64,000 nucleotides of DNA. It comes from Halobacteroidaceae bacterium (lineage in GTDB: Bacteria; Bacillota; Halanaerobiia; B1SED10-174). Numbering within the stretch: position 1 is the first letter of the stretch; each line of letters opens with the position of its first letter. A model generated the notes under the pieces. That model saw nothing but the letters and a program-made list of their open reading frames with translations. It did no database searches and was not told the DNA's origin. A program made the translations under genes and the position numbers. The stretch lies in the NCBI GenBank assembly GCA_003554585.1, contig PWGV01000025.1:1-64000 (forward strand). Reading direction: 5' to 3'. This document shows, piece after piece, positions 1 through 64,000 of the stretch.

Positions 1-72
1 ACAGCAGTTAAGCCCTCCAGCGCCCATGGTACTGCGGGAGAAATCCTGTGGGAGAGTAGGTCGCTGCCGGAT
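1..72 (+). rRNA. rrf: 5S ribosomal RNA, 3' part (cut by window edge)
   Basis: The first about 70 bases match the conserved 3' half of bacterial 5S rRNA, with the AGCAGTTAAG loop region, GCGCCCATGGTACTGCGGGAG and the closing GAGAGTAGGTCGCTGCCGG. The 5' half lies outside the window, so the exact 3' end (about 70-72) is inferred because the pairing partner cannot be seen. A 5S gene at this edge implies an rRNA operon just upstream. Confidence 0.93.
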
Positions 73-82
73 ACTTTCTTCA

Positions 83-118
83 AACCCCGTCTCCTTTAAG
101 GACGGGGTTATTTGTTTT
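83..118 (+). terminator. Rho-independent terminator of the rRNA operon
   Basis: A perfect 9-bp stem, AACCCCGTC and GACGGGGTT, with a 9-nt loop is followed by a T-rich run (TTATTTGTTTTT). It lies about 12 bases after the 5S 3' end, as expected for the end of an rRNA operon. Confidence 0.9.
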
Positions 119-211
119 TCGCTAAAGTTTTAAAATTTGAAGGGGAAAAATTACAAAAGGTGAATCTTATAAGGGTAAAAAAAAATTCGTTGGTTGAGAG
201 GGTGAAAATGA

Positions 212-937
212 TTGATTTCAATAAAAGAACTTTCCAAAAGTTATAATCGTGGAGAAATTAAAGCAGTAGAAAATTTAAATCTTGAAGTAAAACCCGGAGA
301 AATTTTTGGCTTCCTTGGCCCCAATGGGGCCGGGAAAACGACGACTATTAAAATGATGGTAGGATTATTAAAGCCCGACCAGGGCTCAGTTTCTATTGGA
401 GGGTTTGATATAAAAAATGATCCTCTTGAAGTAAAGAAGAGGATAGGCTTTGTTCCCGATCAACCAGAAGTTTATGAAAAACTTACCGGTTTAGAATATC
501 TTGATTTTATGGCTGATACCTACGGGGTTTCCAGGGAAAAAAGACTGGAAAGAATGGAAGAGTTGCTGGAAAAATTCCAAATGGAAAATGCGGTTTTTGA
601 CCTGATTCAAAGCTATTCCCATGGAATGCGGCAAAAAATTATATTAATTGGATCTCTCCTGCATGATCCCGAAGTAATAATTATGGATGAACCCCTGACC
701 GGTCTTGACCCGAAATCCTCCCATGCTTTAAAAGAAATGATGAGAGAAAAATGCCAGGAAGGGAAAATAATGTTTTTTTCCACCCATGTCCTTGAAGTTG
801 CAGAGAAGTTTTGCCACCGGGTGGGAATAATTAATAAGGGAGAATTGATTGCCCTGGGAACTCTGGGAGAATTGCAGAATCAGGCTAAGAGAAAATCCTC
901 TTTAGAAAATATTTTCCTGGAGTTGACGAAATCATGA
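212..937 (+). CDS. ABC transporter ATP-binding protein
   Basis: This 241-residue cytoplasmic ATPase would power the membrane protein encoded next. Walker A is GPNGAGKT (about 36-43), the signature is YSHGM (135-139, a variant of LSGGQ), Walker B is VIIMDEP (155-161) and the H-loop histidine is in FSTHV (about 192). It is the ABC-2 export subtype. The start is TTG at 212 after GAGAGGG; the nearby ATG at 208 is in another frame. The stop overlaps the next start (ATGA), so the two are translationally coupled. The cargo is unknown. No clear promoter was seen in 120-211. Confidence 0.9.
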   Translation: MISIKELSKSYNRGEIKAVENLNLEVKPGEIFGFLGPNGAGKTTTIKMMVGLLKPDQGSVSIGGFDIKNDPLEVKKRIGFVPDQPEVYEKLTGLEYLDFMADTYGVSREKRLERMEELLEKFQMENAVFDLIQSYSHGMRQKIILIGSLLHDPEVIIMDEPLTGLDPKSSHALKEMMREKCQEGKIMFFSTHVLEVAEKFCHRVGIINKGELIALGTLGELQNQAKRKSSLENIFLELTKS

Positions 938-2607
938 GGTGGGGCTGTTTTTGGAATCTTGTTAAATTGAATGTAAAAATAACCTTTGGACTTTCGGCCT
1001 GGTTATATTATTTCCGCAAAAAAGATCGTCGGTTTTGGGGAGGCCTGGGAATTTTTGCTGTGATTTTGATTTCTATAGCACCACTGTTTTATCTTTACCT
1101 CCGTCTTGTTCAGGAAACCACCCAGAGCCTTGCTGGAACAGGGATGGAAGGAGTTGTTATTACTTCGGGGGTAATTCTGGCTTCTATTCTTGTTTTAGTT
1201 TTAGGAATTGCTTATGTTATATCAGCTTTTTATTTCGCCAACGATCTTGATTTTATGGTCAGTCTTCCCTTTAGACCTGCGGAGATACTCGGGGGAAAAT
1301 ATGTCGGGGTTTTAGTTTCTGAATACCTAACTATTGCACCCTTTTTCATTCCTCCAGTTATAATATATGGTTTAAATGTAAGTGGAGGCTTTTTTTACTG
1401 GGTTTTTGCAATGGTAATTTTTCTGTTTTTACCTGTCATACCGCTGGTTTTTGCTTCCCTGGGAGTCATGATTTTAATGTCTTTGACCAACCTGGGGCGG
1501 AGGAAAGATTTTTTAAGGTTTTTGGGGATGATTTTAATCCTAGTAATTGTCCTGGGGGCGAATTTCTACCTGACCCGGCTTCCCGAAGGACAGGAAATGG
1601 AATTCATAATGGGAATAATGGAAGATCCTGATGGTCTAATAGCCTTTACGGGTAGAGTTTACCCTCCTTCAATCTGGATAACTCGAGCCCTGGCAGGGCA
1701 AACCCTGGGGTTGCGTTTTGTCAATTTGCTCCTTTTTTCAGGGATTTCTATTCTTGGTTTTGCAGTTTTAATGATTGGAGCTGACCGTTTATTTTTCCAG
1801 GGGCTTATTGGTGGGCAAGAAGTTTCTGCGGGGAAAATAGTCAAACCCGGTTTACTGGAGAAGAAAATGAAGGCCAGGCATCCCATTGTTAGTATTGCAA
1901 TCAGGGAGATAAAAATTTTAATTCGGGTTCCCATTTATCTTTTTAACAGTGTTTTCATTTTGGTCATAGCACCAATTGCTTTATTTTTCCCTCTTTTAAT
2001 GGGAACCGGTGGGGTTAATGTTGATGAATATATTGGGGTGGTTGAACATGAATTATTAATACTGGGAGGGATAGGATTTTTTGGCCTAATGGCTCTTTTT
2101 GGGCCAGCGCTTTCCAGCTCAATATCCCGAGAGGGGAAGCTTTTCCGAATATCCCAGGTGATCCCTGTTCATCCGAATAAGCAAATCCTGGGGAAAATGC
2201 TTTCGGGTTTTTTGATTTCCCTTTTGGTTATCCCTCTTATTTTTCTCGCAGCAATTTTATATATTCCCTGGAGCCTTGGAGAAATAATATTAATTTCATT
2301 CCTTGGGATTTTACTTGCTTTTCCCCTGATGGGTTTCAGTTTGTTCCTGGATTTAATTAGGCCTTATTTTACCTGGCAAAACCCCCAGCAGGCAATAAAA
2401 CAGAACATGAATGTCCTTTTTTCCATGGTTGGAGGCTTTTTGTTTTTGGGGGCATTGGGCTGGGGAGCCTTTAAATTACTGGAAATCGGATTTAATCCCG
2501 GTTGGATTTATTTTTTGCTAGGGCTTTTTACCTTAATAATGGGAACTGTTATTATTGTTATTTTGTTTCGAGTTGCCCCGGATAGATATCAAAAAATCAG
2601 CCTGTAA
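934..2607 (+). CDS. ABC-2 type transporter membrane protein (large permease)
   Basis: This 557-residue very hydrophobic protein has about 12 or more predicted membrane segments. It overlaps the upstream ATPase gene by 4 bp and is its likely permease partner. Its length suggests two fused six-helix ABC-2 halves, with a hydrophilic stretch around residues 290-330. Loop motifs such as DLDFMVSLPF resemble large multi-pass ABC exporters of Bacillota. The substrate cannot be read from the sequence. A terminator follows at 2618, so the pair is a two-gene unit. Confidence 0.82.
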   Translation: MRWGCFWNLVKLNVKITFGLSAWLYYFRKKDRRFWGGLGIFAVILISIAPLFYLYLRLVQETTQSLAGTGMEGVVITSGVILASILVLVLGIAYVISAFYFANDLDFMVSLPFRPAEILGGKYVGVLVSEYLTIAPFFIPPVIIYGLNVSGGFFYWVFAMVIFLFLPVIPLVFASLGVMILMSLTNLGRRKDFLRFLGMILILVIVLGANFYLTRLPEGQEMEFIMGIMEDPDGLIAFTGRVYPPSIWITRALAGQTLGLRFVNLLLFSGISILGFAVLMIGADRLFFQGLIGGQEVSAGKIVKPGLLEKKMKARHPIVSIAIREIKILIRVPIYLFNSVFILVIAPIALFFPLLMGTGGVNVDEYIGVVEHELLILGGIGFFGLMALFGPALSSSISREGKLFRISQVIPVHPNKQILGKMLSGFLISLLVIPLIFLAAILYIPWSLGEIILISFLGILLAFPLMGFSLFLDLIRPYFTWQNPQQAIKQNMNVLFSMVGGFLFLGALGWGAFKLLEIGFNPGWIYFLLGLFTLIMGTVIIVILFRVAPDRYQKISL

Positions 2608-2617
2608 AATGAGAGGG

Positions 2618-2648
2618 ATCCCGTAACTTGCGGGATTTCTTTTTTTTG
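2618..2648 (+). terminator. Rho-independent terminator after the ABC exporter pair
   Basis: The stem ATCCCG/CGGGAT with a 7-nt loop is followed directly by a run of T residues (TTTCTTTTTTTT). It sits 10 bases past the stop codon at 2607. Confidence 0.85.
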
Positions 2649-2682
2649 TGTTATTATTAAGTTCTGAAGGGAGGAAACAGTA

Positions 2683-3456
2683 GTGGGGGAAAACTTCTTG
2701 TATTTTCTGGGAACGGGAGGTTCCCGGCATGTTATGGCCGAACAATTACGGTCCACAGGTGGGACCTATTTTCAAATAAATGATGTGCGGGGCATTATTG
2801 ATCCCGGGCCAGGCGCTCTTGCCCAAATGGTAAAAGCAAGGCCCCTTCTCAAACCAGAAGATTTGTCCGCTGTTATTTTGAGCCATGGCCATATTGACCA
2901 CTGCAATGATGTTAATTTAATTATTGATTCCATGACTCGGGGCGGTCTTAAGAACAGGGGAACCTTATTTGCCCCGGGGGAAATATTAAATGGAAAAAAC
3001 CAGATTCTATTTAACTATTTAAAACCTTTTTTATTGGGTATAGAAAAACTTGAAACCCAAAAAAAATACTATCTTAATGGTCTTTCCTTTTCTACTTCGG
3101 GTCTTCATCAGCACGGGATGGAAACGTATGGATTTTCCTTCCATTCCGAGGAAGGGAAACTATCCTTTATTACTGATACTGCTTACTTTCCAGAGCTATT
3201 TGATTTTTATCAAAACTCCAGGTGGATTGTCGTTAATCTCGTTTTGGAAAGGAATTGTGGGAATGCTCAACACCTTGATATTAATGGGGTAAAGGAACTT
3301 TTAATCAGGCTAAAACCCGAAGTTGCAGTGATAACACATTTCGGAAAAACTATCCTGAGAAAAGGGCCTAAAAAGATTGCCTCCCGGTTAGAGAAGGAGA
3401 CGGGGATAAAAAAGGTTTTTGCACCGGAAGATGGAGATAGAATAAAACTTAACTAA
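2683..3456 (+). CDS. Metallo-beta-lactamase-fold hydrolase
   Basis: This 257-residue cytoplasmic protein begins at GTG 2683 behind GGGAGG. The family signature HxHxDH is SHGHIDH (residues 68-73). Further likely metal ligands are the histidines in GLHQHGM, the Asp in ITDTAYF and the His in VITHFGK. The N-terminal FLGTGGSR and DPGPGAL stretches resemble RNase Z-like and phosphodiesterase-like members of the superfamily. It carries no signal peptide. The substrate (RNA, nucleotide or small ester) cannot be decided. It appears monocistronic, as ribU has its own promoter downstream. Confidence 0.8.
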   Translation: MGENFLYFLGTGGSRHVMAEQLRSTGGTYFQINDVRGIIDPGPGALAQMVKARPLLKPEDLSAVILSHGHIDHCNDVNLIIDSMTRGGLKNRGTLFAPGEILNGKNQILFNYLKPFLLGIEKLETQKKYYLNGLSFSTSGLHQHGMETYGFSFHSEEGKLSFITDTAYFPELFDFYQNSRWIVVNLVLERNCGNAQHLDINGVKELLIRLKPEVAVITHFGKTILRKGPKKIASRLEKETGIKKVFAPEDGDRIKLN

Positions 3457-3499
3457 AAAATTAAGGGGAACAAAAGGGTAAGGGGTCAAACAAAAATTA

Positions 3500-3528
3500 T
3501 TGACCAGAAAGGCTTTTTCTGGTATATT
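3500..3528 (+). promoter_or_regulatory. Promoter of ribU with an inverted repeat filling the spacer
   Basis: The -35 is TTGACC (3500-3505), the spacer is exactly 17 bp, and the -10 is TATATT (3523-3528). The spacer contains the perfect inverted repeat CCAGAAA-N5-TTTCTGG (3504-3522). That repeat could be an operator, or a weak hairpin ending the upstream transcript; no T-run follows it. Confidence 0.7.
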
Positions 3529-3551
3529 AAGAAAAGAATTGAATAAGAAAG

Positions 3552-3660
3552 TCTTCAGGGCGGGGTGGAAGTCCCCACCGGTGGTATAGCCCACGAGCTC
3601 AAATAAGAGCTGACCCGGTGCAATTCCGGGGCCGACGGTGAAAGTCCGGACGGAAGAAGA
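3552..3660 (+). ncRNA. FMN riboswitch (RFN element)
   Basis: The conserved core of the RFN element is present: CAGGGCGGGGTGGAAGTCCC, then ACCGGTGGTATAGCCCACGAG, then GACCCGGTGCAATTCCGG, and the closing GCCGACGGTGAAAGTCCG with GACGGAAGAAGA. The aptamer ends at about 3660 and is followed by a terminator and the riboflavin transporter gene. This fits transcription attenuation when FMN is abundant. Confidence 0.96.
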
Positions 3661-3675
3661 CGATTTTTTATGCCG

Positions 3676-3704
3676 CCCTGGATGATGTCCAGGGTTATTT
3701 TTTT
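3676..3704 (+). terminator. Attenuator terminator of the FMN riboswitch
   Basis: The 7-bp stem CCCTGGA/TCCAGGG with a 5-nt loop is followed by TTATTTTTTT. It lies between the aptamer and the ribosome-binding site AGGAGG of ribU, so it is placed to be the expression platform. Confidence 0.88.
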
Positions 3705-3719
3705 AGGAGGTCTGCCAAG

Positions 3720-4259
3720 ATGAAAAAAGTAAACAAACTTGCATTGGGTGGAATTTTTAGTGGTATTTCTATTTTGCTGGCCATCTGGATCCATTTTCCG
3801 ATTATTCCTGGTGCTGGATTTTTGCTCTATGACCCCGCCGATATTCCGATTTTAATTGGTGGCTTTATGCTGGGTCCTGCAATAGGGGCGGCAATGGCTT
3901 TTGTAGTTTCAATAATTATGGCTGCTGTAACTGGCCAGGGTGGACCAATTGGGGCGATTATGCACTTTTTGTCAACAGGGACCCTTGTTATTGTTGCCAG
4001 CTATATTTATATGAATAATAAGACCAGGATTGGAGCCGTTCAGGGCTTAATTGCGGGAAGTATTGGAATGGTTATCATTATGGTAATAAGCAACCTGATT
4101 CTTACTCCAATCTATATGGGCGTTTCCCGCGAAGTTGTTATAGGGATGCTCTTGCCGGCAATAATCCCATTTAATCTACTAAAGGCAGGGATCAATTCTG
4201 TATTCACTTTTCTGATTTATAAAAAAGTAAGCAGTTTCTTTAAAAATATCGCTGAATAA
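3720..4259 (+). CDS. ribU: Riboflavin ECF transporter S component RibU
   Basis: This 179-residue integral membrane protein has about six hydrophobic segments. It is the substrate-binding S component that works with a shared energy-coupling (EcfA/EcfA'/EcfT) module, which is not in this window. The start ATG 3720 follows TTAGGAGG. The sequence LYDPADIPILIGGFMLGP near residues 36-58 is typical of RibU. The FMN riboswitch directly upstream strongly supports riboflavin as the substrate. The gene ends against the convergent beta-propeller gene on the minus strand. Confidence 0.93.
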   Translation: MKKVNKLALGGIFSGISILLAIWIHFPIIPGAGFLLYDPADIPILIGGFMLGPAIGAAMAFVVSIIMAAVTGQGGPIGAIMHFLSTGTLVIVASYIYMNNKTRIGAVQGLIAGSIGMVIIMVISNLILTPIYMGVSREVVIGMLLPAIIPFNLLKAGINSVFTFLIYKKVSSFFKNIAE

Positions 4260-4286
4260 AAAAACCCCGCCTTAATAGGTGGGGCT
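4257..4286 (-). terminator. Terminator between convergent ribU and the beta-propeller gene
   Basis: The stem CCCCGCC/GGTGGGG (one G-T wobble) with a 6-nt loop is followed, on the minus strand, by about eight T residues. On the plus strand the run after the hairpin is poor (CTTTGG). It therefore mainly serves the minus-strand gene, whose stop codon lies inside the loop. Confidence 0.78.
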
Positions 4287-6299
4287 TTGGTATTCAAAAA
4301 GGAATAATCCTTTTTCTTGTGAGGCCAGGCCGAGGTATGGAGGGTATAAATCGATAATGGTGCTTCCTTCAACTTCCAGCCTGAATTCGGGAACTGGGTT
4401 GGCAGGAGAAAAAAGGGAGAAAAACTCAACTCCCTGTTCCCGGGACAAGGCAAGGAGCCTGCTATCATTAATAACAAGGCTGTTAGGTCCGGGATGTTCA
4501 AAATCCAGATTTCTTTTTTGTTCGATTACTTCGGGATTGGAGTAATCATAAATTTTTACCCGGCCCTTTTCCCCCGAAGCCATTCTTTGCGATAGGTAAA
4601 GGTGATTATTGTAATGTTTAATGTCCGAGGGTGGTTGGGTTAGTTCTATTTTTTTAATTTTTTTGGGGCTATGAGGTTCGGATATATCGTAAATCCCCAG
4701 GTAAGGTTCACCCGCGGCAAAAAGAAGATTACTATCTGGATCAATGTGAACATTATTGACAGTATCCCCCTGGGAAAATAGAAGCAGGTTGACAGGGGAA
4801 GAAGGGTCAATGCAGTCTACAATCCAGACGCCCCCACCACCTGCGGCAACAAAAGCCAGGTTTCTAAAAAGGACAATATCCTGAGTCCAGCCCTTTTTGT
4901 AATCAGGTTGATTATCGGGATAGGGAAAGGGTAGAAAACCTGCAAAAGCCATGTTCCCAGGTTCATTTTTGTTAACAGTTACCAATCCGATCCCACTGGC
5001 AATAAAAAGTTTATTCTCGAAAGCAAAAATTTTTTGCCCGATTCCCGGGACTTCAATCCAGTTTAATGGTTCCGGGGTATTTGGGTTTTGCTCATTTATC
5101 CTTAGTTCCCAGAGTCGCTCTATTCCGCTGGCAAAAAAGGCTCTTCCTTGAGCTATTGAGAGGGCTTCAAGTTTCTGGGGGTATTCAAGGTGGCCCGATT
5201 TTTCGACTCCCGGAAGGTCCTCAATATTTAACAACAAAACTCCATCAAATAGGGAAATAACCGTTGCTTTTTTGCTGGTTACATCAAGGAAATTTGGTTC
5301 GGGCCCCAGACTATTGGTAAAAGGGGTTTTAATAGAAATTTTTTCCTGGACTTCGGAGTTTTGTAGAAAATACAAGCCATTTTTCCCTGTTGCGATTATC
5401 CTTTCTTCATCCGATCTGACCGTATGGATAAACTCGTCGCCAAATTCTTCGGGGGGAACGGCTTTAATAAAGTTGATCCGGACGGGGTTGGAAATATCAT
5501 AGAGAACAAGGCCACCTTCGCCATCTGCAACATAAAGAATATTATCTGAAAGGGCCATATCTTTAATATGATTGCCTCTATTAATTGTTGCCAGGTGGCG
5601 CTGTTGGGGAGTAATTTGGTCTTCTTCCATTTCTTCAATTTCTTCGGGAAGAATAATTTCATCCTGGGGTTCTTCTTCTTCATCTAAATCAAGAATAACT
5701 TTTTCCATATCCAGTTCGGGTTCTTTTAAATCAATTACAAAAAGGTTGGTTGTAGCCAGTCCGTCAATCAGGAAGATTATGTTTTCGCGAAAAATTGCTT
5801 TCCAAACCGCTCCCTGAGCCTGGATAAAAATTTCTTCTTCAAGGGTTTCTTTATCCAGAACAAAGAGACCATCCAGACCTGCAGAAACAAAAAGCCGGCC
5901 GTCGGTTGCGGAAATATGCCAGATTTCCTTTGCTTCTGTCCAGTGCTTTAAAGGGTCAGTTTCGTTTTTTTCCCGGGAAAAAACATAAAGGCCCCCACCA
6001 CGAGTTCCAATAAAAAGGTGGTTTGAGCCTGTTTCGATTGAAGATATAGTTGCGGGGAGAGAATAATTTCCCGCATAGTTATAGGAATTAGCAGAAGAAA
6101 TTTCAAAAAATAAAACCTGGTTGCCGCTTCCCAAATAAATAAAGTCCCCTGCATCGTGGATAATCTGGGCCCTGGTAAAGGGCCAATACGATGATAGGGG
6201 TAAATCAAAGTCCATTTCTGTTATATTGCCTGCGGCCAGGGTTTGAGGAGCAAAAAATAAAAAAAGAAAAAAAATAAGGTAAGCAGCTTTTTTCTTCAT
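4272..6299 (-). CDS. Exported LVIVD-repeat beta-propeller protein
   Basis: The ORF-track version starts too early. ATG at 6299 gives a 675-residue protein beginning MKKKAAYLIFFLFLFF...TLAAG, a clear signal peptide without a lipobox Cys. The mature part has repeats of the LVIVD type, each a strand with L(F/Y)VAxGxGGLxxxDxSxPxxP, for example LYVADGEGGLVLYDISNP and FVAAGGGGVWIVDCIDPSSP, consistent with a beta-propeller. A very acidic insertion (EEEEPQDE...EEIEEMEED) sits near residue 220. It starts 16 bp after the PerR-like gene ends, so it is probably co-transcribed. The function is unknown; it is likely an extracytoplasmic binding or scaffold protein. Confidence 0.8.
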   Translation of the reverse strand: MKKKAAYLIFFLFLFFAPQTLAAGNITEMDFDLPLSSYWPFTRAQIIHDAGDFIYLGSGNQVLFFEISSANSYNYAGNYSLPATISSIETGSNHLFIGTRGGGLYVFSREKNETDPLKHWTEAKEIWHISATDGRLFVSAGLDGLFVLDKETLEEEIFIQAQGAVWKAIFRENIIFLIDGLATTNLFVIDLKEPELDMEKVILDLDEEEEPQDEIILPEEIEEMEEDQITPQQRHLATINRGNHIKDMALSDNILYVADGEGGLVLYDISNPVRINFIKAVPPEEFGDEFIHTVRSDEERIIATGKNGLYFLQNSEVQEKISIKTPFTNSLGPEPNFLDVTSKKATVISLFDGVLLLNIEDLPGVEKSGHLEYPQKLEALSIAQGRAFFASGIERLWELRINEQNPNTPEPLNWIEVPGIGQKIFAFENKLFIASGIGLVTVNKNEPGNMAFAGFLPFPYPDNQPDYKKGWTQDIVLFRNLAFVAAGGGGVWIVDCIDPSSPVNLLLFSQGDTVNNVHIDPDSNLLFAAGEPYLGIYDISEPHSPKKIKKIELTQPPSDIKHYNNHLYLSQRMASGEKGRVKIYDYSNPEVIEQKRNLDFEHPGPNSLVINDSRLLALSREQGVEFFSLFSPANPVPEFRLEVEGSTIIDLYPPYLGLASQEKGLFLFEYQSPTY

Positions 6300-6315
6300 C
6301 AGAGAGCCCCCTGAC

Positions 6316-6705
6316 TTAAGTTTCTTCGATACAGTCCGCGCAGGTTCCGAAGAAGTCGGCGTTATGGCCCAGAATTTGGTGGGGGGTTTTTCCTGAGAAA
6401 GTTCTGTCCAGTTCTTCCTGGTAGGAACCTTCAAGGTCATAAACCCTACTGCATTCAAGACAATGAAAATGATAATGTTGTTGGGGATTTCCGTCATAAC
6501 GCTTGAACTTATTATGGATATTGATTTCCTGAACTTCTCCTAAATCTCTTAGAACATTAAGATTACGATAAATTGTTCCCAGACTAACCTGCGGTATTTC
6601 TTCCCGAACTTCTAAATAAAGTTCCGAGGCTGCGGGATGGTCTTTTCTGCGTTTAAGAATATTCAATATAGTTTTTCGTTGCCTGGTCATCCTTTTCTGG
6701 GTCAT
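6316..6705 (-). CDS. Fur-family metalloregulator, PerR-like
   Basis: This 129-residue transcription factor has an N-terminal winged helix (VSLGTIYRNLNVLRDLG, about 40-56) and a C-terminal metal-binding dimer domain. Structural zinc would be held by C82xxC85 and C122xxC125. The regulatory-site ligands look PerR-like rather than Fur-like: Asp in KRYDGN (D71) and Asp in VYDLEG (D90) align with the two Asp ligands of Bacillus PerR, with histidines in HYHFHC. A peroxide-sensing role is therefore likely but not proven. GAGGAGG precedes ATG 6705 with a rather long spacer of 13. It heads a two-gene unit with the beta-propeller gene. Confidence 0.87.
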   Translation of the reverse strand: MTQKRMTRQRKTILNILKRRKDHPAASELYLEVREEIPQVSLGTIYRNLNVLRDLGEVQEINIHNKFKRYDGNPQQHYHFHCLECSRVYDLEGSYQEELDRTFSGKTPHQILGHNADFFGTCADCIEET

Positions 6706-6749
6706 TTTTAGGCCGGCACCTCCTCTGGAAAAGGCCTGGAGTAAGTTTT

Positions 6750-6778
6750 AAGTTAGCATAACCAAGGGAGAATGTCAA
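6750..6778 (-). promoter_or_regulatory. Promoter of the PerR-like gene
   Basis: On the minus strand there is a perfect -35 TTGACA (plus-strand 6773-6778), a 17-bp spacer, and an extended -10 TGCTAACTT (hexamer at 6750-6755). No canonical PerR box (TTATAATnATTATAA) was seen. Confidence 0.55.
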
Positions 6779-6891
6779 GTTTGGACCATCCCTGGAGAAT
6801 TTACAGAAGGGAAAAGAAGGCATCTGAAACACTTTCGCTGAAGTAATTACAAAATAAATTCTATTAAAACTTTCTTTAATGGAGGGTAAAC

Positions 6892-7944
6892 ATGGCAAAA
6901 ATTGAACTAGGACTGATTTTTGGTGGAAAATCACTGGAGCACCCTATTTCTGTTATGTCCGCAAGGTCGATAGTTAACGCCGTTAATCCGGAAAAATATA
7001 ATGTTATCCCTATCCTCATTACTCCCCGGGGACAATGGCTGGGGCCAAAACCTGCCCAAGAACTCCTGGCAGGAATTGATTCTGTGGCCGGAGCAGAAGA
7101 AGTTTTTCTGGCCAACCGGAGGGGGAAACCCTGTCTGTGCTATTTAGATGGGAAAAAACCACCCATTTTCCTGGATGTAGCTTTTCCGGCCCTGCATGGG
7201 CCTTTTGGCGAAGATGGAACTATCCAGGGGTTGTTTGAAATGATTGGACTTCCCTATATTGGTTCGGGAGTCCTTGCCTCGGCTCTCGCCATGGACAAGG
7301 GTTATATGAAAGAGATTTTTACCCGGCACAATCTTCCCCAGACCGACTATTATATAGTAGAAAAAGAAAAGTGGGCGGAAAACCACCATTCCTGCGGGGA
7401 AAAAGCTGTAGAACGAATTGGCTTCCCTGCTTTTGTTAAACCTGCTGCTCTTGGTTCAAGTGTTGGGATCACAAAGGTAACTGATAGGGAGCAGCTCTTT
7501 TCTGCAATCGAAGGAGCTCTGGGGCTGGGGAAAAGGGCTCTGGTGGAGAGGTGTGTTTCCGGTAGGGAGTTTGAGTGCAGTGTTCTCGGAAATAGTAACC
7601 CTAAAGTTGCGGGCCCCGGAGAGGTTGTTTCCCGGAGAGAATTTTATGATTACCAGGCCAAATATACTGACGGAGAAGCAGACTTGATTTTCAATCCGGA
7701 TCTTTCCGAAAGGGAAAAGGAAAAATTCAAAGAACTTGCCCTGCTTGCTTTCCAGGTTCTGGGTTGCAAAGGCCTGGCCCGGGTTGATTTCTTTTTTACC
7801 CCTGCGGGGAAGATTTTAATAAATGAACTAAACACAATTCCGGGTTTTACCCAGTTCAGTATGTATCCCCAACTCTGGATTGAAGAAGGAATTGAGTACA
7901 GCGAATTAATTGACGAACTTGTTGCTCACGCGCTGAATACCTGA
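6892..7944 (+). CDS. ddl: D-alanine--D-alanine ligase
   Basis: This 350-residue cytoplasmic ATP-grasp enzyme joins two D-alanines for the peptidoglycan precursor. N-terminal LIFGGKSLEHPISVMSA is the Ddl signature. KPAALGSSVGITKV (about 181-194) is the ATP-grasp/serine motif, YDYQAKY the omega-loop, and INELNTIPGFTQFSMYP the C-terminal metal and D-Ala site. The start ATG 6892 follows GGAGGG. It stands just upstream of dinB and the dcw cluster, where its product is used by MurF. Confidence 0.96.
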   Translation: MAKIELGLIFGGKSLEHPISVMSARSIVNAVNPEKYNVIPILITPRGQWLGPKPAQELLAGIDSVAGAEEVFLANRRGKPCLCYLDGKKPPIFLDVAFPALHGPFGEDGTIQGLFEMIGLPYIGSGVLASALAMDKGYMKEIFTRHNLPQTDYYIVEKEKWAENHHSCGEKAVERIGFPAFVKPAALGSSVGITKVTDREQLFSAIEGALGLGKRALVERCVSGREFECSVLGNSNPKVAGPGEVVSRREFYDYQAKYTDGEADLIFNPDLSEREKEKFKELALLAFQVLGCKGLARVDFFFTPAGKILINELNTIPGFTQFSMYPQLWIEEGIEYSELIDELVAHALNT

Positions 7945-7952
7945 CAAAAATT

Positions 7953-7980
7953 TTGAAAATTCGAACGTATGTGCTATAAT
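7953..7980 (+). promoter_or_regulatory. dinB promoter with LexA (SOS) box-like site
   Basis: The -35 is TTGAAA (7953-7958), the spacer is 16 bp, and the -10 is a perfect TATAAT (7975-7980). Within the spacer, CGAACGTATGTGCT (7962-7975) matches 12 of 14 positions of the Gram-positive LexA consensus CGAACRNRYGTTYG. Bound LexA would cover the promoter core. Confidence 0.7.
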
Positions 7981-7999
7981 ATTTACAGAGGAGGTATTC

Positions 8000-9181
8000 A
8001 TGGCGGGATTGAAGATTATCCATGTGGATATGGATGCCTTTTTCGCTGCAATTGAAATTAGAGACAATCCTGAACTGGAAGGGAAACCAGTAATAATCGG
8101 GGGGAGCAACCCACAAAAAAGAGGAGTTGTTTCCACTGCATCCTATGCAGCCCGCCGGTTTGGAGTTAAATCTGCAATGCCTTTGATCGAGGCATACCGG
8201 CGTTGCCCGGAGGGAATCTTTTTAGATGGAAATATGAGCAAATATGAAATGGTTTCCCGGGAATTGATGCAAATCCTTGCTTCTTTTACTCCCCTTGTTG
8301 AACCTTTATCTCTGGATGAGGCCTTTCTGGACATTTCTGGGTGTGAAGGTCTTTTTGGAACCCCCGAGGAAATAGCCCACAAAATAAAGAGAGAAATTAA
8401 AAATAAACTGGGTTTGGTTGCTTCCCTTGGGGTTGCACCAAACAAATTTCTGGCAAAACTTGCTTCTGATTTGGAAAAACCGGACGGCCTTGTAGTTATT
8501 CCTCCCGACCGGATCAGGGAGGTTCTTGATAATCTTCCGGTGGAGAGGTTGTGGGGAGTTGGAGAAAAAACTGCCTCTGTACTCAGGGAAAGAGGAATAA
8601 ATTTTATCGGCCAGGTTGCTCGCATGGAAATGAAATTTTTAGAAGCCCAGCTGGGAAACGCGGGGTGCTTGATCTGGCATTTAGCCCAGGGGATTGATGA
8701 TCGGCCCGTGGAACCGGAGCATGATATTAAATCCGTTGGTCGTGAAAACACCTTCCTGGAAGATATCTGCGACCTGAATTATCTGGAAGCAGTTCTCTGT
8801 TCTTTAGCTGAAGATGTTGGCAGAAGGCTTAGAAAGAAAGGCCTGGGGGGGAAAGTGGTAACTGTCAAGCTCCGGTTTAAAAGTTTTAAGACCATTACCC
8901 GGCGCAGAACTCTTCCAGAGAAAACCTGCTGGGGAACAGATATATACAAAGCAGGCAAAGAAATCCTTGCCAGGGAGGATTTGAAAGGATCCTATATCAG
9001 GCTGATCGGTATTTCAGTTTCAGGGCTGGGTAAAGTTAACAGTAATCAGCCGAAACTTTTTTCCTCTGATAAAAAGAAAAAAGAAGAGCAGATGACTGCA
9101 ACAATTGATAAATTGAAAAATAAATATGGAGATAAAATTATTGGTCCTGCTCGTCTTTTAGAATTGGATAAAGATAAATAA
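8000..9181 (+). CDS. dinB: DNA polymerase IV (Y-family, translesion)
   Basis: This 393-residue error-prone polymerase carries out lesion bypass. Catalytic acids are in HVDMDAFFA (D10 and D12, with the likely steric-gate F15) and SLDEAFLD (D106 and E107). The helix-hairpin-helix region GVGEKTASVLRERGI follows near 190. Near the C terminus QPKLF is a sliding-clamp-binding motif (QxxLF). The start ATG 8000 follows GAGGAGG. A LexA-like box in its promoter fits SOS induction. A terminator follows. Confidence 0.96.
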   Translation: MAGLKIIHVDMDAFFAAIEIRDNPELEGKPVIIGGSNPQKRGVVSTASYAARRFGVKSAMPLIEAYRRCPEGIFLDGNMSKYEMVSRELMQILASFTPLVEPLSLDEAFLDISGCEGLFGTPEEIAHKIKREIKNKLGLVASLGVAPNKFLAKLASDLEKPDGLVVIPPDRIREVLDNLPVERLWGVGEKTASVLRERGINFIGQVARMEMKFLEAQLGNAGCLIWHLAQGIDDRPVEPEHDIKSVGRENTFLEDICDLNYLEAVLCSLAEDVGRRLRKKGLGGKVVTVKLRFKSFKTITRRRTLPEKTCWGTDIYKAGKEILAREDLKGSYIRLIGISVSGLGKVNSNQPKLFSSDKKKKEEQMTATIDKLKNKYGDKIIGPARLLELDKDK

Positions 9182-9195
9182 AAAAAATTTAAGTT

Positions 9196-9260
9196 AAACC
9201 GGGGAACACAAAGGTAGATAAATCATCTTCTGCCGGGTGGTTCCCGGTTTTTTTGTTTTT
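9196..9260 (+). terminator. Terminator after dinB
   Basis: AACCGGGGAAC pairs with GGTTCCCGGTT across a loop of about 30 nt, and a long T run (TTTTTTTGTTTTT) follows. It separates dinB from the dcw promoter region. Confidence 0.78.
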
Positions 9261-9374
9261 CGAGAAGAGGCAAAAAATCTCTGCGAATTTAACCGGGCAA
9301 AAAAACAAAGAAAAAAAGTGACATTTTTTTGCTTTGAAAGAAGGAGAAATTCTGTGGGGGGAGAATATAGCAAA

Positions 9375-9404
9375 TAAGTGGTGCAAAGTGGTGGAAAGTG
9401 GGGG
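9375..9404 (+). promoter_or_regulatory. MraZ operator: three 10-bp direct repeats
   Basis: Three head-to-tail 10-bp units, TAAGTGGTGC, AAAGTGGTGG and AAAGTGGGGG, share AAGTGG. This matches the repeated AAAGTG(G/T)-type boxes bound by MraZ upstream of dcw clusters. They lie 35 bases before mraZ. No convincing -35/-10 pair was recognised in 9261-9374, so the promoter position is open. Confidence 0.8.
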
Positions 9405-9438
9405 AGAAGGGTAAAAAAGGAAAAGGCGGTGGCTGAAA

Positions 9439-9870
9439 ATGTTCATGGGTGAATATCGACATGCCATGGATGAAAAGGGAAGAGTAATAATGCCTGCTCG
9501 CTTCCGGGAAACTCTGGGGGAGAAATTTGTAATCACCAGGGGCCTGGATAACTGCCTTTTCGTTTATCCTGTTCAGGAATGGAAAACGCTGGAGGAAAAA
9601 CTTAAAAATCTTCCCCTTACCCGCCAGGATGCACGGGCATTTGTCCGTTACCTTTTGTCCGGAGCAGCCGAATGTGAATTTGATAAACAGGGCCGTATTT
9701 CAGTTCCCAACAACCTGAGGGACCATGGTTTAATAAAAAAAGATGTGGTGATTATTGGGGTAGCGGACAGGATAGAGCTCTGGAGCAAGGAGAAATGGGA
9801 AGAATACCTGAATAAAGCGAAAGATTCTTACGAGGAAATCGCCGAAACCATGGATGAACTGGGAATTTAA
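9439..9870 (+). CDS. mraZ: Transcriptional regulator MraZ
   Basis: This 143-residue DNA-binding protein is the first gene of the dcw cluster. It has two SpoVT/AbrB-like half-domains: [24 protein letters not shown] at the N terminus and [21 protein letters not shown] near 76-97. The DxKGR and DKQGR signatures are those of MraZ. It probably autoregulates through the three repeats upstream. The start ATG 9439 has only the modest site AAGGCGGTGG ahead of it. Confidence 0.96.
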
Positions 9871-9889
9871 CCGGAAAGGGGCCAAATAA

Positions 9890-10831
9890 ATGCAGAATTT
9901 CCACCAACCGGTTTTGCTAAATGAAGTTTTAGAGTTTTTAGGGAATAGCAAAGGTTTTTTTCTCGACGGGACAATCGGTGGTGGAGGGCATAGTAAGGTC
10001 CTATTGGAAAAGAATGAAACCATCGAAATTATCGGAATAGATAAGGACCCCAGGGCTTTAGAGGAGGCAAAACAAATCCTTGAACCCTGGAAAGAAAAAG
10101 TAAGGTTTTTCCACGGGGATTTTAAAGATTTTGAGGTCTATATCGGAGAGCTGGGAATAACCGGGTTTGGCGGGGTTTTGTTGGATTTAGGAGTTTCTTC
10201 CTACCAGCTTAATAGACCAGAAAGAGGTTTTAGTTATCACCAGGATGGTCCCCTGGACATGAGAATGGATCCTACAAGCGGCAAAACTGCAGCCGACCTG
10301 CTAAATGGGTTTCCGGTTCATGATCTTTCCCGGATTTTTAAAGAATATGGTGAGGAACGCTGGGCCAAGAAAATCGCTGGCAAGATTGAAAAAAGAAGGA
10401 AAGAAAAAAGGATAGAGACTACAAGAGAACTTGCAGAAATTATTACCCAAACTGTTCCCCATGATCGGGGGGGACATCCAGCCAGAAGAGTTTTTCAGGC
10501 GCTCAGAATAGCAGTTAACGATGAACTAAAAGGTCTGGGTAAAACTATAGAGAAAATGGTTGATTTTCTTAATCCGCAGGGTAGAATGGGTATTATTACT
10601 TTCCAATCGCTCGAAGATCGTCTGGTTAAGAATGTATTTCGAAAGCTCAGTCAGTGCAATTGTCCAAAAAACTTACCCTGTGTTTGCACGGGACCTCAAA
10701 TAAAGATTTTAACCAAGAAACCTGTAGAACCAAGCGAAGAAGAAGTTGAACAAAACCGAAGGGCCCGCAGTTCCAAACTCAGGGTTATAGAAAAGCTAAA
10801 TTTGACGAAGGGGAAGGAGGAAGGACGATAA
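9890..10831 (+). CDS. rsmH: 16S rRNA (cytosine1402-N4)-methyltransferase
   Basis: This 313-residue methyltransferase modifies C1402 in the ribosomal P site. The N-terminal FHQPVLLNEV and the SAM-binding DGTIGGGGHS (about 26-35) are RsmH hallmarks, as are LLDLGVSSYQLNRPERGFSY and the C-terminal FQSLEDRLVK. The stop TAA is followed immediately by the ATG of the next gene. Its place after mraZ is conserved. Confidence 0.97.
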   Translation: MQNFHQPVLLNEVLEFLGNSKGFFLDGTIGGGGHSKVLLEKNETIEIIGIDKDPRALEEAKQILEPWKEKVRFFHGDFKDFEVYIGELGITGFGGVLLDLGVSSYQLNRPERGFSYHQDGPLDMRMDPTSGKTAADLLNGFPVHDLSRIFKEYGEERWAKKIAGKIEKRRKEKRIETTRELAEIITQTVPHDRGGHPARRVFQALRIAVNDELKGLGKTIEKMVDFLNPQGRMGIITFQSLEDRLVKNVFRKLSQCNCPKNLPCVCTGPQIKILTKKPVEPSEEEVEQNRRARSSKLRVIEKLNLTKGKEEGR

Positions 10832-11299
10832 ATGGAAAAGAATTATCAAAGAAGTGTTGTTTACAATCCAGGATCGCAAAAAGTTAAACCCCGTCCCACC
10901 AAGTCCTCCATTCCCTGGTTTTATATTTTCCTTATAATAGTTAGTGTGGGGATTTCAATTAGTTTTCTCGTTTTGCAGGCCGGTATTTCATCCTTGAATT
11001 ATGAGATTGAAACAGTACAAAGGGAAATTGATGTCCTGGAAAAAGCAAACCGGGGTCTGCGACTTCAATTGGCTGAAAAAACAAACCTTAGGGAAATTGA
11101 AAAACGAGCCCGCCAGGAACTGGCCATGGTAAGACCAGAGCAACAGGATTACATAGTAATGGCGAAACCAGAATTGCAGACGGTTGAGAGAACTGATCGG
11201 GAAGGAACCTTTGAATTAAACCTTGCTGGATTTTTTGGGGAACTTGCCCAGTGGGTTAGGGAACGGGCAACTGTAGCTGCAGGTGCCCTGGGGGAGTAG
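10832..11299 (+). CDS. ftsL: Cell division protein FtsL-like
   Basis: This 155-residue bitopic membrane protein has a cytoplasmic N terminus of about 27 residues, one membrane segment (IPWFYIFLIIVSVGISISFLVLQ, about 27-50), and a coiled-coil stretch (ETVQREIDVLEKANRGLRLQLAEKTNLREIEKRARQELAM). FtsL partners with DivIC and DivIB/FtsQ in the divisome. FtsL sequences diverge widely, so the call rests on topology and position between rsmH and the division penicillin-binding protein. It starts directly at the rsmH stop. Confidence 0.85.
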   Translation: MEKNYQRSVVYNPGSQKVKPRPTKSSIPWFYIFLIIVSVGISISFLVLQAGISSLNYEIETVQREIDVLEKANRGLRLQLAEKTNLREIEKRARQELAMVRPEQQDYIVMAKPELQTVERTDREGTFELNLAGFFGELAQWVRERATVAAGALGE

Positions 11300-11312
11300 G
11301 AGGTGATTCGCT

Positions 11313-13391
11313 TTGGGCCAGGGAAACTTGCTAATTAAAAACCGAATTATTATATTATTTGTTTTCTTCGTAGCGCTGATGGTGGCAATTTTTGCCCGGC
11401 TTTTTTTCATCCAAATCGGGCAAACAGAAGCCCTGGGACAAATGGCCAGTGACCAGAGGTTACGGATGCTCCAGTTAGACCCAAAACGGGGATTGATTTA
11501 TGACCGACTGGGGCGAGAACTGGCTATAAGCGCTGCAGCAGAAACAGTTGTGGCTTTTCCCCCGGAAATTGAAAACCCCGAGAAAACGGCCCGGGATTTG
11601 GCGGGAATTTTAAACTTCTCCTACAATGAGATTTATCGGAGAATAACCCAACCCCGGGCTGCAATTTATTTGGAGCGCAAAATTGACGACCAGAGGGCTC
11701 AAAAAATTGCCAGCTGGGAACTTCCAGGGATTTCTTTTATTGAAGAGAGCAAGAGATTTTACCCTCAGGGCGAACTCGCCGCCCATATTATTGGTTTTGC
11801 GGGGGTGGATAATCATGGGCTGGAAGGTATTGAGGTTTCAATGGACCATTTTCTCCAGGGGCAACCGGGGCGAATGTCTACGCAAAGGGATGGTCTGGGC
11901 CAGGATATTCCACAGGGCATTGAAAGATATATCCCCCCTCAGGATGGGCACGATATTTATTTGACCATTGACCAGGTTATCCAGTACATAGCTGAAAGAG
12001 AACTGGAAAATGCTTTGCAACAGCACGAAGCCAGGGGTGGGAGTGTTGTTGTTCTTGACCCCCAACTGGGTGAAATTCTGGCAATGGCCAATTACCCGAG
12101 CTTTAACCCCAATAATTTTCAGGCTTACCCTTCTTCTTCCTGGAGAAATGCTGCAATAACCAATAATTTCGAACCGGGTTCTACTTTTAAAGTAATCACC
12201 ATGGCTTCTGCTCTGGATGAAGGGGTTGTAAACATGGAAGATGTTTTTTTCGATCCCGGTCAAATCAGGGTGGGTCCTGAAACAATCAGTTGCTGGAGAG
12301 AAGGAGGTCATGGGACCTTAAATTTCACTGAAGTTGTTGAAAAATCCTGTAACCCGGGTTTTGTCCAGGTAGGAAACCGACTTGGGGTAGAAAATTTCTA
12401 CAGGTATATTCAGGCTTTTAATTTTGGTAACCGCCTGGGGATAGATCTTCCAGGCGAAGCTAGAGGCCTTGTTTATGATTATAGTGAAATGGGACCTGTT
12501 GAAATGGCCACGATGACTTTTGGCCACGGAATTGCAGTAACGCCGCTGCAGATGGTGATGGCAACAGGGGCAATCGCTAACAAAGGTTTTCTTCTTGAAC
12601 CCCGCCTGGTTAGAGAGGTACGGGATTCAAATAAGAATTTGGTGGAAAGCTTTGGACCAAAAGTTTTGCGACAGGTGGTATCTGAGGAAACGGCTGAAAT
12701 GACCCTTGCTCTTCTGGCCAGTGTAGTTGCTTCAGGGACGGGGTCCCAGGCCCAAATTCCTGGTTATGAAATTGGGGGAAAAACAGGGACAGCGAAATAT
12801 TACGGGAAAGAAGCTTATGACTCTTCTTTTATTGGAGTTGTCCCCATAGATGATCCTCAGCTGGTTATTCTTGTTGTTCTCTACGAAGTTACAAGTTATC
12901 CTTATTATGCCGGCGAGATTGCCGCTCCAATCTTCAGGGAAATCGCCCAGGATTCTATCAGATATCTGGAGTTGCGACCAACTGTGCCTCAGGATATTCC
13001 CCAGGTTGAAGTTAAAACCGAAAAGACAATAGTTCCTGATGTAAAGCATCTTTCCCCGGAGCAGGCCATGGAAGTTTTGCGAGAGGTTGGTTTCAATGTT
13101 AAGCTGGAAGGAATGGGTGAAAGGGTAGTTGATCAGGTTCCCCTACCCGGAGCAAATCTCCCCCTGGGTGCAACAGTGGTTTTATTTTTCCAAGAAACCC
13201 GGGATAGAATGGAGAATTATTATACCTTTGTACCCAATCTTAGGGGTTTAACTCGAGAAAGAGCAGGGGAAATTTTGTCATCCCTGGGTTTTAAACCCTT
13301 ATTTTCAGGGAGTGGGGCAGTACAAAGCCAGGAACCATCAGCAGGGGAATTCAGGCCACAGGGCGAAGAGATAAAACTGCAATTGCGCTAA
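11313..13391 (+). CDS. ftsI: Division penicillin-binding protein (FtsI/PBP2B/SpoVD type) with two PASTA domains
   Basis: This 692-residue class B transpeptidase cross-links septal peptidoglycan. It has an N-terminal anchor (about 11-33), a dimerisation domain, and a transpeptidase domain with SxxK at S290-TFK293, SxN at S345-C-N347 and KTG at K490. Two C-terminal PASTA domains follow (about 565-630 and 635-692). The start is TTG 11313 behind AGGAGGTGA. Only one such gene is present in the cluster, so a dedicated sporulation paralogue (SpoVD) is not seen beside it. Confidence 0.94.
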   Translation: MGQGNLLIKNRIIILFVFFVALMVAIFARLFFIQIGQTEALGQMASDQRLRMLQLDPKRGLIYDRLGRELAISAAAETVVAFPPEIENPEKTARDLAGILNFSYNEIYRRITQPRAAIYLERKIDDQRAQKIASWELPGISFIEESKRFYPQGELAAHIIGFAGVDNHGLEGIEVSMDHFLQGQPGRMSTQRDGLGQDIPQGIERYIPPQDGHDIYLTIDQVIQYIAERELENALQQHEARGGSVVVLDPQLGEILAMANYPSFNPNNFQAYPSSSWRNAAITNNFEPGSTFKVITMASALDEGVVNMEDVFFDPGQIRVGPETISCWREGGHGTLNFTEVVEKSCNPGFVQVGNRLGVENFYRYIQAFNFGNRLGIDLPGEARGLVYDYSEMGPVEMATMTFGHGIAVTPLQMVMATGAIANKGFLLEPRLVREVRDSNKNLVESFGPKVLRQVVSEETAEMTLALLASVVASGTGSQAQIPGYEIGGKTGTAKYYGKEAYDSSFIGVVPIDDPQLVILVVLYEVTSYPYYAGEIAAPIFREIAQDSIRYLELRPTVPQDIPQVEVKTEKTIVPDVKHLSPEQAMEVLREVGFNVKLEGMGERVVDQVPLPGANLPLGATVVLFFQETRDRMENYYTFVPNLRGLTRERAGEILSSLGFKPLFSGSGAVQSQEPSAGEFRPQGEEIKLQLR

Positions 13392-13412
13392 AAAAACCAG
13401 AAGGGGTATAAA

Positions 13413-14894
13413 ATGAGACTTAAAGAGGTTAAGGAATTAATTCCCAACTCAAAACTTTTTGGTTCGGAAAATGTAAAAATTAAATCTTTAGCCTATGACT
13501 CCCGGGAGGTAGAAGAGGGATCGCTTTTTACAGCAATCAGGGGCTACCGTTTTGATGGACACGATTTTATTTCTGAAGCAAGAGAAAAGGGAGCCACAGC
13601 CTTGATTGTTGAAGAAGAGGGTGATTATAAACTTCCCTATCTGCTGGTAGAGGATAGCAGATTCGCTCTGGCAAAGGTTAGTACCGCATTTTATGATTAT
13701 CCCGCCCGAAAAATGATTTTAATTGGAGTAACAGGGACCAATGGAAAAACCACTACTTCTTTTTTGCTTGAGGGAATTCTGAATTATGCCCGGGAAAAGC
13801 CAGGTTTGCTGGGGACTGTAACCTACCGCTACAAAGAAAGAACCTTTCCGGGAGAAAGAACAACTCCCGAATCTATGGATTTACAAAAGCAACTGGCAGA
13901 ACTTGTTTCACTCGGGGCAAAAAGTGTTGTTATGGAAGTATCCTCCCACGCCCTAAAACTTAAAAGGGTAGGCGCAATGGAATTTGATATAGGGGTTTTC
14001 ACCAACCTTACTCCCGAGCATGGCGAGTTTCATCCTTCCCAGGAAGATTACCTGGAGAGTAAAGCGCTTTTATTTAATAACTATTTAAAAGGAACGGGTT
14101 TTGGAGTGATAAACGCTGATACGGATCAGGCTCCATATCTTTTGTCACAGAACAAGGGAAAATCCCTTACATATTCTCTCCAGGGGCGGGGAGATTTAAA
14201 TGGCAAGATTTTGGAAACTGGTCCCGAAGGTTTAGTTTTACGAACTTTTTGGGGGCAAGAACACAAGGATATTGGTTTAAGCCTGGCCGGAACTTTTAAC
14301 GCTTATAATGCTCTTGCAGCGATAGGGACCGGTCTCGCCTTGGGTTTAGACCTGGAAACAATATCCCGGGGAATTAAACAGGTCAAGGGTGTTCCCGGTC
14401 GTTTTGAACTGGTTGGCCGGGGAGAAGAAGTCGGGGTTATTGTTGATTTTGCTCACACCCCGGACAGCCTTGCTAACGTATTAAGGACCGCCCGGGATAT
14501 TGCCCCCAAAAACCTTATTCTTGTTTTTGGTTGTGGCGGGGATCGGGACAGAGAAAAAAGACCTGAAATGACGAAGTTTGCAGTTGAGCTTGCAGATTAT
14601 GTAATAATAACTGCAGATAATCCCCGCAATGAAGAATTGGCACAAATTATTGAAGACATGAAAACCGGGCTGGATAAGGAAGAAAATATCGAAATTATTC
14701 CTGACCGGGAAAGGGCAATTTTCCGGGGGATTGAATTGGCCGAAAAAGGCGACCTGGTTTTAATTGCAGGAAAGGGCCATGAAACCGGGCAGGAGATAAA
14801 AGGAGAATTTTTCCCCTTTGATGACCGAAAAGTTGCCCAAAGGGCTCTAGAAAGGAAAAAAAGGGGGGCTGAAAATGGAGAAGATGAACGCTAA
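13413..14894 (+). CDS. murE: UDP-MurNAc-tripeptide synthetase (meso-DAP adding)
   Basis: This 493-residue Mur ligase adds the third amino acid to UDP-MurNAc-L-Ala-D-Glu. The ATP-binding loop is GVTGTNGKTTT (about 109-119). YLESKALLF holds the likely carbamylated lysine. ADNPRNE near 405 contains DNPR, the motif of the meso-diaminopimelate-specific enzymes. The start ATG 13413 follows AAGGGG. It overlaps murF by 20 bp. Confidence 0.96.
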   Translation: MRLKEVKELIPNSKLFGSENVKIKSLAYDSREVEEGSLFTAIRGYRFDGHDFISEAREKGATALIVEEEGDYKLPYLLVEDSRFALAKVSTAFYDYPARKMILIGVTGTNGKTTTSFLLEGILNYAREKPGLLGTVTYRYKERTFPGERTTPESMDLQKQLAELVSLGAKSVVMEVSSHALKLKRVGAMEFDIGVFTNLTPEHGEFHPSQEDYLESKALLFNNYLKGTGFGVINADTDQAPYLLSQNKGKSLTYSLQGRGDLNGKILETGPEGLVLRTFWGQEHKDIGLSLAGTFNAYNALAAIGTGLALGLDLETISRGIKQVKGVPGRFELVGRGEEVGVIVDFAHTPDSLANVLRTARDIAPKNLILVFGCGGDRDREKRPEMTKFAVELADYVIITADNPRNEELAQIIEDMKTGLDKEENIEIIPDRERAIFRGIELAEKGDLVLIAGKGHETGQEIKGEFFPFDDRKVAQRALERKKRGAENGEDER

Positions 14895-16254
14895 AAAAGG
14901 TGCCAAAATTTTAGGGGGCAAATTTTCCGGCCCTGAAGAATCAAATTTCGCTGGAGTTACCATTGATAGCCGGCAGGTTGAAAAAGGAAATCTTTTTGTT
15001 GCAATCATTGGAGAAAAACATGATGGCCATGATTTTCTGGATCAGGTCTGGGAAAACGGAGCTGCTGGTTCCCTTGTTTCCCGGGAGTTAACTCCCCCTC
15101 CAGGGAAATTTCTAATTAAAGTTGATGATACTTTGAAAGGCTTACAGGGACTGGCCGGTTATTACAGGACTATTTTTGATCCCCTGGTAATTGGTATTAC
15201 GGGAAGTAATGGAAAGACAACAACAAAAGATTTCATTGCTGCGATTACAGCGGAGGAAAGGCCGACTCTAAAGACCCCGGGTAACCTGAATAATCAGTAT
15301 GGACTTCCCCTTACCTTACTAAAACTGGGTGAGGGGATAGAAGTTGCTGTGGTTGAGATGGGGATGAACGCTCCAGGAGAAATAGCTCTATTAAGTTCCA
15401 TTGCCCGCCCTAAAATTGGCGTTCTTACCAATATCGGGCCTGCGCATCTTGAATTCCTTAAAGACCTGGAGGGGGTAGCTAAAGCAAAAGGTGAGATGGT
15501 GGAGGCACTGCCCCCCGATGGAACACTGGTTTTTAATGGAGATGATCCCTATGCTAACCAAATTGCAAAAAAGTATTCAGGAAAGAAAATTTCTTTTGGA
15601 TTTGAGGAAAATAACCTTATAAAAGGGCAAGAAATAAAAAGACTGGGCTACCAAAATATTGCCCTGGGAGTTTCGATCAGGGATGATTATCATCTTTTCA
15701 GATTACCTCTTTTGGGAAAACATAATGTTTATAATGCCCTGGCTGCCATAGGGGTTGGCTGGTTATTGGGCATACCCCTCAGCGAAATTGGGGAGGGGCT
15801 TTTAAAGGCTGAATTATCCGGAAATAGAATGGAGATTAAAAAAATGCCCCAGGAGTATCTGATGATAAACGATTCCTATAATGCCAACCCAACCTCAATG
15901 AGACACGCCCTGGAAATATTAACTGAAGTTGCAGTTGATAGAAGCATTGCCCTTCTGGGTGATATGCTGGAGTTAGGGGTTTCATCGGATAAATACCACC
16001 GGGAAATTGGACATTTTGTTGCTGAGTTAAACATCGACCTCCTGTTAACAAGGGGTCCCGGAGGGAAAATAATCGGGCAGGGAGCACGGGAAAAAGGTTT
16101 TCCGGCCCGGAGAATTATTAATTTCCAGGATAATGATCAGGCTCTCGATTTTTTGCGGAAAAACCTTACAGCAAAAGACACCTTATTAATCAAGGGATCC
16201 CGGGGTTTGCAACTGGAAAAGGTCGCCCAGGGGCTTAAGGGGTGGGAGAGTTGA
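14875..16254 (+). CDS. murF: UDP-MurNAc-tripeptide--D-Ala-D-Ala ligase
   Basis: This 459-residue Mur ligase adds the D-Ala-D-Ala dipeptide made by Ddl. GITGSNGKTTTKDF (about 108-121) is the ATP loop, and NDSYNANPTSM (about 327-337) is a MurF signature. The ATG at 14875 is well placed after a GGGGGG run; ATG 14884 is an alternative. Both ends overlap neighbours, showing tight coupling with murE and mraY. Confidence 0.96.
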   Translation: MEKMNAKKGAKILGGKFSGPEESNFAGVTIDSRQVEKGNLFVAIIGEKHDGHDFLDQVWENGAAGSLVSRELTPPPGKFLIKVDDTLKGLQGLAGYYRTIFDPLVIGITGSNGKTTTKDFIAAITAEERPTLKTPGNLNNQYGLPLTLLKLGEGIEVAVVEMGMNAPGEIALLSSIARPKIGVLTNIGPAHLEFLKDLEGVAKAKGEMVEALPPDGTLVFNGDDPYANQIAKKYSGKKISFGFEENNLIKGQEIKRLGYQNIALGVSIRDDYHLFRLPLLGKHNVYNALAAIGVGWLLGIPLSEIGEGLLKAELSGNRMEIKKMPQEYLMINDSYNANPTSMRHALEILTEVAVDRSIALLGDMLELGVSSDKYHREIGHFVAELNIDLLLTRGPGGKIIGQGAREKGFPARRIINFQDNDQALDFLRKNLTAKDTLLIKGSRGLQLEKVAQGLKGWES

Positions 16255-17207
16255 GTCAGACAATTATATCCGGACTGGTCAGTTTTGGAATTATGGTTTT
16301 CTTGCTGCCCTTCGGTTTGAGGGTGTTGAAAAAAATCCAGGTGGGTCAAAAAATTAGAGAAGATGGACCGGAAAGCCACCTGAGCAAAGAAGGAATTCCT
16401 ACCATGGGGGGAGCTCTTTTCTGGCCGGTCCTCCTGGTTACTATTCTTTCCCTGGGTAGAATTGATCCCTTTTTAATCTGGACCATTTTTATTACAGCTG
16501 GATTTACCTTAATTGGAGGACAGGACGATTATTTTAAAATCAAAAAAAGCCGTTCTCTGGGTTTAAAAGCACGTCATAAAATTTTGTTAATGGTTTTGCT
16601 CTCGGGTTTAGTAGGAGTTTACATTTTTTTCTTTCATCCCGGCGGTTCTGCTCTGCTCATCCCCTGGTCGGGAGGAGAAATAGACCTGGGCTGGCTGATT
16701 ATTCCTTTAATTATTCTGGTTTATCTGGCTTCTGCTAATGCTGTGAATTTGATTGACGGTCTGGATGGGCTGGCAGCCGGCGTAACCGGGATTATCTTTA
16801 TTGGTTTTGCAATTTTAAGTCTTTTCCAGCAGGAAATAACAGGGGCCATTATCGCGGGAAGTGGGGCAGGATTATGCCTGGGTTTTTTATGGTTTAACTG
16901 TCACCCTGCAAAGATTTTTATGGGAGACACCGGATCTTTAATGCTGGGGAGTCTACTTGCTTCCCTGGCGGTGTTTCAGCAAATGAGTCTTTATCTCCTG
17001 ATACTGGGAGGTCTATTGGTAATTGTTACCCTTTCGGTGATAATCCAGGTTGTTTATTTCCGCTTAACCGGGGGCAAAAGAATTTTTAAAATGAGTCCCC
17101 TGCATCACCACTTTGAACTGAGCGGCTGGCCCGAATCCCATGTTGTAATTAGATTCTGGTTGGTTGCGGCAATTTTTACCCTCCTGGGAATCTGGGGGGG
17201 GTTGTAG
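16251..17207 (+). CDS. mraY: Phospho-MurNAc-pentapeptide transferase
   Basis: This polytopic membrane enzyme of about 318 residues makes lipid I from UDP-MurNAc-pentapeptide and undecaprenyl phosphate. Signatures are DDYFKIKKSRSLGLKARHK, NAVNLIDGLDGLAAG, MGDTGSLMLG and SPLHHHFELSGWPE. The ORF track begins at GTG 16242, but that codon overlaps the site AAGGGG. TTG 16251 sits 8 bp after it and is preferred. It overlaps murF by 4 bp. Confidence 0.95.
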   Translation: MSQTIISGLVSFGIMVFLLPFGLRVLKKIQVGQKIREDGPESHLSKEGIPTMGGALFWPVLLVTILSLGRIDPFLIWTIFITAGFTLIGGQDDYFKIKKSRSLGLKARHKILLMVLLSGLVGVYIFFFHPGGSALLIPWSGGEIDLGWLIIPLIILVYLASANAVNLIDGLDGLAAGVTGIIFIGFAILSLFQQEITGAIIAGSGAGLCLGFLWFNCHPAKIFMGDTGSLMLGSLLASLAVFQQMSLYLLILGGLLVIVTLSVIIQVVYFRLTGGKRIFKMSPLHHHFELSGWPESHVVIRFWLVAAIFTLLGIWGGL

Positions 17208-18577
17208 TGGATTTAAAAGGGAAAAGGGTTTCAGTTGTGGGCCTGGGAGAACGGACAGGACCTGCGGTAATTGAGTTTTTGCAGCAAAAAGGGGCAAAAG
17301 TTTTTGTCAGTGAGGCCAGCACATCCTCCCCCTTTCAGGGCCATCTTTCCGGGGTGGAAATTGAATTTGGGGGACATTCTTCTCGGGTTTATGAAGATAA
17401 GGATTTAATTGTAGTAAGTCCCGGCGTTCCGTCCGACATTCCAGTTCTCAAGGAGGCTTTCCAGGCAGGAGTTCCTGCCTGGTCGGAAGTTGAACTTGCT
17501 TTCCGTTTCTCCCAGGCCCGGTTTATTGCGGTTACAGGAACGAATGGAAAAAGTACCGTGGCCAGTTTATTGGGTTTGTATCTAAGCAACCTCGATCAGA
17601 AAGTTGTGGTAGCTGGAAACATTGGAGTTCCCTTAATTAGCAAAGTTACCCCACTAGAGAAAGATGACTTTGTTGTAGCCGAGGTAAGTTCTTTCCAATT
17701 AGAGCTCATTGAAAAATTTCGGCCCGAAATTGCTTTGATTTTAAATGTTGCTCCTGACCATCTGAACCGACATAAAAACATGGACGATTATTTTGCAATC
17801 AAAAAGAAAATTTTTCAAAACCAGGGAGAAGACGATCTTTTGGTTCTAAATTATGATAACTTCTGGACCAGGAGCCTGGAAGGGGAAAAGACGCTACCAA
17901 AAAAAATCTGGTACAGTCTTGAAAAAAAAGTAAACGGTTTTTACCTGGATGGGAAAAATCTTTTTGATGGGCTGCAACAAAAACCCCTATTGGAAACCGG
18001 GGAGATAAAAATTCCCGGGAAACATAACCTTGGTAATGTTTTGGTAGCAGCGGGAATTGCTTCTTTTTTGGGAGTAACAAGGGAGGATTTGGCAAGGGAG
18101 ACCTCTCAGTTTAAGGGTTTGCCCCACACGATGGAACTGGCAGGGGAAATTTCCGGGGTTAAAATTATTAACGATTCTAAGGGGACCAATCCCGAAGCCA
18201 CTGTCTCAGCAATCAAAGGTTTGCCTGGAAATAAAGTATTAATTGCCGGAGGACAGGATCGTGGTTTGGATCTAAAGGAGATGGGCAGGGCGATATCCCG
18301 GGAAAAAATAAGAGCTTTAATCCTCACTGGAGAAAATAGAGAGAAGGTTAAACAAGCTGTTTTGCAAGAAGGCTATCAGGAAATTTTCCTTGTGGGAAGT
18401 CTACAAGAAGCAGTCAGGGTTGCCTGGGAAAAAGCTCAAAAAGGGGATTGGATCCTCTTTTCCCCGGGTGCTGCAAGCTGGGACCGGTACAGGAATTTTG
18501 CAGAGAGAGGAAATCTTTTTAAGAGATTAATTACGGAACTCGAGGGGAGGGGAGAAAATGGAACGCCGGGGAATTGA
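17207..18577 (+). CDS. murD: UDP-MurNAc-L-alanine--D-glutamate ligase
   Basis: This 456-residue Mur ligase adds D-glutamate. The N-terminal VSVVGLGERTGPAV is the UDP-binding fold, VTGTNGKSTVASLLG (about 109-123) the ATP loop, and INDSKGTNPEAT the C-terminal signature. The GTG start at 17207 overlaps the mraY stop by one base, behind a run of G residues. Overlap of 20 bp with ftsW follows. Confidence 0.96.
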   Translation: MDLKGKRVSVVGLGERTGPAVIEFLQQKGAKVFVSEASTSSPFQGHLSGVEIEFGGHSSRVYEDKDLIVVSPGVPSDIPVLKEAFQAGVPAWSEVELAFRFSQARFIAVTGTNGKSTVASLLGLYLSNLDQKVVVAGNIGVPLISKVTPLEKDDFVVAEVSSFQLELIEKFRPEIALILNVAPDHLNRHKNMDDYFAIKKKIFQNQGEDDLLVLNYDNFWTRSLEGEKTLPKKIWYSLEKKVNGFYLDGKNLFDGLQQKPLLETGEIKIPGKHNLGNVLVAAGIASFLGVTREDLARETSQFKGLPHTMELAGEISGVKIINDSKGTNPEATVSAIKGLPGNKVLIAGGQDRGLDLKEMGRAISREKIRALILTGENREKVKQAVLQEGYQEIFLVGSLQEAVRVAWEKAQKGDWILFSPGAASWDRYRNFAERGNLFKRLITELEGRGENGTPGN

Positions 18578-19652
18578 TATCGCCTTGCTTGTGGTTGTTT
18601 TAACCCTGGTTGGGTTAGGTTTAATTATGGTTCTCAGCGCCAGTTCCATTCAAGCCCTTTCCCGTTATGGTGATACATACTATTCTTTCAAAAGACAGGT
18701 GGTCTGGGCTGTTTTGGGAATTTTATCCATGCTTATCCTTTCCCGGATTGATTATCATTTTTGGGGACGATTTGGGAAATTAGTCCTGATCCTGGGGATT
18801 TTGGTTTTGGGTTTTGTTCTAATTCCGCAGTTTGGCTATATGGCGGGAGGGTCGAGACGCTGGATTGTATTGGGACCCATTGTGGTTCAGGCTTCTGAAG
18901 TAGCCAAGTTTGCTCTGGTAATATACATGGCTGGTTATCTTGCCTATAAAAATGAGCGGGTCAGGTCTTCTTTAAAGGGTTTGCTTCCTCCCCTTTTGGT
19001 TTTGGCCTTTGTTTTATACCTGATTATTCTTGAACCAGACCTGGGAACGACAATTAGTATTGGAGTTACCGTTTTTCTTATGCTTTTTGCTGCGGGAGTC
19101 AGGGTCGCCCATTTAGGATTGTTATTTTTGGGATCGGTTCCGATCATGTATTATTTTATGATGGGAGAATCATATCGCAGGCAGAGACTGATGGCTTTTA
19201 TTAACCCCTGGCAGGATCCCCTGGATTCCGGGTTTCACATTATTCAATCAATGTACGCCCTGGGTTCAGGTGGCCTTTTTGGAGTTGGTTTTGGCCAGAG
19301 CAAACAAAAATTTTTCTACCTTCCCGCCCCCAGCACGGACTTTATTTTTGCAGTAATTGGCGAAGAACTGGGTCTTTTGGGGACAGCTTTAATCCTTGTT
19401 TTATTCTTCATTCTGGCCTGGAGAGGTTTGGCCATAGGGCTGAACGCTCCTGATCTTTTGGGAACACTGCTTGCAGTCGGTTTAACAACAATGATAGTTA
19501 TCCAGTTTATTATCAATATTGGAGTGGTTTCGGGTTCGCTTCCTGTTACGGGAATAGGTTTGCCTTTTATCAGTTACGGGGGGTCCTCGCTGGTTATTAT
19601 GTTAAGTGCAGTGGGTATCCTTCTCAATATCTCCCGGCAGGTCAGGAATTAG
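18558..19652 (+). CDS. ftsW: Septal peptidoglycan glycosyltransferase FtsW (SEDS family)
   Basis: This 364-residue membrane protein has about ten membrane segments. SEDS proteins polymerise lipid II, here together with the upstream class B PBP. Family marks are DPLDSGFHIIQSMYALGSGG, STDFIFAVIGEELG and LPFISYGGSSL near the C terminus. The start ATG 18558 has GGAGG/GGAG just ahead. Confidence 0.95.
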   Translation: MERRGIDIALLVVVLTLVGLGLIMVLSASSIQALSRYGDTYYSFKRQVVWAVLGILSMLILSRIDYHFWGRFGKLVLILGILVLGFVLIPQFGYMAGGSRRWIVLGPIVVQASEVAKFALVIYMAGYLAYKNERVRSSLKGLLPPLLVLAFVLYLIILEPDLGTTISIGVTVFLMLFAAGVRVAHLGLLFLGSVPIMYYFMMGESYRRQRLMAFINPWQDPLDSGFHIIQSMYALGSGGLFGVGFGQSKQKFFYLPAPSTDFIFAVIGEELGLLGTALILVLFFILAWRGLAIGLNAPDLLGTLLAVGLTTMIVIQFIINIGVVSGSLPVTGIGLPFISYGGSSLVIMLSAVGILLNISRQVRN

Positions 19653-19663
19653 GAGGGGGCCGC

Positions 19664-20806
19664 ATGAAAATTGCAATAGTTGGGGGAGGAACAGGAGGGC
19701 ATGTTTACCCAGGGATAGCAGTGGCTCAGGCCTGGAAGGACAGGGCGGAGATAGTTTTTTTGGGTCAGAAAAACAAATTCGAGGGGCAGGTAGTTCCCCA
19801 GGCGGGATTTCAGTTAATCCCTATCGCTGCATCGCCCATAAGCCGGAAAATATCTCTGAGCCTCTTTAAAACAGGGTGGAGTTTATTGCTGGGAACACTG
19901 CAATCTTTTCGGTTCCTCCGCAAATTCAAACCGGATATTATTTTGGGAACGGGTGGTTATGTTGCTGCACCGGCGTTAATGGGGGCAGTATTTTTAAAAA
20001 TCCCTATAATAATTCATGAACAGAATGCATACCCCAGCCTTACGAATCGACTTCTTGCCCGCGCAGCAAAAGTTGTCTGTATTAGCCTTCCTCCTGCGGG
20101 AAAACATTTTTCTCGGGCCAAAAAGGTAATAATAACGGGGAACCCTGTTCGTTCTGCTATTTTTAATTATGACAGGAAAAAAGCACGCGAAGAATTGGGG
20201 CTGGCAGATCAGGATCAACTGGTTTTGATTGCCGGAGGCAGTCAGGGTGCGCGTTCGGTAAATAGGGCTGTGGTCCGCTGGTTAAAAAATAATGAGATTA
20301 AAAAGAACTGGAAAATTGTCCATGCTACCGGAAGGAATAACTACTCTGAAGTGCTTGCTTATTATAATAAAATCGGGGTTAACCCCGAAGAAAAGAGTTA
20401 TCTGCAAATGCTACCATATATTGAAAATATGGGCCAATTTATGGCAGCTGCAGACCTTTTTGTTGGCAGGAGTGGAGCCACAACGGTTTCAGAAATAATC
20501 GCCAGGGGAATTCCTGCAATCCTTATCCCTTATCCTTTTGCAGCTGAAGACCATCAAACTGCCAACGCCCGGTTTTTAGAAGAAAATGGGTCAGCAATAA
20601 TTTTACCCGATGAGGAATTAGAAGCAGGAAAACTGGCAAGTTTAGTAGAAGAATTGCTAAATGACCGGAAAAGATTGGAGAAAATGGGCCGAAAAAGTGT
20701 TTTTTTGCGCCAGGGTAATTCAGTTGAAAAAATTTCTAAAGTAATGGAAACAGTTTTGCAAGATATTAATGCTGGGAAAAAAGGTGGTGAAAACCTTGGG
20801 AAATGA
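19664..20806 (+). CDS. murG: Lipid II synthase (GlcNAc transferase) MurG
   Basis: This 380-residue peripheral membrane glycosyltransferase adds GlcNAc to lipid I. GGGTGGHVYPG (about 6-16), GGSQGARSVN (about 191-200) and GRSGATTVSEI are the family motifs. ATG 19664 follows AGGAGGGGG. Confidence 0.97.
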   Translation: MKIAIVGGGTGGHVYPGIAVAQAWKDRAEIVFLGQKNKFEGQVVPQAGFQLIPIAASPISRKISLSLFKTGWSLLLGTLQSFRFLRKFKPDIILGTGGYVAAPALMGAVFLKIPIIIHEQNAYPSLTNRLLARAAKVVCISLPPAGKHFSRAKKVIITGNPVRSAIFNYDRKKAREELGLADQDQLVLIAGGSQGARSVNRAVVRWLKNNEIKKNWKIVHATGRNNYSEVLAYYNKIGVNPEEKSYLQMLPYIENMGQFMAAADLFVGRSGATTVSEIIARGIPAILIPYPFAAEDHQTANARFLEENGSAIILPDEELEAGKLASLVEELLNDRKRLEKMGRKSVFLRQGNSVEKISKVMETVLQDINAGKKGGENLGK

Positions 20807-22226
20807 ACCAGGAGAATATAGCAACCTGGATGGGAAAGGGCCTTTCCATTTTGTTGGCATCGGGGGCATTTCCATGAGTGGAATTGCTCGGCTCCTCCTG
20901 GAAAAAGGATACCAGGTAAGCGGTTCAGACCTAAAGGATTCAGAACTTTTACGGACACTCAGGGAGGCCGGCGCAAGGATTTCTATAGGCCATGATCCCC
21001 TAAATATAGCAGGAGTGGGAACGGTAATTATTTCTTCGGCCATTCCTGAAGATAATTGTGAAGTTAAAGAAGCCCACAAGCAAGGGCTTCGTGTCTGGCA
21101 GCGGGCTCAAATGATTGCCAGGCTAATGGAAAACAAACGTGGGATTGCCATCGCGGGGACACATGGGAAAACCACTTCGACTTCAATGGTCTCTCTCCTT
21201 TTGGCGAAAAATGAGTTGGATCCTACTGTTCTAATTGGCGGAGAATTAAATGATCTGGGAGGTAATGCAAAGCTTGGTAGGGGAGACCTGGTGGTAACAG
21301 AAGCCGATGAAAGCGACGGGTCTTTTCTGTTTTTTTCTCCAGAAATTGCTTTGATAACAAATATTGAACTGGATCACCCCGATTATTATTCCTCGTATCA
21401 AATGGTTCTTAATGTTTTCCAAAAGTTTATTAAACGTGTTGCTCCCGGGGGAAGGATAATCGTTTGTGTTGATGATCCCGGAGTTCAAAAAGTTCTTGAG
21501 AGTGGGGAAACAAAAGCCGCTGTTCTGGGGTATGGAATTGAAAACGGTGAACTTCAGGCCAGAGAAATTGAATTAAAAAATGGGGCGAGTTGTTTTCAGG
21601 TTAATTATCAGGGAGAAACTTTAGGAGAAATCACTCTAAAAGTTCCCGGCCGCCACAATGTCTACAATGCCCTGGGGGTCATTGGAATTGCCCTGGTTCT
21701 GGGGTTGGAATTTTCCGGGATCAAAAAGGGATTGGAAGCCTACCGTGGAGTTCAGAGGCGATTTGAGCAGGTGGGGATTGCAGGAGGAATCTGCATTGTT
21801 GACGATTATGCTCATCACCCCACTGAAATTGAAGCAACAATAAGTGCGGCAAGGAGCAGTGACCCCAATCGAGTTGTTGTGATCTTCCAACCACATCGAT
21901 ACACGAGAACCAATTATTTACTGGATGGTTTTGCCCAGGCCCTGCAAAAAGCGGACAGGGTTGTAGTAACCTCAGTTTATTCAGCATCTGAAAAACCAAT
22001 TCCTGGAGTTAGCGGGGAAAAAATTGTTCGCCTGATTGAGCAGGAAGGTGGCAAGGGTAAGGCCAGTTTTTGTCCAAACCTGGAGGATATACCGGGTTTT
22101 CTTGGTGAAGAATTGAGGCATGGGGACCTAGTTCTTACTCTTGGCGCCGGAGATATATACAAAGTTGGACCACTACTTTTAGATCTCTTGAAATCGGAGA
22201 AAGGGGTTTCTGCAGGAAGCGGTTAA
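20796..22226 (+). CDS. murC: UDP-MurNAc--L-alanine ligase
   Basis: This Mur ligase of about 476 residues adds L-alanine to UDP-MurNAc. HFVGIGGISMSGIARLL near the N terminus binds UDP, and AGTHGKTTSTSMVSLLL is the ATP loop. The track start is ATG 20769, which overlaps murG by 38 bp. TTG 20796 lies 8 bp after AAGGTGG and is preferred here; either is possible. murB, often next, is absent; murA follows instead. Confidence 0.95.
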   Translation: MGNEPGEYSNLDGKGPFHFVGIGGISMSGIARLLLEKGYQVSGSDLKDSELLRTLREAGARISIGHDPLNIAGVGTVIISSAIPEDNCEVKEAHKQGLRVWQRAQMIARLMENKRGIAIAGTHGKTTSTSMVSLLLAKNELDPTVLIGGELNDLGGNAKLGRGDLVVTEADESDGSFLFFSPEIALITNIELDHPDYYSSYQMVLNVFQKFIKRVAPGGRIIVCVDDPGVQKVLESGETKAAVLGYGIENGELQAREIELKNGASCFQVNYQGETLGEITLKVPGRHNVYNALGVIGIALVLGLEFSGIKKGLEAYRGVQRRFEQVGIAGGICIVDDYAHHPTEIEATISAARSSDPNRVVVIFQPHRYTRTNYLLDGFAQALQKADRVVVTSVYSASEKPIPGVSGEKIVRLIEQEGGKGKASFCPNLEDIPGFLGEELRHGDLVLTLGAGDIYKVGPLLLDLLKSEKGVSAGSG

Positions 22227-22250
22227 AGCAAATACCAGGAGGCAATGTTG

Positions 22251-23534
22251 ATGCAGGGAATAAGAATCCGGCAGGGAGAAAAACCATTAAAAGGGGAGGT
22301 TAAAATAAGCGGTTCCAAAAATGCTGCTCTGCCGGTCATGGCCGCTACAGTTTTGGAACCAGCTGAATATGTTCTGAATGATATTCCCATTTTGAGGGAT
22401 ATTAAGTTTATGAAGGCGGTATTAGAAGCCCTTGGAGGTAAGGTGGAGCAGAAGGGAAATGCAATGCTGATTGACACCCGGCATTTAAATTCAACTGAGA
22501 TTCCAGATTATCTGATGCGCCGAATGCGAGCCAGCATTCTTTTTATGGGCCCATTACTGGGAAGATTTGGCAAGGTAAAGGTTTCTCAACCTGGTGGTTG
22601 CAGTATTGGCCCCCGTCCAGTTGACTGGCATGTTAAGGGCTTACAGCAATTGGGAGCCAAATTTCAGGAAAGCCATGGCTTCCTCACCGGGTGGGGGAGT
22701 TCTCTCAAAGGCAAAGAGATTCACCTGGATTTTCCCAGCGTTGGCACAACTGAAAATATTATGCTGGGTGCGGCTAAAGCCAAGGGCAATACTATAATAA
22801 GAAACGCGGCCCGGGAGCCGGAAATTGTTGATTTGCAGAATTTTTTAAACTCCATGGGTGCTGAAATAATTGGCGCCGGGACTGATATGATAAAAATTAC
22901 CGGAAAAAAAGAGTTGAATGGAACCGAACATACGGTTATTCCCGATCGGATTGAGGCGGGGACCTTTCTTGTGGCGGGGGCAATTACCAGGGGAGAGATT
23001 AAATTACTTAATGTTATTCCTGAGCACCTGGAATCTGTGATTGCAAAAATTAAAGAGGCGGGCTTTGAATTAGTGGAAGAGGGAGATACGCTGACTATTT
23101 TCCCGGCAGGAACAGCTCCGAACTCTTTGGATATTAAAACCTATCCCTACCCTGGATTCCCTACTGATATGCAACCTCAATTTATGGCCCTTTTGTCCCT
23201 GGCCCGTGGAACTAGCGTTTTAACGGAAAATATTTTTGAAAACAGAATGAAGCATGCCGAGGAACTCAAGCGACTGGGGGCTAAAATTCGCGTTGAAGGG
23301 AGAACCGCTATAATCGAGGGGGTTCCAAGACTTTACGGCGCATTCGTGGAATCTCCACCCGCGCTCCGTGCGGGGGCGGCACTTGTTCTCGCCGGTCTTG
23401 CGGCAGAAGGAGAAACCTGTGTTGTTGATATTGAACATATTGAAAGAGGTTATGAGGAACTGGTTGGAAAATTGCAACAATTAGGAGCTGAAATTGAAAT
23501 AATCCACCTGGAAGAGGAAGAGAAGAATGGGTAA
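22251..23534 (+). CDS. murA: UDP-GlcNAc 1-carboxyvinyltransferase
   Basis: This enzyme of about 427 residues transfers enolpyruvate to UDP-GlcNAc, the first committed step of peptidoglycan synthesis and the fosfomycin target. GSKNAALP (21-28) and the catalytic Cys117 in QPGGCSIGPRPVD are visible. The track start ATG 22245 is only 2 bp from GGAGG; ATG 22251 has a spacer of 8 and is preferred. It ends 8 bp inside ftsQ. Confidence 0.96.
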   Translation: MQGIRIRQGEKPLKGEVKISGSKNAALPVMAATVLEPAEYVLNDIPILRDIKFMKAVLEALGGKVEQKGNAMLIDTRHLNSTEIPDYLMRRMRASILFMGPLLGRFGKVKVSQPGGCSIGPRPVDWHVKGLQQLGAKFQESHGFLTGWGSSLKGKEIHLDFPSVGTTENIMLGAAKAKGNTIIRNAAREPEIVDLQNFLNSMGAEIIGAGTDMIKITGKKELNGTEHTVIPDRIEAGTFLVAGAITRGEIKLLNVIPEHLESVIAKIKEAGFELVEEGDTLTIFPAGTAPNSLDIKTYPYPGFPTDMQPQFMALLSLARGTSVLTENIFENRMKHAEELKRLGAKIRVEGRTAIIEGVPRLYGAFVESPPALRAGAALVLAGLAAEGETCVVDIEHIERGYEELVGKLQQLGAEIEIIHLEEEEKNG

Positions 23535-24228
23535 AAGGAGGTTTGGGCGCCTCCTGGTGTTTTTTTTGCTGGTTCTTGGTGCCCTTATATTTTTAAATTC
23601 TGATTTTTTCCAGGTAAAAGAACTGGAAATTGTGGGTATGGAAGGAATTGAATCCGAGGAGTTAGTCCCTAAAGAGGATGTCATGGGTTTTAATATTTTC
23701 CATATTGACAAAAAATACCTGGTGGAATTTGCTCTCCAGGATTCAACAATAAAAGAAGTTGAAATTAAAAGGAAATTCCCGGCAACCCTTGTATATTATT
23801 TGGAAGCGAGAGAACCTCTGGCCTGGGTGAAAACAGGCTCAAAATTTTTTTTGGTAGATGAAGAAGGGTATTCCATAAAAAAAGCAGAAGAAATTGTAGA
23901 ATTGGATCTTCCGCTCATAAAATTGGAAGGGGTAGAACTGAAAGAGGAGGTGAGGTTAGACGAAGAAAATTTAAGGTTTTGTTTGAATTTACTTGAAAAT
24001 CTGGAAAAATGGGTTTTGGAAAGAGTAACCGATGTTGTCCTGGGGCAAAAAAGAAACGTCAGGCTCTATTTAGAAGGTGGCGGGCAGATCCTTTTGGGCC
24101 AAGCTTATACATCCGATGAGTTACCGGGAATAATAATGGGTTTCATGCGGGAACTCGAGAAAGATCTCGATCGTTTGGAGTACCTTGATTTAAGATTTGA
24201 AGGTCGTCCCGTTTACAAATTAAAATAA
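23527..24228 (+). CDS. ftsQ: Cell division protein FtsQ/DivIB
   Basis: This 233-residue bitopic protein has a short basic cytoplasmic tail (MGKRRFGR), a membrane segment (about 9-24), then an extracytoplasmic POTRA domain beginning FFQVKELEIVGMEGI. KRKFPATLVYYLEAREPLAWV and the region up to LDLRFEGRPVYK near the C terminus are typical of the family. It bridges FtsL/DivIC and the septal synthase. ATG 23527 overlaps murA by 8 bp. Confidence 0.92.
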   Translation: MGKRRFGRLLVFFLLVLGALIFLNSDFFQVKELEIVGMEGIESEELVPKEDVMGFNIFHIDKKYLVEFALQDSTIKEVEIKRKFPATLVYYLEAREPLAWVKTGSKFFLVDEEGYSIKKAEEIVELDLPLIKLEGVELKEEVRLDEENLRFCLNLLENLEKWVLERVTDVVLGQKRNVRLYLEGGGQILLGQAYTSDELPGIIMGFMRELEKDLDRLEYLDLRFEGRPVYKLK

Positions 24229-24303
24229 AGTTTGACAGGAGTTTTGCTCCAAATGGTGAAAATAATTGATAATACGTTGAAAAATGAAAGGGGGCCTGAA
24301 TAG

Positions 24304-25566
24304 ATGCCCCGAAAGGAAAGAATTGCCACTCTTGACGTGGGAACAAGCAAAATTTGCGCTCTCGTGGGCGAAATTGAAGAAAATGGTACACTGGATGTCC
24401 TGGGAGTTGGCCTCAGTCCTTCAGTTGGTATCAGAAAAGGCGTTGTAATAGATATTGAACGCAACGCCCAGGCTATTCGACTTGCTTTAAAAAGAGCAGA
24501 GCAAATGGCCGGTATGGGTATCGACGAAGTATGGGTTGGGGTAGCAGGAGCGCACATTGCATCGCAAAATGCCCACGGAATGGTGGCAGTTACGGGAGAA
24601 AAAAAAGAGATAAAAGAATCAGATATCAAAAGGGTTATTGAGGCTTCCCAGATTATTTCTCTTCCCCCCAGTCGGGAAATTTTGCATGTCCTTCCCCGGG
24701 AATTTGTTGTTGATGGAAATTCGGGGATAAAAGATCCCGAGGGGATGTCGGGGGTAAGGCTTGAAGTCCATTCTCACATTGTTACTGCTTCGGCAACTTC
24801 TCTTGAAAACCTGATCAAAGGAGTGGAACGGAGCGGGCTTTTTGCCCGGGGCATAATTCTAGACCTTTTAGCGGTCAGTGATGCTGTTTTAACCCCTGAT
24901 GAGAAGGATCTGGGAGTTGTCCTGGTGGATATGGGGGGTGGAACCACTGATATTGCGATTTTTAAGGATGGAGGATTGGTTTTCACCAAAATTTTGCCTG
25001 TGGGAGGAAGCCACGTAACCAATGATATCGCTGTGGGCTTGAGGACTGCAGTAAAAAATGCTGAACAAATTAAAGTTTTGCATGGCCAGGCCCGAAATGA
25101 TAATGATACAGATGAGACGATAACTGTACTTACGACAAGTGGAAAAGACGAACGCGAGGTTCCTAAAAGGATGCTCCTGGAAATTATAGAACCCCGGATG
25201 GTAGAAATATTCCAGCTGATAAAAACGGCAATCGAGGAATCTGGTTATGCGGGTTTAACTCCGGCTGGCGTTGTTTTTACCGGGGGCGGCTCGCTTTTAA
25301 AAGGGGCGATGGAGGCAGCAGGAGAAACCCTAATCATTCCAGTTCGCCTCGGTTATCCCGAAGAGGTTAAAGGTTTAAATGAACTGGGTGAAGGGGCTTC
25401 CGGAGAAGCAGGGCTGGGTTATGTTTTGGCTCCACCTGTTTTTTCCACAGCTATTGGCTTGATGTATTATGGAATGGGCAGCGAACCGGATAAAAGAGCC
25501 CCCATTAAGGATTCTTTTTGGGGATATTTGAAAAAAATCGGCGATAAGCTTAAGGATACTTTTTAA
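24304..25566 (+). CDS. ftsA: Cell division protein FtsA
   Basis: This 420-residue actin-like ATPase tethers FtsZ to the membrane. The N-terminal [16 protein letters not shown] is phosphate 1, [16 protein letters not shown] phosphate 2, and [15 protein letters not shown] the adenosine motif. The C-terminal [15 protein letters not shown] is an amphipathic membrane-targeting helix. ATG 24304 follows AGGGGGC. The 75-bp gap before it holds a perfect TTGACA at 24232 without a well-spaced -10. Confidence 0.96.
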
Positions 25567-25583
25567 AGGGAGGGAACCCTTCC

Positions 25584-26678
25584 ATGTTAGAATATGGAAC
25601 CGATATGGAGCGATTTGCTAAAATAAAAGTTGTTGGAGTTGGCGGCGGCGGAAATAACGCCGTTAACCGGATGATTGACTCGGGCCTGGAGGGTGTTGAG
25701 TTTATTTCGGTAAATACCGATGCCCAGGCCTTACTATCTTCTAACGCCGAAGTTCTCCTGCAGATTGGAGAACAGTTGACCAAAGGTCTTGGAGCTGGAG
25801 CCGAGCCAGAAATTGGGGCCCAGGCTGCAGAAGAAAGTCGCGAATTGATTGCTGAAGCTCTTCAGGGAGCTGATATGGTTTTTATCACTGCGGGGATGGG
25901 TGGAGGAACTGGAACCGGGGCAACACCTATCATTGCTGAGATTTCAAAAGAAATCGGTGCTCTGACTGTTGGCGTTGTTACCAAACCTTTTTCTGTCGAA
26001 GGCCGCAAAAGGATGAATCGGGCAGAAGAAGGAATTGAGATCCTGAAAAATAATGTGGATACCCTGATTACCATTCCCAACGACAAGCTTCTGGCCCTGG
26101 CCGAGCAGAAAACCAGTCTAATTGATGCCTTTAAAATCGCAGATGATATTCTCCGGCAAGGAGTAAAAGGGATTTCGGACCTGATCATAATTACCGGTCT
26201 GATTAACCTGGACTTTGCTGATGTCAAGGCAATTATGACTAAAGCAGGTTCCGCCTTAATGGGAATGGGTCGGGCCAAAGGGGAAGATCGGGCAGCAGAA
26301 GCTGCCAGGATGGCAACCACTTCTCCTCTCCTTGAAACCTCTATTGATGGTGCCAAGGGAGTTTTACTGAACATAACTGGTGGGCCTGATTTAGGACTCC
26401 TGGAAGCAAATGAGGCTGTAAGAATTATTTCCGAAGTCGCTGATCCTGATGCGAACATAATTCTTGGTGCAGTGGTAGATGAAAATATGGGCGAAGAAGT
26501 TATGGTTACGGTTATTGCTGCGGGTTTTGACGAAAATCAGCAGACAGAAGAACCAAAAAAAGAAAAAGAAAGGAAAAAAGAGCCCAAAAAAGAAGATGAG
26601 GAAGAGGATTTTGAAATGCCGGTTTTTACGGAAAGTGACCTTGAAATACCAGCTTTCCTTAGAAAACATAAAAAATAA
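25584..26678 (+). CDS. ftsZ: Cell division GTPase FtsZ
   Basis: This 364-residue tubulin-like GTPase forms the division ring. The GTP loop is GMGGGTGTG (104-112), and the T7 loop is [11 protein letters not shown]. After about residue 317 comes a charged Lys/Glu linker, then the conserved C-terminal tail ending [12 protein letters not shown], which binds FtsA and other partners. ATG 25584 follows GGGAGGG. A strong terminator ends the cluster. Confidence 0.98.
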
Positions 26679-26679
26679 T

Positions 26680-26703
26680 TTCCCCGCAAGGGGAATTTTT
26701 TTT
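26680..26703 (+). terminator. Terminator of the dcw cluster
   Basis: The stem TTCCCC/GGGGAA with a GCAA tetraloop is followed by eight T residues. It starts directly after the ftsZ stop. Confidence 0.92.
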
Positions 26704-26850
26704 GCTTAAAAATAACGGGTGATACTCCTTAAATTTTGGCGCGGGGAGTTTCATTTTTGGATTGCAAATACAATAATTAAGTCTTTTCAACAAGGAGGGG
26801 AAACATAGGTAAAAAGAGAATTACTAATGGCAGAAGGAGGCGAAGAAAAG

Positions 26851-27306
26851 GTGAAATGTCCTTATTGCGGTCACAATGATTGCCGAGTCCTAGATTCCCG
26901 GGGTACCGATGAACAAACAGCCATTCGAAGACGGCGGGAATGTAATAAATGTAAGGAACGCTTTACTACCTATGAAAGAATTGAAGAAGCACCTCTCCTG
27001 GTAATTAAAAAAGATGGGACCCGAGAGCTTTTCAACCGAAACAAAATCCTAAACGGGATTCTCCGGGCCACTGAAAAAAGAGGAATTGAACTCGAACGAT
27101 TAGAAAAAATTGCCCGGGATGTTGAACAGGAACTAAGGAATAGAATGGAACCAGAAATTCCCGGTCAGGAAATCGGGGAACTGGTCATGGAATACCTTTT
27201 AGAACTGGATGAAGTTGCTTATGTTCGTTTTGCCTCAGTTTATAGGCATTTTAAGGATATTAATAAATTCCGCCAGGAACTCGATCGTTTGCTGGAAGAT
27301 AACTGA
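26851..27306 (+). CDS. nrdR: Transcriptional repressor NrdR
   Basis: This repressor of ribonucleotide reductase genes has a zinc ribbon (CPYC near residue 3 and CNKC near 31) followed by an ATP-cone domain ([20 protein letters not shown] onward). The track start ATG 26827 gives an extra [11 protein letters not shown] 26851 gives the canonical MKCPYCG start, with AAGGAGG 10 bp upstream, and is preferred (151 residues). The stretch 26704-26850 holds an orphan ribosome-binding-like AAGGAGGGG at 26792. Confidence 0.95.
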
Positions 27307-27328
27307 ACAAGGGGGAGAAGTGAATTTG

Positions 27329-28090
27329 ATGATTTTTCAGGGTGGAAAGGTAAAATACCTGAGTTTTTCCGATTGGAACTGGCCCTGGCTGATCCACGGT
27401 TTCTCGACTCGTTGGGGAGGAGTTTCTAATAAAGAATATCGCCAGCTCAATATGGCGGGTAGGGGAGACAATGCCAGCAATATCAGAAAGAACCGGGCCC
27501 TTTTTCTTAAAGAAATGGGCTTAATTAATCCCCGGGTTTTCATGGGTGAACAGGTCCATGGAACAAATATAAAAATGGTTAACCAGGAATCTTCGACAAT
27601 TAAAAGGAATACCGATGGCCTGTTAACAAAAGAATCACAAAATGTCCTGCTGGCATTTTTTGCAGATTGTGTTCCCCTTTTCCTGGTTGTACCTGAATAT
27701 AAGACTGTAGGGATAATCCATGCCGGGTGGAAGGGGACAGCCCAAAAAATCGCCTCCCGGGCGGTTGAATTTCTTTGTAAGAATTTAGAAATTGGTCCTG
27801 ATAAAATCCGGGCAGGTTTGGGCCCCGCAATTGGCCCCTGCTGTTATGAGGTTGGGGCCGAGGTTGCAGAGAAGTTTTTGGAAAAAGAAATTATTTCCCG
27901 GCCTCGTAAAAAGAGGTTTTTTCTTGATCTGCCTCAGGTTAATATATTCCAGCTAGAGGATGCGGGGGTTCCTGCGGCGAATATTGGAAAAAGTGGTTTT
28001 TGCACTGCCTGCAATCCCCACCTTTTTTATTCCCACCGGAGAGATGGGGAAAAAACAGGGAGAATGGCAAGCTTAATAGCAATAATATAG
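27329..28090 (+). CDS. pgeF: Multicopper-type laccase-domain protein (YlmD/PgeF, purine nucleoside phosphorylase-like)
   Basis: This cytoplasmic protein of about 253 residues belongs to the DUF152/YfiH family, whose members act on purine nucleosides or on peptidoglycan precursors. The zinc-site motifs are GEQVHG, FADCVPLFL and HAGWKGT, with GPAIGPCCYEVG following. The ORF-track start at 27209 lies inside nrdR. After GGGGGAG the candidates are TTG 27326 and ATG 27329; I use the ATG. Its position after nrdR matches ylmD of Bacillus. Confidence 0.9.
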   Translation: MIFQGGKVKYLSFSDWNWPWLIHGFSTRWGGVSNKEYRQLNMAGRGDNASNIRKNRALFLKEMGLINPRVFMGEQVHGTNIKMVNQESSTIKRNTDGLLTKESQNVLLAFFADCVPLFLVVPEYKTVGIIHAGWKGTAQKIASRAVEFLCKNLEIGPDKIRAGLGPAIGPCCYEVGAEVAEKFLEKEIISRPRKKRFFLDLPQVNIFQLEDAGVPAANIGKSGFCTACNPHLFYSHRRDGEKTGRMASLIAII

Positions 28091-28103
28091 GGAGAGAGAG
28101 CGG

Positions 28104-28964
28104 ATGGGCAAGGCTAACAAAAAAAATTTATTCCTGTTTTTTTTCTGCGCTGTCCTTTTTTTTATACTGGTTATTTTTATATATTCTCCCCCGAAAAATT
28201 CCCTTTATACTGTTCAGCATGGGGAAATTCGGGAAGAATTTACCTCCGACGCGATTTTTATCCGGGAGGAGCTTGTAATTAAAAGCCAGTATTCCGGCCA
28301 GGTTAATATAGTAATTGGAGAGGGGCAAAGGGTAAGAAGTGGGACCACGGTTATGACTATTGGGGAAGAGAAAGCGATGGTATATGCCTTTGATACCGGG
28401 GTAATATCTTTCAAACATGATGGCGATGAAAATCTTTTTAACCCGGAAGACTGGGCTTATCTGGAAAGAGAACTGATAACCGGCGCTCGAAATAGTTTTT
28501 CAAATTTACGGGATGGCCAGCGGGTAAGAGAGGGCCAATTTCTATTTAGAGTTGTAAACAATTTTTGCCTTTACCTTGCAATTTTGTTTCCCCCTGAACA
28601 ACCAATTCCCCCGGATGGTAGCAGTTTTAGGATTGAATTTCCCCGTCTGGATAGGGAAATTTACTGGGTTCAGGTGGTGGATACGATATTTAGAGAAAGG
28701 ATTGTTATCGTTGAGCTGAGGCAATTTATTGACGAATTCCTTTCCTTGCGTACTCAACCAGTAAATGTGGTCAGGGGTGTTCAGCGGGGAGTTGTGGTGC
28801 CCCGGGAAGCAATTGTTGAAACAGATGATGGATACGCTGTTTTGGTTTCAGGCCGAGGAGAACCAGCTTTACGGAAGGTTGATTTACGGGGAGGAAATGC
28901 AAACATGGTTATTGTTGATGGATTAAATCCAGGAGACGAGGTTTATTTGCAGCCGGATTATTAA
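28104..28964 (+). CDS. HlyD-like membrane-anchored protein in the ylm block
   Basis: This 286-residue protein has an N-terminal membrane anchor (about 8-29) and an extracytoplasmic part. IKSQYSGQVNIVIGEGQRVRSG resembles the half-lipoyl motif of HlyD/RND adaptor proteins. The C terminus (GVVVPREAIVETDDGYAVLVS...LNPGDEVYL) resembles the membrane-proximal barrel of that family. No ABC or RND partner is encoded nearby. It lies between ylmD and ylmE, where a cell-envelope or division-linked role can be suspected but not shown. ATG 28104 follows GGGAGAGAG. Confidence 0.68.
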   Translation: MGKANKKNLFLFFFCAVLFFILVIFIYSPPKNSLYTVQHGEIREEFTSDAIFIREELVIKSQYSGQVNIVIGEGQRVRSGTTVMTIGEEKAMVYAFDTGVISFKHDGDENLFNPEDWAYLERELITGARNSFSNLRDGQRVREGQFLFRVVNNFCLYLAILFPPEQPIPPDGSSFRIEFPRLDREIYWVQVVDTIFRERIVIVELRQFIDEFLSLRTQPVNVVRGVQRGVVVPREAIVETDDGYAVLVSGRGEPALRKVDLRGGNANMVIVDGLNPGDEVYLQPDY

Positions 28965-28984
28965 AAGCAGGAGGTGGACTTTCT

Positions 28985-29671
28985 TTGCAGGAAACCAGTA
29001 AAAAAAATTTGAGACGGATAAAAAAGGAATTGAACATCAACGAAAACAAAGAAGTGAAAATCATTGGGGTTACAAAAAACAGAACCTTCGAAGAAATAGA
29101 GAAGGTTTTGAATAAAGGATTAACAGACCTCGGGGAGAACAGAGTCCAGGAATTATTGAGAAAAACGGAGATGTTCCCCACCGGCGTTGGTTGGCATTTT
29201 ATTGGACATCTGCAGCGCAATAAGGTAAAATATGTAGTGCGTATGCCCCAATTAGCCATGATCCATTCTGTTGATAGTCTCCGCCTGGCCAAAAAAATTT
29301 CCCAGGAGGCAAAGCGTGCCAAAAGGGTAATACCTGTTTTATTGCAGGTTAATATCGCCCGGGAAGAACAGAAGTATGGTTTCCTAGCTCAGGACTTAAA
29401 CAGAAATTTACCCGAATTAGACGAACTAGAGAATATTAAAATTAAGGGCCTAATGACTATGGCTCCCTTTGTTAAAGATCCTGAGGAAACCAGGCCTTTT
29501 TTTGCGGATTTGCGCAAACTTGTCGAAAAAATCAAAGAAAAAAACTGGCAGCGGATAAAAATGGAAGAACTATCAATGGGCATGTCCCAGGACTATTTGG
29601 TTGCCCTAGAAGAAGGAGCCACTATTATCCGGTTAGGTCGAATTTTGTTTTCTGACGAAGGAGGAATTTGA
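28985..29671 (+). CDS. ylmE: PLP homeostasis protein YlmE (YggS/COG0325 family)
   Basis: This 228-residue cytoplasmic PLP-binding TIM-barrel protein is involved in vitamin B6 and amino/keto acid balance; it is not a proven racemase. VTKNRTFEEIEKVL carries the likely PLP lysine, and GENRVQELLRK, HFIGHLQRNK, LLQVNI and LSMGMSQDYLVALEEGATIIRLGRILF are family motifs. The start is TTG 28985, 10 bp after AGGAGG. sepF, which usually follows ylmE, is missing here. Confidence 0.94.
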   Translation: MQETSKKNLRRIKKELNINENKEVKIIGVTKNRTFEEIEKVLNKGLTDLGENRVQELLRKTEMFPTGVGWHFIGHLQRNKVKYVVRMPQLAMIHSVDSLRLAKKISQEAKRAKRVIPVLLQVNIAREEQKYGFLAQDLNRNLPELDELENIKIKGLMTMAPFVKDPEETRPFFADLRKLVEKIKEKNWQRIKMEELSMGMSQDYLVALEEGATIIRLGRILFSDEGGI

Positions 29672-29943
29672 TGGTATTATTAATACGGACAATCCTTTTT
29701 TTCTTCGAAATCCTTTACTGGCTCATAATCGCAAGGGTAATAATTTCTTTTTTACCCCTACAGAATATCCAGAACCCCTGGAGAAAGGTTTTAAAATTTT
29801 TATTTGAGGTTACCGAACCGATTTTGAGTCCCATTAGAAATATTTTACCCAAGAATCAAATGGGAATCGATTTCTCTCCTTTTATTGCAATCTTATTATT
29901 AATTCTAATCAGGCAGCTGTTTATCAGCGCTTTCCTTGGTTAA
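29671..29943 (+). CDS. yggT: YggT family membrane protein (YlmG)
   Basis: This protein of about 90 residues has two hydrophobic segments, with IARVIISFLPL and the conserved VTEPILSPIRNILP between them. The family is implicated in envelope and division-site organisation. ATG 29671 is 6 bp after GGAGG, better than the TTG 29668 used in the track; it overlaps the ylmE stop. Confidence 0.9.
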   Translation: MVLLIRTILFFFEILYWLIIARVIISFLPLQNIQNPWRKVLKFLFEVTEPILSPIRNILPKNQMGIDFSPFIAILLLILIRQLFISAFLG

Positions 29944-29957
29944 GGGGGTGGATAGAA

Positions 29958-30242
29958 GTGGCAGAAAAAAAAGTAATAAAAAGTACCGTTTCTTCGCTCA
30001 GGTTAGACGCCCTTGCTGGGGTGGGCTTTGGCTGTTCCAGATCAAAAGCAGCCCAGTACATAAAAGATGGGAAGCTTGCCTATAAAGAACAACCTGTAAC
30101 CAACCCCGCTCAAAGTGTTGAAGTCGGAGATTATATAGAATGGGAAAACCATGGAGTTGTTTGTCTGGAAGAAGTTGAGGGTGAGACCAAAAAAGGTCGT
30201 TTGCGGGTAATTATGTCGCGGATGAAAAAAAGGGAGGACTGA
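29958..30242 (+). CDS. S4-domain RNA-binding protein, YlmH C-terminal domain only
   Basis: This 94-residue protein corresponds to the C-terminal S4 domain of YlmH: VSSLRLDALAGVGFGCSRSKAAQYIKDGKLAYKEQPVTNP, then GRLRVIMSR. Bacillus YlmH is about 257 residues with a large N-terminal domain. Here only 14 bp separate the start from the yggT stop, so no N-terminal domain is encoded. GTG 29958 follows GGGGGTGG. YlmH and the small S4 protein RqcP act in ribosome quality control with RqcH, and rqcH is also in this window. Confidence 0.87.
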   Translation: MAEKKVIKSTVSSLRLDALAGVGFGCSRSKAAQYIKDGKLAYKEQPVTNPAQSVEVGDYIEWENHGVVCLEEVEGETKKGRLRVIMSRMKKRED

Positions 30243-30244
30243 AG

Positions 30245-30736
30245 TTGAAATTAAATCCTTTAGACATTTATAACAAGGAATTCAGGAAGGGTTTTTCGGT
30301 TTGGTCTTATAAAAAAGAAGATGTTGATGATTTTCTGGAACAGGTGGGCCGGGATTATGAAGAGGTATATAATGAATTAAACCAGCTAAAAGAAGAGAAC
30401 GAAGAACTCCAACACCAACTGGAAAAATGCAGGGCTAATGAAATGAACCTAAAACAGCAGTTGCAGCAGGCCGAAGAGGAAAAAGAACAGGTTGAAAAGG
30501 AATCCGATTTGATAATTAAAGAAGCCAAAATGAAAGCCAAAGAGATTATTGAAGATGCCCAGAAACAAATCCAGGATTACTATTCCCGCTATCAGAAGCT
30601 TAAAGAGTTAGAAGAGTTGTTCCGAGTTCGCTTCCGGACCTTGTTGGAAACCCACCTTGAATATTTAGAAAAACACGAAGCTCAGGTCCAGGAACAGGGT
30701 GAGGAGGAAGAAAGCGAGGATGGGCCAACAGAATAA
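30245..30736 (+). CDS. divIVA: Cell division/polarity protein DivIVA
   Basis: This 163-residue coiled-coil protein has the N-terminal lipid-binding domain (LDIYNKEFRKGFSVWSYKKEDVDDFLEQVGRDYEEVYNEL) and a long coiled coil (about 40-145) with a Glu-rich tail. It senses negative membrane curvature at septa. The start is TTG 30245 behind GGAGG. Its place after the S4 gene matches Bacillus order. Confidence 0.95.
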   Translation: MKLNPLDIYNKEFRKGFSVWSYKKEDVDDFLEQVGRDYEEVYNELNQLKEENEELQHQLEKCRANEMNLKQQLQQAEEEKEQVEKESDLIIKEAKMKAKEIIEDAQKQIQDYYSRYQKLKELEELFRVRFRTLLETHLEYLEKHEAQVQEQGEEEESEDGPTE

Positions 30737-31409
30737 AAAAATGATTGGAATTCTTGGAGGAATGGGGCCCGATGCAACAATTACTCTTTTCTACCGGATT
30801 GTGGCCCAAACCAGGGCAGAAAGAGACCAGGACCATTTACCGATTATCATTGACAATAACCCGGCCATTCCTGATAGGACCGGCGCTTTGCTTGAAGGAG
30901 GCCCGAACCCAGCTCCTTTCTTAAGGGAATCTGTTCGACGCCTGCAAAAAGCAGGGGCAGAAGTGATTGGTATGCCCTGCAATACAGCCCATGCTTTTCT
31001 GGCTGAGATCAGGAAAGATTTAAAAGTTCCCTTTGTAGATATGGTGGGATTAACTCAAGAACAGGCCGGGTTTAAAGATGGGAATTTTTTTCTTCTTGCA
31101 ACCCGGGGAACAATTAAGGCAGGAATTTATTCAGGTTTACAGATTCCAGAAAAATCATTCCAGGAGCGAATTCAAGCCCTGATTTACGGGGTAAAAGCTG
31201 GTGGGAATTTAGCGGAAAAACAGCTTGAATTAAAAGAAATAATTAATATTATCAGGGAAAAGCGCGGAGGCGTTGTCCTGGGATGTACAGAATTATCCTT
31301 CCTTTACTGGCCTCCCTATAACGAACCCTTATTTAAAGATAATGGCTTTGTTATCGATCCGCTTAATTTGTTAGCCCAGGAGTTAATCAGGACCGCTGAT
31401 TTGCATTAA
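30720..31409 (+). CDS. Aspartate/glutamate racemase family protein
   Basis: This cofactor-independent amino-acid racemase-like enzyme has about 229 residues. IGILGGMGPDATITLFYRIV near the N terminus, MPCNTAH with the first catalytic Cys and VVLGCTELSFL with the second are all present. The closest type is aspartate racemase (RacD/YgeA); glutamate racemase MurI is less similar in its GGMGP start. Start choice is uncertain: ATG 30720 is used, GTG 30699 is in the track, and both overlap divIVA. A D-amino-acid supply for cell wall or metabolism is inferred. Confidence 0.85.
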   Translation: MGQQNKKMIGILGGMGPDATITLFYRIVAQTRAERDQDHLPIIIDNNPAIPDRTGALLEGGPNPAPFLRESVRRLQKAGAEVIGMPCNTAHAFLAEIRKDLKVPFVDMVGLTQEQAGFKDGNFFLLATRGTIKAGIYSGLQIPEKSFQERIQALIYGVKAGGNLAEKQLELKEIINIIREKRGGVVLGCTELSFLYWPPYNEPLFKDNGFVIDPLNLLAQELIRTADLH

Positions 31410-31449
31410 AAATACTCCTTTTTATGGTTATAAGGAAAGGGGTTAATTT

Positions 31450-31773
31450 ATGGCCGAAGAAAGAGAAAAGGAAGCTACAAAAGAAAAAGAAGTTGTCCAC
31501 ATGCTCGAAAAAATTAATGGGCGGATGGAAGATATTACCGAACGAATTGAAGAAATTGGGATTGAGGATTATTTTGACCTGCTTAAATCTCCAAGGCGAC
31601 TTTTGTTTACAAATTTTATTGTCGGGCTGGCCAGAGGCCTCGGCTTTGCTGTTGGAGCAACCATTCTTGGTGCCATTTTTTTAATGGTTCTATTCCGACT
31701 CGGCGAGTTAAATCTTCCTGTAATCGGGGAATTTATTGCAAGATTGGTCCGAATTGTCCAGGAATTCCTTTAA
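31450..31773 (+). CDS. DUF5665 family membrane protein
   Basis: This 107-residue protein has a charged N-terminal half with a short predicted coiled coil (MLEKINGRMEDITERIEEIG). Then come YFDLLKSPRRLLFTNFIVGLARGLGFAVGATILGAIFLMVLF, with one or two membrane segments, and a C-terminal amphipathic region. The RGLGFAVGATILGA segment is typical of DUF5665. Its function is not known. ATG 31450 follows AAAGGGG. lspA starts shortly after it. Confidence 0.8.
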   Translation: MAEEREKEATKEKEVVHMLEKINGRMEDITERIEEIGIEDYFDLLKSPRRLLFTNFIVGLARGLGFAVGATILGAIFLMVLFRLGELNLPVIGEFIARLVRIVQEFL

Positions 31774-31804
31774 ACTTCTATTTATTGGTCCGGGGGGTAT
31801 TTAT

Positions 31805-32254
31805 TTGGTTTTGCTTTGGGCTCTAATTATTTTTTTAATGGACCAGGGGAGCAAGTTCCTGGTTGATAAAAAATTTGATATTTTTACCTCTCAGCCGATT
31901 ATAGAAAATTTTTTTCATATTACCCTTTTATATAATACTGGAGGGGCTTTTGGGTTATTCCAGGGAAGAACAGCTATTTTAATAGGTTTTACTGTAATTC
32001 TTTTTCTTTTGATTTACAAATACCGCCACCTTTTACCCCAGAAAACCTGGTGGCATAAGGCTGCTTTAGGATTGCTTGTCGGGGGGGCGGCAGGCAATTT
32101 TTTTGATAGGATTTTTCGGGGACATGTAATTGATTTTCTGGATTTTCAAATCTGGCCGGTTTTTAATATTGCTGATTCGGCAATAACTGTTGCCATTTTT
32201 TTGTTTTTTTTGCAGGTTTTTTTAGATTGGAGAGCAGAAAGCAATGAAAGGTGA
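31805..32254 (+). CDS. lspA: Lipoprotein signal peptidase (SPase II)
   Basis: This aspartyl protease of about 149 residues with four membrane segments cleaves lipoprotein signal peptides. Catalytic Asp residues lie in GAAGNFFDRIFRGHVIDFLDF and FNIADSAI, and ITLLYNTGGAFGLF is the other conserved box. The track start (31736) lies inside the upstream gene; TTG 31805 is 7 bp after a GGGGGG run and gives a normal length. It overlaps rluD by 11 bp. Confidence 0.94.
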   Translation: MVLLWALIIFLMDQGSKFLVDKKFDIFTSQPIIENFFHITLLYNTGGAFGLFQGRTAILIGFTVILFLLIYKYRHLLPQKTWWHKAALGLLVGGAAGNFFDRIFRGHVIDFLDFQIWPVFNIADSAITVAIFLFFLQVFLDWRAESNER

Positions 32255-33182
32255 AACCAGGGAAATAAAAGCTATTGAGGAAGGGGAGCGAGTCGATAAA
32301 TTTCTGGCCAGGTACCAGGAAGATCTTTCCCGTAATTTCATCCAGAAATTAATTAAAGACGGCAGAATTTTCGTTGAAGGGAAAAAAGTAAAAGCTAGCT
32401 ATCGAATGAAAGAAGGGGAAGAAATCCGCATTGAAATTCCTCCTCCGGAACCGATAAAACTAATTCCCCAAAAAATTCCTTTAAATATTATATATGAGGA
32501 TTCCTGGGTTTTAGTTATAAATAAACAGCCTGACCTGGTTGTTCACCCTGCTGTCGGGCATCCCGATGGGACTCTTGTAAATGCTCTCCTTTACCACTGC
32601 CAGGACCTAGAAGGAATCGGGGGACGGTTGCGCCCTGGAATAGTTCATCGGCTGGACCGAGATACCTCTGGAGTAATGGTTATCTCGAAAAAGGATAAGA
32701 TCCACTCCGAACTTGTAAAGGCTTTCAAAGCAAGAGAGGTAGCAAAAACCTACCTGGCATTTGTAAGCGGAGGTTTTTCGCGGCAAGAGGGGTGGATTGA
32801 TTCCCCGATTGGTCGCCATCCCCAGCAACGAAAAAAAATGGCGGCCGGGGTGGTTGGTGGGAGAGAGGCCCAGACTTATTTTCGAGTCCTGGGGCAGGTT
32901 GAAAACTGTTCTCTTCTTGAGTTGAAACCCCGGACGGGCCGAACGCACCAGTTGCGAGTTCACCTTGCTTATATCAACCACCCTATTCTTGGGGACAGGG
33001 TTTATGCGGGTAGAAATATTGCCACGGCAGCCCCCAGGCAAATGCTGCATAGTTTTAAACTAAAATTTTTTCATCCCTTTCTGGAAAAAGAAATGTCTTT
33101 TTCTGCCCAGCCCTGGGAGGATTTTTTGGAGGTTGCCCGTGAATCAGGTTTCGACAAATATCTTACTAGTGAGGGTGATTAA
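32244..33182 (+). CDS. rluD: Pseudouridine synthase RluA/RluD family
   Basis: This 312-residue RNA-modifying enzyme has an N-terminal S4 domain (VDKFLARYQEDLSRNFIQKLIKDGRIFV) and the catalytic domain with HRLDRDTSGVMVISK, where the Asp is the nucleophile, and LKPRTGRTHQLRVHLAYINHPILGD. It corresponds to ylyB next to lspA in Bacillus. The exact rRNA targets are not readable from sequence. Confidence 0.94.
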   Translation: MKGETREIKAIEEGERVDKFLARYQEDLSRNFIQKLIKDGRIFVEGKKVKASYRMKEGEEIRIEIPPPEPIKLIPQKIPLNIIYEDSWVLVINKQPDLVVHPAVGHPDGTLVNALLYHCQDLEGIGGRLRPGIVHRLDRDTSGVMVISKKDKIHSELVKAFKAREVAKTYLAFVSGGFSRQEGWIDSPIGRHPQQRKKMAAGVVGGREAQTYFRVLGQVENCSLLELKPRTGRTHQLRVHLAYINHPILGDRVYAGRNIATAAPRQMLHSFKLKFFHPFLEKEMSFSAQPWEDFLEVARESGFDKYLTSEGD

Positions 33183-33183
33183 A

Positions 33184-34350
33184 ATGGAGTACGGCTTTGA
33201 CGAAGTTTTGGACAGACGGGGTACTAATTGTATCAAGTGGGATTATACTGAAGATATCTTTGGCAAAAAAGATATTCTACCCCTTTGGGTTGCGGACATG
33301 GACTTTGCAATTCCTCCCGCAGTTCAAAAAGCCTTAAAAGAGAGGGCCGATCATCCAATTTACGGCTATTCCGGTATCCAGATTTCTTTTTTCCAGGCAT
33401 TTGCCAGTTGGATGGAAAAAAGACACAGCTGGCAGGTTGAGAGGGACTGGGTAATCCCCACGCCAGGAGTTGTTCCCGCAATTGCCCTGGCAATTAATTC
33501 GTTTACCCGTGAAGGGGATAAAATTGTTATTCAGCCTCCTGTTTACCCCCCCTTTTTTTCTGTTGTAAAAAATAACCACCGGGAGCTTGTTTATAATCCC
33601 TTACTGGAAACTGAAGAAGGTTACAAAATGGATTTTGACAACCTGGAAAAAATTTTAGATGATCGGACTAAAATGCTGGTTTTTTGTAACCCCCATAATC
33701 CCGGGGGCCGGGTCTGGAAAGAAAAAGAATTAAAAGAACTTGTCCGGATTTGCTCTGCAAGGGATGTTTTGTTAGTTTCTGATGAAATATGGTCTGACAT
33801 TGTTTTTGCAGGTAACGAACATCGGCCTCTTGCCCAGGTTGCTGGAGATTACAGCTCCAAAGTTATCACCTGCATGGCTCCAAGCAAAACATTCAATCTC
33901 GCTGGCCTGAAAACATCGGCAACGGTTATTTCTGATCCTGATCTCCGGGATAAATTTTGTAAAACGATGAATCGTTTGGGCCTGGGGAAAATCAATGTCA
34001 TGGGTACCATAGCTTTTACAGCTGCGTACAATCATGGTGAAGAGTGGCTGGAATCTCTCCTGGAATATCTGGAGGAAAATGTTAAATTCCTCGTAGAGTT
34101 CTTAAAAAACCGCATGCCTAAAGTGCGTGTTCATTATCCGGAAGGAACTTTTCTTGTTTGGCTGGATTTTAATGAATACGGTTTTTCGGACGAGGAGTTG
34201 CAGGAAAAAACAGTTCACGGGGCCAAAGTTGGCCTGAACCCTGGCTATTCATTTGGCGAACAGGGAAAAGGGTTTCTCCGAATTAATATTGGCTGTCCCC
34301 GCCCGACACTTGAAGAAGCAATGGAAAGGCTGGCCCGGGAATTTGAATAA
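33184..34350 (+). CDS. patB: PatB/MalY-type aminotransferase (C-S lyase)
   Basis: This PLP fold-type I enzyme of about 388 residues shows the MalY/PatB features: RRGTNCIKWDYTEDIFGKKDILPLWVADMDFA at the N terminus, NPHNPGGRVW, SDEIWSDIVF, and the PLP lysine in APSKTFNLAGLKTS. Such enzymes act as cystathionine beta-lyases and often also as aminotransferases. The track start 33133 overlaps rluD; ATG 33184 after GAGGGTGA is preferred. It lies between rluD and pyrR, outside the usual conserved order. Confidence 0.9.
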   Translation: MEYGFDEVLDRRGTNCIKWDYTEDIFGKKDILPLWVADMDFAIPPAVQKALKERADHPIYGYSGIQISFFQAFASWMEKRHSWQVERDWVIPTPGVVPAIALAINSFTREGDKIVIQPPVYPPFFSVVKNNHRELVYNPLLETEEGYKMDFDNLEKILDDRTKMLVFCNPHNPGGRVWKEKELKELVRICSARDVLLVSDEIWSDIVFAGNEHRPLAQVAGDYSSKVITCMAPSKTFNLAGLKTSATVISDPDLRDKFCKTMNRLGLGKINVMGTIAFTAAYNHGEEWLESLLEYLEENVKFLVEFLKNRMPKVRVHYPEGTFLVWLDFNEYGFSDEELQEKTVHGAKVGLNPGYSFGEQGKGFLRINIGCPRPTLEEAMERLAREFE

Positions 34351-34354
34351 TTTC

Positions 34355-34383
34355 TTGACAAATTTTATATCTATTGATAATAT
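34355..34383 (+). promoter_or_regulatory. Promoter of the pyr operon
   Basis: A perfect -35 TTGACA (34355-34360) is followed by a 17-bp spacer and TAATAT (34378-34383); GATAAT at 34376 is an alternative -10. The PyrR-type leader begins about 25 bases downstream. Confidence 0.65.
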
Positions 34384-34408
34384 TTAGAGAAGCATATGTG
34401 TCCTTTAA

Positions 34409-35033
<625 letters not shown>

Positions 35034-35052
35034 AGAAAAAAGCCCTTTAATT

Positions 35053-35106
35053 CGGTCCAGAGAGGCCGGCAAGGGAAGCCCAGAGAAAACATTCCCCTGC
35101 CTGTTT
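35053..35106 (+). promoter_or_regulatory. Second PyrR-type leader hairpin before uraA
   Basis: The hairpin CGGTCCAGAGAGGCCG (35053-35068) holds TCCAGAGAGGC, the core of the PyrR-binding loop. Directly after it, GGCAAGGGAA pairs with TTCCCCTGCC (one mismatch), in the place where the attenuator terminator would be. The bases that follow (TGTTTCACTG) are not a T run, so termination would be weak. Confidence 0.72.
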
Positions 35107-35145
35107 CACTGTACCGGTTGGGAAAATTAATTAGGAGGCGGTATA

Positions 35146-36429
35146 ATGGCAGGGAAAGAAGCAGGGATGTTTAGGGAAAACTGGCAGGAGATCGAGAAAT
35201 TTGGCAGGGGAAAAGCGGCAATGCTTGCACTTCAGCACTTGTTTGCGATGTTTGGTGCCACAATCCTTGTGCCGCGTTTAACTGGTCTTGATCCTGCAGT
35301 GGCTTTATTTACTTCGGCAATAGGGACACTTGCATTTTATTTTATTACCCGGGGGCGGGTTCCTGCATACCTGGGTTCTTCGTTCAGCTTTATTATTCCC
35401 CTGCAGGTTGTAATTTTCCAGGAAAACCTGGGTTTGGGAATTGGCCCGGCAATGGTTGGAGTTGTTTTTGCTGGGCTTATTTATGTACTGGTAGCCTTGG
35501 TAATAAAAAGGGTTGGTCCTGATTTCTTTAAAAGACTGCTTCCACCTGTGGTTGTTGGACCGGTAATTATAATAATTGGTTTGGCTCTGGCCCCGGTTGC
35601 TAAAGATATGTTCATGGCTCATCCTTCTACTGCTCTGGTTACATTGATCCTGACAGTGGTCGTCAGCATTTTTATGCGGGGTTTTCTCCGCTTGATCCCG
35701 ATTTTAATTGGAATTGTTGGTGGTTATATATTCGCTCTTTTCCAGGGTTTAATAGATTTTGCTCCATTAAATGAAGCTGCCTGGCTGGCCTGGCCTTCAT
35801 TTACCGCGCCTTCCTTTCAGGGTTCTCTCGCAGCAATAACCATAATAACTCCAATTGCCCTGGTTACGATTGTCGAGCATTTGGGAGATGTTGTGGCTCT
35901 GAGTAAAACTGTTGGAAAGGATTTTGTTGTCCGCCCTGGTTTACACCGAACATTACTTGGAGATGGAATTGCTACAATGCTGGCAGGTTTCTTTGGGGGG
36001 CCTCCCAACACTACTTATAGTGAAAATGTTGGAGTTCTGGCTCTTACGGGTGTTAAAAATGCCTTGATTGTATCAATGGCAGCAGTTTTTGTAATGTCTA
36101 TTAGCTTTGTTGGAAAGTTTGGTGCTTTGATCCAGAGTATCCCTGCAGCGGTAATGGGTGGAATAACCTTCCTTCTTTTTGGGATGATCGCGGGAGTTGG
36201 GCTACGAACCCTTACCGAGAATGAAGTTGATTTTTCCAATCCCCGCAACCTGATTATCGTATCTCTGACCCTGGTTGTTGGATTAAGTGGAATTTCCCTG
36301 GAAGTCGGGGAGCTTGTTTTTGAACAAATGGGTTTGGCAGCCATGGTAGGGATTTTCCTGAATTTGATCTTACCCCAGAAAGAAATGGGGTTTTTAACCG
36401 AAGCAACTGCGGGTAAAGTTAAGGAGTGA
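35146..36429 (+). CDS. uraA: Uracil permease (NCS2 family)
   Basis: This 427-residue nucleobase:cation symporter has about 12-14 membrane segments. LQHLFAMFGATILVPRLTGLDPAVALFTSAIGT is the NCS2 start, and PIALVTIVEHLGDVVALSKTVGKDF and FFGGPPNTTYSENVGVLALTGV are the substrate-site motifs. ATG 35146 follows TAGGAGG. Position after pyrR matches pyrP of Bacillus; pyrB, which usually follows, is missing. Confidence 0.95.
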   Translation: MAGKEAGMFRENWQEIEKFGRGKAAMLALQHLFAMFGATILVPRLTGLDPAVALFTSAIGTLAFYFITRGRVPAYLGSSFSFIIPLQVVIFQENLGLGIGPAMVGVVFAGLIYVLVALVIKRVGPDFFKRLLPPVVVGPVIIIIGLALAPVAKDMFMAHPSTALVTLILTVVVSIFMRGFLRLIPILIGIVGGYIFALFQGLIDFAPLNEAAWLAWPSFTAPSFQGSLAAITIITPIALVTIVEHLGDVVALSKTVGKDFVVRPGLHRTLLGDGIATMLAGFFGGPPNTTYSENVGVLALTGVKNALIVSMAAVFVMSISFVGKFGALIQSIPAAVMGGITFLLFGMIAGVGLRTLTENEVDFSNPRNLIIVSLTLVVGLSGISLEVGELVFEQMGLAAMVGIFLNLILPQKEMGFLTEATAGKVKE

Positions 36430-36434
36430 TAGAT

Positions 36435-37694
36435 TTGAGCTTTCTTTTAAGGGGAGCAGACCTTATTTGTCTGGGAAAAGAGGAAATAATTACCGGGGAC
36501 CTTCTGATTGAAGAAGAAAGGATTGTTTCCCTGGGAAAAGAAGTAACTCATCCCGGTGAAAATACCGAAGTAATTGAATGTAAAGGGTTACAGGTCTTCC
36601 CCGGTTTTTTTGATATGCATGTTCACTTCAGGGAACCAGGGCAAACTCATAAAGAGGAAATAAAAAGCGGTTTGCAGGCGGCCGCCGCCGGTGGTTTCAC
36701 CGGCGTCGCCGCTATGGCAAATACCAGTCCTGTTATTGATCAACCAGAATTAGTGGAAAGTCTTCTCGCCAAAGGAAAGAAATTGCAGGGACCGGACTAT
36801 TACCAGATTGGGGCTGCTACCTTTGGCCTGTCCGGGGAAGAATTTACTGACATTCCAGGCCTTTTTAAAGGGGGAACAGTTGCAATAAGTGATGATGGAC
36901 AACCAATCCCTGATACAAACATGTTAAAAGAGCTTTTGCAATGGACGCTTGAACTGGGCTTTGTTTATATTGAACACTGCGAGGATAAGACATATGAACC
37001 CGAGGATCCTCTTTCGGAGATTAATATGGTTTACCGGGACATCGACTGTCTTGCTCAAACCGGTGGGAATTTACATCTGGCCCATATTAGCTGCCAGAAA
37101 TCCCTTGAACTGGTTGCAGAAGGGAAAAAAGAAGGTCTTAACTTAACCTGTGAGGTTACACCACACCACCTTGCTTTGGACCAGGAAACCGTTAAAAAAA
37201 TGGGGGCCAATGCCCGGATGAACCCGCCGCTTCGGAGGCGGGAAGATGTTCTTGCCCTGCAACAGGGGGTTGCGGAAGGTTTGATTGATGCAATTGCAAC
37301 TGATCATGCTCCCCACACGCCGGGGGAAAAGGATGTTCCAATAAAAAAAGCGCCCCGGGGAGTAGTGGGGCTGGAAACAGCGGTGGGTGTTATCTGGAAC
37401 GAGTTATTCCATGGGATGGAACTTTCGCCGATTTTGCTGGGGCATCTTTTAGCGGAAAACCCCCGAAGAATTCTCGGATTACCCCCCGAGGATATCAGAG
37501 AGGGGAATAAAGCAAATTTCACGGTAATTGATCCAGCCCAAAAATGGAGAGTTGATCCTCAGGAATTTTATTCCAAAAGCCTTAACTCAGCTTTTTCCGG
37601 GGAATATCTTCAGGGTAAACCGGTGCTGGTATTTAAAAATGGGAAAAAAATAATGGAAAAAGGTCGGGTAATATTCCCGGCGGGGAGGAGTTGA
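36435..37694 (+). CDS. pyrC: Dihydroorotase
   Basis: This zinc amidohydrolase of about 419 residues cyclises carbamoyl aspartate to dihydroorotate. DMHVHFREPGQTHKEEI holds the first metal ligands, AAAGGFTGVAAMANTSP is the family motif, and ATDHAPHT the C-terminal catalytic Asp. The track start GTG 36426 touches the AAGGAG site; TTG 36435 has a spacer of 8 and is preferred. Confidence 0.95.
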   Translation: MSFLLRGADLICLGKEEIITGDLLIEEERIVSLGKEVTHPGENTEVIECKGLQVFPGFFDMHVHFREPGQTHKEEIKSGLQAAAAGGFTGVAAMANTSPVIDQPELVESLLAKGKKLQGPDYYQIGAATFGLSGEEFTDIPGLFKGGTVAISDDGQPIPDTNMLKELLQWTLELGFVYIEHCEDKTYEPEDPLSEINMVYRDIDCLAQTGGNLHLAHISCQKSLELVAEGKKEGLNLTCEVTPHHLALDQETVKKMGANARMNPPLRRREDVLALQQGVAEGLIDAIATDHAPHTPGEKDVPIKKAPRGVVGLETAVGVIWNELFHGMELSPILLGHLLAENPRRILGLPPEDIREGNKANFTVIDPAQKWRVDPQEFYSKSLNSAFSGEYLQGKPVLVFKNGKKIMEKGRVIFPAGRS

Positions 37695-37696
37695 CA

Positions 37697-38653
37697 GTGC
37701 CTAAAGATTTTATTGTTGACCTAGTTGAAGGAGTGAAAAAGAAGAAGTCCCATGTCTGTGTTGGCCTGGATCCTGATTTTGAGAGGATTCCCGGGCATAT
37801 TAAGGAGATGGCAATTAATGAATACGGGCCCAACCGGAGAGCAATTGGAGAAGCTTTTTTAAATTTCAACCGGGAAATAATCGAAGCAGTTAAAGATTCG
37901 GTTCCTGCGGTTAAACTGCAAATTGCTTTTTTTGAAGAATACGGCCACTGGGGTTTGAAAGCACTGGAGGAAACAATTTCTTTTGCCCACCACAAAAAAC
38001 TACTGACCATCCTGGATATAAAAAGAGGAGATATTGGAAGTACCGCTTCAGCATATTCCCGGGGTTATCTGGGAGGAGTGAATTTCTGGTACGGGGTAAA
38101 GAAAAAAGTTTTCAATGCCGACGCAGTGACTCTAAACCCCTATCTCGGCAAAGATAGTGTTGAGCCTTTTCTCCGAGAAATGGAGGAAAATAAAAAGGGA
38201 GCATTTATTCTTGTTAAAACCTCTAACCCGGGCAGCAAGGATATCCAGGATCTTCGCTTGGAAAGCGGTGAACTCCTCTATGAAAAAGTGGCGACGATGG
38301 TAAATGATTGGGGCGGGGATTTAGTATCCGAAAAAGTTCCCTACAGCCAGTTGGGCGCGGTTACAGGTGCAACCTTTTCCGGAGCTGCGGAGAAACTTCG
38401 GGAATTAATGCCCAAATCTTATTTACTGGTCCCCGGCTATGGAGCCCAGGGAGCTGGCCCTGAAGATGTAATCCCGTTTTTCAATGAAGATGGCCTGGGG
38501 GCTTTAATTAACGCTTCCCGATCGATTATTTTTGCATATGAAAAGGATACCTACCCCGATCAGCATCAATGGGCGGCAAGACAGGCTGTTGAACAGATGA
38601 GGACAGATATTAATTCCGCTTTAAAAAATGCCGGGCGCCTCGCCTGGGGTTAA
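37697..38653 (+). CDS. pyrF: Orotidine 5'-phosphate decarboxylase, type 2
   Basis: This enzyme of about 318 residues converts OMP to UMP. VCVGLDPDFERIP is the substrate loop, and LDIKRGDIGSTASAYSRGY holds the catalytic Asp/Lys network. The length of over 300 residues and the LVPGYGAQGAG stretch mark the longer type 2 subfamily, known in clostridia, mycobacteria and myxobacteria. GTG 37697 sits 7 bp after GGGAGG and is preferred to the track start TTG 37691. Confidence 0.94.
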   Translation: MPKDFIVDLVEGVKKKKSHVCVGLDPDFERIPGHIKEMAINEYGPNRRAIGEAFLNFNREIIEAVKDSVPAVKLQIAFFEEYGHWGLKALEETISFAHHKKLLTILDIKRGDIGSTASAYSRGYLGGVNFWYGVKKKVFNADAVTLNPYLGKDSVEPFLREMEENKKGAFILVKTSNPGSKDIQDLRLESGELLYEKVATMVNDWGGDLVSEKVPYSQLGAVTGATFSGAAEKLRELMPKSYLLVPGYGAQGAGPEDVIPFFNEDGLGALINASRSIIFAYEKDTYPDQHQWAARQAVEQMRTDINSALKNAGRLAWG

Positions 38654-38664
38654 AGGAGGCCGAC

Positions 38665-39453
38665 ATGCTGCAGGAGTCTGTTTTAATCGAGAAAAATGAA
38701 GAGATAGCCCCAGGACTTTATTTTCTAAAAATTAAAACTGCAGGTATGGCAGGGCAAGCAGAGCCCGGGCAATTTATCCACATTAATCTGGGAACAATTT
38801 ATGATCCTCTTCTGCGGCGACCTATGAGTATATTAAATGCCCAGGGGGAAACCCTATCGGTCCTTTACCAGGTTGTGGGAAGAGGAACCAGAATTATGAC
38901 CAGATTTCGCCCCAGAGATGAAATTGATGTGCTTGGCCCCCTGGGAAAGGGGTTCGAGATTGAGGATTCTGGGCAAAATTTTCTGGTTGGAGGAGGAGTT
39001 GGAGCCGCCCCCCTGGTGTTTTTAGCCCATCGTTTAATCAAAAAGGAAGTAGATAATAAATTTTTCCTGGGAATGAGGGAGCGAGAACTCCTTTTTATAA
39101 AAGATTTTTTGCCAGAGGAAGTTGAATTTTTTTCAAGTCATGAAAATTCTCCTCGTGGTGAGGCAAAGCAGGTTACCGATTTACTTCCCCCGCATCTTAA
39201 AACTGAAAAAAAGACTTCCCTTTATTGTTGTGGCCCGGAGGGAATGTACAGGGAAATAGCAAGCCTTTGCAATGATTGCGGTGATTTTTCCATCCAGGTT
39301 TCCATCGATCGAAGAATGGGTTGCGGAGTAGGAACCTGTTTGGGCTGCGCAGTAAAGGTGAAAAAACCGCCCCGGGAAGAACTTCAGATAGTTCGAGCCT
39401 GTATTGAAGGTCCCGTTTTTCGCTGGCAGGAGGTAAATATTGATGGAACCTAA
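38665..39453 (+). CDS. pyrK: Dihydroorotate dehydrogenase electron-transfer subunit
   Basis: This 262-residue FAD and [2Fe-2S] subunit links dihydroorotate oxidation by PyrD to NAD+. It has an FAD domain (DPLLRRPMSI), a nucleotide-binding half starting FLVGGGVGAAPLVFLA, and the C-terminal cluster ligands in MGCGVGTCLGCAVK and a final Cys in VRACIEGPVF. ATG 38665 follows AAAGGAGG. It overlaps pyrD by 11 bp. Confidence 0.96.
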   Translation: MLQESVLIEKNEEIAPGLYFLKIKTAGMAGQAEPGQFIHINLGTIYDPLLRRPMSILNAQGETLSVLYQVVGRGTRIMTRFRPRDEIDVLGPLGKGFEIEDSGQNFLVGGGVGAAPLVFLAHRLIKKEVDNKFFLGMRERELLFIKDFLPEEVEFFSSHENSPRGEAKQVTDLLPPHLKTEKKTSLYCCGPEGMYREIASLCNDCGDFSIQVSIDRRMGCGVGTCLGCAVKVKKPPREELQIVRACIEGPVFRWQEVNIDGT

Positions 39454-40369
39454 AATTCAAAGCAGAATTGGCTCCTTAAAATTAAATAATCCGCTCCTGA
39501 CTGCTTCTGGAACTTATGGAAATGGCCGTGAATACAGTAATTACATTGATCTGAATTGCTGGGGAGGCCTGGTAACCAAGGGGTTAACCCTCGAATCCCG
39601 CTCGGGGAACAGCGGTATCAGGATTGTAGAAACTCCAGCAGGAATTTTGAATTCAATTGGGCTTCAGAACCCGGGGATAGAATATTTTATTAAAGAGGAA
39701 ATTCCTTTCCTTGAAAAACTGGAAATCCCGGTAATTGTAAATATCGCCGGGCGAAGAATTCGTGATTATGAAGAATTAACGAGACGACTCGATCCTTTTT
39801 CTTCAGTTTCTGCTCTGGAGGTAAATGTCTCCTGCCCCAATGTGAGGGAAGGGGGCCTTGCTTTTGGATCCAATCCGGGTTTGGTTTATGAAATAACTGC
39901 AAGGCTGCGGGAAATAACCACTAAACCGCTTATAATTAAGTTGACACCTAACGTAGCTGACGTGGGAGCAATTGCAATTCAGGCAGAAAAAGCAGGAGCG
40001 GATGCCGTTTCTTTAATCAACACCCTCATGGGAATGGAGATTGACGTAGAGAGACAAAAACCCATGCTGGGTAATATAGTGGGTGGACTTTCCGGGCCTG
40101 CGGTAAAACCGGTAGCCCTGAGGATGATTTACCAGGTTTACCGGCAAATTAAAATTCCAATAATTGGCATGGGTGGTATTACCCAGGGAGAGGATGCTGT
40201 AGCTTTTTTACTTGCGGGAGCAAGGGCGATAGCACTGGGAACTGTAAATTTTGTTAATCCAAGAGCTCCTATAGAAATAAAAAATTATCTTTTGGATTAT
40301 ATGCATCGCCATAATTTTTCCAGTTTGGAAGAAATGGTGGGACTTGCTCACCAGGAAAGGGAGGCTTGA
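39443..40369 (+). CDS. pyrD: Dihydroorotate dehydrogenase, class 1B catalytic subunit
   Basis: This FMN enzyme of about 308 residues oxidises dihydroorotate to orotate. LEVNVSCPNVREGG contains the catalytic Cys of class 1 enzymes, and NTLMGMEIDVERQKPMLGNIVGGLSGPAVKPVALR is the class 1B motif. With PyrK it forms the NAD-linked heterotetramer. ATG 39443 is preferred to TTG 39440; both follow AGGAGG. Confidence 0.96.
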   Translation: MEPKIQSRIGSLKLNNPLLTASGTYGNGREYSNYIDLNCWGGLVTKGLTLESRSGNSGIRIVETPAGILNSIGLQNPGIEYFIKEEIPFLEKLEIPVIVNIAGRRIRDYEELTRRLDPFSSVSALEVNVSCPNVREGGLAFGSNPGLVYEITARLREITTKPLIIKLTPNVADVGAIAIQAEKAGADAVSLINTLMGMEIDVERQKPMLGNIVGGLSGPAVKPVALRMIYQVYRQIKIPIIGMGGITQGEDAVAFLLAGARAIALGTVNFVNPRAPIEIKNYLLDYMHRHNFSSLEEMVGLAHQEREA

Positions 40370-40372
40370 TCG

Positions 40373-40951
40373 ATGAAAAAAGAAGAAATAATGCAGAGAC
40401 TTGAAAAATTCGGAGTACTCCAGGAGGGACATTTCTTGCTTTCCTCGGGTTTGCACAGCGACAAGTACCTGCAGTGTGCCCAAATTTTACAATACCCTGA
40501 ACAGGCAGAAAAACTGGGAGCAGCGCTGGCCCAGAAATTTTCCGTTCAAAAAATTGACCTGGTAGTTGGTCCAGCTCTGGGTGGTGTGGTTTTTGCCCAC
40601 GAGGTGGCCCGGAGTATTGGTTGCAGGGGGATTTTCACCGAGCGTAAAGATGGGATAATGCAATTGCGCAGGGGTTTTTCCATTGAACCTGGGAACCGGG
40701 TTTTAATTGTGGAAGACGTTGTTACCACCGGTAAATCTGCCCTGGAAGTTTTGGAAGTTGTGAAAAATGAAGGCGCAGAAATAGCAGGAATAGGTTCTAT
40801 TGTAGATCGAAGCCCCCAGGATTTTGAAATGCCAGTTCCTTTCCAGGCCCTGTTGCGAGTTGAAGTAGAAATTTACTCCCCCCGAGATTGCCCCCTTTGC
40901 GAGCAGGGCCTACCCCTGGTTAAGCCTGGAAGCCGGGAGAGTAAGAGCTGA
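40373..40951 (+). CDS. pyrE: Orotate phosphoribosyltransferase
   Basis: This 192-residue enzyme makes OMP from orotate and PRPP. VLIVEDVVTTGKSALEV is the PRPP loop, and RGIFTERKDGIMQLRRGF the catalytic loop. A C-terminal extension with CPLCEQGLPLVKPGSRE resembles the form found in clostridia and archaea. ATG 40373 follows AGGGAGG. It closes the pyr set; pyrB and carAB are absent from this cluster. Confidence 0.95.
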   Translation: MKKEEIMQRLEKFGVLQEGHFLLSSGLHSDKYLQCAQILQYPEQAEKLGAALAQKFSVQKIDLVVGPALGGVVFAHEVARSIGCRGIFTERKDGIMQLRRGFSIEPGNRVLIVEDVVTTGKSALEVLEVVKNEGAEIAGIGSIVDRSPQDFEMPVPFQALLRVEVEIYSPRDCPLCEQGLPLVKPGSRESKS

Positions 40952-40952
40952 T

Positions 40953-41804
40953 TTGGCTTTTCTACTATTTTTTATTGATGGTTTGGGGTTGAACAATAAC
41001 TCGAAAACAAACCCCATCATGCAGAACAATTTTCCTCGTTTAAAGGAGATAATAACTGGAAAAGGTACAGGTAGTCTGATGATCACTGACCCTTCCCTCG
41101 ACTGCCCTGGGTTACCCCAGAGTGCTACCGGGCAGACCGCTCTCCTGACTGGAGAAAATCCGATCTCACTGGTGGGAGGACACCGCAGCGGTTTTCCAGG
41201 TCCCACCCTGATATCCTTAATTAAGGAAAAATCCCTGCTGAAAAAGGTTCAGGAAAAAGGTTATAAAAGTACTTTTGTCAATGCCTACACCAGGGAATTT
41301 ACCTGGGAAAATGTCCGCAGGGCTTCAGTAACTACTTATACTGTCCTTGCAGCAGGCCAGAATTTTAGGACCCTTGAAGCTTTAAGAAATAAAAAGGCTG
41401 TATATCAGGAATTTACCAATAAACAACTCCGGGAAAGAGGCTACGATGTTCCTCTATGGTCACCGGAAGAAGCAGGAGAGGTTTTATTGAATGTTGCCTC
41501 GGAAAATGATTTTTCTATTTTCGAGTTTTTTCAAACAGATATCGCCGGGCATCGCAATGACCCCAGTTTCACCCGGATAATTCTCGGAAATCTGGAAGAA
41601 TTTTTAGAGAGTATAATAGAAAAAATCCCGGGAAAATTAACCCTGATTATTACAAGTGACCATGGAAACATAGAAGATTTTTCGACCCATCTTCATACAA
41701 AGAATCCAGTCCCCGCCTATGTAATGGGGAAGAATAGCCACCTTTTCAGGGAGGTTAAGGGAATAACCGATATCGCTCCAATCATAATTAAGGGATTACC
41801 TTAA
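40953..41804 (+). CDS. Alkaline-phosphatase/phosphoglycerate-mutase superfamily metalloenzyme
   Basis: This 283-residue protein starts at TTG 40953, one base after the pyrE stop codon. LLFFIDGLGLNN holds the first metal Asp, LPQSATGQTALLTGENP the likely nucleophile region, TDIAGHRNDPSF an Asp/His pair, TSDHGNIED and the final STHLHTKNPVPAYV the remaining ligands. The order matches the catalytic core of cofactor-independent phosphoglycerate mutase, but at about half its length and lacking the inserted domain. The substrate is unknown. Being coupled to pyrE suggests a nucleotide-related phosphatase role, which is inference only. Confidence 0.76.
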   Translation: MAFLLFFIDGLGLNNNSKTNPIMQNNFPRLKEIITGKGTGSLMITDPSLDCPGLPQSATGQTALLTGENPISLVGGHRSGFPGPTLISLIKEKSLLKKVQEKGYKSTFVNAYTREFTWENVRRASVTTYTVLAAGQNFRTLEALRNKKAVYQEFTNKQLRERGYDVPLWSPEEAGEVLLNVASENDFSIFEFFQTDIAGHRNDPSFTRIILGNLEEFLESIIEKIPGKLTLIITSDHGNIEDFSTHLHTKNPVPAYVMGKNSHLFREVKGITDIAPIIIKGLP

Positions 41805-41923
41805 AAAGTTTTCTTGATTAAGAAGGTTTTTGTTAGCATTAAAGAGAAAAAATAGAGAGATATGGGATAAACAAATTAGCCTTTTCCCTCTACTATATTT
41901 TTTAATAAGGATGGTGGTTTTTA

Positions 41924-43999
41924 GTGAAGGTTTCTAAACCTGAAGACATCAGAAACATTGCTTTGCTTTCCCACGGCAGTGTGGGAAAAACTTCGTTGCT
42001 GGAAGCTATGCTTTTTCATAGTGGAGCAACCAATCGTCTGGGTAAGGTCGAAGAAGGGACTACAGTGTCCGACTTCACCCCCGAAGAAAAAAACAAAGGG
42101 ATTTCTATCAATGCCACTTACATCCCTCTTTATCGGGATGGGATTAAATTTAATATGATCGATACTCCCGGTTATATCGATTTCATTGGTGAAGTGCATG
42201 GTGCCCTCCGGGTGGTTGATAGTTCTATTGTTATGGTTTGCGCGGCATCGGGAGTAGAGGTAAATACTCATCGAGTCTGGAAAATGGCTGATGATGCAAA
42301 TCTTCCTCGCCTGGTTTTCATTAACAAGATGGACAGGGAAAGTGCTGATTTCCGGGGCGCTTTAAGCCAGGTCCAGGAAAACTTTGGCAATGGGGTTCTT
42401 CCCCTTTTCATACCCATGGGCGTTGAAGATAACTTCAAGGGAGTAATTGACCTTTTCAGCGGGAAAGTTCATGTTTACGAAGATTGGGGTAAATATAAGG
42501 TTGAGGATATTCCCGACGAGTACGCAGATGACTACGAGGAATTCCACACGGAAATGGTGGAAAGCCTGGCTGAAGTGGACGATGAATTGATGATGAAATA
42601 CCTGGAAGAAGAAGAATTGAGCAAAGAAGAACTGGAAAACGCCCTGGAAAAAGGTGTGCGGGAAGGGAAATTAATACCGGTTTTTGCCGGCTCAGTTAAT
42701 AAGGGTATCGGGGTTGATGAAATTCTAAAACTTGCTCTCAGGGTGCTTCCATCACCTGTTGACCGGGGGCCGTTTAAAGGTGTTCTTCCCGATAGTGAGG
42801 ATGAGGTGGAACGTAAACCATCCCTTGATGAACCCCCATGCGCCCTGGTGGCCAAAACAATGGTTGACACTTATGTAGGAAGGCTATCAATTTTCCGTGT
42901 TTTCTCCGGGAAAATAACCATAGACTCCGAAATTTACAATTCCAACAAAGAAGAAAGTGAAAAAATTGCCAAGCTTTATAATCAAAAGGGGAAAGACCAG
43001 GAAAATGTCGATGAAGTAATTGCAGGAGATATTGGAGCAGTCGCCAAACTGCAGCATACTGGAACCGGTGATACCCTTTGTGAAAAAGAAAACCCGATTA
43101 TTCTTCCCGAAATTAAGTTTCCCAAGCCCAACCTTTCCCTGGCAGCCCATCCCAAGGGAGAAGGGGACGAAGATAAAATTAGTACCGCGTTAAATCGCTT
43201 CGCAGAGGAAGATCCAACTTTTGCCGTTTTCCACGATCCCGAAACAAACGAACTCGTTGTTTCTGGAATGGGAACAATGCACCTGGATGTGGTTAAGGAT
43301 GTAAGTAAGCGGAAATTTGGGGTTGATTTCGAAACAACTGCTCCCAAGATTGCTTACAAAGAAACCATCCAGAAAAAAATTGAAGTTGAAGAAAAACATA
43401 AAAAACAAACCGGTGGAAGAGGGCAGTACGGACACGTCCATCTTCGACTTGAACCCCTGCCCCGGGGAAGTGGTTTTGAGTTTAAAGAGGAAATTTTCGG
43501 AGGGGCAATTCCCAACCAGTTTATCCCCGGAGTTGAAAAGGGTGTTCGGGAAGCAATGAAAGAAGGAGTACTCGCCGGATACCAGGTTGTTGATTTTAAA
43601 GCCACTGTTTTTGATGGCTCCTATCACCCTGTTGACTCTTCGGAAATGGCTTTTAAACTTGCTGCTTCCAAGGCCTTTAAAAAAGCAGTACAAAATTCTG
43701 ATCCTGTTCTTCTGGAACCGATTATGGAAGTCCGGGTCGAAGTATCAGAAGAGAACATGGGTGATGTTATCGGCGACCTGAACAGTAAGCGGGGCAAAAT
43801 TCTGGGTATGGATCCCCAGGACGGATTGCAAATTATTAAAGCCAACGTTCCACTTGCTGAAATGGCCAACTATGCCAATGACCTTAAATCAATTACCGGT
43901 GGCCAGGGAACATTTAGCATGAAAGTTGCTTACTACGACAAGGTCCCGCCCCGTGAAACCGAACAAATTATTGCGCAGTCTAAAAAGGATGAGGAATAA
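41924..43999 (+). CDS. Elongation factor G-like GTPase (EF-G paralogue)
   Basis: This 691-residue translational GTPase has the EF-G domain layout. The P-loop is SHGSVGKTS instead of AHIDAGKTT, and the G2 box is KGIS instead of RGIT. The G3 box is DTPGYIDF with Tyr84 where EF-G has the catalytic His. NKMD is normal. These changes are those of the EF-G-2-like paralogue group, whose role is unsettled. Domain IV shows GGRGQYGHVHLRLEP and the C-terminal half is intact. GTG 41924 has GGTGG and AAGGA ahead. The 119-bp upstream gap shows no clear promoter. Confidence 0.9.
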   Translation: MKVSKPEDIRNIALLSHGSVGKTSLLEAMLFHSGATNRLGKVEEGTTVSDFTPEEKNKGISINATYIPLYRDGIKFNMIDTPGYIDFIGEVHGALRVVDSSIVMVCAASGVEVNTHRVWKMADDANLPRLVFINKMDRESADFRGALSQVQENFGNGVLPLFIPMGVEDNFKGVIDLFSGKVHVYEDWGKYKVEDIPDEYADDYEEFHTEMVESLAEVDDELMMKYLEEEELSKEELENALEKGVREGKLIPVFAGSVNKGIGVDEILKLALRVLPSPVDRGPFKGVLPDSEDEVERKPSLDEPPCALVAKTMVDTYVGRLSIFRVFSGKITIDSEIYNSNKEESEKIAKLYNQKGKDQENVDEVIAGDIGAVAKLQHTGTGDTLCEKENPIILPEIKFPKPNLSLAAHPKGEGDEDKISTALNRFAEEDPTFAVFHDPETNELVVSGMGTMHLDVVKDVSKRKFGVDFETTAPKIAYKETIQKKIEVEEKHKKQTGGRGQYGHVHLRLEPLPRGSGFEFKEEIFGGAIPNQFIPGVEKGVREAMKEGVLAGYQVVDFKATVFDGSYHPVDSSEMAFKLAASKAFKKAVQNSDPVLLEPIMEVRVEVSEENMGDVIGDLNSKRGKILGMDPQDGLQIIKANVPLAEMANYANDLKSITGGQGTFSMKVAYYDKVPPRETEQIIAQSKKDEE

Positions 44000-44031
44000 G
44001 CCTCTTATGAGGCTTTTTCCTCTTTTTTTTG
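43998..44031 (+). terminator. Terminator after the EF-G-like gene
   Basis: The stem AAGCCTC/GAGGCTT with a TTAT loop is followed by TTTTTCCTCTTTTTTTT. It begins in the stop codon and ends just before the tldD ribosome-binding site, so it may also attenuate tldD. Confidence 0.78.
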
Positions 44032-44043
44032 AGGAGGGATTAC

Positions 44044-45483
44044 GTGGAACGCTGGAAGAAGCTGATAAAAAAGGCGCTGGAAGCTGGAGCGGATTATGCT
44101 GATTTGCGTTATATTGAGAACGAAAAACAAGGTATCAGATGCAAAAATGGAAAAATTGAAGACTTGAATCTGGGGGAAGACCGGGGAGTAGGGTTACGAG
44201 TTTGGGTTAATGGAAGTTGGGGATTTGCCAGCATGAGCCTGTCCGAAGGAAATCTTGATACAGCCGATCAATTATCCGAGGAAGCGGTTGCCCTGGCTCG
44301 AGCGGCGAATAAAGGGCAACCTCCCAGGGATCTTGCCCCTGTTGAACCTGCTAAAACCGAGTTTACTACTGAAATTAAAGAAGACCCCTTCGATGTCTCC
44401 CTGGATGAGAAGATTGAACTACTGCAAAAAGCTCATCAGGGAATGAAGGGAGAAAAAATTTTTCTAACTACTGGAAATATCGATTGCCAGAGAGAAAAGA
44501 AGTTATTTATTTCCTCGGAAGGATCAGAAATAGAACAGACCTTTTACAGGACTGGAGCCGGAATTAGCGCAATGAGTACTGATGGAAAAGACCGCCAAAT
44601 ACGGTCTTATCCCAGTGCATTTGGCGGCAATTACGCTCAGAAAGGTTTCGAATTTATCAGGGAAATGGATTTAGAAGTGGAATCCGATAGGGTTCGAAAA
44701 GAAGCAGAAGAGCTTTTAACTGCAGAACAATGTCCCGAAGGAGAAATGACCCTTATCCTCGGAGGGTGTCAGCTGGGGTTGCAGGTTCACGAATCGTGTG
44801 GGCATCCCATCGAACTGGATCGAGTCCTGGGGACCGAGGCAGCTTTTGCAGGAACAAGCTTTTTGACTCCGGAGAACCTGAAAGAATTGGCTTATGGTTC
44901 AGAATTAGTTAATATCTATGCTGACGCTACGATAACTGGAGCCCTGGGCAGCTTTGCCTATGATGATGAGGGTGTTCCCGGCCAGCGAGTTCCCATTGTC
45001 AAAAACGGACGCTTTGAAAACTATTTAACCTCTCGAGAAACTGCACCGGTTTTAAAGCAGAAAAGCAATGGGACCATGAGAGCTATTGGCTGGAGTAATT
45101 TCCCCATCATCCGCATGACGAATATTAATCTCGAACCGGGGAATTCTTCCCGCGAGGAATTAATTCAAGGGACCGAGAAGGGCATTCTTTTGGATATGAT
45201 TAAATCCTGGAGTATTGATGATAAAAGGATAAATTTTCAATTTGGAACAGAGATCGGTTGGCTAATTGAAGATGGAAAAATTAAGGGCATGATAAAAAAC
45301 CCGACCTATACGGGGAGCACTCTTCCTTTCTGGCGTTCCTGCGATGGAATAGCTGGTTCAGCGGAATGGAAGATGTGGGGTGTTCCCAACTGCGGGAAAG
45401 GCGAACCCATGCAGGCCGCACCGGTAGGTCATGGAGCTTCCTATGCCAGGTTTAGAAACATAAAGGTAGGTGTCAGCCGATGA
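44044..45483 (+). CDS. tldD: Metalloprotease TldD
   Basis: This protease subunit of about 479 residues carries the zinc motif in VHESCGHPIELDRV (HExxxH). N-terminal ADYADLRYIENEKQGIRCKNGKIEDL and the EGVPGQRVPIVKNG region are TldD hallmarks. TldD/TldE process peptide precursors and help degrade unfolded peptides. The track start TTG 44029 lies in the ribosome-binding site; GTG 44044 after GAGGAGGG is preferred. The stop overlaps tldE (ATGA). Confidence 0.94.
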   Translation: MERWKKLIKKALEAGADYADLRYIENEKQGIRCKNGKIEDLNLGEDRGVGLRVWVNGSWGFASMSLSEGNLDTADQLSEEAVALARAANKGQPPRDLAPVEPAKTEFTTEIKEDPFDVSLDEKIELLQKAHQGMKGEKIFLTTGNIDCQREKKLFISSEGSEIEQTFYRTGAGISAMSTDGKDRQIRSYPSAFGGNYAQKGFEFIREMDLEVESDRVRKEAEELLTAEQCPEGEMTLILGGCQLGLQVHESCGHPIELDRVLGTEAAFAGTSFLTPENLKELAYGSELVNIYADATITGALGSFAYDDEGVPGQRVPIVKNGRFENYLTSRETAPVLKQKSNGTMRAIGWSNFPIIRMTNINLEPGNSSREELIQGTEKGILLDMIKSWSIDDKRINFQFGTEIGWLIEDGKIKGMIKNPTYTGSTLPFWRSCDGIAGSAEWKMWGVPNCGKGEPMQAAPVGHGASYARFRNIKVGVSR

Positions 45484-46817
45484 AAAGGGAAGAATTGAAA
45501 AAAATGGTTGCTGAATCTCCGGCAGAACATACCGAAATATTCTGCCAGCAGGGAAATCTCAAACTTTCCCGTTTTGCAGAATCAATCATCCACCAAAATA
45601 TTAGCCAGGAAACAACAAATCTTACCGTGGTTGTTCATGACCAAAAACGCAAGGGGAGTGCAAGCACAACGGACCCAAGCCCTGCTTCAGTGCGACAGGC
45701 AATAGAAAGAGCCCAAAAAGCCGCAAGTTTTCAAAAACCGGACCTTGACTTCCCGGGGCTACCTTTTTCGGAAGAAATCGCTCCTGATTTACCTTCATAT
45801 TCCGAAAAAACAGCCAACTGTAGCCCTGAAAAAAGGGCGAAAGGAATTGCAGAGGTTAGGAGTATTGGTGAAAGGGAAGGTTTTAAAGGGTTTGGAACTT
45901 TTTCAACTCAAGCCAACAGATATATTTCCCTGAATTCCAGTGGGAACTACCGGGAATGGGAAACTTCCCAGGCGTTTTTAAAGGTCTTATATATGGGGGG
46001 GCCTGGAGGTGGAGAAGGTTTTGCCCAGGATGTTCAGGTAAATGTTGATGATTTAAAAATTGCTGAAGTTGCTGAGAAGGCTGCAAAAAAATGTGCAGCC
46101 ACTCAGGGAAGAGAGTCCCTTCAGCCGGGTGAGTATACGGTGATCCTGGAACCCCTTGCTGTTTGCGAGTTGCTTGGTTACCTTAGTTTCATTGGTTTTA
46201 ATGGACTTGCCTGTAATGAAGGCAGAAGTTTTTTCACAGGAAAGATCGGGGAACAGGTCATGGCAGAGAGTATTTCCATAATTGATGACCCCTATGACGA
46301 AAATGGTTTGCCCTTTCCCTATGATGGAGAGGGGATGCCCAAAAGACCAATTCCTCTCGTAGAAGAAGGGGTTTACAAGAATTATGTTTACGATCATTAT
46401 TTAGCTAAAAAAGAGGATAGAAAATCAACCGGGCATGGCCTACCTCCCGGTTTCAGGACATTTGGGGCGATGCCTATGCACCTTAAAATGAGATCCGGGG
46501 AAGAGACCAAGGATCAACTCCTGCAAAAAGTGGAAAAAGGAGTTCTGGTCACAAGGTTCCATTACGTAGGAGTAATTCACCCGCAAAAGACTATAATAAC
46601 CGGTTTAACCAGGGATGGCACCTTCTGGGTGGGAAATGGAAAAATTGAGCATGCACTCAAAAATCTGAGATTTACCCAGAACATAATTGAAGCACTGAAG
46701 AAAGTAGTTGGGGTGGGAGATAGCCTCGGAAAAATGCCCTTCCAAATTGGGGCTCCTCAGGCACCTGCCCTGGTAATTGATGGATTTAATTTCACAGGAG
46801 TATCGGAGATGGAATAA
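45480..46817 (+). CDS. tldE: Metalloprotease-associated subunit TldE/PmbA
   Basis: This 445-residue partner of TldD lacks the HExxxH motif, as TldE proteins do. Conserved stretches are DQKRKGSASTTDPSPASVRQAIERA, GEYTVILEPLAVCELLGYLSF and FPYDGEGMPKRPIPLVEEGVYKNYVYD. It forms the heterodimer with TldD and is translationally coupled to it (ATGA). A strong terminator follows. No small precursor-peptide gene is recognisable nearby. Confidence 0.94.
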   Translation: MKREELKKMVAESPAEHTEIFCQQGNLKLSRFAESIIHQNISQETTNLTVVVHDQKRKGSASTTDPSPASVRQAIERAQKAASFQKPDLDFPGLPFSEEIAPDLPSYSEKTANCSPEKRAKGIAEVRSIGEREGFKGFGTFSTQANRYISLNSSGNYREWETSQAFLKVLYMGGPGGGEGFAQDVQVNVDDLKIAEVAEKAAKKCAATQGRESLQPGEYTVILEPLAVCELLGYLSFIGFNGLACNEGRSFFTGKIGEQVMAESISIIDDPYDENGLPFPYDGEGMPKRPIPLVEEGVYKNYVYDHYLAKKEDRKSTGHGLPPGFRTFGAMPMHLKMRSGEETKDQLLQKVEKGVLVTRFHYVGVIHPQKTIITGLTRDGTFWVGNGKIEHALKNLRFTQNIIEALKKVVGVGDSLGKMPFQIGAPQAPALVIDGFNFTGVSEME

Positions 46818-46820
46818 AAA

Positions 46821-46848
46821 AAGCACGGGGTAACCCGTGCCTTTTTTT
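46821..46848. terminator. Bidirectional terminator between tldE and rqcH
   Basis: The perfect 7-bp stem GCACGGG/CCCGTGC with a GTAA loop has seven T residues on its right and about seven A residues on its left. It can terminate both tldE (plus) and rqcH (minus). Confidence 0.92.
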
Positions 46849-48523
46849 AGGACTCAGGAAGCTCAGGTGGAGCAAGTATCGTCTGATAATTTTCATAGTG
46901 AACAAAACCGAGAGGACTTCCCTTGGGCTTTTTTAAATTTTTAACCTCGGTGTAGTCAACCGCAACTTTACTGTCCTGTTTACCTTTGCTGAAAAAGGCT
47001 GCCAGGGTTGCCGCTTTAAGCAGGTCCTCATCTTTTACAGCCACGTTGTCAGTTTTGATTATGACATGCGATCCAGGTATTTCCCGGGTATGGAACCACA
47101 AATCATGCGATTTTGCTTTCCGAAATAGCTCTTCGTTCTGGCGGTTGTTTCTGCCTACGAGAATTGTTTTCCCGTCGGAAGTTTCGAACTGGCGGGGCTT
47201 GCTTTTGACATCAGGGCTGCTTTTTTTCCGCCGGATGGGAATTACGCCTGTTTCTTTAAATTCCTCTTCTAATTCCCAAACTTCTCTCAGGGAATCCGCC
47301 TGGTCCAGGTAATGATTTGCTTCTTCCAGGTACCTTACCTCCCGCCGGGTTAAACCTATCTGTTTTTTGAGGTGTTTTAAGGCTTTTTTCTTTTTATGGT
47401 ATTTTTTGAAATATTGCTGGGCGTTGGCATGAGGGGAAAGTTCTGGCTTTATTTTAATTTCTATCGGGGTATTGTCCTGGTAATAATTGGGCAGTTCAAC
47501 TACCTGATCCCCTTTGTTTATTTTATGAGCGTAGGTGGTTAAAAGTTCTCCCTTCACCTTGAGAGTTTCACTTCCCCGTGCCTCCCGCAGGTCTTCCTGC
47601 AGCTTTTGTAATTTCCGTTCTTTTTTCTTCAGCTCTTTATTAACCATTTTTTGTAGTTGCTTCTTTTTTCCCTGAAGTTGATTTTTTTCCCAGCTTTGAA
47701 TTATGGTTGTCCCCAATAATCCGGACAGGGTAGGAAATTTTCTTTTTTCCATTTCCGGCCAGGCAACTGGTTCGAAGGGAAAAACTTCAAATAATTTTCC
47801 GTCTTCATATAGGGCAGTAGGGTGGGGTGGAGAGGTGTTGAGGAAATTTCCCAGCCAGGAAACAACTTCTTTGACTTTATCGAATTGATGATTTTCAAGA
47901 TTTCCAACCTTTTCTTCGGGATCAAGTTCAGCCCTAGCCACCAGGTCCCTTGCAGTTTTGGGACCAATTCCTTCAACATTATCAAATAACAATCTCCAGG
48001 TTTTTTTATCACTGTTTTTCTCTTTTAAAATTTCCCAGGGGATCTCCCAGGGATCGTATTTCCCCTGGGCAGGAGGGGGGTTATATGGTAACCCCGAACC
48101 GATGGGTCTTTGGCTTTCTTCTCCCTGGGGTTTTAAAGCTCCCAGAACTTTTCCTTCTTTTACCAGGGCTAAATTGGCATGCCGGCCCATCAATTCAACA
48201 ATCAACTGGTAGGAACCGAAATGGAAAACAAGCATTCTATCCAAGCCCCGTTGCTCAATTCTATCCAGGGGCATTCCCTGCAGGTACTTGCGGAGCAACA
48301 TGGTAAAGGAAGGGGGTTTAAGGGGGTTGTCCATATTATAATCTGCCAGAAAAATCCCCTGGTCAGAAGGGTGTAGAAAAATAAATAGGTTTTTATTTTT
48401 CTGCTGGGAGCGGAATTCAAAATTAACAACCTGCTGGTGGGGTTGATATATTTTGATGATATAGCCAGTTTCTAGTTCCCTCTGCAGCTCCTCTTTAGCC
48501 TTGTAAAGCATAACACCGTCCAT
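46847..48523 (-). CDS. rqcH: Ribosome quality control protein RqcH (NFACT family)
   Basis: This 558-residue NFACT protein binds stalled 50S subunits with peptidyl-tRNA and adds C-terminal alanine tails. It has NFACT-N (1 to about 180, with the D95-R96 pair in RGLDRML needed for tRNA binding in homologues), a helix-hairpin-helix (VEGIGPKTARDLVARA), a long coiled coil (about 275-430), and NFACT-R near the C terminus (GRNNRQNEELFRKAKSHDLWFHTREIPGSHVII). It is the so-called fibronectin-binding protein family. ATG 48523 follows GGGGAGGAG on the minus strand. It stands alone between convergent tldE and divergent yicC. Confidence 0.95.
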   Translation of the reverse strand: MDGVMLYKAKEELQRELETGYIIKIYQPHQQVVNFEFRSQQKNKNLFIFLHPSDQGIFLADYNMDNPLKPPSFTMLLRKYLQGMPLDRIEQRGLDRMLVFHFGSYQLIVELMGRHANLALVKEGKVLGALKPQGEESQRPIGSGLPYNPPPAQGKYDPWEIPWEILKEKNSDKKTWRLLFDNVEGIGPKTARDLVARAELDPEEKVGNLENHQFDKVKEVVSWLGNFLNTSPPHPTALYEDGKLFEVFPFEPVAWPEMEKRKFPTLSGLLGTTIIQSWEKNQLQGKKKQLQKMVNKELKKKERKLQKLQEDLREARGSETLKVKGELLTTYAHKINKGDQVVELPNYYQDNTPIEIKIKPELSPHANAQQYFKKYHKKKKALKHLKKQIGLTRREVRYLEEANHYLDQADSLREVWELEEEFKETGVIPIRRKKSSPDVKSKPRQFETSDGKTILVGRNNRQNEELFRKAKSHDLWFHTREIPGSHVIIKTDNVAVKDEDLLKAATLAAFFSKGKQDSKVAVDYTEVKNLKKPKGSPLGFVHYENYQTILAPPELPES

Positions 48524-48561
48524 GATAAAACTCCTCCCCGGATCACAACTCTGTATATGCT

Positions 48562-48591
48562 ATTATTTACTATTTGGGTGCCTATAGTCAA
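48562..48591 (-). promoter_or_regulatory. Promoter of rqcH
   Basis: On the minus strand TTGACT (plus-strand 48586-48591) is followed by an 18-bp spacer and AATAAT (48562-48567), upstream of the rqcH ribosome-binding site. Confidence 0.55.
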
Positions 48592-48646
48592 GCGATAATT
48601 TTTCCGGGAAAAGTTAATCCGCCATTTTAAAACCTCGGACGAATTA

Positions 48647-48675
48647 TTGAAACACCACTTCTATTGTGGTATTAT
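48647..48675 (+). promoter_or_regulatory. Promoter of the yicC-remA-gmk-rpoZ-coaBC unit
   Basis: The -35 is TTGAAA (48647-48652), the spacer is 17 bp, and the -10 is TATTAT (48670-48675). An inverted repeat ACCAC-N7-GTGGT (48654-48670) occupies the spacer and may be an operator. Confidence 0.68.
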
Positions 48676-48703
48676 CTAGAAGAATGCAGAGGAGGAGTGC
48701 CAA

Positions 48704-49564
48704 ATGAGAAGTATGACCGGGTATGGGATCGGGGTTGCCAAAAAAGGTCGCTGGATTTTTGAGGCCGAAATTAAAAGTGTAAATCACCGCAATCTTTCCC
48801 TTAATATTTATCTTCCGGGGGAATATTCTTCCCTGGATCCGCTGGTTAGATCAGTGGTGAAAGAGCGAATTGCCCGGGGCAGGGTTGACTTGAATATTAA
48901 CGTTGAGGTTGAAGAGGGGGAAGTTCCGGAGATTTCCCTGGACAACAACCTACTTCAAGCCTACAATCATGCCATCACCCAGGCTGTCGGCAGGGGAATG
49001 GTTAGCGAAGAATTCAAGCTTTCTCTTCCTGGAGTTTTGAGACAGAAAAAAACCCCTGAACTGGAAGAAGTAAAGAAAGTTCTCCAGGAATCTGTAAAAC
49101 AGGCCCTGGAACAATTAATTTTTATGCAGGAAAGAGAGGGGGAGACGCTGAAAAAGGAAATAGAAGAATATGCGAAAAAAATTGCGGAAATGGTGCAAAA
49201 TATAAAAGGAATATTGCCCGAAATCCAGAAAGAACATTATCATAAGCTAAAAAGCAAACTGGAGAGCTTTCTCGAGGAAAATGATTTCGCCGAAGAAAGA
49301 ATAATGATGGAAGCGGGGGTGTTAGCGGAGCGCAGCGATATTCAGGAAGAAATAGTCCGTTTGGAAAGCCATCTAGAACATTTAAGTGGGGCGTTACGGG
49401 AGAAAAATGCAGTTGGGAAAAAACTGGATTTTATTGCTCAGGAGATGCTCAGGGAAATTAACACCATCGGCTCCAAGATTAATAACAGTGAAGTCCTATA
49501 CAGGGTTATTGAGTTAAAAAGTTGGGTGGAAAAAATAAGGGAACAGGTTCAAAACATTTTATGA
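48704..49564 (+). CDS. yicC: YicC family endoribonuclease
   Basis: This 286-residue protein starts MRSMTGYGIG and has EIKSVNHRNLSLNIYLPGEYSSLDPLVRSVVKERIARGRVDLNI, the YicC N-terminal signature, and a DUF1732 C-terminal domain with KKLDFIAQEMLREINTIGSKINN. E. coli YicC is reported to act in RNA degradation. ATG 48704 follows GAGGAGG. It is the first gene of a conserved Bacillota unit (yloC-remA-gmk-rpoZ). Confidence 0.95.
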   Translation: MRSMTGYGIGVAKKGRWIFEAEIKSVNHRNLSLNIYLPGEYSSLDPLVRSVVKERIARGRVDLNINVEVEEGEVPEISLDNNLLQAYNHAITQAVGRGMVSEEFKLSLPGVLRQKKTPELEEVKKVLQESVKQALEQLIFMQEREGETLKKEIEEYAKKIAEMVQNIKGILPEIQKEHYHKLKSKLESFLEENDFAEERIMMEAGVLAERSDIQEEIVRLESHLEHLSGALREKNAVGKKLDFIAQEMLREINTIGSKINNSEVLYRVIELKSWVEKIREQVQNIL

Positions 49565-49584
49565 GTTTTCAGGAGGGATAATTA

Positions 49585-49839
49585 ATGGCTATTAAGCTTA
49601 TTAATATTGGTTTTGGAAATATTGTTGCAGCTAACAGGATTATCGCAATTGTAAGTCCTGAATCGGCTCCCATAAAAAGAATTATTCAGGAAGCCAGGGA
49701 ACAGGGACGCCTTGTGGATGCTACTTATGGCCGCCGGACTCGTGCAGTTGTAATTACCGATTCCGATCATATTATTCTCAGTGCAGTGCAACCGGAAACT
49801 GTTTCTCACCGTTTAGTCGATAAAGACGCTCCCCTGTAA
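49585..49839 (+). CDS. remA: Extracellular matrix regulator RemA family (DUF370)
   Basis: This 84-residue DNA-binding protein matches RemA closely: [62 protein letters not shown]. In Bacillus it activates biofilm matrix and osmoprotection genes. The Arg pairs near ATYGRRTRA are part of its DNA-binding surface. ATG 49585 follows AGGAGGG. It lies between yicC and gmk as in Bacillus. Confidence 0.95.
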
Positions 49840-49841
49840 AA

Positions 49842-50408
49842 ATGAAAGAGGGGAAATTATTTGTTCTTTCCGGACCTTCCGGGGTTGGGAAGGGAACAGT
49901 TCTCAGGGAATTATTGCGGCAAAGAGATGATTTAGTATATTCCGTTTCAGCAACAACCCGCCCGCCCCGCCCCGGAGAAATTCACGGTAAAGACTATTTT
50001 TTCCTTACCCCCGAGGATTTCCAAAAAGGTATTGAGGAGAACCGCTGGTTGGAGTGGGCCCGGGTTCACAATCACCTTTATGGAACTCCCCGGGATTTTG
50101 TCGAAAAGACTGTTCGGGCCGGAAAACACATTATACTGGAAATCGATGTCCAGGGAGCAAGACAGATAAAAAAGAAGTGTCCTGAAGGGGTTTTTATCTT
50201 TCTGGCTCCCCCAAGTTTAGAAGAACTGGCCCAACGTTTGGAGAAAAGAGGAACAGACTCCTCTCAAGAAAAAGAAATCCGTTTACAGAATGCACTTCAG
50301 GAAATGAAGGAGCAGGATGATTACCATTATATTGTTATCAATGATCAACTACAGGAAACTGTAGACCGAATAAAAAGAATTATTTGCGACGAGGAAAGGA
50401 GAAATTAA
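49842..50408 (+). CDS. gmk: Guanylate kinase
   Basis: This 188-residue kinase converts GMP to GDP. The P-loop is SGPSGVGKGTV (about 8-18), TTRPPRPGEIHGKDYFFL the GMP-binding region, and LEIDVQGARQIK the Walker B part. It starts 2 bp after the remA stop, with GAGGGG inside its own first codons, so translational coupling is likely. Confidence 0.96.
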   Translation: MKEGKLFVLSGPSGVGKGTVLRELLRQRDDLVYSVSATTRPPRPGEIHGKDYFFLTPEDFQKGIEENRWLEWARVHNHLYGTPRDFVEKTVRAGKHIILEIDVQGARQIKKKCPEGVFIFLAPPSLEELAQRLEKRGTDSSQEKEIRLQNALQEMKEQDDYHYIVINDQLQETVDRIKRIICDEERRN

Positions 50409-50411
50409 AGG

Positions 50412-50633
50412 GTGGCTATTAACAAGCGGTTGAGTCATGAAAAATTAATGCAGAGAATTGACAGCCCCTATACCCTGGTTATTGCTGCTGCCAAAAGGGC
50501 TCGGGCCTTAAATGATGGAAGTCAACCCCTTATCGAGTATTCAAGCACTAATAAACCTGTAACGATAGCAATGAATGAAATAATAGCTGGGAAGGTAGAT
50601 TATATCCGGAAAAAGGTTGACAGTATTAAGTAA
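50412..50633 (+). CDS. rpoZ: RNA polymerase omega subunit
   Basis: This 73-residue subunit aids RNA polymerase assembly. PYTLVIAAAKRARALNDGSQPLIEYSSTNKPVTIAMNEIIAGKV is the omega signature. The start is GTG 50412, 3 bp after the gmk stop, behind GAAAGGAG. Confidence 0.95.
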   Translation: MAINKRLSHEKLMQRIDSPYTLVIAAAKRARALNDGSQPLIEYSSTNKPVTIAMNEIIAGKVDYIRKKVDSIK

Positions 50634-50649
50634 TTGAGGAGGGGGAATT

Positions 50650-51852
50650 TTGCTTCAGGGGAAAACTATTGTTATTGGTGTCAGCGGAGGAATTGCAGCT
50701 TATAAAGCGGTTGATATTGTAAGCCGAATGGTAAAACAGGGAGCCAAAGTCAGGGTTATTATGACCAAAGCTGCTTGCGTGCTGGTTCGTCCCATTACCT
50801 TCCAGAGTATAACCCATCAGCCTGTGGCCACGGAAATGTTTTCCGAACCTGCCAACTGGAATATTCAGCACATTGACCTGGCAACAGAAGCTGATCTTAT
50901 CCTTGTTGCTCCTGCGACTTACAATATTATTGGAAAAGTAGCCAGTGGCATAGCCGACGATCTTCTGACCACAACCATCTCGGCAACAAAAGCCCCCGTT
51001 CTTTTTGCTCCAGCCATGAATACCCGGATGTATGAAAATCCAATTCTCCAGGCTAATCTCAGGAAGCTGCAGGAAATGGACTATTCCTTCATTGAGCCGG
51101 AAGTGGGACGATTGGCTGAAGGGTCTTCGGGTAAGGGCAGGCTTGCGGATAACGAAATTATAATTGAAGAAGTAATCCGGGCCTTAACCCCCAAGGATCT
51201 TGCCGGAATGCGTTTGCTGGTCACTGCTGGCCCAACCCAGGAGTTTATTGATCCGGTAAGGGTTTTGACCAATCCTTCATCAGGAAAAATGGGTTACGCT
51301 ATCGTTCAGGCAGCTTTGCGCCGCGGGGCCCAGGTAACCCTGATTACCGGGCCTACGCATTTAAAATCTCCCTGGGGGTTAAATGAACTGGTAAGGATTT
51401 CAACTACAAGCGAAATGCTGGAGGCTGTTGTAAAAAGGTGTTTGGACCACGATGTAATAATAAAAGCCGCTGCCCCGATGGATTTTCGCCCCAAAGAAAC
51501 TTTTAAAATGAAAGTGAAAAAAGAAGAGAAAAAGGAACTTGTTTTGGCTTTAGAGCGCAATGAAGATATTCTCGAAGCAATCGGTCGGGAAAAAGGTGAC
51601 CGAATTCTGGTAGGTTTTGCCGCTGAAACCGAGAATATTGTTGCCAATGCCCAGGAAAAATTAAAAAGAAAATATCTGGATTTTATTGTCGCCAATGACG
51701 TTTCCGCGGAGGGCTCCGGGTTTGGAGTTGATACAAATCAGGCAACCCTTGTTTTCCCCGATTCTTATGAAAACCTACCTCCCGCAACCAAATTTGATCT
51801 GGGAAACAGGATCCTTGATGAGGTGCAGATACTCAGGCGTGAAATCAAATAA
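50650..51852 (+). CDS. coaBC: Phosphopantothenoylcysteine synthetase/decarboxylase
   Basis: This 400-residue bifunctional enzyme of coenzyme A synthesis has an FMN decarboxylase half (VIGVSGGIAAYKAVDIVSRM, IQHIDLA with the catalytic His, APAMNTRMYENP) and a CTP-dependent synthetase half (LLVTAGPTQEFIDPVRVLTNPSSGKMGYAI). TTG 50650 follows GAGGAGGGGG. A hairpin terminator ends the unit. Confidence 0.96.
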   Translation: MLQGKTIVIGVSGGIAAYKAVDIVSRMVKQGAKVRVIMTKAACVLVRPITFQSITHQPVATEMFSEPANWNIQHIDLATEADLILVAPATYNIIGKVASGIADDLLTTTISATKAPVLFAPAMNTRMYENPILQANLRKLQEMDYSFIEPEVGRLAEGSSGKGRLADNEIIIEEVIRALTPKDLAGMRLLVTAGPTQEFIDPVRVLTNPSSGKMGYAIVQAALRRGAQVTLITGPTHLKSPWGLNELVRISTTSEMLEAVVKRCLDHDVIIKAAAPMDFRPKETFKMKVKKEEKKELVLALERNEDILEAIGREKGDRILVGFAAETENIVANAQEKLKRKYLDFIVANDVSAEGSGFGVDTNQATLVFPDSYENLPPATKFDLGNRILDEVQILRREIK

Positions 51853-51854
51853 AA

Positions 51855-51880
51855 AGAGCCTTTTGGGCTCTTATTATTTA
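51855..51880 (+). terminator. Terminator after coaBC
   Basis: The stem AGAGCC/GGCTCT around a TTTTG loop is followed by TATTATTTAT. The T run is broken, so the strength is moderate. Confidence 0.65.
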
Positions 51881-51910
51881 TGTATACTTTTTAGAGATAT
51901 TATGAAGGAG

Positions 51911-51939
51911 TTATTCTTTTTTTGTAAAAATTGTATAAT
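51911..51939 (+). promoter_or_regulatory. Possible promoter of the kor-mcm-mmd block
   Basis: A perfect TATAAT lies at 51934-51939. The hexamer 17 bp upstream, TTATTC, is a poor -35. It is the only promoter-like site between coaBC and the ferredoxin gene. Confidence 0.4.
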
Positions 51940-51974
51940 TGTTTGCAAAAGTTGAAGCGAAAGAGGTGTAAAGG

Positions 51975-52184
51975 TTGCCAAAAAAAGGGAAGGTTGCGAT
52001 CGACGAATCCTGGTGTAAAGGTTGTGAAATTTGTGCAACTTTCTGTCCCAAAAAAATTTTGGGACTTAGAAGTAATGGGAAAATGGAAGTAAAGGATCCG
52101 GAAAACTGTATTGCCTGCAATCAATGTGTTCTCCGCTGTCCCGATTATGCCATAAAAGTTGAGGTGATTGAGAATAATGACTGA
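51975..52184 (+). CDS. korD: 2-oxoacid:ferredoxin oxidoreductase, 4Fe-4S ferredoxin (delta) subunit
   Basis: This 69-residue ferredoxin-like subunit has two [4Fe-4S] motifs, CKGCEICATFCP and CIACNQCVLRCP. It passes electrons from the catalytic subunits to ferredoxin. The start is a TTG after GAGGTGTAAAGG. It is the first of four subunit genes; the korA ATG overlaps its end. Confidence 0.93.
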   Translation: MPKKGKVAIDESWCKGCEICATFCPKKILGLRSNGKMEVKDPENCIACNQCVLRCPDYAIKVEVIENND

Positions 52185-53313
52185 GAGAGTAAAGCTAATG
52201 CAGGGTAATGAAGCCTGCGTTGAAGGAGCTCTTGACGCTGGAGTTCGCTTTTACGCGGGATATCCGATAACTCCTTCCTCGGAGATTGCGGAAGATTTTG
52301 CCGCTAAACTTCCACCGGTGGGCGGGAAGTTTATCCAGATGGAAGATGAAATTGCCAGTATGGCTGCAGTTGTTGGAGCCTCCCTTGCTGGCAAAAAAGC
52401 AGTGACTGCAACCAGCGGTCCTGGTTTTTCCCTCAAACAGGAAATAATAGGTTTTGCCAATATGATTGAAGCCCCCTGCGTGATTATGAATGTGCAGAGG
52501 GCTGGCCCGAGCACTGGATTGCCGACGTCTCCAGCTCAAGGAGATGTGATGCAGGCTCGCTGGGGAACCCACGGTGATCACCCTGCCCTTGTGCTTTGTC
52601 CGAACTCCGTTACCGATGCTTACCTTTTAAGCTTCCAGGCTGTGAACTGGGCTGAAAGGTTTCGGACCCCGGTAATTTTATTGCTCGATGAAACAATTGG
52701 CCACCTGCGAGAAAGGGTTATCCTTCCCCGAAAAGAAGAAATGGTTATTAGCAACAGAAAGCAACCCCATGGGGCATCGGAATCCTTCCAGCCCTATGAT
52801 ATTACTGACGAGGATTTGATCCCTCCCCTGCCCCCATATGGTAGTGGTTATCGCTTCCATACAACGGGGTTATACCATGATGAGACTGGTTTCCCTTCAA
52901 ACAGGCCCGAGGTTACCAGCAGGTTATTAAACCGTCTCCACGAAAAAATTGATAAGTACAAAGAAACTCTGTACCTTTATGAAACTTATGGTTTGCGCCA
53001 GGCCAATCAATTGATAATCAGCTACGGTGCGTCAGCCCGTTCGGCCAAGGCAGCCTGGAGAATCGCGCGGGAAAAAGGTCTTTTAGTTGGGCTTTTAATC
53101 CTGAAAACGATCTGGCCCTTCCCCGAAGAAATTGTCGTCCAGGCGGGACATGACAAGAACAATATAGTGGTTGCTGAAATGAATAGAGGGCAGTTGATAG
53201 GTGAAGTGGAGAGAGTAATGGATAAAAGAGTTCCTATTCGTGGAGCTCAGCGGGCTGATGGAGTCCTCATTACTCCCGAACAGATACTTGCAAAACTGGA
53301 GGGGGTTAATTAA
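52177..53313 (+). CDS. korA: 2-oxoacid:ferredoxin oxidoreductase, alpha subunit
   Basis: This subunit of about 378 residues begins KLMQGNEACVEGALDAGVRFYAGYPITPSSEIAEDF, the classic start of KorA. VQRAGPSTGLPTSPAQGDVMQARWGTHGDHP is the other family motif. It forms, with KorB, an enzyme that oxidises a 2-oxoacid (2-oxoglutarate most likely) to its acyl-CoA, reducing ferredoxin. ATG 52177 is preferred to TTG 52168 in the track, as GAGGTG is 11 bp ahead. A 2-oxoisovalerate specificity cannot be excluded from sequence. Confidence 0.93.
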   Translation: MTERVKLMQGNEACVEGALDAGVRFYAGYPITPSSEIAEDFAAKLPPVGGKFIQMEDEIASMAAVVGASLAGKKAVTATSGPGFSLKQEIIGFANMIEAPCVIMNVQRAGPSTGLPTSPAQGDVMQARWGTHGDHPALVLCPNSVTDAYLLSFQAVNWAERFRTPVILLLDETIGHLRERVILPRKEEMVISNRKQPHGASESFQPYDITDEDLIPPLPPYGSGYRFHTTGLYHDETGFPSNRPEVTSRLLNRLHEKIDKYKETLYLYETYGLRQANQLIISYGASARSAKAAWRIAREKGLLVGLLILKTIWPFPEEIVVQAGHDKNNIVVAEMNRGQLIGEVERVMDKRVPIRGAQRADGVLITPEQILAKLEGVN

Positions 53314-54129
53314 ATGGAAATGGAAAAGTTTTTTCGCGTAGATAAACTTCCCCATATCTGGTGCCCGGGTTGCGGTCATGGTTCTGTAATGATGAGTATT
53401 GTTAAAGGTATAGACAAGATGGGTTGGGATCCCAAAAAAGTAGCGGTTGTCTCGGGGATAGGTTGTTCCTCCCGCGCCCCCGGTTATATGAATTTCAATA
53501 CCCTGCATACAGTTCATGGCCGGCCAATAGCTTTTGCCACCGGAATAAAATTAGCCAATCCAGAATTAAAGGTGATTGTGATAACAGGGGATGGAGATGG
53601 TGCCGCTATCGGAGGAAACCACCTCATCCATGCCTGCCGTCGAAATATTGGAATTAATGTGGTTTTGTTTAACAATCAAATTTATGGAATGACCAGTGGC
53701 CAGTATTCACCAATGACCCCTGAAGGGTCAATGGCCACAACATCACCTTACGGTAATATCGAACCACCTTTTGACCTGTGTGAACTCACCAAATCTGCAG
53801 GGGCAAATTTTGTTGCACGGGGAACGGTATACCACCTTCCCAAGCTGGATTCATATGTGGAAAAAGCCTTTTCTAAAGAAGGTTTTTCTTATGTAGAAGC
53901 AATAAGCCAGTGTCCAACTTATTATGGTCGCCGCAATAAAATGAAAACACCGGTGGAAATGCTGGAGTGGCAGAAGGAAAATTCTATTGATATCAAAAAA
54001 GCCAAGGACCTGGATCCCGAGGAATTAAAGGGTAAAATAATTACGGGGATATTTGCAGAAGGAGATGGCGAAGAGTATACAGTTCGGTATGACCAATTAA
54101 TTAACAGTGTGCGGGGGGGTAAAGAATAA
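53314..54129 (+). CDS. korB: 2-oxoacid:ferredoxin oxidoreductase, beta (TPP) subunit
   Basis: This 271-residue thiamine-diphosphate subunit has LPHIWCPGCGHGSVM at the N terminus and GDGDGAAIGGNHLIHACRRNIGINVVLFNNQIYGMTSGQYSP, the TPP/Mg motif GDGD...NN. It starts immediately after the korA stop. The stop overlaps korC (TAATG). Confidence 0.95.
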   Translation: MEMEKFFRVDKLPHIWCPGCGHGSVMMSIVKGIDKMGWDPKKVAVVSGIGCSSRAPGYMNFNTLHTVHGRPIAFATGIKLANPELKVIVITGDGDGAAIGGNHLIHACRRNIGINVVLFNNQIYGMTSGQYSPMTPEGSMATTSPYGNIEPPFDLCELTKSAGANFVARGTVYHLPKLDSYVEKAFSKEGFSYVEAISQCPTYYGRRNKMKTPVEMLEWQKENSIDIKKAKDLDPEELKGKIITGIFAEGDGEEYTVRYDQLINSVRGGKE

Positions 54130-54704
54130 TGGCCAGGTATGAGATCAGGCTTAGCGGCGCGGGAGGCCAGGGTTTGATCCTGGCAGGGATCATTCTATCC
54201 GAGGCTGTGGTCCGGTTTACAGATAAAGAAGTTGTTCAAACCCAGTCTTATGGGCCCGAAGCCCGTGGAGGAGCCAGTAAGGCTGAAGTCATCATTTCTG
54301 ATGAAGAAATAGACTATCCCCAGGTTAACAAACCCGATTTTCTCCTTGCATTAACCCAGGAAGCATATAATAAATATAACAGGGATCTCAAGGAATACGG
54401 GATCATGGTAGTCGATGAAAGGGTAGATATTGCCACGCGTGGCGGCCCTACTTACGTCGTACCAATTCAAAAGTTAACCCAGGAAAAACTGGGAACCAGG
54501 ATGGTAGTTAATGTAGTTTCCCTTGCTCTTTTTAATAAACTGCACGAAGTGGTAAAAACAGATGAATTAAAAGAAGCTGTTCTGGAAAGAGTGCCCAGGG
54601 GAACCGAGGATTTAAACCAAAAGGCCCTGGAACTTGGTGAAGAGCTGGCCGAGAACCTGAACCAATACAAAATAAAAAGCAAGGAGGAGGAGGAAGAAGA
54701 ATGA
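54129..54704 (+). CDS. korC: 2-oxoacid:ferredoxin oxidoreductase, gamma subunit
   Basis: This 191-residue subunit has [21 protein letters not shown] and [21 protein letters not shown], both hallmarks of the gamma domain. The C terminus ends in a run of glutamates (KSKEEEEEE). The DNA encoding it is a repeated purine tract that also forms the ribosome-binding site of the next gene, with an ATGA overlap. Confidence 0.94.
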
Positions 54705-56368
54705 AGGACAAGGACCGGCAGGAAAAAATTCAAGAAAAACTGAAAAAATGGCGGGAAGGTCCTTTTGCCAAGTTCCAGCAAAGAGGCTGGAATAAAGCCT
54801 ATACCTCCTATCGCGAACCGGTAAAAGAAATCTATACTCCCCTGGATTTTTCTGATGACGAATACCTTGAAAAGACCGGTTTTCCAGGCCAGTTTCCCTT
54901 TGTCCGCGGTGTTTATCCAACTATGTACCGGGGAAGGCCCTGGACAATGCGCCAGTACGCGGGTTTTGCCAGCGCCGAGGAATCCAATCGGCGTTATCGC
55001 TACCTTCTGGAACAGGGTCAGACCGGACTTTCCGTTGCTTTTGACCTGCCAACTCAGATTGGACTTGATTCAGATCATCAACTTGCCGATGGGGAAGTGG
55101 GCAAGGTTGGTGTCCCGATTGATTCCCTTGCCGATATGGAAATTCTTTTTGATCAGATTCCCCTGGATAAGGTCAGTACTTCTATGACTATTAACTCTCC
55201 AGCAGCAGTTCTTTTGGCAATGTATATAGCACTGGCGGAAAAGCAGGGGGTTTCAGCTGATAAATTGAAGGGAACCATTCAAAATGATATTTTGAAAGAA
55301 TATTTTGCCCGCGGTACTTATATCTTTCCCCCGGGTCCATCTTTGCGGTTGATCACAGATATCTTTGCCTACTGTTCACGGGAATTACCAAACTGGAATA
55401 CAATCAGTATTTCCGGTTATCATATCAGGGAAGCAGGAGCAAATGCTGTCCAGGAACTTGCTTTTACTCTTGCTGACGGAATTGCCTATGTAAAGGCTGC
55501 TCTCCAGGCAGGGTTAAAAGTTGATGAATTTGCCCCCAGGCTTTCTTTTTTCTTCAATGCGCAGATGAATCTCCTGGAAGAAGTGGCCAAATTCCGAGCT
55601 GCCCGCCGATTGTGGGCAAAAATTATGGAGGAAAAGTTTGGAGCAAAGAACCCCAAGAGTAAAATGCTTCGTTTCCACACCCAGACTGCAGGGGCTTCTC
55701 TAACTGCCCAGCAAGCGCAAAATAATATCGTAAGGGTTACCATCCAGGCCCTGGCAGCAGTTCTTGGTGGAACGCAATCCCTGCATACCAATTCCTATGA
55801 TGAAGCATGGGCCCTGCCCAGCGAGGAATCAGTACGGATTGCTCTGCGGACCCAGCAAATTATTGCCAATGAGAGCGGTGCAACCTCAACTGTAGATCCG
55901 CTGGGAGGCTCTTATTATGTGGAAAGCCTTACCGATGATATTGAAAAAAGGGTAGAAGAGTACCTGGATAAAATTGAAGAAATGGGCGGGATGGTAAAGG
56001 CAATTGAAAAAGGTTATGTTCAGCGAGAAATCCAGAAAAGCGCATATGAAATGCAGAAAAGAGTTGAGCAACAGGAAGATATAGTTGTAGGAGTAAATAA
56101 ATTTGCCCAGGAAGAAGTTGCTCCGACTGATCTCCTGGAAGTTGATCCCCAGATGGAAAAAGAACAGATTAAGAAACTAAAAAATAGCAGGGAAAAAAGA
56201 AATGAAAAAGAAGCTCAAAAGGCACTGGAAAAGCTTAAGAACACCGCCGAAGCAGAAGAAAACCTTATGCCAGCAATTATTGAGGCCGTCAAGGCTTATG
56301 CAACTCTCGGGGAAATTTGTGAAGTTCTGCGTTCAATTTACGGTGAGTACCAGGCTCCCACATTTTAA
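54701..56368 (+). CDS. mcmA: Methylmalonyl-CoA mutase, large (catalytic) subunit
   Basis: This 555-residue TIM-barrel subunit interconverts succinyl-CoA and methylmalonyl-CoA using adenosylcobalamin. [51 protein letters not shown] and [24 protein letters not shown] are the family motifs. The B12-binding domain is missing from its C terminus and is encoded by the next gene, giving the split form. It overlaps korC by 4 bp, tying the mutase to the enzyme that makes succinyl-CoA. Confidence 0.96.
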
Positions 56369-56385
56369 AGTTAGGAGGCAGAAAC

Positions 56386-56784
56386 ATGGCCGAGAATAAA
56401 ATAAGAGTATTAATTGCCAAACCGGGTCTTGATGGGCATGACCGCGGAGCTAAAGTTGTGGCGCAGGCCTTACGGGATGCGGGCATGGAAGTTATTTATA
56501 CCGGTCTTCGCCGGACTCCCGATCAGATAGTTTCCGCTGCAGTTCAGGAAGATGTCCAGGTAATCGGCTTGAGTAGCCTTTCTGGAGCCCATAACCACCT
56601 CTTCCAAAAAGTTGCAGAACTGCTCCAGGAAAAAGGAAACGAAGATATCCTTCTGATTGGTGGAGGGATTATCCCTGAGAAAGACCGCAAGCGACTTGAA
56701 AAAATTGGATTTGATCGGATCTTCTCTCCAGGCACTTCCACGGAAGATATCGTTTCCTATATAAAGGAAAAAGTTAATGGGTAA
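56386..56784 (+). CDS. mcmB: Methylmalonyl-CoA mutase, cobalamin-binding subunit
   Basis: This 132-residue Rossmann-like domain has the cobalamin signature DxHxxG in [13 protein letters not shown] (about 13-25), followed by [12 protein letters not shown] and [11 protein letters not shown]. It completes the split mutase. ATG 56386 follows TTAGGAGG, and the gene overlaps meaB by 8 bp. Confidence 0.96.
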
Positions 56785-57727
56785 AAAGGTAGATGAACTG
56801 GCCCGGGGGATAATTCAGGGCGAGGAAAAAGCTCTTGCTAAAGGTCTAACCTTCGTGGAAAATAGAAGCAAGGGTTACCGAGAACTTCTAGATTCCATTT
56901 ACCCCGAGGTCAAACCCTGTCCAATCTGGGGTCTTACTGGAGCTCCGGGTGTGGGGAAAAGCACCATTACAAATTACCTGGTAGATAGTTTGGCCAGCTG
57001 TTCTGAAAGAATTGGAGTTTTAGCCGTCGATCCCACCAGTCCCTTTTCCGGAGGAGCTATTCTCGGGGACCGGGTTCGAATGATGGATTTGGCCGGAAGA
57101 GAGGGGATCTTCATTCGCAGCATGGCCTCCCGCGGGGCTTTAGGTGGACTCAGCCCTGCAATAATGGACGCAGTTGCTTTGTACCAGGCTTTTGGGGTTG
57201 ACAGGATTCTGGTGGAAACTGTTGGTGTTGGGCAATCGGAAACAGATATTGTATCTCTTGCGGACACTGTTGCAGTAATTATGATGCCGGGAACAGGCGA
57301 CGATGTTCAAACAATAAAAGCTGGTCTGCTGGAAATTGGTGACATTTTTGTTGTAAATAAGGCTGATCTGGAGGGAGCGGAGACCCTCGCCGGGTTATTG
57401 CAAAGTATGCTTTCTTCCCGGAACGAGGATGAAAAATGGGTTCCCCCGGTAATTAAACTGGTTGCCAGCCAGGGACAGAATCTTGATACCTTGCTTGAGA
57501 AATTCCAAGATCACCAGAAAACCCTGGAGAAATCAGGCCAAAAAGAAAAGAAAGAAAAGATGAGGAATGAAATGGCTCTTAAGATGCACCTGCAGGCTCG
57601 CTTTCAGGACCTGTATCTTGGGCCCCTCCTAGGAACAGAAGACTGGGAAAAGGCCATAAAATCTATTAACAGGCGGGAAAAGTCACCTGCTTACTGGGCA
57701 GAAAAATTGATTTCCGGGAGTGATTAA
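56777..57727 (+). CDS. meaB: Methylmalonyl-CoA mutase-associated GTPase MeaB
   Basis: This 316-residue G3E-type P-loop GTPase loads and protects the mutase's cobalamin. The P-loop is [13 protein letters not shown] (about 52-64), with [32 protein letters not shown] and NKAD. It overlaps the mutase small subunit gene by 8 bp. It is the type called ArgK in older annotations. Confidence 0.96.
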
Positions 57728-57728
57728 A

Positions 57729-58121
57729 GTGCACATAGACCACATTGGTATTGCTGTAACTGATATTGAAGAGGCAGCGAAAGTTTATAAACTTATGGGT
57801 TTGGAAATTGTAAATATTGAAGAGGTTCCTTCCCAAAAAGTCCGGGTTGCCATGTTACCCCTAGGAGAAAGCAAGATCGAACTTTTAGAACCAACTGACC
57901 CGGAAAGTCCCATTCAGAAATTCCTGGACAAAAAAGGAAGCGGAATTCACCACCTTGCGGTTTCGGTTGATGATGTTGCAGCCGAACTGGCTAAATTAAA
58001 AGAGCAAGGGATCAGGTTGATTAATGAAGAACCAGTTCCGGGGGCCGGAGGAGCCCTGATCGCCTTTGTCCATCCTAAGGAAACCCAGGGAGTTTTATTA
58101 GAATTATGCCAGCATGAGTAG
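57729..58121 (+). CDS. mce: Methylmalonyl-CoA epimerase
   Basis: This vicinal-oxygen-chelate protein of about 130 residues interconverts (R)- and (S)-methylmalonyl-CoA. HIDHIGIAVTDIEEA at the N terminus, GSGIHHLAVSVDDV in the middle and GVLLELCQ at the end carry the metal ligands. The track start GTG 57720 overlaps GGGAG; GTG 57729 has a spacer of 8 and is preferred. Confidence 0.95.
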   Translation: MHIDHIGIAVTDIEEAAKVYKLMGLEIVNIEEVPSQKVRVAMLPLGESKIELLEPTDPESPIQKFLDKKGSGIHHLAVSVDDVAAELAKLKEQGIRLINEEPVPGAGGALIAFVHPKETQGVLLELCQHE

Positions 58122-58133
58122 AGGAGAGTGACT

Positions 58134-59681
58134 ATGAAAGCAAAAAAAGGAGAAACCCTGCAGTCACTAAAGGAAAGGGCGAAACTCGGCGGGGGTAGTG
58201 AAAAAATAAAAGCCCAACATGAAAAAGGAAAGTTAACAGCCCGGCAACGGTTGGAAAAATTATTGGATTCCGATTCTTTCATGGAAATTAACCTTTTTAC
58301 TTCCCACAGGGCTACCGACCTGGGAATGGAAAGCCGGGAAGTTCCCGGAGAAGGTGTAGTAACAGGTTCGGGGACAGTTAATGGGCAACTTGTATTTGTT
58401 TTTGCCCAGGACTTCACTGCAATGGGTGGAACTCTTGGGGAAGCACACGCCAAGAAAATTGTAAAAATAATGGATCTGGCCCTGGAGAATGGGGCCCCAA
58501 TAATTGGGTTGAATGATTCAGGTGGGGCGAGGATCCAGGAGGGTGTGGACGCCTTAGACGGTTATGGGGATATTTTCTATCGCAACACACTGGCCTCTGG
58601 AGTAATCCCCCAGATTGCTGCAATTCTTGGTCCCTGTGCAGGAGGAGCGGTTTATTCTCCAGCCCTTATGGATTTTACTTTTATGGTTGAAGGAATAAGC
58701 CAGATGTTTATAACCGGTCCTCAGGTGGTCAAAGCTGTTACAGGGCAGGAAGTGTCCTCTGAAGAACTTGGTGGGGCAGCAACTCACAATCAACTCAGTG
58801 GAGTTGCCCACTTTAATCATGCTGATGAAGAATCCTGTCTGAACGCTATCCGGGAATTATTGAGTTATTTACCGCCAAATAATATGGAAAATCCTCCGGA
58901 AATCGCAACAGATGAACCACCTGCTCCAGGACCCCAGGGAATTGCGGATATTATCCCTGAAGATACCAGGCGACTATATGATATGAAAGAGGTAATAAGA
59001 CTTATTGTCGATGGAGGATACTTTTTTGAAGTGCACCCCTATTTCGCCCCGAATATTATTGTTGGTTTTGCCCGCCTGGGCGGGAAAGCTGTGGGTATAG
59101 TTGCCAATCAACCAAAGGATAAAGGAGGAGTTCTGGATATCGATTCCTCTGATAAAGCTTCGCGTTTTATCCGATTTTGTGATGCTTTCAATATTCCCCT
59201 GGTAAATCTGGTTGATGTTCCCGGCTATCTTCCCGGGACCGATCAGGAACACGGAGGAGTAATTCGCCACGGGGCGAAACTCCTTTATGCATATTCTGAA
59301 GCCACCGTTCCCAAGGTAACCTTAATTACTCGCAAAGCTTACGGGGGAGCTTTTCTGGCCATGTGCAGCCAGGCTCTGGGTGCGGACTTTGTTTATGCCT
59401 GGCCCAATACAGAAATTGCTGTTATGGGTCCCGAGGGAGCGGCGAACATTATTTACCGTAAAGAGATAAAAGCGGCAGAAAATCCTGAAGAGGTAAGGCA
59501 GGAAAAAATTAAAGAATACAGGGAGCTTTTTGCCAATCCCCTTGTGGCTGCCCGACGGGGCATGATTCACGATATCATCGAGTATGAATCAACTCGGGCC
59601 CGTTTAATTTATTCTCTGGACCTTTTATCCTGCAAAAAGGTTTCCCGGCCGCCCAGAAAACACGGTAATTTTCCGGTTTAA
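58134..59681 (+). CDS. mmdA: Methylmalonyl-CoA decarboxylase/propionyl-CoA carboxylase, carboxyltransferase subunit
   Basis: This carboxyltransferase of about 515 residues transfers CO2 between methylmalonyl-CoA and biotin. It has two crotonase-like halves with LGEAHAKKIVKIMDLALENGAPIIGLNDSGGARIQEGVDAL and YGGAFLAMCSQALGADFVYAWP. Next to the membrane decarboxylase genes it most likely acts in the decarboxylating direction. ATG 58134 is 8 bp after GAGGAG and is preferred to GTG 58128. Confidence 0.95.
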   Translation: MKAKKGETLQSLKERAKLGGGSEKIKAQHEKGKLTARQRLEKLLDSDSFMEINLFTSHRATDLGMESREVPGEGVVTGSGTVNGQLVFVFAQDFTAMGGTLGEAHAKKIVKIMDLALENGAPIIGLNDSGGARIQEGVDALDGYGDIFYRNTLASGVIPQIAAILGPCAGGAVYSPALMDFTFMVEGISQMFITGPQVVKAVTGQEVSSEELGGAATHNQLSGVAHFNHADEESCLNAIRELLSYLPPNNMENPPEIATDEPPAPGPQGIADIIPEDTRRLYDMKEVIRLIVDGGYFFEVHPYFAPNIIVGFARLGGKAVGIVANQPKDKGGVLDIDSSDKASRFIRFCDAFNIPLVNLVDVPGYLPGTDQEHGGVIRHGAKLLYAYSEATVPKVTLITRKAYGGAFLAMCSQALGADFVYAWPNTEIAVMGPEGAANIIYRKEIKAAENPEEVRQEKIKEYRELFANPLVAARRGMIHDIIEYESTRARLIYSLDLLSCKKVSRPPRKHGNFPV

Positions 59682-59693
59682 GGAGGAAGATAG

Positions 59694-60020
59694 ATGCCTG
59701 ATTTAACTGCTGGTTGGGAAATAATAATCCTTGGGACGGGGACTGTTTTTATTGCTTTAATTTTCCTCGGTTTGGTAGTTGTGGGGTTAGAGAAAATTTT
59801 TGGCCCTAAAACTACTCCCCCTTCTCAGGATCAACCCCTAACCGAACAAGATGAGGAAGATAAAACTGAGCCCCCCGTTGCGGCTATAACTGCCGGTATC
59901 CACGCTTACAAGGGCGCTGGCAGGTTCAAAATAATCAGGATTAGCCACCGCGGTGAAGAGTGGGCCCGCTGGGGCCGCCAGGAACTTATTAATAATAAAC
60001 CAGAAAGGAAAGGAAGTTAA
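59694..60020 (+). CDS. mmdD: Na+-translocating decarboxylase small membrane subunit (OadG/MmdD-like)
   Basis: This 108-residue protein has one N-terminal membrane segment (WEIIILGTGTVFIALIFLGLVVVGLEKIF) and a short charged, Pro-rich tail. The layout and GxGTVFxxLxxLxxVVxxLxKIF pattern fit the gamma/delta subunits that hold the decarboxylase together. Sequence is weakly conserved in this family, so the call leans on context between the carboxyltransferase and biotin carrier. ATG 59694 follows AGGAGG. Confidence 0.82.
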   Translation: MPDLTAGWEIIILGTGTVFIALIFLGLVVVGLEKIFGPKTTPPSQDQPLTEQDEEDKTEPPVAAITAGIHAYKGAGRFKIIRISHRGEEWARWGRQELINNKPERKGS

Positions 60021-60028
60021 GACCAGGG

Positions 60029-60412
60029 ATGAAAAAATACAGGATTAGAGTAAATGGTGAGGAGTACGAGGTTGAGGTTGAGGAAATTAATGAAGGTGGG
60101 GAAAAACCGACAACTTCTCCCAACAAACCCCCAGCTTCTTCTGCCCCTGCGGCCCCAAGAGCTCAGGAGAAAAAGAAGGCGGTGCAAAGCAGTGGCGCGC
60201 CCGGGGAAATAAAGGCACCAATGTCCGGAAAGGTTTTGAAAGTAAGCGTGAAAACAGGAGATGAAGTTACAAAAGGTCAGGTGCTTATGATGCTCGAAGC
60301 AATGAAAATGGAAAATGAAATTACCGCTAACACCGAAGGAAAAGTTAAAGAAATAAAAGTAAATGAAGGGGATTCCGTTAATCCAGGAGATATTCTTGTA
60401 ATTTTGGAGTAG
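60029..60412 (+). CDS. mmdC: Biotin carrier protein of methylmalonyl-CoA decarboxylase
   Basis: This 127-residue protein has a short N-terminal fold ([20 protein letters not shown]), a Pro/Ala-rich linker (about 28-58) and a biotinyl domain with the biotin lysine K93 in LEAMKMENE. It shuttles the carboxyl group from MmdA to the membrane subunit. ATG 60029 has CCAGGG ahead. Confidence 0.94.
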
Positions 60413-60423
60413 GGGGAAAATTA

Positions 60424-61554
60424 ATGGAACTTGCAATTGATAGTTTCTGGCAGAGCACAGGTTTTGCCAATATGACCTGGCAGCAAATGGTTATGGTTGC
60501 AGTGGCCGGGGTTCTATTATACCTTGCGATAAAGAAAAAATATGAACCTCTATTGCTCATCCCGATCAGTTTTGGGGTAATAATGGTTAATTTGCCACTG
60601 ACCGGAGTTATGGCACCACCCCAGGGAGGAGAGGTAGGGGGTCTATTGTATTACCTTTACCAGGGAACCAGTCTGGGGATTTATCCTCCCCTAATTTTCA
60701 TTGGTGTTGGGGCCTGGACGGATTTTGGGCCCCTGCTTGCCAACCCAAAAACCATGCTGCTCGGCGCAGCAGCCCAGTTTGGGATTTTTACCACCATATT
60801 GGGTGCTCTTGCTGTTGGTTTTCAACCCTTCCAAGCTGGAGCCATAGGGATAATAGGTGGGGCAGATGGGCCAACTGCAATTTTTACCGCGGCGAATCTA
60901 GCCCCAGAACTTTTGGGCCCCATAGCCGTTGCCGCATATTCTTATATGGCCCTGGTTCCTGTGATCCAGCCGCCGATAATTAAATTATTAACTAATGATA
61001 CCGAAAGAAAAGTTAGAATGGGCCAGTTAAGGGAGGTTTCCCAAAAAGAAAAGATAATTTTTCCTATTGCGGTAACCATTTTAACAGGGTTGCTTATCCC
61101 GGCTTCCATACCTTTAATTGGTTCTTTAATGTTTGGTAACCTGTTAAAGGAATCCGGTGTTGTGGACCGATTGCTTCAGACTGCCCGGGATTCTCTGGTT
61201 AATATTGTAACCATCTTTTTAGGCCTGACCGTTGGAGCAACTGCAACCGCAGAAAATTTCCTGATTTGGGAAACGATCCAGATTATTTTATTGGGCCTTT
61301 TTGCTTTTTCTGTCGGGACTTTTGCAGGTGTGGTTTTGGGTAAAATTATGTACCAGTTGACCAGAGGAAAAATAAACCCCCTTATTGGTTCTGCTGGGGT
61401 GTCTGCAGTGCCAATGGCGGCTCGGGTTAGTCAAAAACTTGGTTTGGAAGCAGATGGAGACAATCACCTTTTAATGCATGCAATGGGACCTAATGTGGCC
61501 GGCGTTATTGGTTCGGCCGTAGCCGCTGGAGTAATATTATCTCATTTTGGCTAG
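60424..61554 (+). CDS. mmdB: Na+-translocating decarboxylase beta subunit (carboxybiotin decarboxylase)
   Basis: This 376-residue membrane protein with about ten segments decarboxylates carboxybiotin and exports Na+. [43 protein letters not shown] holds the essential Asp region, and [19 protein letters not shown] the second Na+-site region, both as in OadB/GcdB/MmdB. ATG 60424 follows GGGGG. It is the last gene of the tightly packed block; a mini-ORF follows. Confidence 0.96.
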
Positions 61555-61568
61555 GAAAGGAGGTTTTA

Positions 61569-61595
61569 ATGGAGATTTTTTGGCTTAAATTTTGA
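61569..61595 (+). other. Eight-codon mini-ORF with perfect ribosome-binding site
   Basis: AAAGGAGG (61556-61563) lies 5 bp before an ATG that opens MEIFWLKF and then stops at TGA. It sits between mmdB and the glutamate dehydrogenase gene. It may be a leader peptide or the remnant of a lost gene; nothing proves translation. Confidence 0.3.
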
Positions 61596-61635
61596 GGAAT
61601 TTTAGTAATTAATAAAAGAAGAGGTGAATTAATTA

Positions 61636-62883
61636 ATGGAAGAAAATCTTAACGTCTATGAAATTGTTCAACAGCAGCTAGCAGTAGCGGCTCGGGAACT
61701 GGACTTGGATCCAGGAGTTCATGACCTATTAAAAGAACCGATGCGGGTTTTCACCTGCTCAGTCCCGGTAAGGATGGATGATGGTTCTGTAAAAGTTTTT
61801 ACTGGTTATCGCTGTCAGCATAATGATGCTCTAGGACCAACCAAAGGTGGACTTCGGTTCCATCCTGATGTTGCAATAGATGAAACAAAAGCCCTTGCTG
61901 CCTGGATGACCTTTAAATGTTCCCTTGTTGGAATACCATATGGTGGGGGAAAAGGTGGAGTCCAGGTTAATCCCAAAGAACTATCCCGCAGGGAAATCGA
62001 GAGACTGTCCCGTAACTTTATCCGTGCCCTTGCTCCAATAGTTGGTCCGGATAGAGACATTCCTGCCCCTGATGTTTATACCAACCCTCAGATAATGGCC
62101 TGGATGATGGACGAATACAGCCAGTTAAAAGGGGTAAACGTCCCCGGGCTATTGACCGGTAAGCCGATTATTCTGGGCGGTTCTGAGGGTCGGGAAGAAG
62201 CTACTGCACGGGGTTGTGTAATCGTGGTGCGCGAAGCTGCGAAAGCAATTGGCCTTGACCTTAACGGGGCTACGGTTGTAATTCAGGGTTATGGGAATGC
62301 AGGAAGTGCTGCCGGTCGCCTCTTAAAAGAGCTTGGAGCCAAGATAATTGCAGCCAACGACTCTTCAGGTGGAGTTCATAACCCCGATGGGTTTGATCCA
62401 ATTGAATTGAAAGAACATAAGGATCGGGTGGGCTCCGTAAAAGGTTTCCCCGGTTGTAACGAAATATCCAACAAGGACCTTTTAGAGCTAGAGTGTGATA
62501 TTCTGATTCCCGCAGCTCTGGAGAATGTTATTACTACCAAAAATGCTGCCAATATTAATGCCAAAATAATTGGGGAAGCAGCCAACGGACCGACAACTCC
62601 CAAAGCCGATGAAATCCTTGATGAAAGAGGAGTTCTGGTTCTTCCTGATATTCTGGCCAATGCCGGTGGAGTTACTGTCTCTTACTTTGAATGGGTCCAG
62701 AACCTGATGAATTTCTACTGGTCTGCTGAAGAAGTAAAAGAAAAACTGGAAAAAATAATGGTCAAAGCTTTTAAAAATGTATATAACGCCTACCTTGAAA
62801 ATGATGTTAACATGAGAATTACAGCATACATGGTTGCAATTAAACGCCTTGACGAAGCAATGCGAGTCAGGGGCTGGGTATAA
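61636..62883 (+). CDS. gdhA: Glutamate dehydrogenase
   Basis: This 415-residue Glu/Leu/Phe/Val-family dehydrogenase interconverts glutamate and 2-oxoglutarate plus ammonia. PTKGGLRFHPDV and KCSLVGIPYGGGKGGV hold the substrate and catalytic lysines, RDIPAPDVYTNPQIMAWMMDEYS follows, and VVIQGYGNAGSAAGRLL is the NAD(P) fold. The length is that of the hexameric GDH common in clostridia and Bacillus RocG/GudB. ATG 61636 follows AGAGGTG. A strong terminator follows. It feeds 2-oxoglutarate to the upstream Kor enzyme in the proposed pathway. Confidence 0.94.
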   Translation: MEENLNVYEIVQQQLAVAARELDLDPGVHDLLKEPMRVFTCSVPVRMDDGSVKVFTGYRCQHNDALGPTKGGLRFHPDVAIDETKALAAWMTFKCSLVGIPYGGGKGGVQVNPKELSRREIERLSRNFIRALAPIVGPDRDIPAPDVYTNPQIMAWMMDEYSQLKGVNVPGLLTGKPIILGGSEGREEATARGCVIVVREAAKAIGLDLNGATVVIQGYGNAGSAAGRLLKELGAKIIAANDSSGGVHNPDGFDPIELKEHKDRVGSVKGFPGCNEISNKDLLELECDILIPAALENVITTKNAANINAKIIGEAANGPTTPKADEILDERGVLVLPDILANAGGVTVSYFEWVQNLMNFYWSAEEVKEKLEKIMVKAFKNVYNAYLENDVNMRITAYMVAIKRLDEAMRVRGWV

Positions 62884-62890
62884 GAATGAA

Positions 62891-62923
62891 AAGGGTCTTG
62901 ATTAACAATCAAGACCCTTTTTT
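62891..62923 (+). terminator. Terminator after glutamate dehydrogenase
   Basis: A perfect 13-bp stem AAGGGTCTTGATT/AATCAAGACCCTT with a 3-nt loop is followed by T residues. It is one of the strongest terminators in the window. Confidence 0.95.
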
Positions 62924-62925
62924 AG

Positions 62926-63232
62926 TTGACAGTTCAAAATACCTTGTATAAGATAAATATAGGTGTTTTTAGGAAATAGATGAGGACTTTTTAATTTTAT
63001 TATTATTATGGGGGCAAGATGATAGAGGAGAACAACTTTTTTATTTCCCCCCAACCTCTGTAATCTGGGCCTAAAAACTTTCCCAGGTAATTACTGCTTT
63101 AACACATCATAAGTTTTTTTGATAGTTGGATTAAATACCTTTCCGAGAAATGACCTGCGGAATTTTTAATTTACTAAAAACTTTAAAAGGTTTTTTTCAG
63201 GGTTTTAAATAAAATGGAACAGAGGTAAAGAA
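62926..63232 (+). other. AT-rich intergenic leader before sfsA
   Basis: This stretch without a recognisable gene opens with TTGACA (62926-62931) and TATAAG (62947-62952), though the spacer is only 15 bp. A 14-codon ORF (MIEENNFFISPQPL, ATG at 63020) follows GGGGGC. AGAGG at about 63025 and CCTCT at about 63054 could pair. No known riboswitch core (SAM-I, T-box or other) was recognised. Confidence 0.35.
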
Positions 63233-63934
63233 ATGGAGTATAATAAATTAACCCCGGCAATATTGCTGGAAAGGGAAAACCGGTTTGTTGCGAAAGTAAG
63301 GGTAAGGGGGCAAACCCAACTAGCCCATGTCCCCAATACCGGTAGGCTTGAAGAACTAATGCAGCCGGGGACCAGAGTTTATTTAGAACCGATCCAGAAC
63401 AAACAAAGAAAAACTCTCTGGGACCTTGTTTTGGTCCGGGGACCAGAAAGCCTTGTTGCAGTGGATTCACGACTCTCAACCTCGCTATTCGCTGAAGCAC
63501 TTGATGGGGAAAGATTAACTGAATTTCAGGGAGCAAAAATAGAAAAAAAGGAAATTACTATTGGCAAAAGCAGGCTTGATTTTAAGCTGTGGTCTCCTGA
63601 GGGGCCGGTTTATGTTGAAGTTAAATCGGTTAACCTGGTCCAAGATGGTCGCGCCCTTTTCCCGGATGCCCCAACTGCAAGAGGAGCAAGACACATCGAT
63701 GAATTAATTGAAGTTCAGAATAACGGGGCGAGGGGGGCCTTGTTTTTTTCAGTGCAGAGAGAAGATGGAAATGTTTTTTCTCCGCACTATGAGATGGATC
63801 CCGTTTTTGGACGGAAAGTTGAAGAAGCATACAGGGCGGGGGTAATGGTCCTGGCCTACAGTTGTGAAATCAATATTCCCCAGATTATCCTGAAAAAAAG
63901 GCTCGAAGTAAAACTAAACAAAGTGGGTGATTAA
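63233..63934 (+). CDS. sfsA: SfsA family protein (sugar fermentation stimulation, nuclease-like)
   Basis: This 233-residue protein has an N-terminal OB-like domain (LLERENRFVAKVRVRGQTQLAHVPNTGRLEELMQPG) and a C-terminal restriction-enzyme-like nuclease fold with RLDFKL, VYVEVKSVNL and FPDAPTARGARHIDEL. E. coli SfsA was named for sugar-fermentation effects, but the fold points to nucleic acid binding or cleavage. ATG 63233 follows AGAGGTAAAGA. metK begins directly at its stop. Confidence 0.94.
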   Translation: MEYNKLTPAILLERENRFVAKVRVRGQTQLAHVPNTGRLEELMQPGTRVYLEPIQNKQRKTLWDLVLVRGPESLVAVDSRLSTSLFAEALDGERLTEFQGAKIEKKEITIGKSRLDFKLWSPEGPVYVEVKSVNLVQDGRALFPDAPTARGARHIDELIEVQNNGARGALFFSVQREDGNVFSPHYEMDPVFGRKVEEAYRAGVMVLAYSCEINIPQIILKKRLEVKLNKVGD

Positions 63935-64000
63935 ATGTCTTCCAATGGGAAATTCCTGTTTACCTCGGAATCGGTAACTGAAGGGCACCCGGATAAGATT
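63935..64000 (+). CDS. metK: S-adenosylmethionine synthetase, N-terminal fragment (cut by window edge)
   Basis: Twenty-two codons are visible: MSSNGKFLFTSESVTEGHPDKI. FTSESVTEGHPDKI is the invariant MetK start, where the His contacts ATP. The gene begins at the sfsA stop (TAAATG), so it is probably transcribed with sfsA. The rest is outside the window. Confidence 0.95.
   Translation, partial: MSSNGKFLFTSESVTEGHPDKI

Follow-up and report, generated by a model that had tools for sequence, protein, structure and literature searches.

A block of 13 co-directional genes (korDABC-mcmAB-meaB-mce-mmdADCB-gdh) occupies positions 51975-62883 on the + strand of the window, that is, the whole 64,000-nucleotide stretch of DNA that we analysed. 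In our judgement it is probably an operon for the catabolic breakdown of glutamate to propionyl-CoA, with export of Na+ and ATP formation via acyl kinases. The source is an uncultured bacterium related to Halanaerobiales, which probably came from soda-lake sediment. The substrates, the direction of flux, the Na+ coupling and the co-transcription of gdh we infer from gene content, order and conservation, from residues and from the complement of the genome.

Gene arrangement and transcription

All open reading frames of at least 60 amino acids in 51975-62883 were listed, and families were assigned with NCBIfam and Pfam profiles, identifying 13 genes. The gene names, position, strand and tight packing given in the earlier note are borne out by this list and these assignments: neighbouring genes overlap or are separated by short gaps throughout. 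A + strand terminator-like hairpin, found by pattern scan, closes the upstream coaBC (51854-51872) before korD, and a rho-independent terminator-like hairpin with a T-run follows gdh (62889-62921, + strand; -21.3 kcal/mol, z -4.68). A gap of 81 bases lies between mmdB and gdh. A pattern scan of this gap for a terminator-like site on the + strand found none, and since the strong hairpin comes only after gdh, this gene may well share the transcript; one operon for the whole block is the most likely arrangement. Two congeners in which the block is complete (L035 and L036) keep the same gene order, as does one complete genome from the class (L188), so the arrangement is not due to chance. A promoter scan was uninformative (17 found versus 16.8 expected), an Rfam scan of the window found no RNA elements near the block, and base composition shows no sharp break at it.

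2-oxoacid oxidoreductase

All four subunits of the oxidoreductase are present, with the YPITP motif, the TPP domain and a dicluster ferredoxin. KorD (51975-52184) is a 2x[4Fe-4S] ferredoxin subunit with eight cysteines in two clusters (Pfam Fer4), and OorD is its best NCBIfam model. The alpha subunit KorA (52168-53313) scores 532.6 bits with NF006412 (cut-off 411), 394 bits with OorA and 274 bits with VorB, matches PDB entries 1yd7, 8ys5 and 6n2n, and carries the motifs YPITP, R.GPST and TGL.H, the last as in known 2-oxoglutarate enzymes. For the beta (TPP) subunit KorB (53314-54129) the best NCBIfam model is OorB (330 bits, cut-off 364), and the nearest PDB chain is the beta subunit of the Helicobacter pylori 2-oxoglutarate oxidoreductase (8ys5, 283 bits; next 174 bits). 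The gamma subunit KorC (54129-54704) is assigned by Pfam POR and by NF006323 at 205.6 bits (cut-off 235). KorA, KorB and KorD do not reach the NCBIfam equivalog cut-offs for OorABD.

The pocket residues agree in part with those of known 2-oxoglutarate enzymes. At the Asp468 position KorA carries Leu, matching what is reported for the 2-oxoglutarate-specific H. thermophilus KorAB, and KorB has Arg at the Lys49 position, in common with 8ys5 and 6n2n. The KorA Leu/Thr pair and the KorB Arg agree, but a KorB Met does not: it stands where solved 2-oxoglutarate enzymes have Leu, and the genome's own VOR also has Met. Separate KorA paralogues of other families (POR-, VOR- and IOR-like) are encoded in the same genome. 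The putative substrate of KorDABC is 2-oxoglutarate.

Methylmalonyl-CoA mutase, epimerase and decarboxylase

The mutase is split into a large catalytic subunit, McmA (54701-56368; TIGR00641, 849 bits), and a cobalamin-binding subunit, McmB (56386-56784; TIGR00640). It is followed by the mutase-protecting GTPase MeaB (56777-57727; TIGR00750) and the methylmalonyl-CoA epimerase Mce (57720-58121; TIGR03081), and the last three models are all matched above cut-off. The top-scoring PDB sequence for McmA is a 2-hydroxyisobutyryl-CoA mutase. We nonetheless rejected this identity on residues: McmA has Tyr89-type and Arg207-type residues and Ala at the HCM Asp117 site, which mark the methylmalonyl-CoA type, while the 2-hydroxyisobutyryl enzyme differs at the first (Ile) and third (Asp) of these sites. 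The diagnostic residues are identical or near-identical in 113 relatives.

The decarboxylase set is complete. MmdA (58128-59681) is the carboxyltransferase subunit (PF01039, 659 bits; TIGR01117, 841 bits, short of the cut-off of 998.8), MmdD (59694-60020) a small one-helix subunit of the OadG/delta type (Pfam OAD_gamma, 40.7 bits, cut-off 27; TIGR01195, 35.5 versus 36.05) and MmdC (60029-60412) the biotin carrier, recognized by profile matches and its EAMKM motif (NF047903, 94.8 bits, short of the cut-off of 200). MmdB (60424-61554), the membrane carboxybiotin decarboxylase/Na+ pump subunit, scores 504 bits with TIGR01109, matches OadB (PDB 6iva) and carries the OadB beta-subunit motifs GGADGPT and MGPNVAGV; the thresholds of TIGR01109 and of the Pfam models are reached. 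The curated NCBIfam cut-offs of TIGR01117 and NF047903 are annotation thresholds, not a biological requirement.

The genus has a single biotin carboxylase, in G000 beside accDA, and a search of four other genomes with the module found none. With no spare biotin carboxylase to partner it, MmdA probably does not act as a carboxylase in these genomes, and MmdABCD is better read as a Na+ decarboxylase; a propionyl-CoA carboxylase was rejected on the same ground. The ATP synthase c subunits of the congeners bear a Na+ signature, and export of Na+ by MmdABCD is predicted.

Proposed pathway and electron outlets

The last gene, gdh (61636-62883), encodes a hexameric-type glutamate dehydrogenase (NCBIfam GDH models) whose nearest PDB entries are 7mfm (glutamate dehydrogenase) and 3k8z (NAD-specific), with others such as 1euz almost as close. 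Gdh would convert glutamate to 2-oxoglutarate, NADH and ammonia, and KorDABC would convert 2-oxoglutarate to succinyl-CoA, CO2 and reduced ferredoxin. McmAB, whose activity MeaB would maintain, and Mce would then yield (S)-methylmalonyl-CoA. From this MmdADCB would transfer the carboxyl group to biotin, and CO2 would be set free at the membrane subunit MmdB as Na+ is exported and propionyl-CoA formed. ATP would probably be gained from propionyl-CoA via Pta/AckA or Ptb/Buk, encoded outside the block, and the Na+ gradient would be spent by the Na+-type ATP synthase and Na+ symport. A search of the genus for [FeFe] and [NiFe] hydrogenases gave no match, and H2 was rejected as its electron sink; electrons would therefore leave as formate, through a selenocysteine formate dehydrogenase with NuoEF-like subunits and Rnf, or through a PhsA-like respiratory reductase.

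AckA/Pta, Ptb/Buk, formate dehydrogenase, Rnf and a molybdopterin reductase were located elsewhere in the genome. The earlier note had placed the step from propionyl-CoA to propionate and the electron sink outside the window. That note had also described a self-contained module from glutamate to propionyl-CoA. The enzyme identities and the proposed route find support in families, diagnostic residues, recurrent co-clustering and the missing spare biotin carboxylase; "self-contained" needs correcting, since CoA release and the electron outlets are encoded elsewhere. The genome's VOR adjoins leucine-type dehydrogenases, phosphate butyryltransferase and butyrate kinases, so the logic of an amino-acid dehydrogenase paired with an oxidoreductase recurs in the same genome.

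Distribution

Of the 100 related mutase loci compared within the phylum, 39 show linkage to kor, 27 to kor and gdh, and 19 also to mmdA; the linked loci come from at least 16 family codes and differ in gene order, with several orders represented. Linkage of kor and gdh to the decarboxylase, which the earlier note called the unusual part, is therefore not unusual: it recurs in many Bacillota families. The pathway cassette is real but not unique: it is built from known parts, and the same gene set recurs, shuffled, in many anaerobic bacteria. Distances of the module genes correlate (r 0.67-0.93), and in a KorA tree, where long branches limit anchor placement, the mcm-linked sequences group together (9 changes versus 38 in shuffles). 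The gdh gene takes three different positions in the module, lying between korC and mcmA in 22 loci. Upstream of the block in a Halanaerobiales relative (L049) are a P5C dehydrogenase (TIGR01236, over cut-off) and flavoprotein amino-acid dehydrogenase subunits, a probable proline-to-glutamate feed.

Alternative explanations

The reactions of the route are largely reversible, which counts against the catabolic reading, as do the NCBIfam cut-offs missed for MmdA, MmdC and OorABD and the KorB Met. The main rival is reverse flow, in which the Na+ gradient would drive carboxylation of propionyl-CoA and KOR would fix a second CO2 to give 2-oxoglutarate and glutamate, for biosynthesis or syntrophic propionate oxidation. 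A search of 12 genomes for citrate synthase of the PF00285 family found none, which leaves room for a role of the block in supplying 2-oxoglutarate; formate dehydrogenases and Rnf occur in the genus, and a Cloacimonadota proposal has KOR working in the propionate-oxidising direction, with kor beside the epimerase gene (PMC13082233). We nevertheless consider reverse flow quite unlikely, given the proline-to-glutamate feed in the Halanaerobiales relative, the sister amino-acid operon (dehydrogenase, VOR, acyl kinases) in the same genome, and a block that lacks the genes for fumarase, succinyl-CoA synthetase and malate dehydrogenase present in the mmc clusters of propionate oxidisers. Similarly low is the probability we give to an amphibolic cassette where PF00285 citrate synthase is absent, with conditions deciding between glutamate fermentation and synthesis, the latter adding two CO2 to propionyl-CoA at the expense of the Na+ gradient and reduced ferredoxin.

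A general succinyl-CoA/propionyl-CoA sink for branched-chain amino acids, methionine and threonine, with KOR acting on several 2-oxoacids and gdh merely recycling amino groups, could draw on the Met that KorB shares with VOR and on solved Sulfolobus relatives that take both pyruvate and 2-oxoglutarate (PMC5020499). It is highly improbable in view of the distinct POR-, VOR- and IOR-like paralogues, of a mutase and epimerase right after KOR, which are sensible only with succinyl-CoA as the product, and of gdh at three module positions, which speaks for a direct functional tie. It is also possible, though unlikely, that gdh is an independent neighbour with its own transcript, serving nitrogen assimilation, and that the operon stops at mmdB. 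The 81-base gap and the distances of gdh, which correlate most weakly with those of the other module genes, are in its favour; set against them are the lack of a + strand terminator-like site in that gap with a strong one after gdh, the 22 loci with gdh inside the module, and an NAD-specific glutamate dehydrogenase among the nearest solved relatives. A separate gdh would leave our preferred reading of the other twelve genes intact.

Relation to known systems

In the part of a 2021 review of anaerobic fermentation that treats them, two glutamate fermentation routes are described, via 2-hydroxyglutarate and 3-methylaspartate; these too are amino-acid fermentations, the former likewise with a biotin Na+ decarboxylase, but their intermediates differ and their products are acetate and butyrate (PMC8473912). 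The genes described here probably encode a third route, one that forms propionate. Glutamate oxidation via succinyl-CoA and methylmalonyl-CoA to propionate has been reported biochemically for Thermanaerovibrio acidaminovorans and Gelria glutamica. Because the cassette recurs, shuffled but coherent, across many Bacillota families, it could serve as a genomic marker for fermenters of glutamate (and proline), which would supply partner organisms in sediments and digesters with propionate and formate.

The Na+-pumping MmdABCD(E) systems of Veillonella and Propionigenium have the same mutase-epimerase feed as the block, which matches them in its alpha, beta, small and biotin subunits and in the motifs expected of these; in Propionigenium, however, succinyl-CoA comes from succinate by CoA transfer, whereas in the block KOR would supply it from 2-oxoglutarate (PMC8473912). 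The mmc propionate-oxidation cluster of the Pelotomaculum/Desulfofundulus type likewise groups mutase, epimerase and decarboxylase subunits, but has fumarase, succinyl-CoA synthetase, malate dehydrogenase and transcarboxylase 5S where the block has kor and gdh (PMC11206085); none of the first three was found among the open reading frames of at least 60 amino acids in 51975-62883. The alternative mmc pathway of Cloacimonadota also has kor beside the epimerase gene and brings KOR, the mutase and the Na+ decarboxylase together in a single route, but its proposed direction is the opposite one and it uses aspartate aminotransferase rather than a linked gdh (PMC13082233). The direction of KOR, forward here versus reverse in Cloacimonadota, becomes a testable question. 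Finally, a glutamate-to-propionate reconstruction for Petrimonas mucosa has GDH, KorAB, mutase and epimerase in common with the block; its genes are scattered, judging by locus tags, and it has a propionyl-CoA carboxylase in contrast to the linked Na+ decarboxylase described here (PMC7768429).

Organization and identity of the block

The 13 genes korDABC, mcmAB, meaB, mce, mmdADCB and gdh (51975-62883, + strand) are all co-directional, and neighbours overlap or lie at most 20 bases apart, the sole exception being mmdB and gdh, separated by 81 bases. We looked for a terminator-like hairpin on the + strand of this gap and found none; a pattern scan places one upstream of korD (51854-51872), and a strong one follows gdh (62889-62921; -21.3 kcal/mol, z -4.7). 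Family searches agree with the gene names proposed in the earlier note from sequence alone, several with scores below the NCBIfam strict cut-offs: MmdA reaches 841 bits (cut-off 998.8), MmdC 94.8 (cut-off 200), and the OorA/OorB/OorD-type scores of KorA, KorB and KorD likewise fall short. The biotin site of MmdC reads EAMKM, and MmdB carries the motifs of OadB.

The mutase large subunit has Tyr and Arg at the positions of P. shermanii Tyr89 and Arg207, and Ala at the site that is Asp in the 2-hydroxyisobutyryl enzyme; the same Tyr and Ala occur in 113 relatives, with Arg or Lys at position 207. The closest PDB entry to KorB is the H. pylori 2-oxoglutarate oxidoreductase. Specificity residues have been discussed for the Sulfolobus OFOR (PMC5020499), and comparison at these sites makes 2-oxoglutarate the likely, not proven, substrate of Kor, because Thr and Leu in KorA and Arg in KorB are as in 2-oxoglutarate enzymes, whereas a KorB Met differs from them. 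The closest PDB entries to Gdh are 7mfm and the NAD-specific 3k8z.

Recurrence and chromosomal context

A phylum-wide search found a mutase match in 197 of 399 genomes. Among the best 100 mutase loci, kor is linked in 39, kor and gdh in 27, and kor, gdh and mmdA in 19, fractions that hold for close mutases only, since the sample was ranked by how closely each mutase resembles that of the window. The linkage spans at least 16 family codes (hand count from tables). Among 80 named KorA-seeded loci, mcmA is nearby in 14, gdh in 15 and both in 12, including Tepidanaerobacter-type MAGs (L067, L112). Exactly the window's gene order recurs in a complete same-class genome (G008, L188); the same-class genomes compared match Halanaerobiales records, Candidatus Frackibacter among them. 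Elsewhere, the position of gdh varies, for the most part by clade: in 22 loci it is found between korC and mcmA, in 8 upstream and in 9 downstream; kor, mcm and mmd likewise change places. The case for a functional unit rests most firmly on this retention of gene content while order changes; the block is real, conserved and functionally coherent.

The window is positions 1-64000 of contig C43 in a 2.89 Mb assembly of 215 contigs; it opens with the 3' part of a 5S rRNA gene (1-72) and carries an FMN riboswitch at 3547-3665. Judging by record names, genomes of the congeners' type presumably belong to soda-lake sediment metagenomes. Uncultured Halobacteroidaceae have been reported from such metagenomes (PMC6146748). 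In two congeners (L035, L036) the whole block, gdh included, is retained downstream of coaBC. In the window (50650-63934) it is flanked by coaBC and sfsA-metK-priA-def-fmt within a housekeeping run, whereas in L112-type loci it lies downstream of recA...rny-ymdB-spoVS-like genes and a GntR regulator; the cassette therefore occupies different chromosomal sites.

Direction of flux and known routes

Conversion of glutamate to propionate via succinyl-CoA and propionyl-CoA is biochemically known from Thermanaerovibrio and Gelria. The same logic from glutamate to propionyl-CoA has been inferred in Petrimonas (PMC7768429), and its reverse in Cloacimonadota (PMC13082233). In the Halanaerobiales locus L049, genes for P5C dehydrogenase and for flavoprotein amino-acid dehydrogenase lie upstream of the block; L103 has homologues of these in the corresponding position, as does L080 in part, and L041 has an extra transcarboxylase-5S/OadA-type gene. 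These neighbours favour the catabolic over the reverse direction, and the block is probably catabolic. P5C dehydrogenase is present in every genus member.

The portion of a 2021 anaerobic fermentation review covered here has glutamate fermented by two routes, one through 2-hydroxyglutarate and the other through methylaspartate (PMC8473912). We found no description of a kor-gdh-mcm-mmd cassette in the open-access literature. The cassette consists of known enzymes, and the linkage of kor and gdh to the decarboxylase, considered unusual in the earlier note, is not unique to the window's genome.

Genomic complement and probable electron outlets

A search for citrate synthase (PF00285), in which 13 of 14 controls gave their match, found none in any of 12 genomes that bear the module or are related (G000-G005, G061-G066). 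Biotin carboxylase occurs once per genome across the genus, adjoining accDA in the window's genome, and gave no match in four of six module genomes from other groups. The congeners' F-type ATP synthase c subunits (L138-L140) carry a GQG...ES signature, which we take to be the Na+ signature of the Ilyobacter type. The sole c subunit found in the window's assembly is N-ATPase-like (L142, contig C127); its F-type counterpart is perhaps missing through assembly incompleteness.

No [FeFe] hydrogenase was matched in five genus genomes, nor any [NiFe] hydrogenase in six genomes of this and a related genus; [FeFe] hydrogenase is present in other module carriers. The genus has Rnf, a Tat-signal PhsA-like reductase with an Fe-S partner, and an acetate/propionate-family kinase. 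One congener encodes a Tat-signal selenocysteine formate dehydrogenase, of a type not found in the window's genome, and its Fe-S subunit directly upstream of rnfC and an rnfD-like gene (L317, G003 contig C13, 7528-13732), an arrangement that suggests a formate-linked Rnf complex; a second rnfC is present at another site. In the window's genome, selenocysteine FdhA and NuoE/NuoF-like genes adjoin an apparent Mrp-type Na+/H+ antiporter operon (L313, contig C120, 649-13783). Contig C39 (L312, 6241-15807) encodes VOR, two leucine-type dehydrogenases (read partly by eye, as were Mrp and NuoE), phosphate butyryltransferase, two butyrate kinases and a long regulator-like gene. The set is a putative operon for fermenting branched-chain amino acids, a counterpart of the glutamate block.
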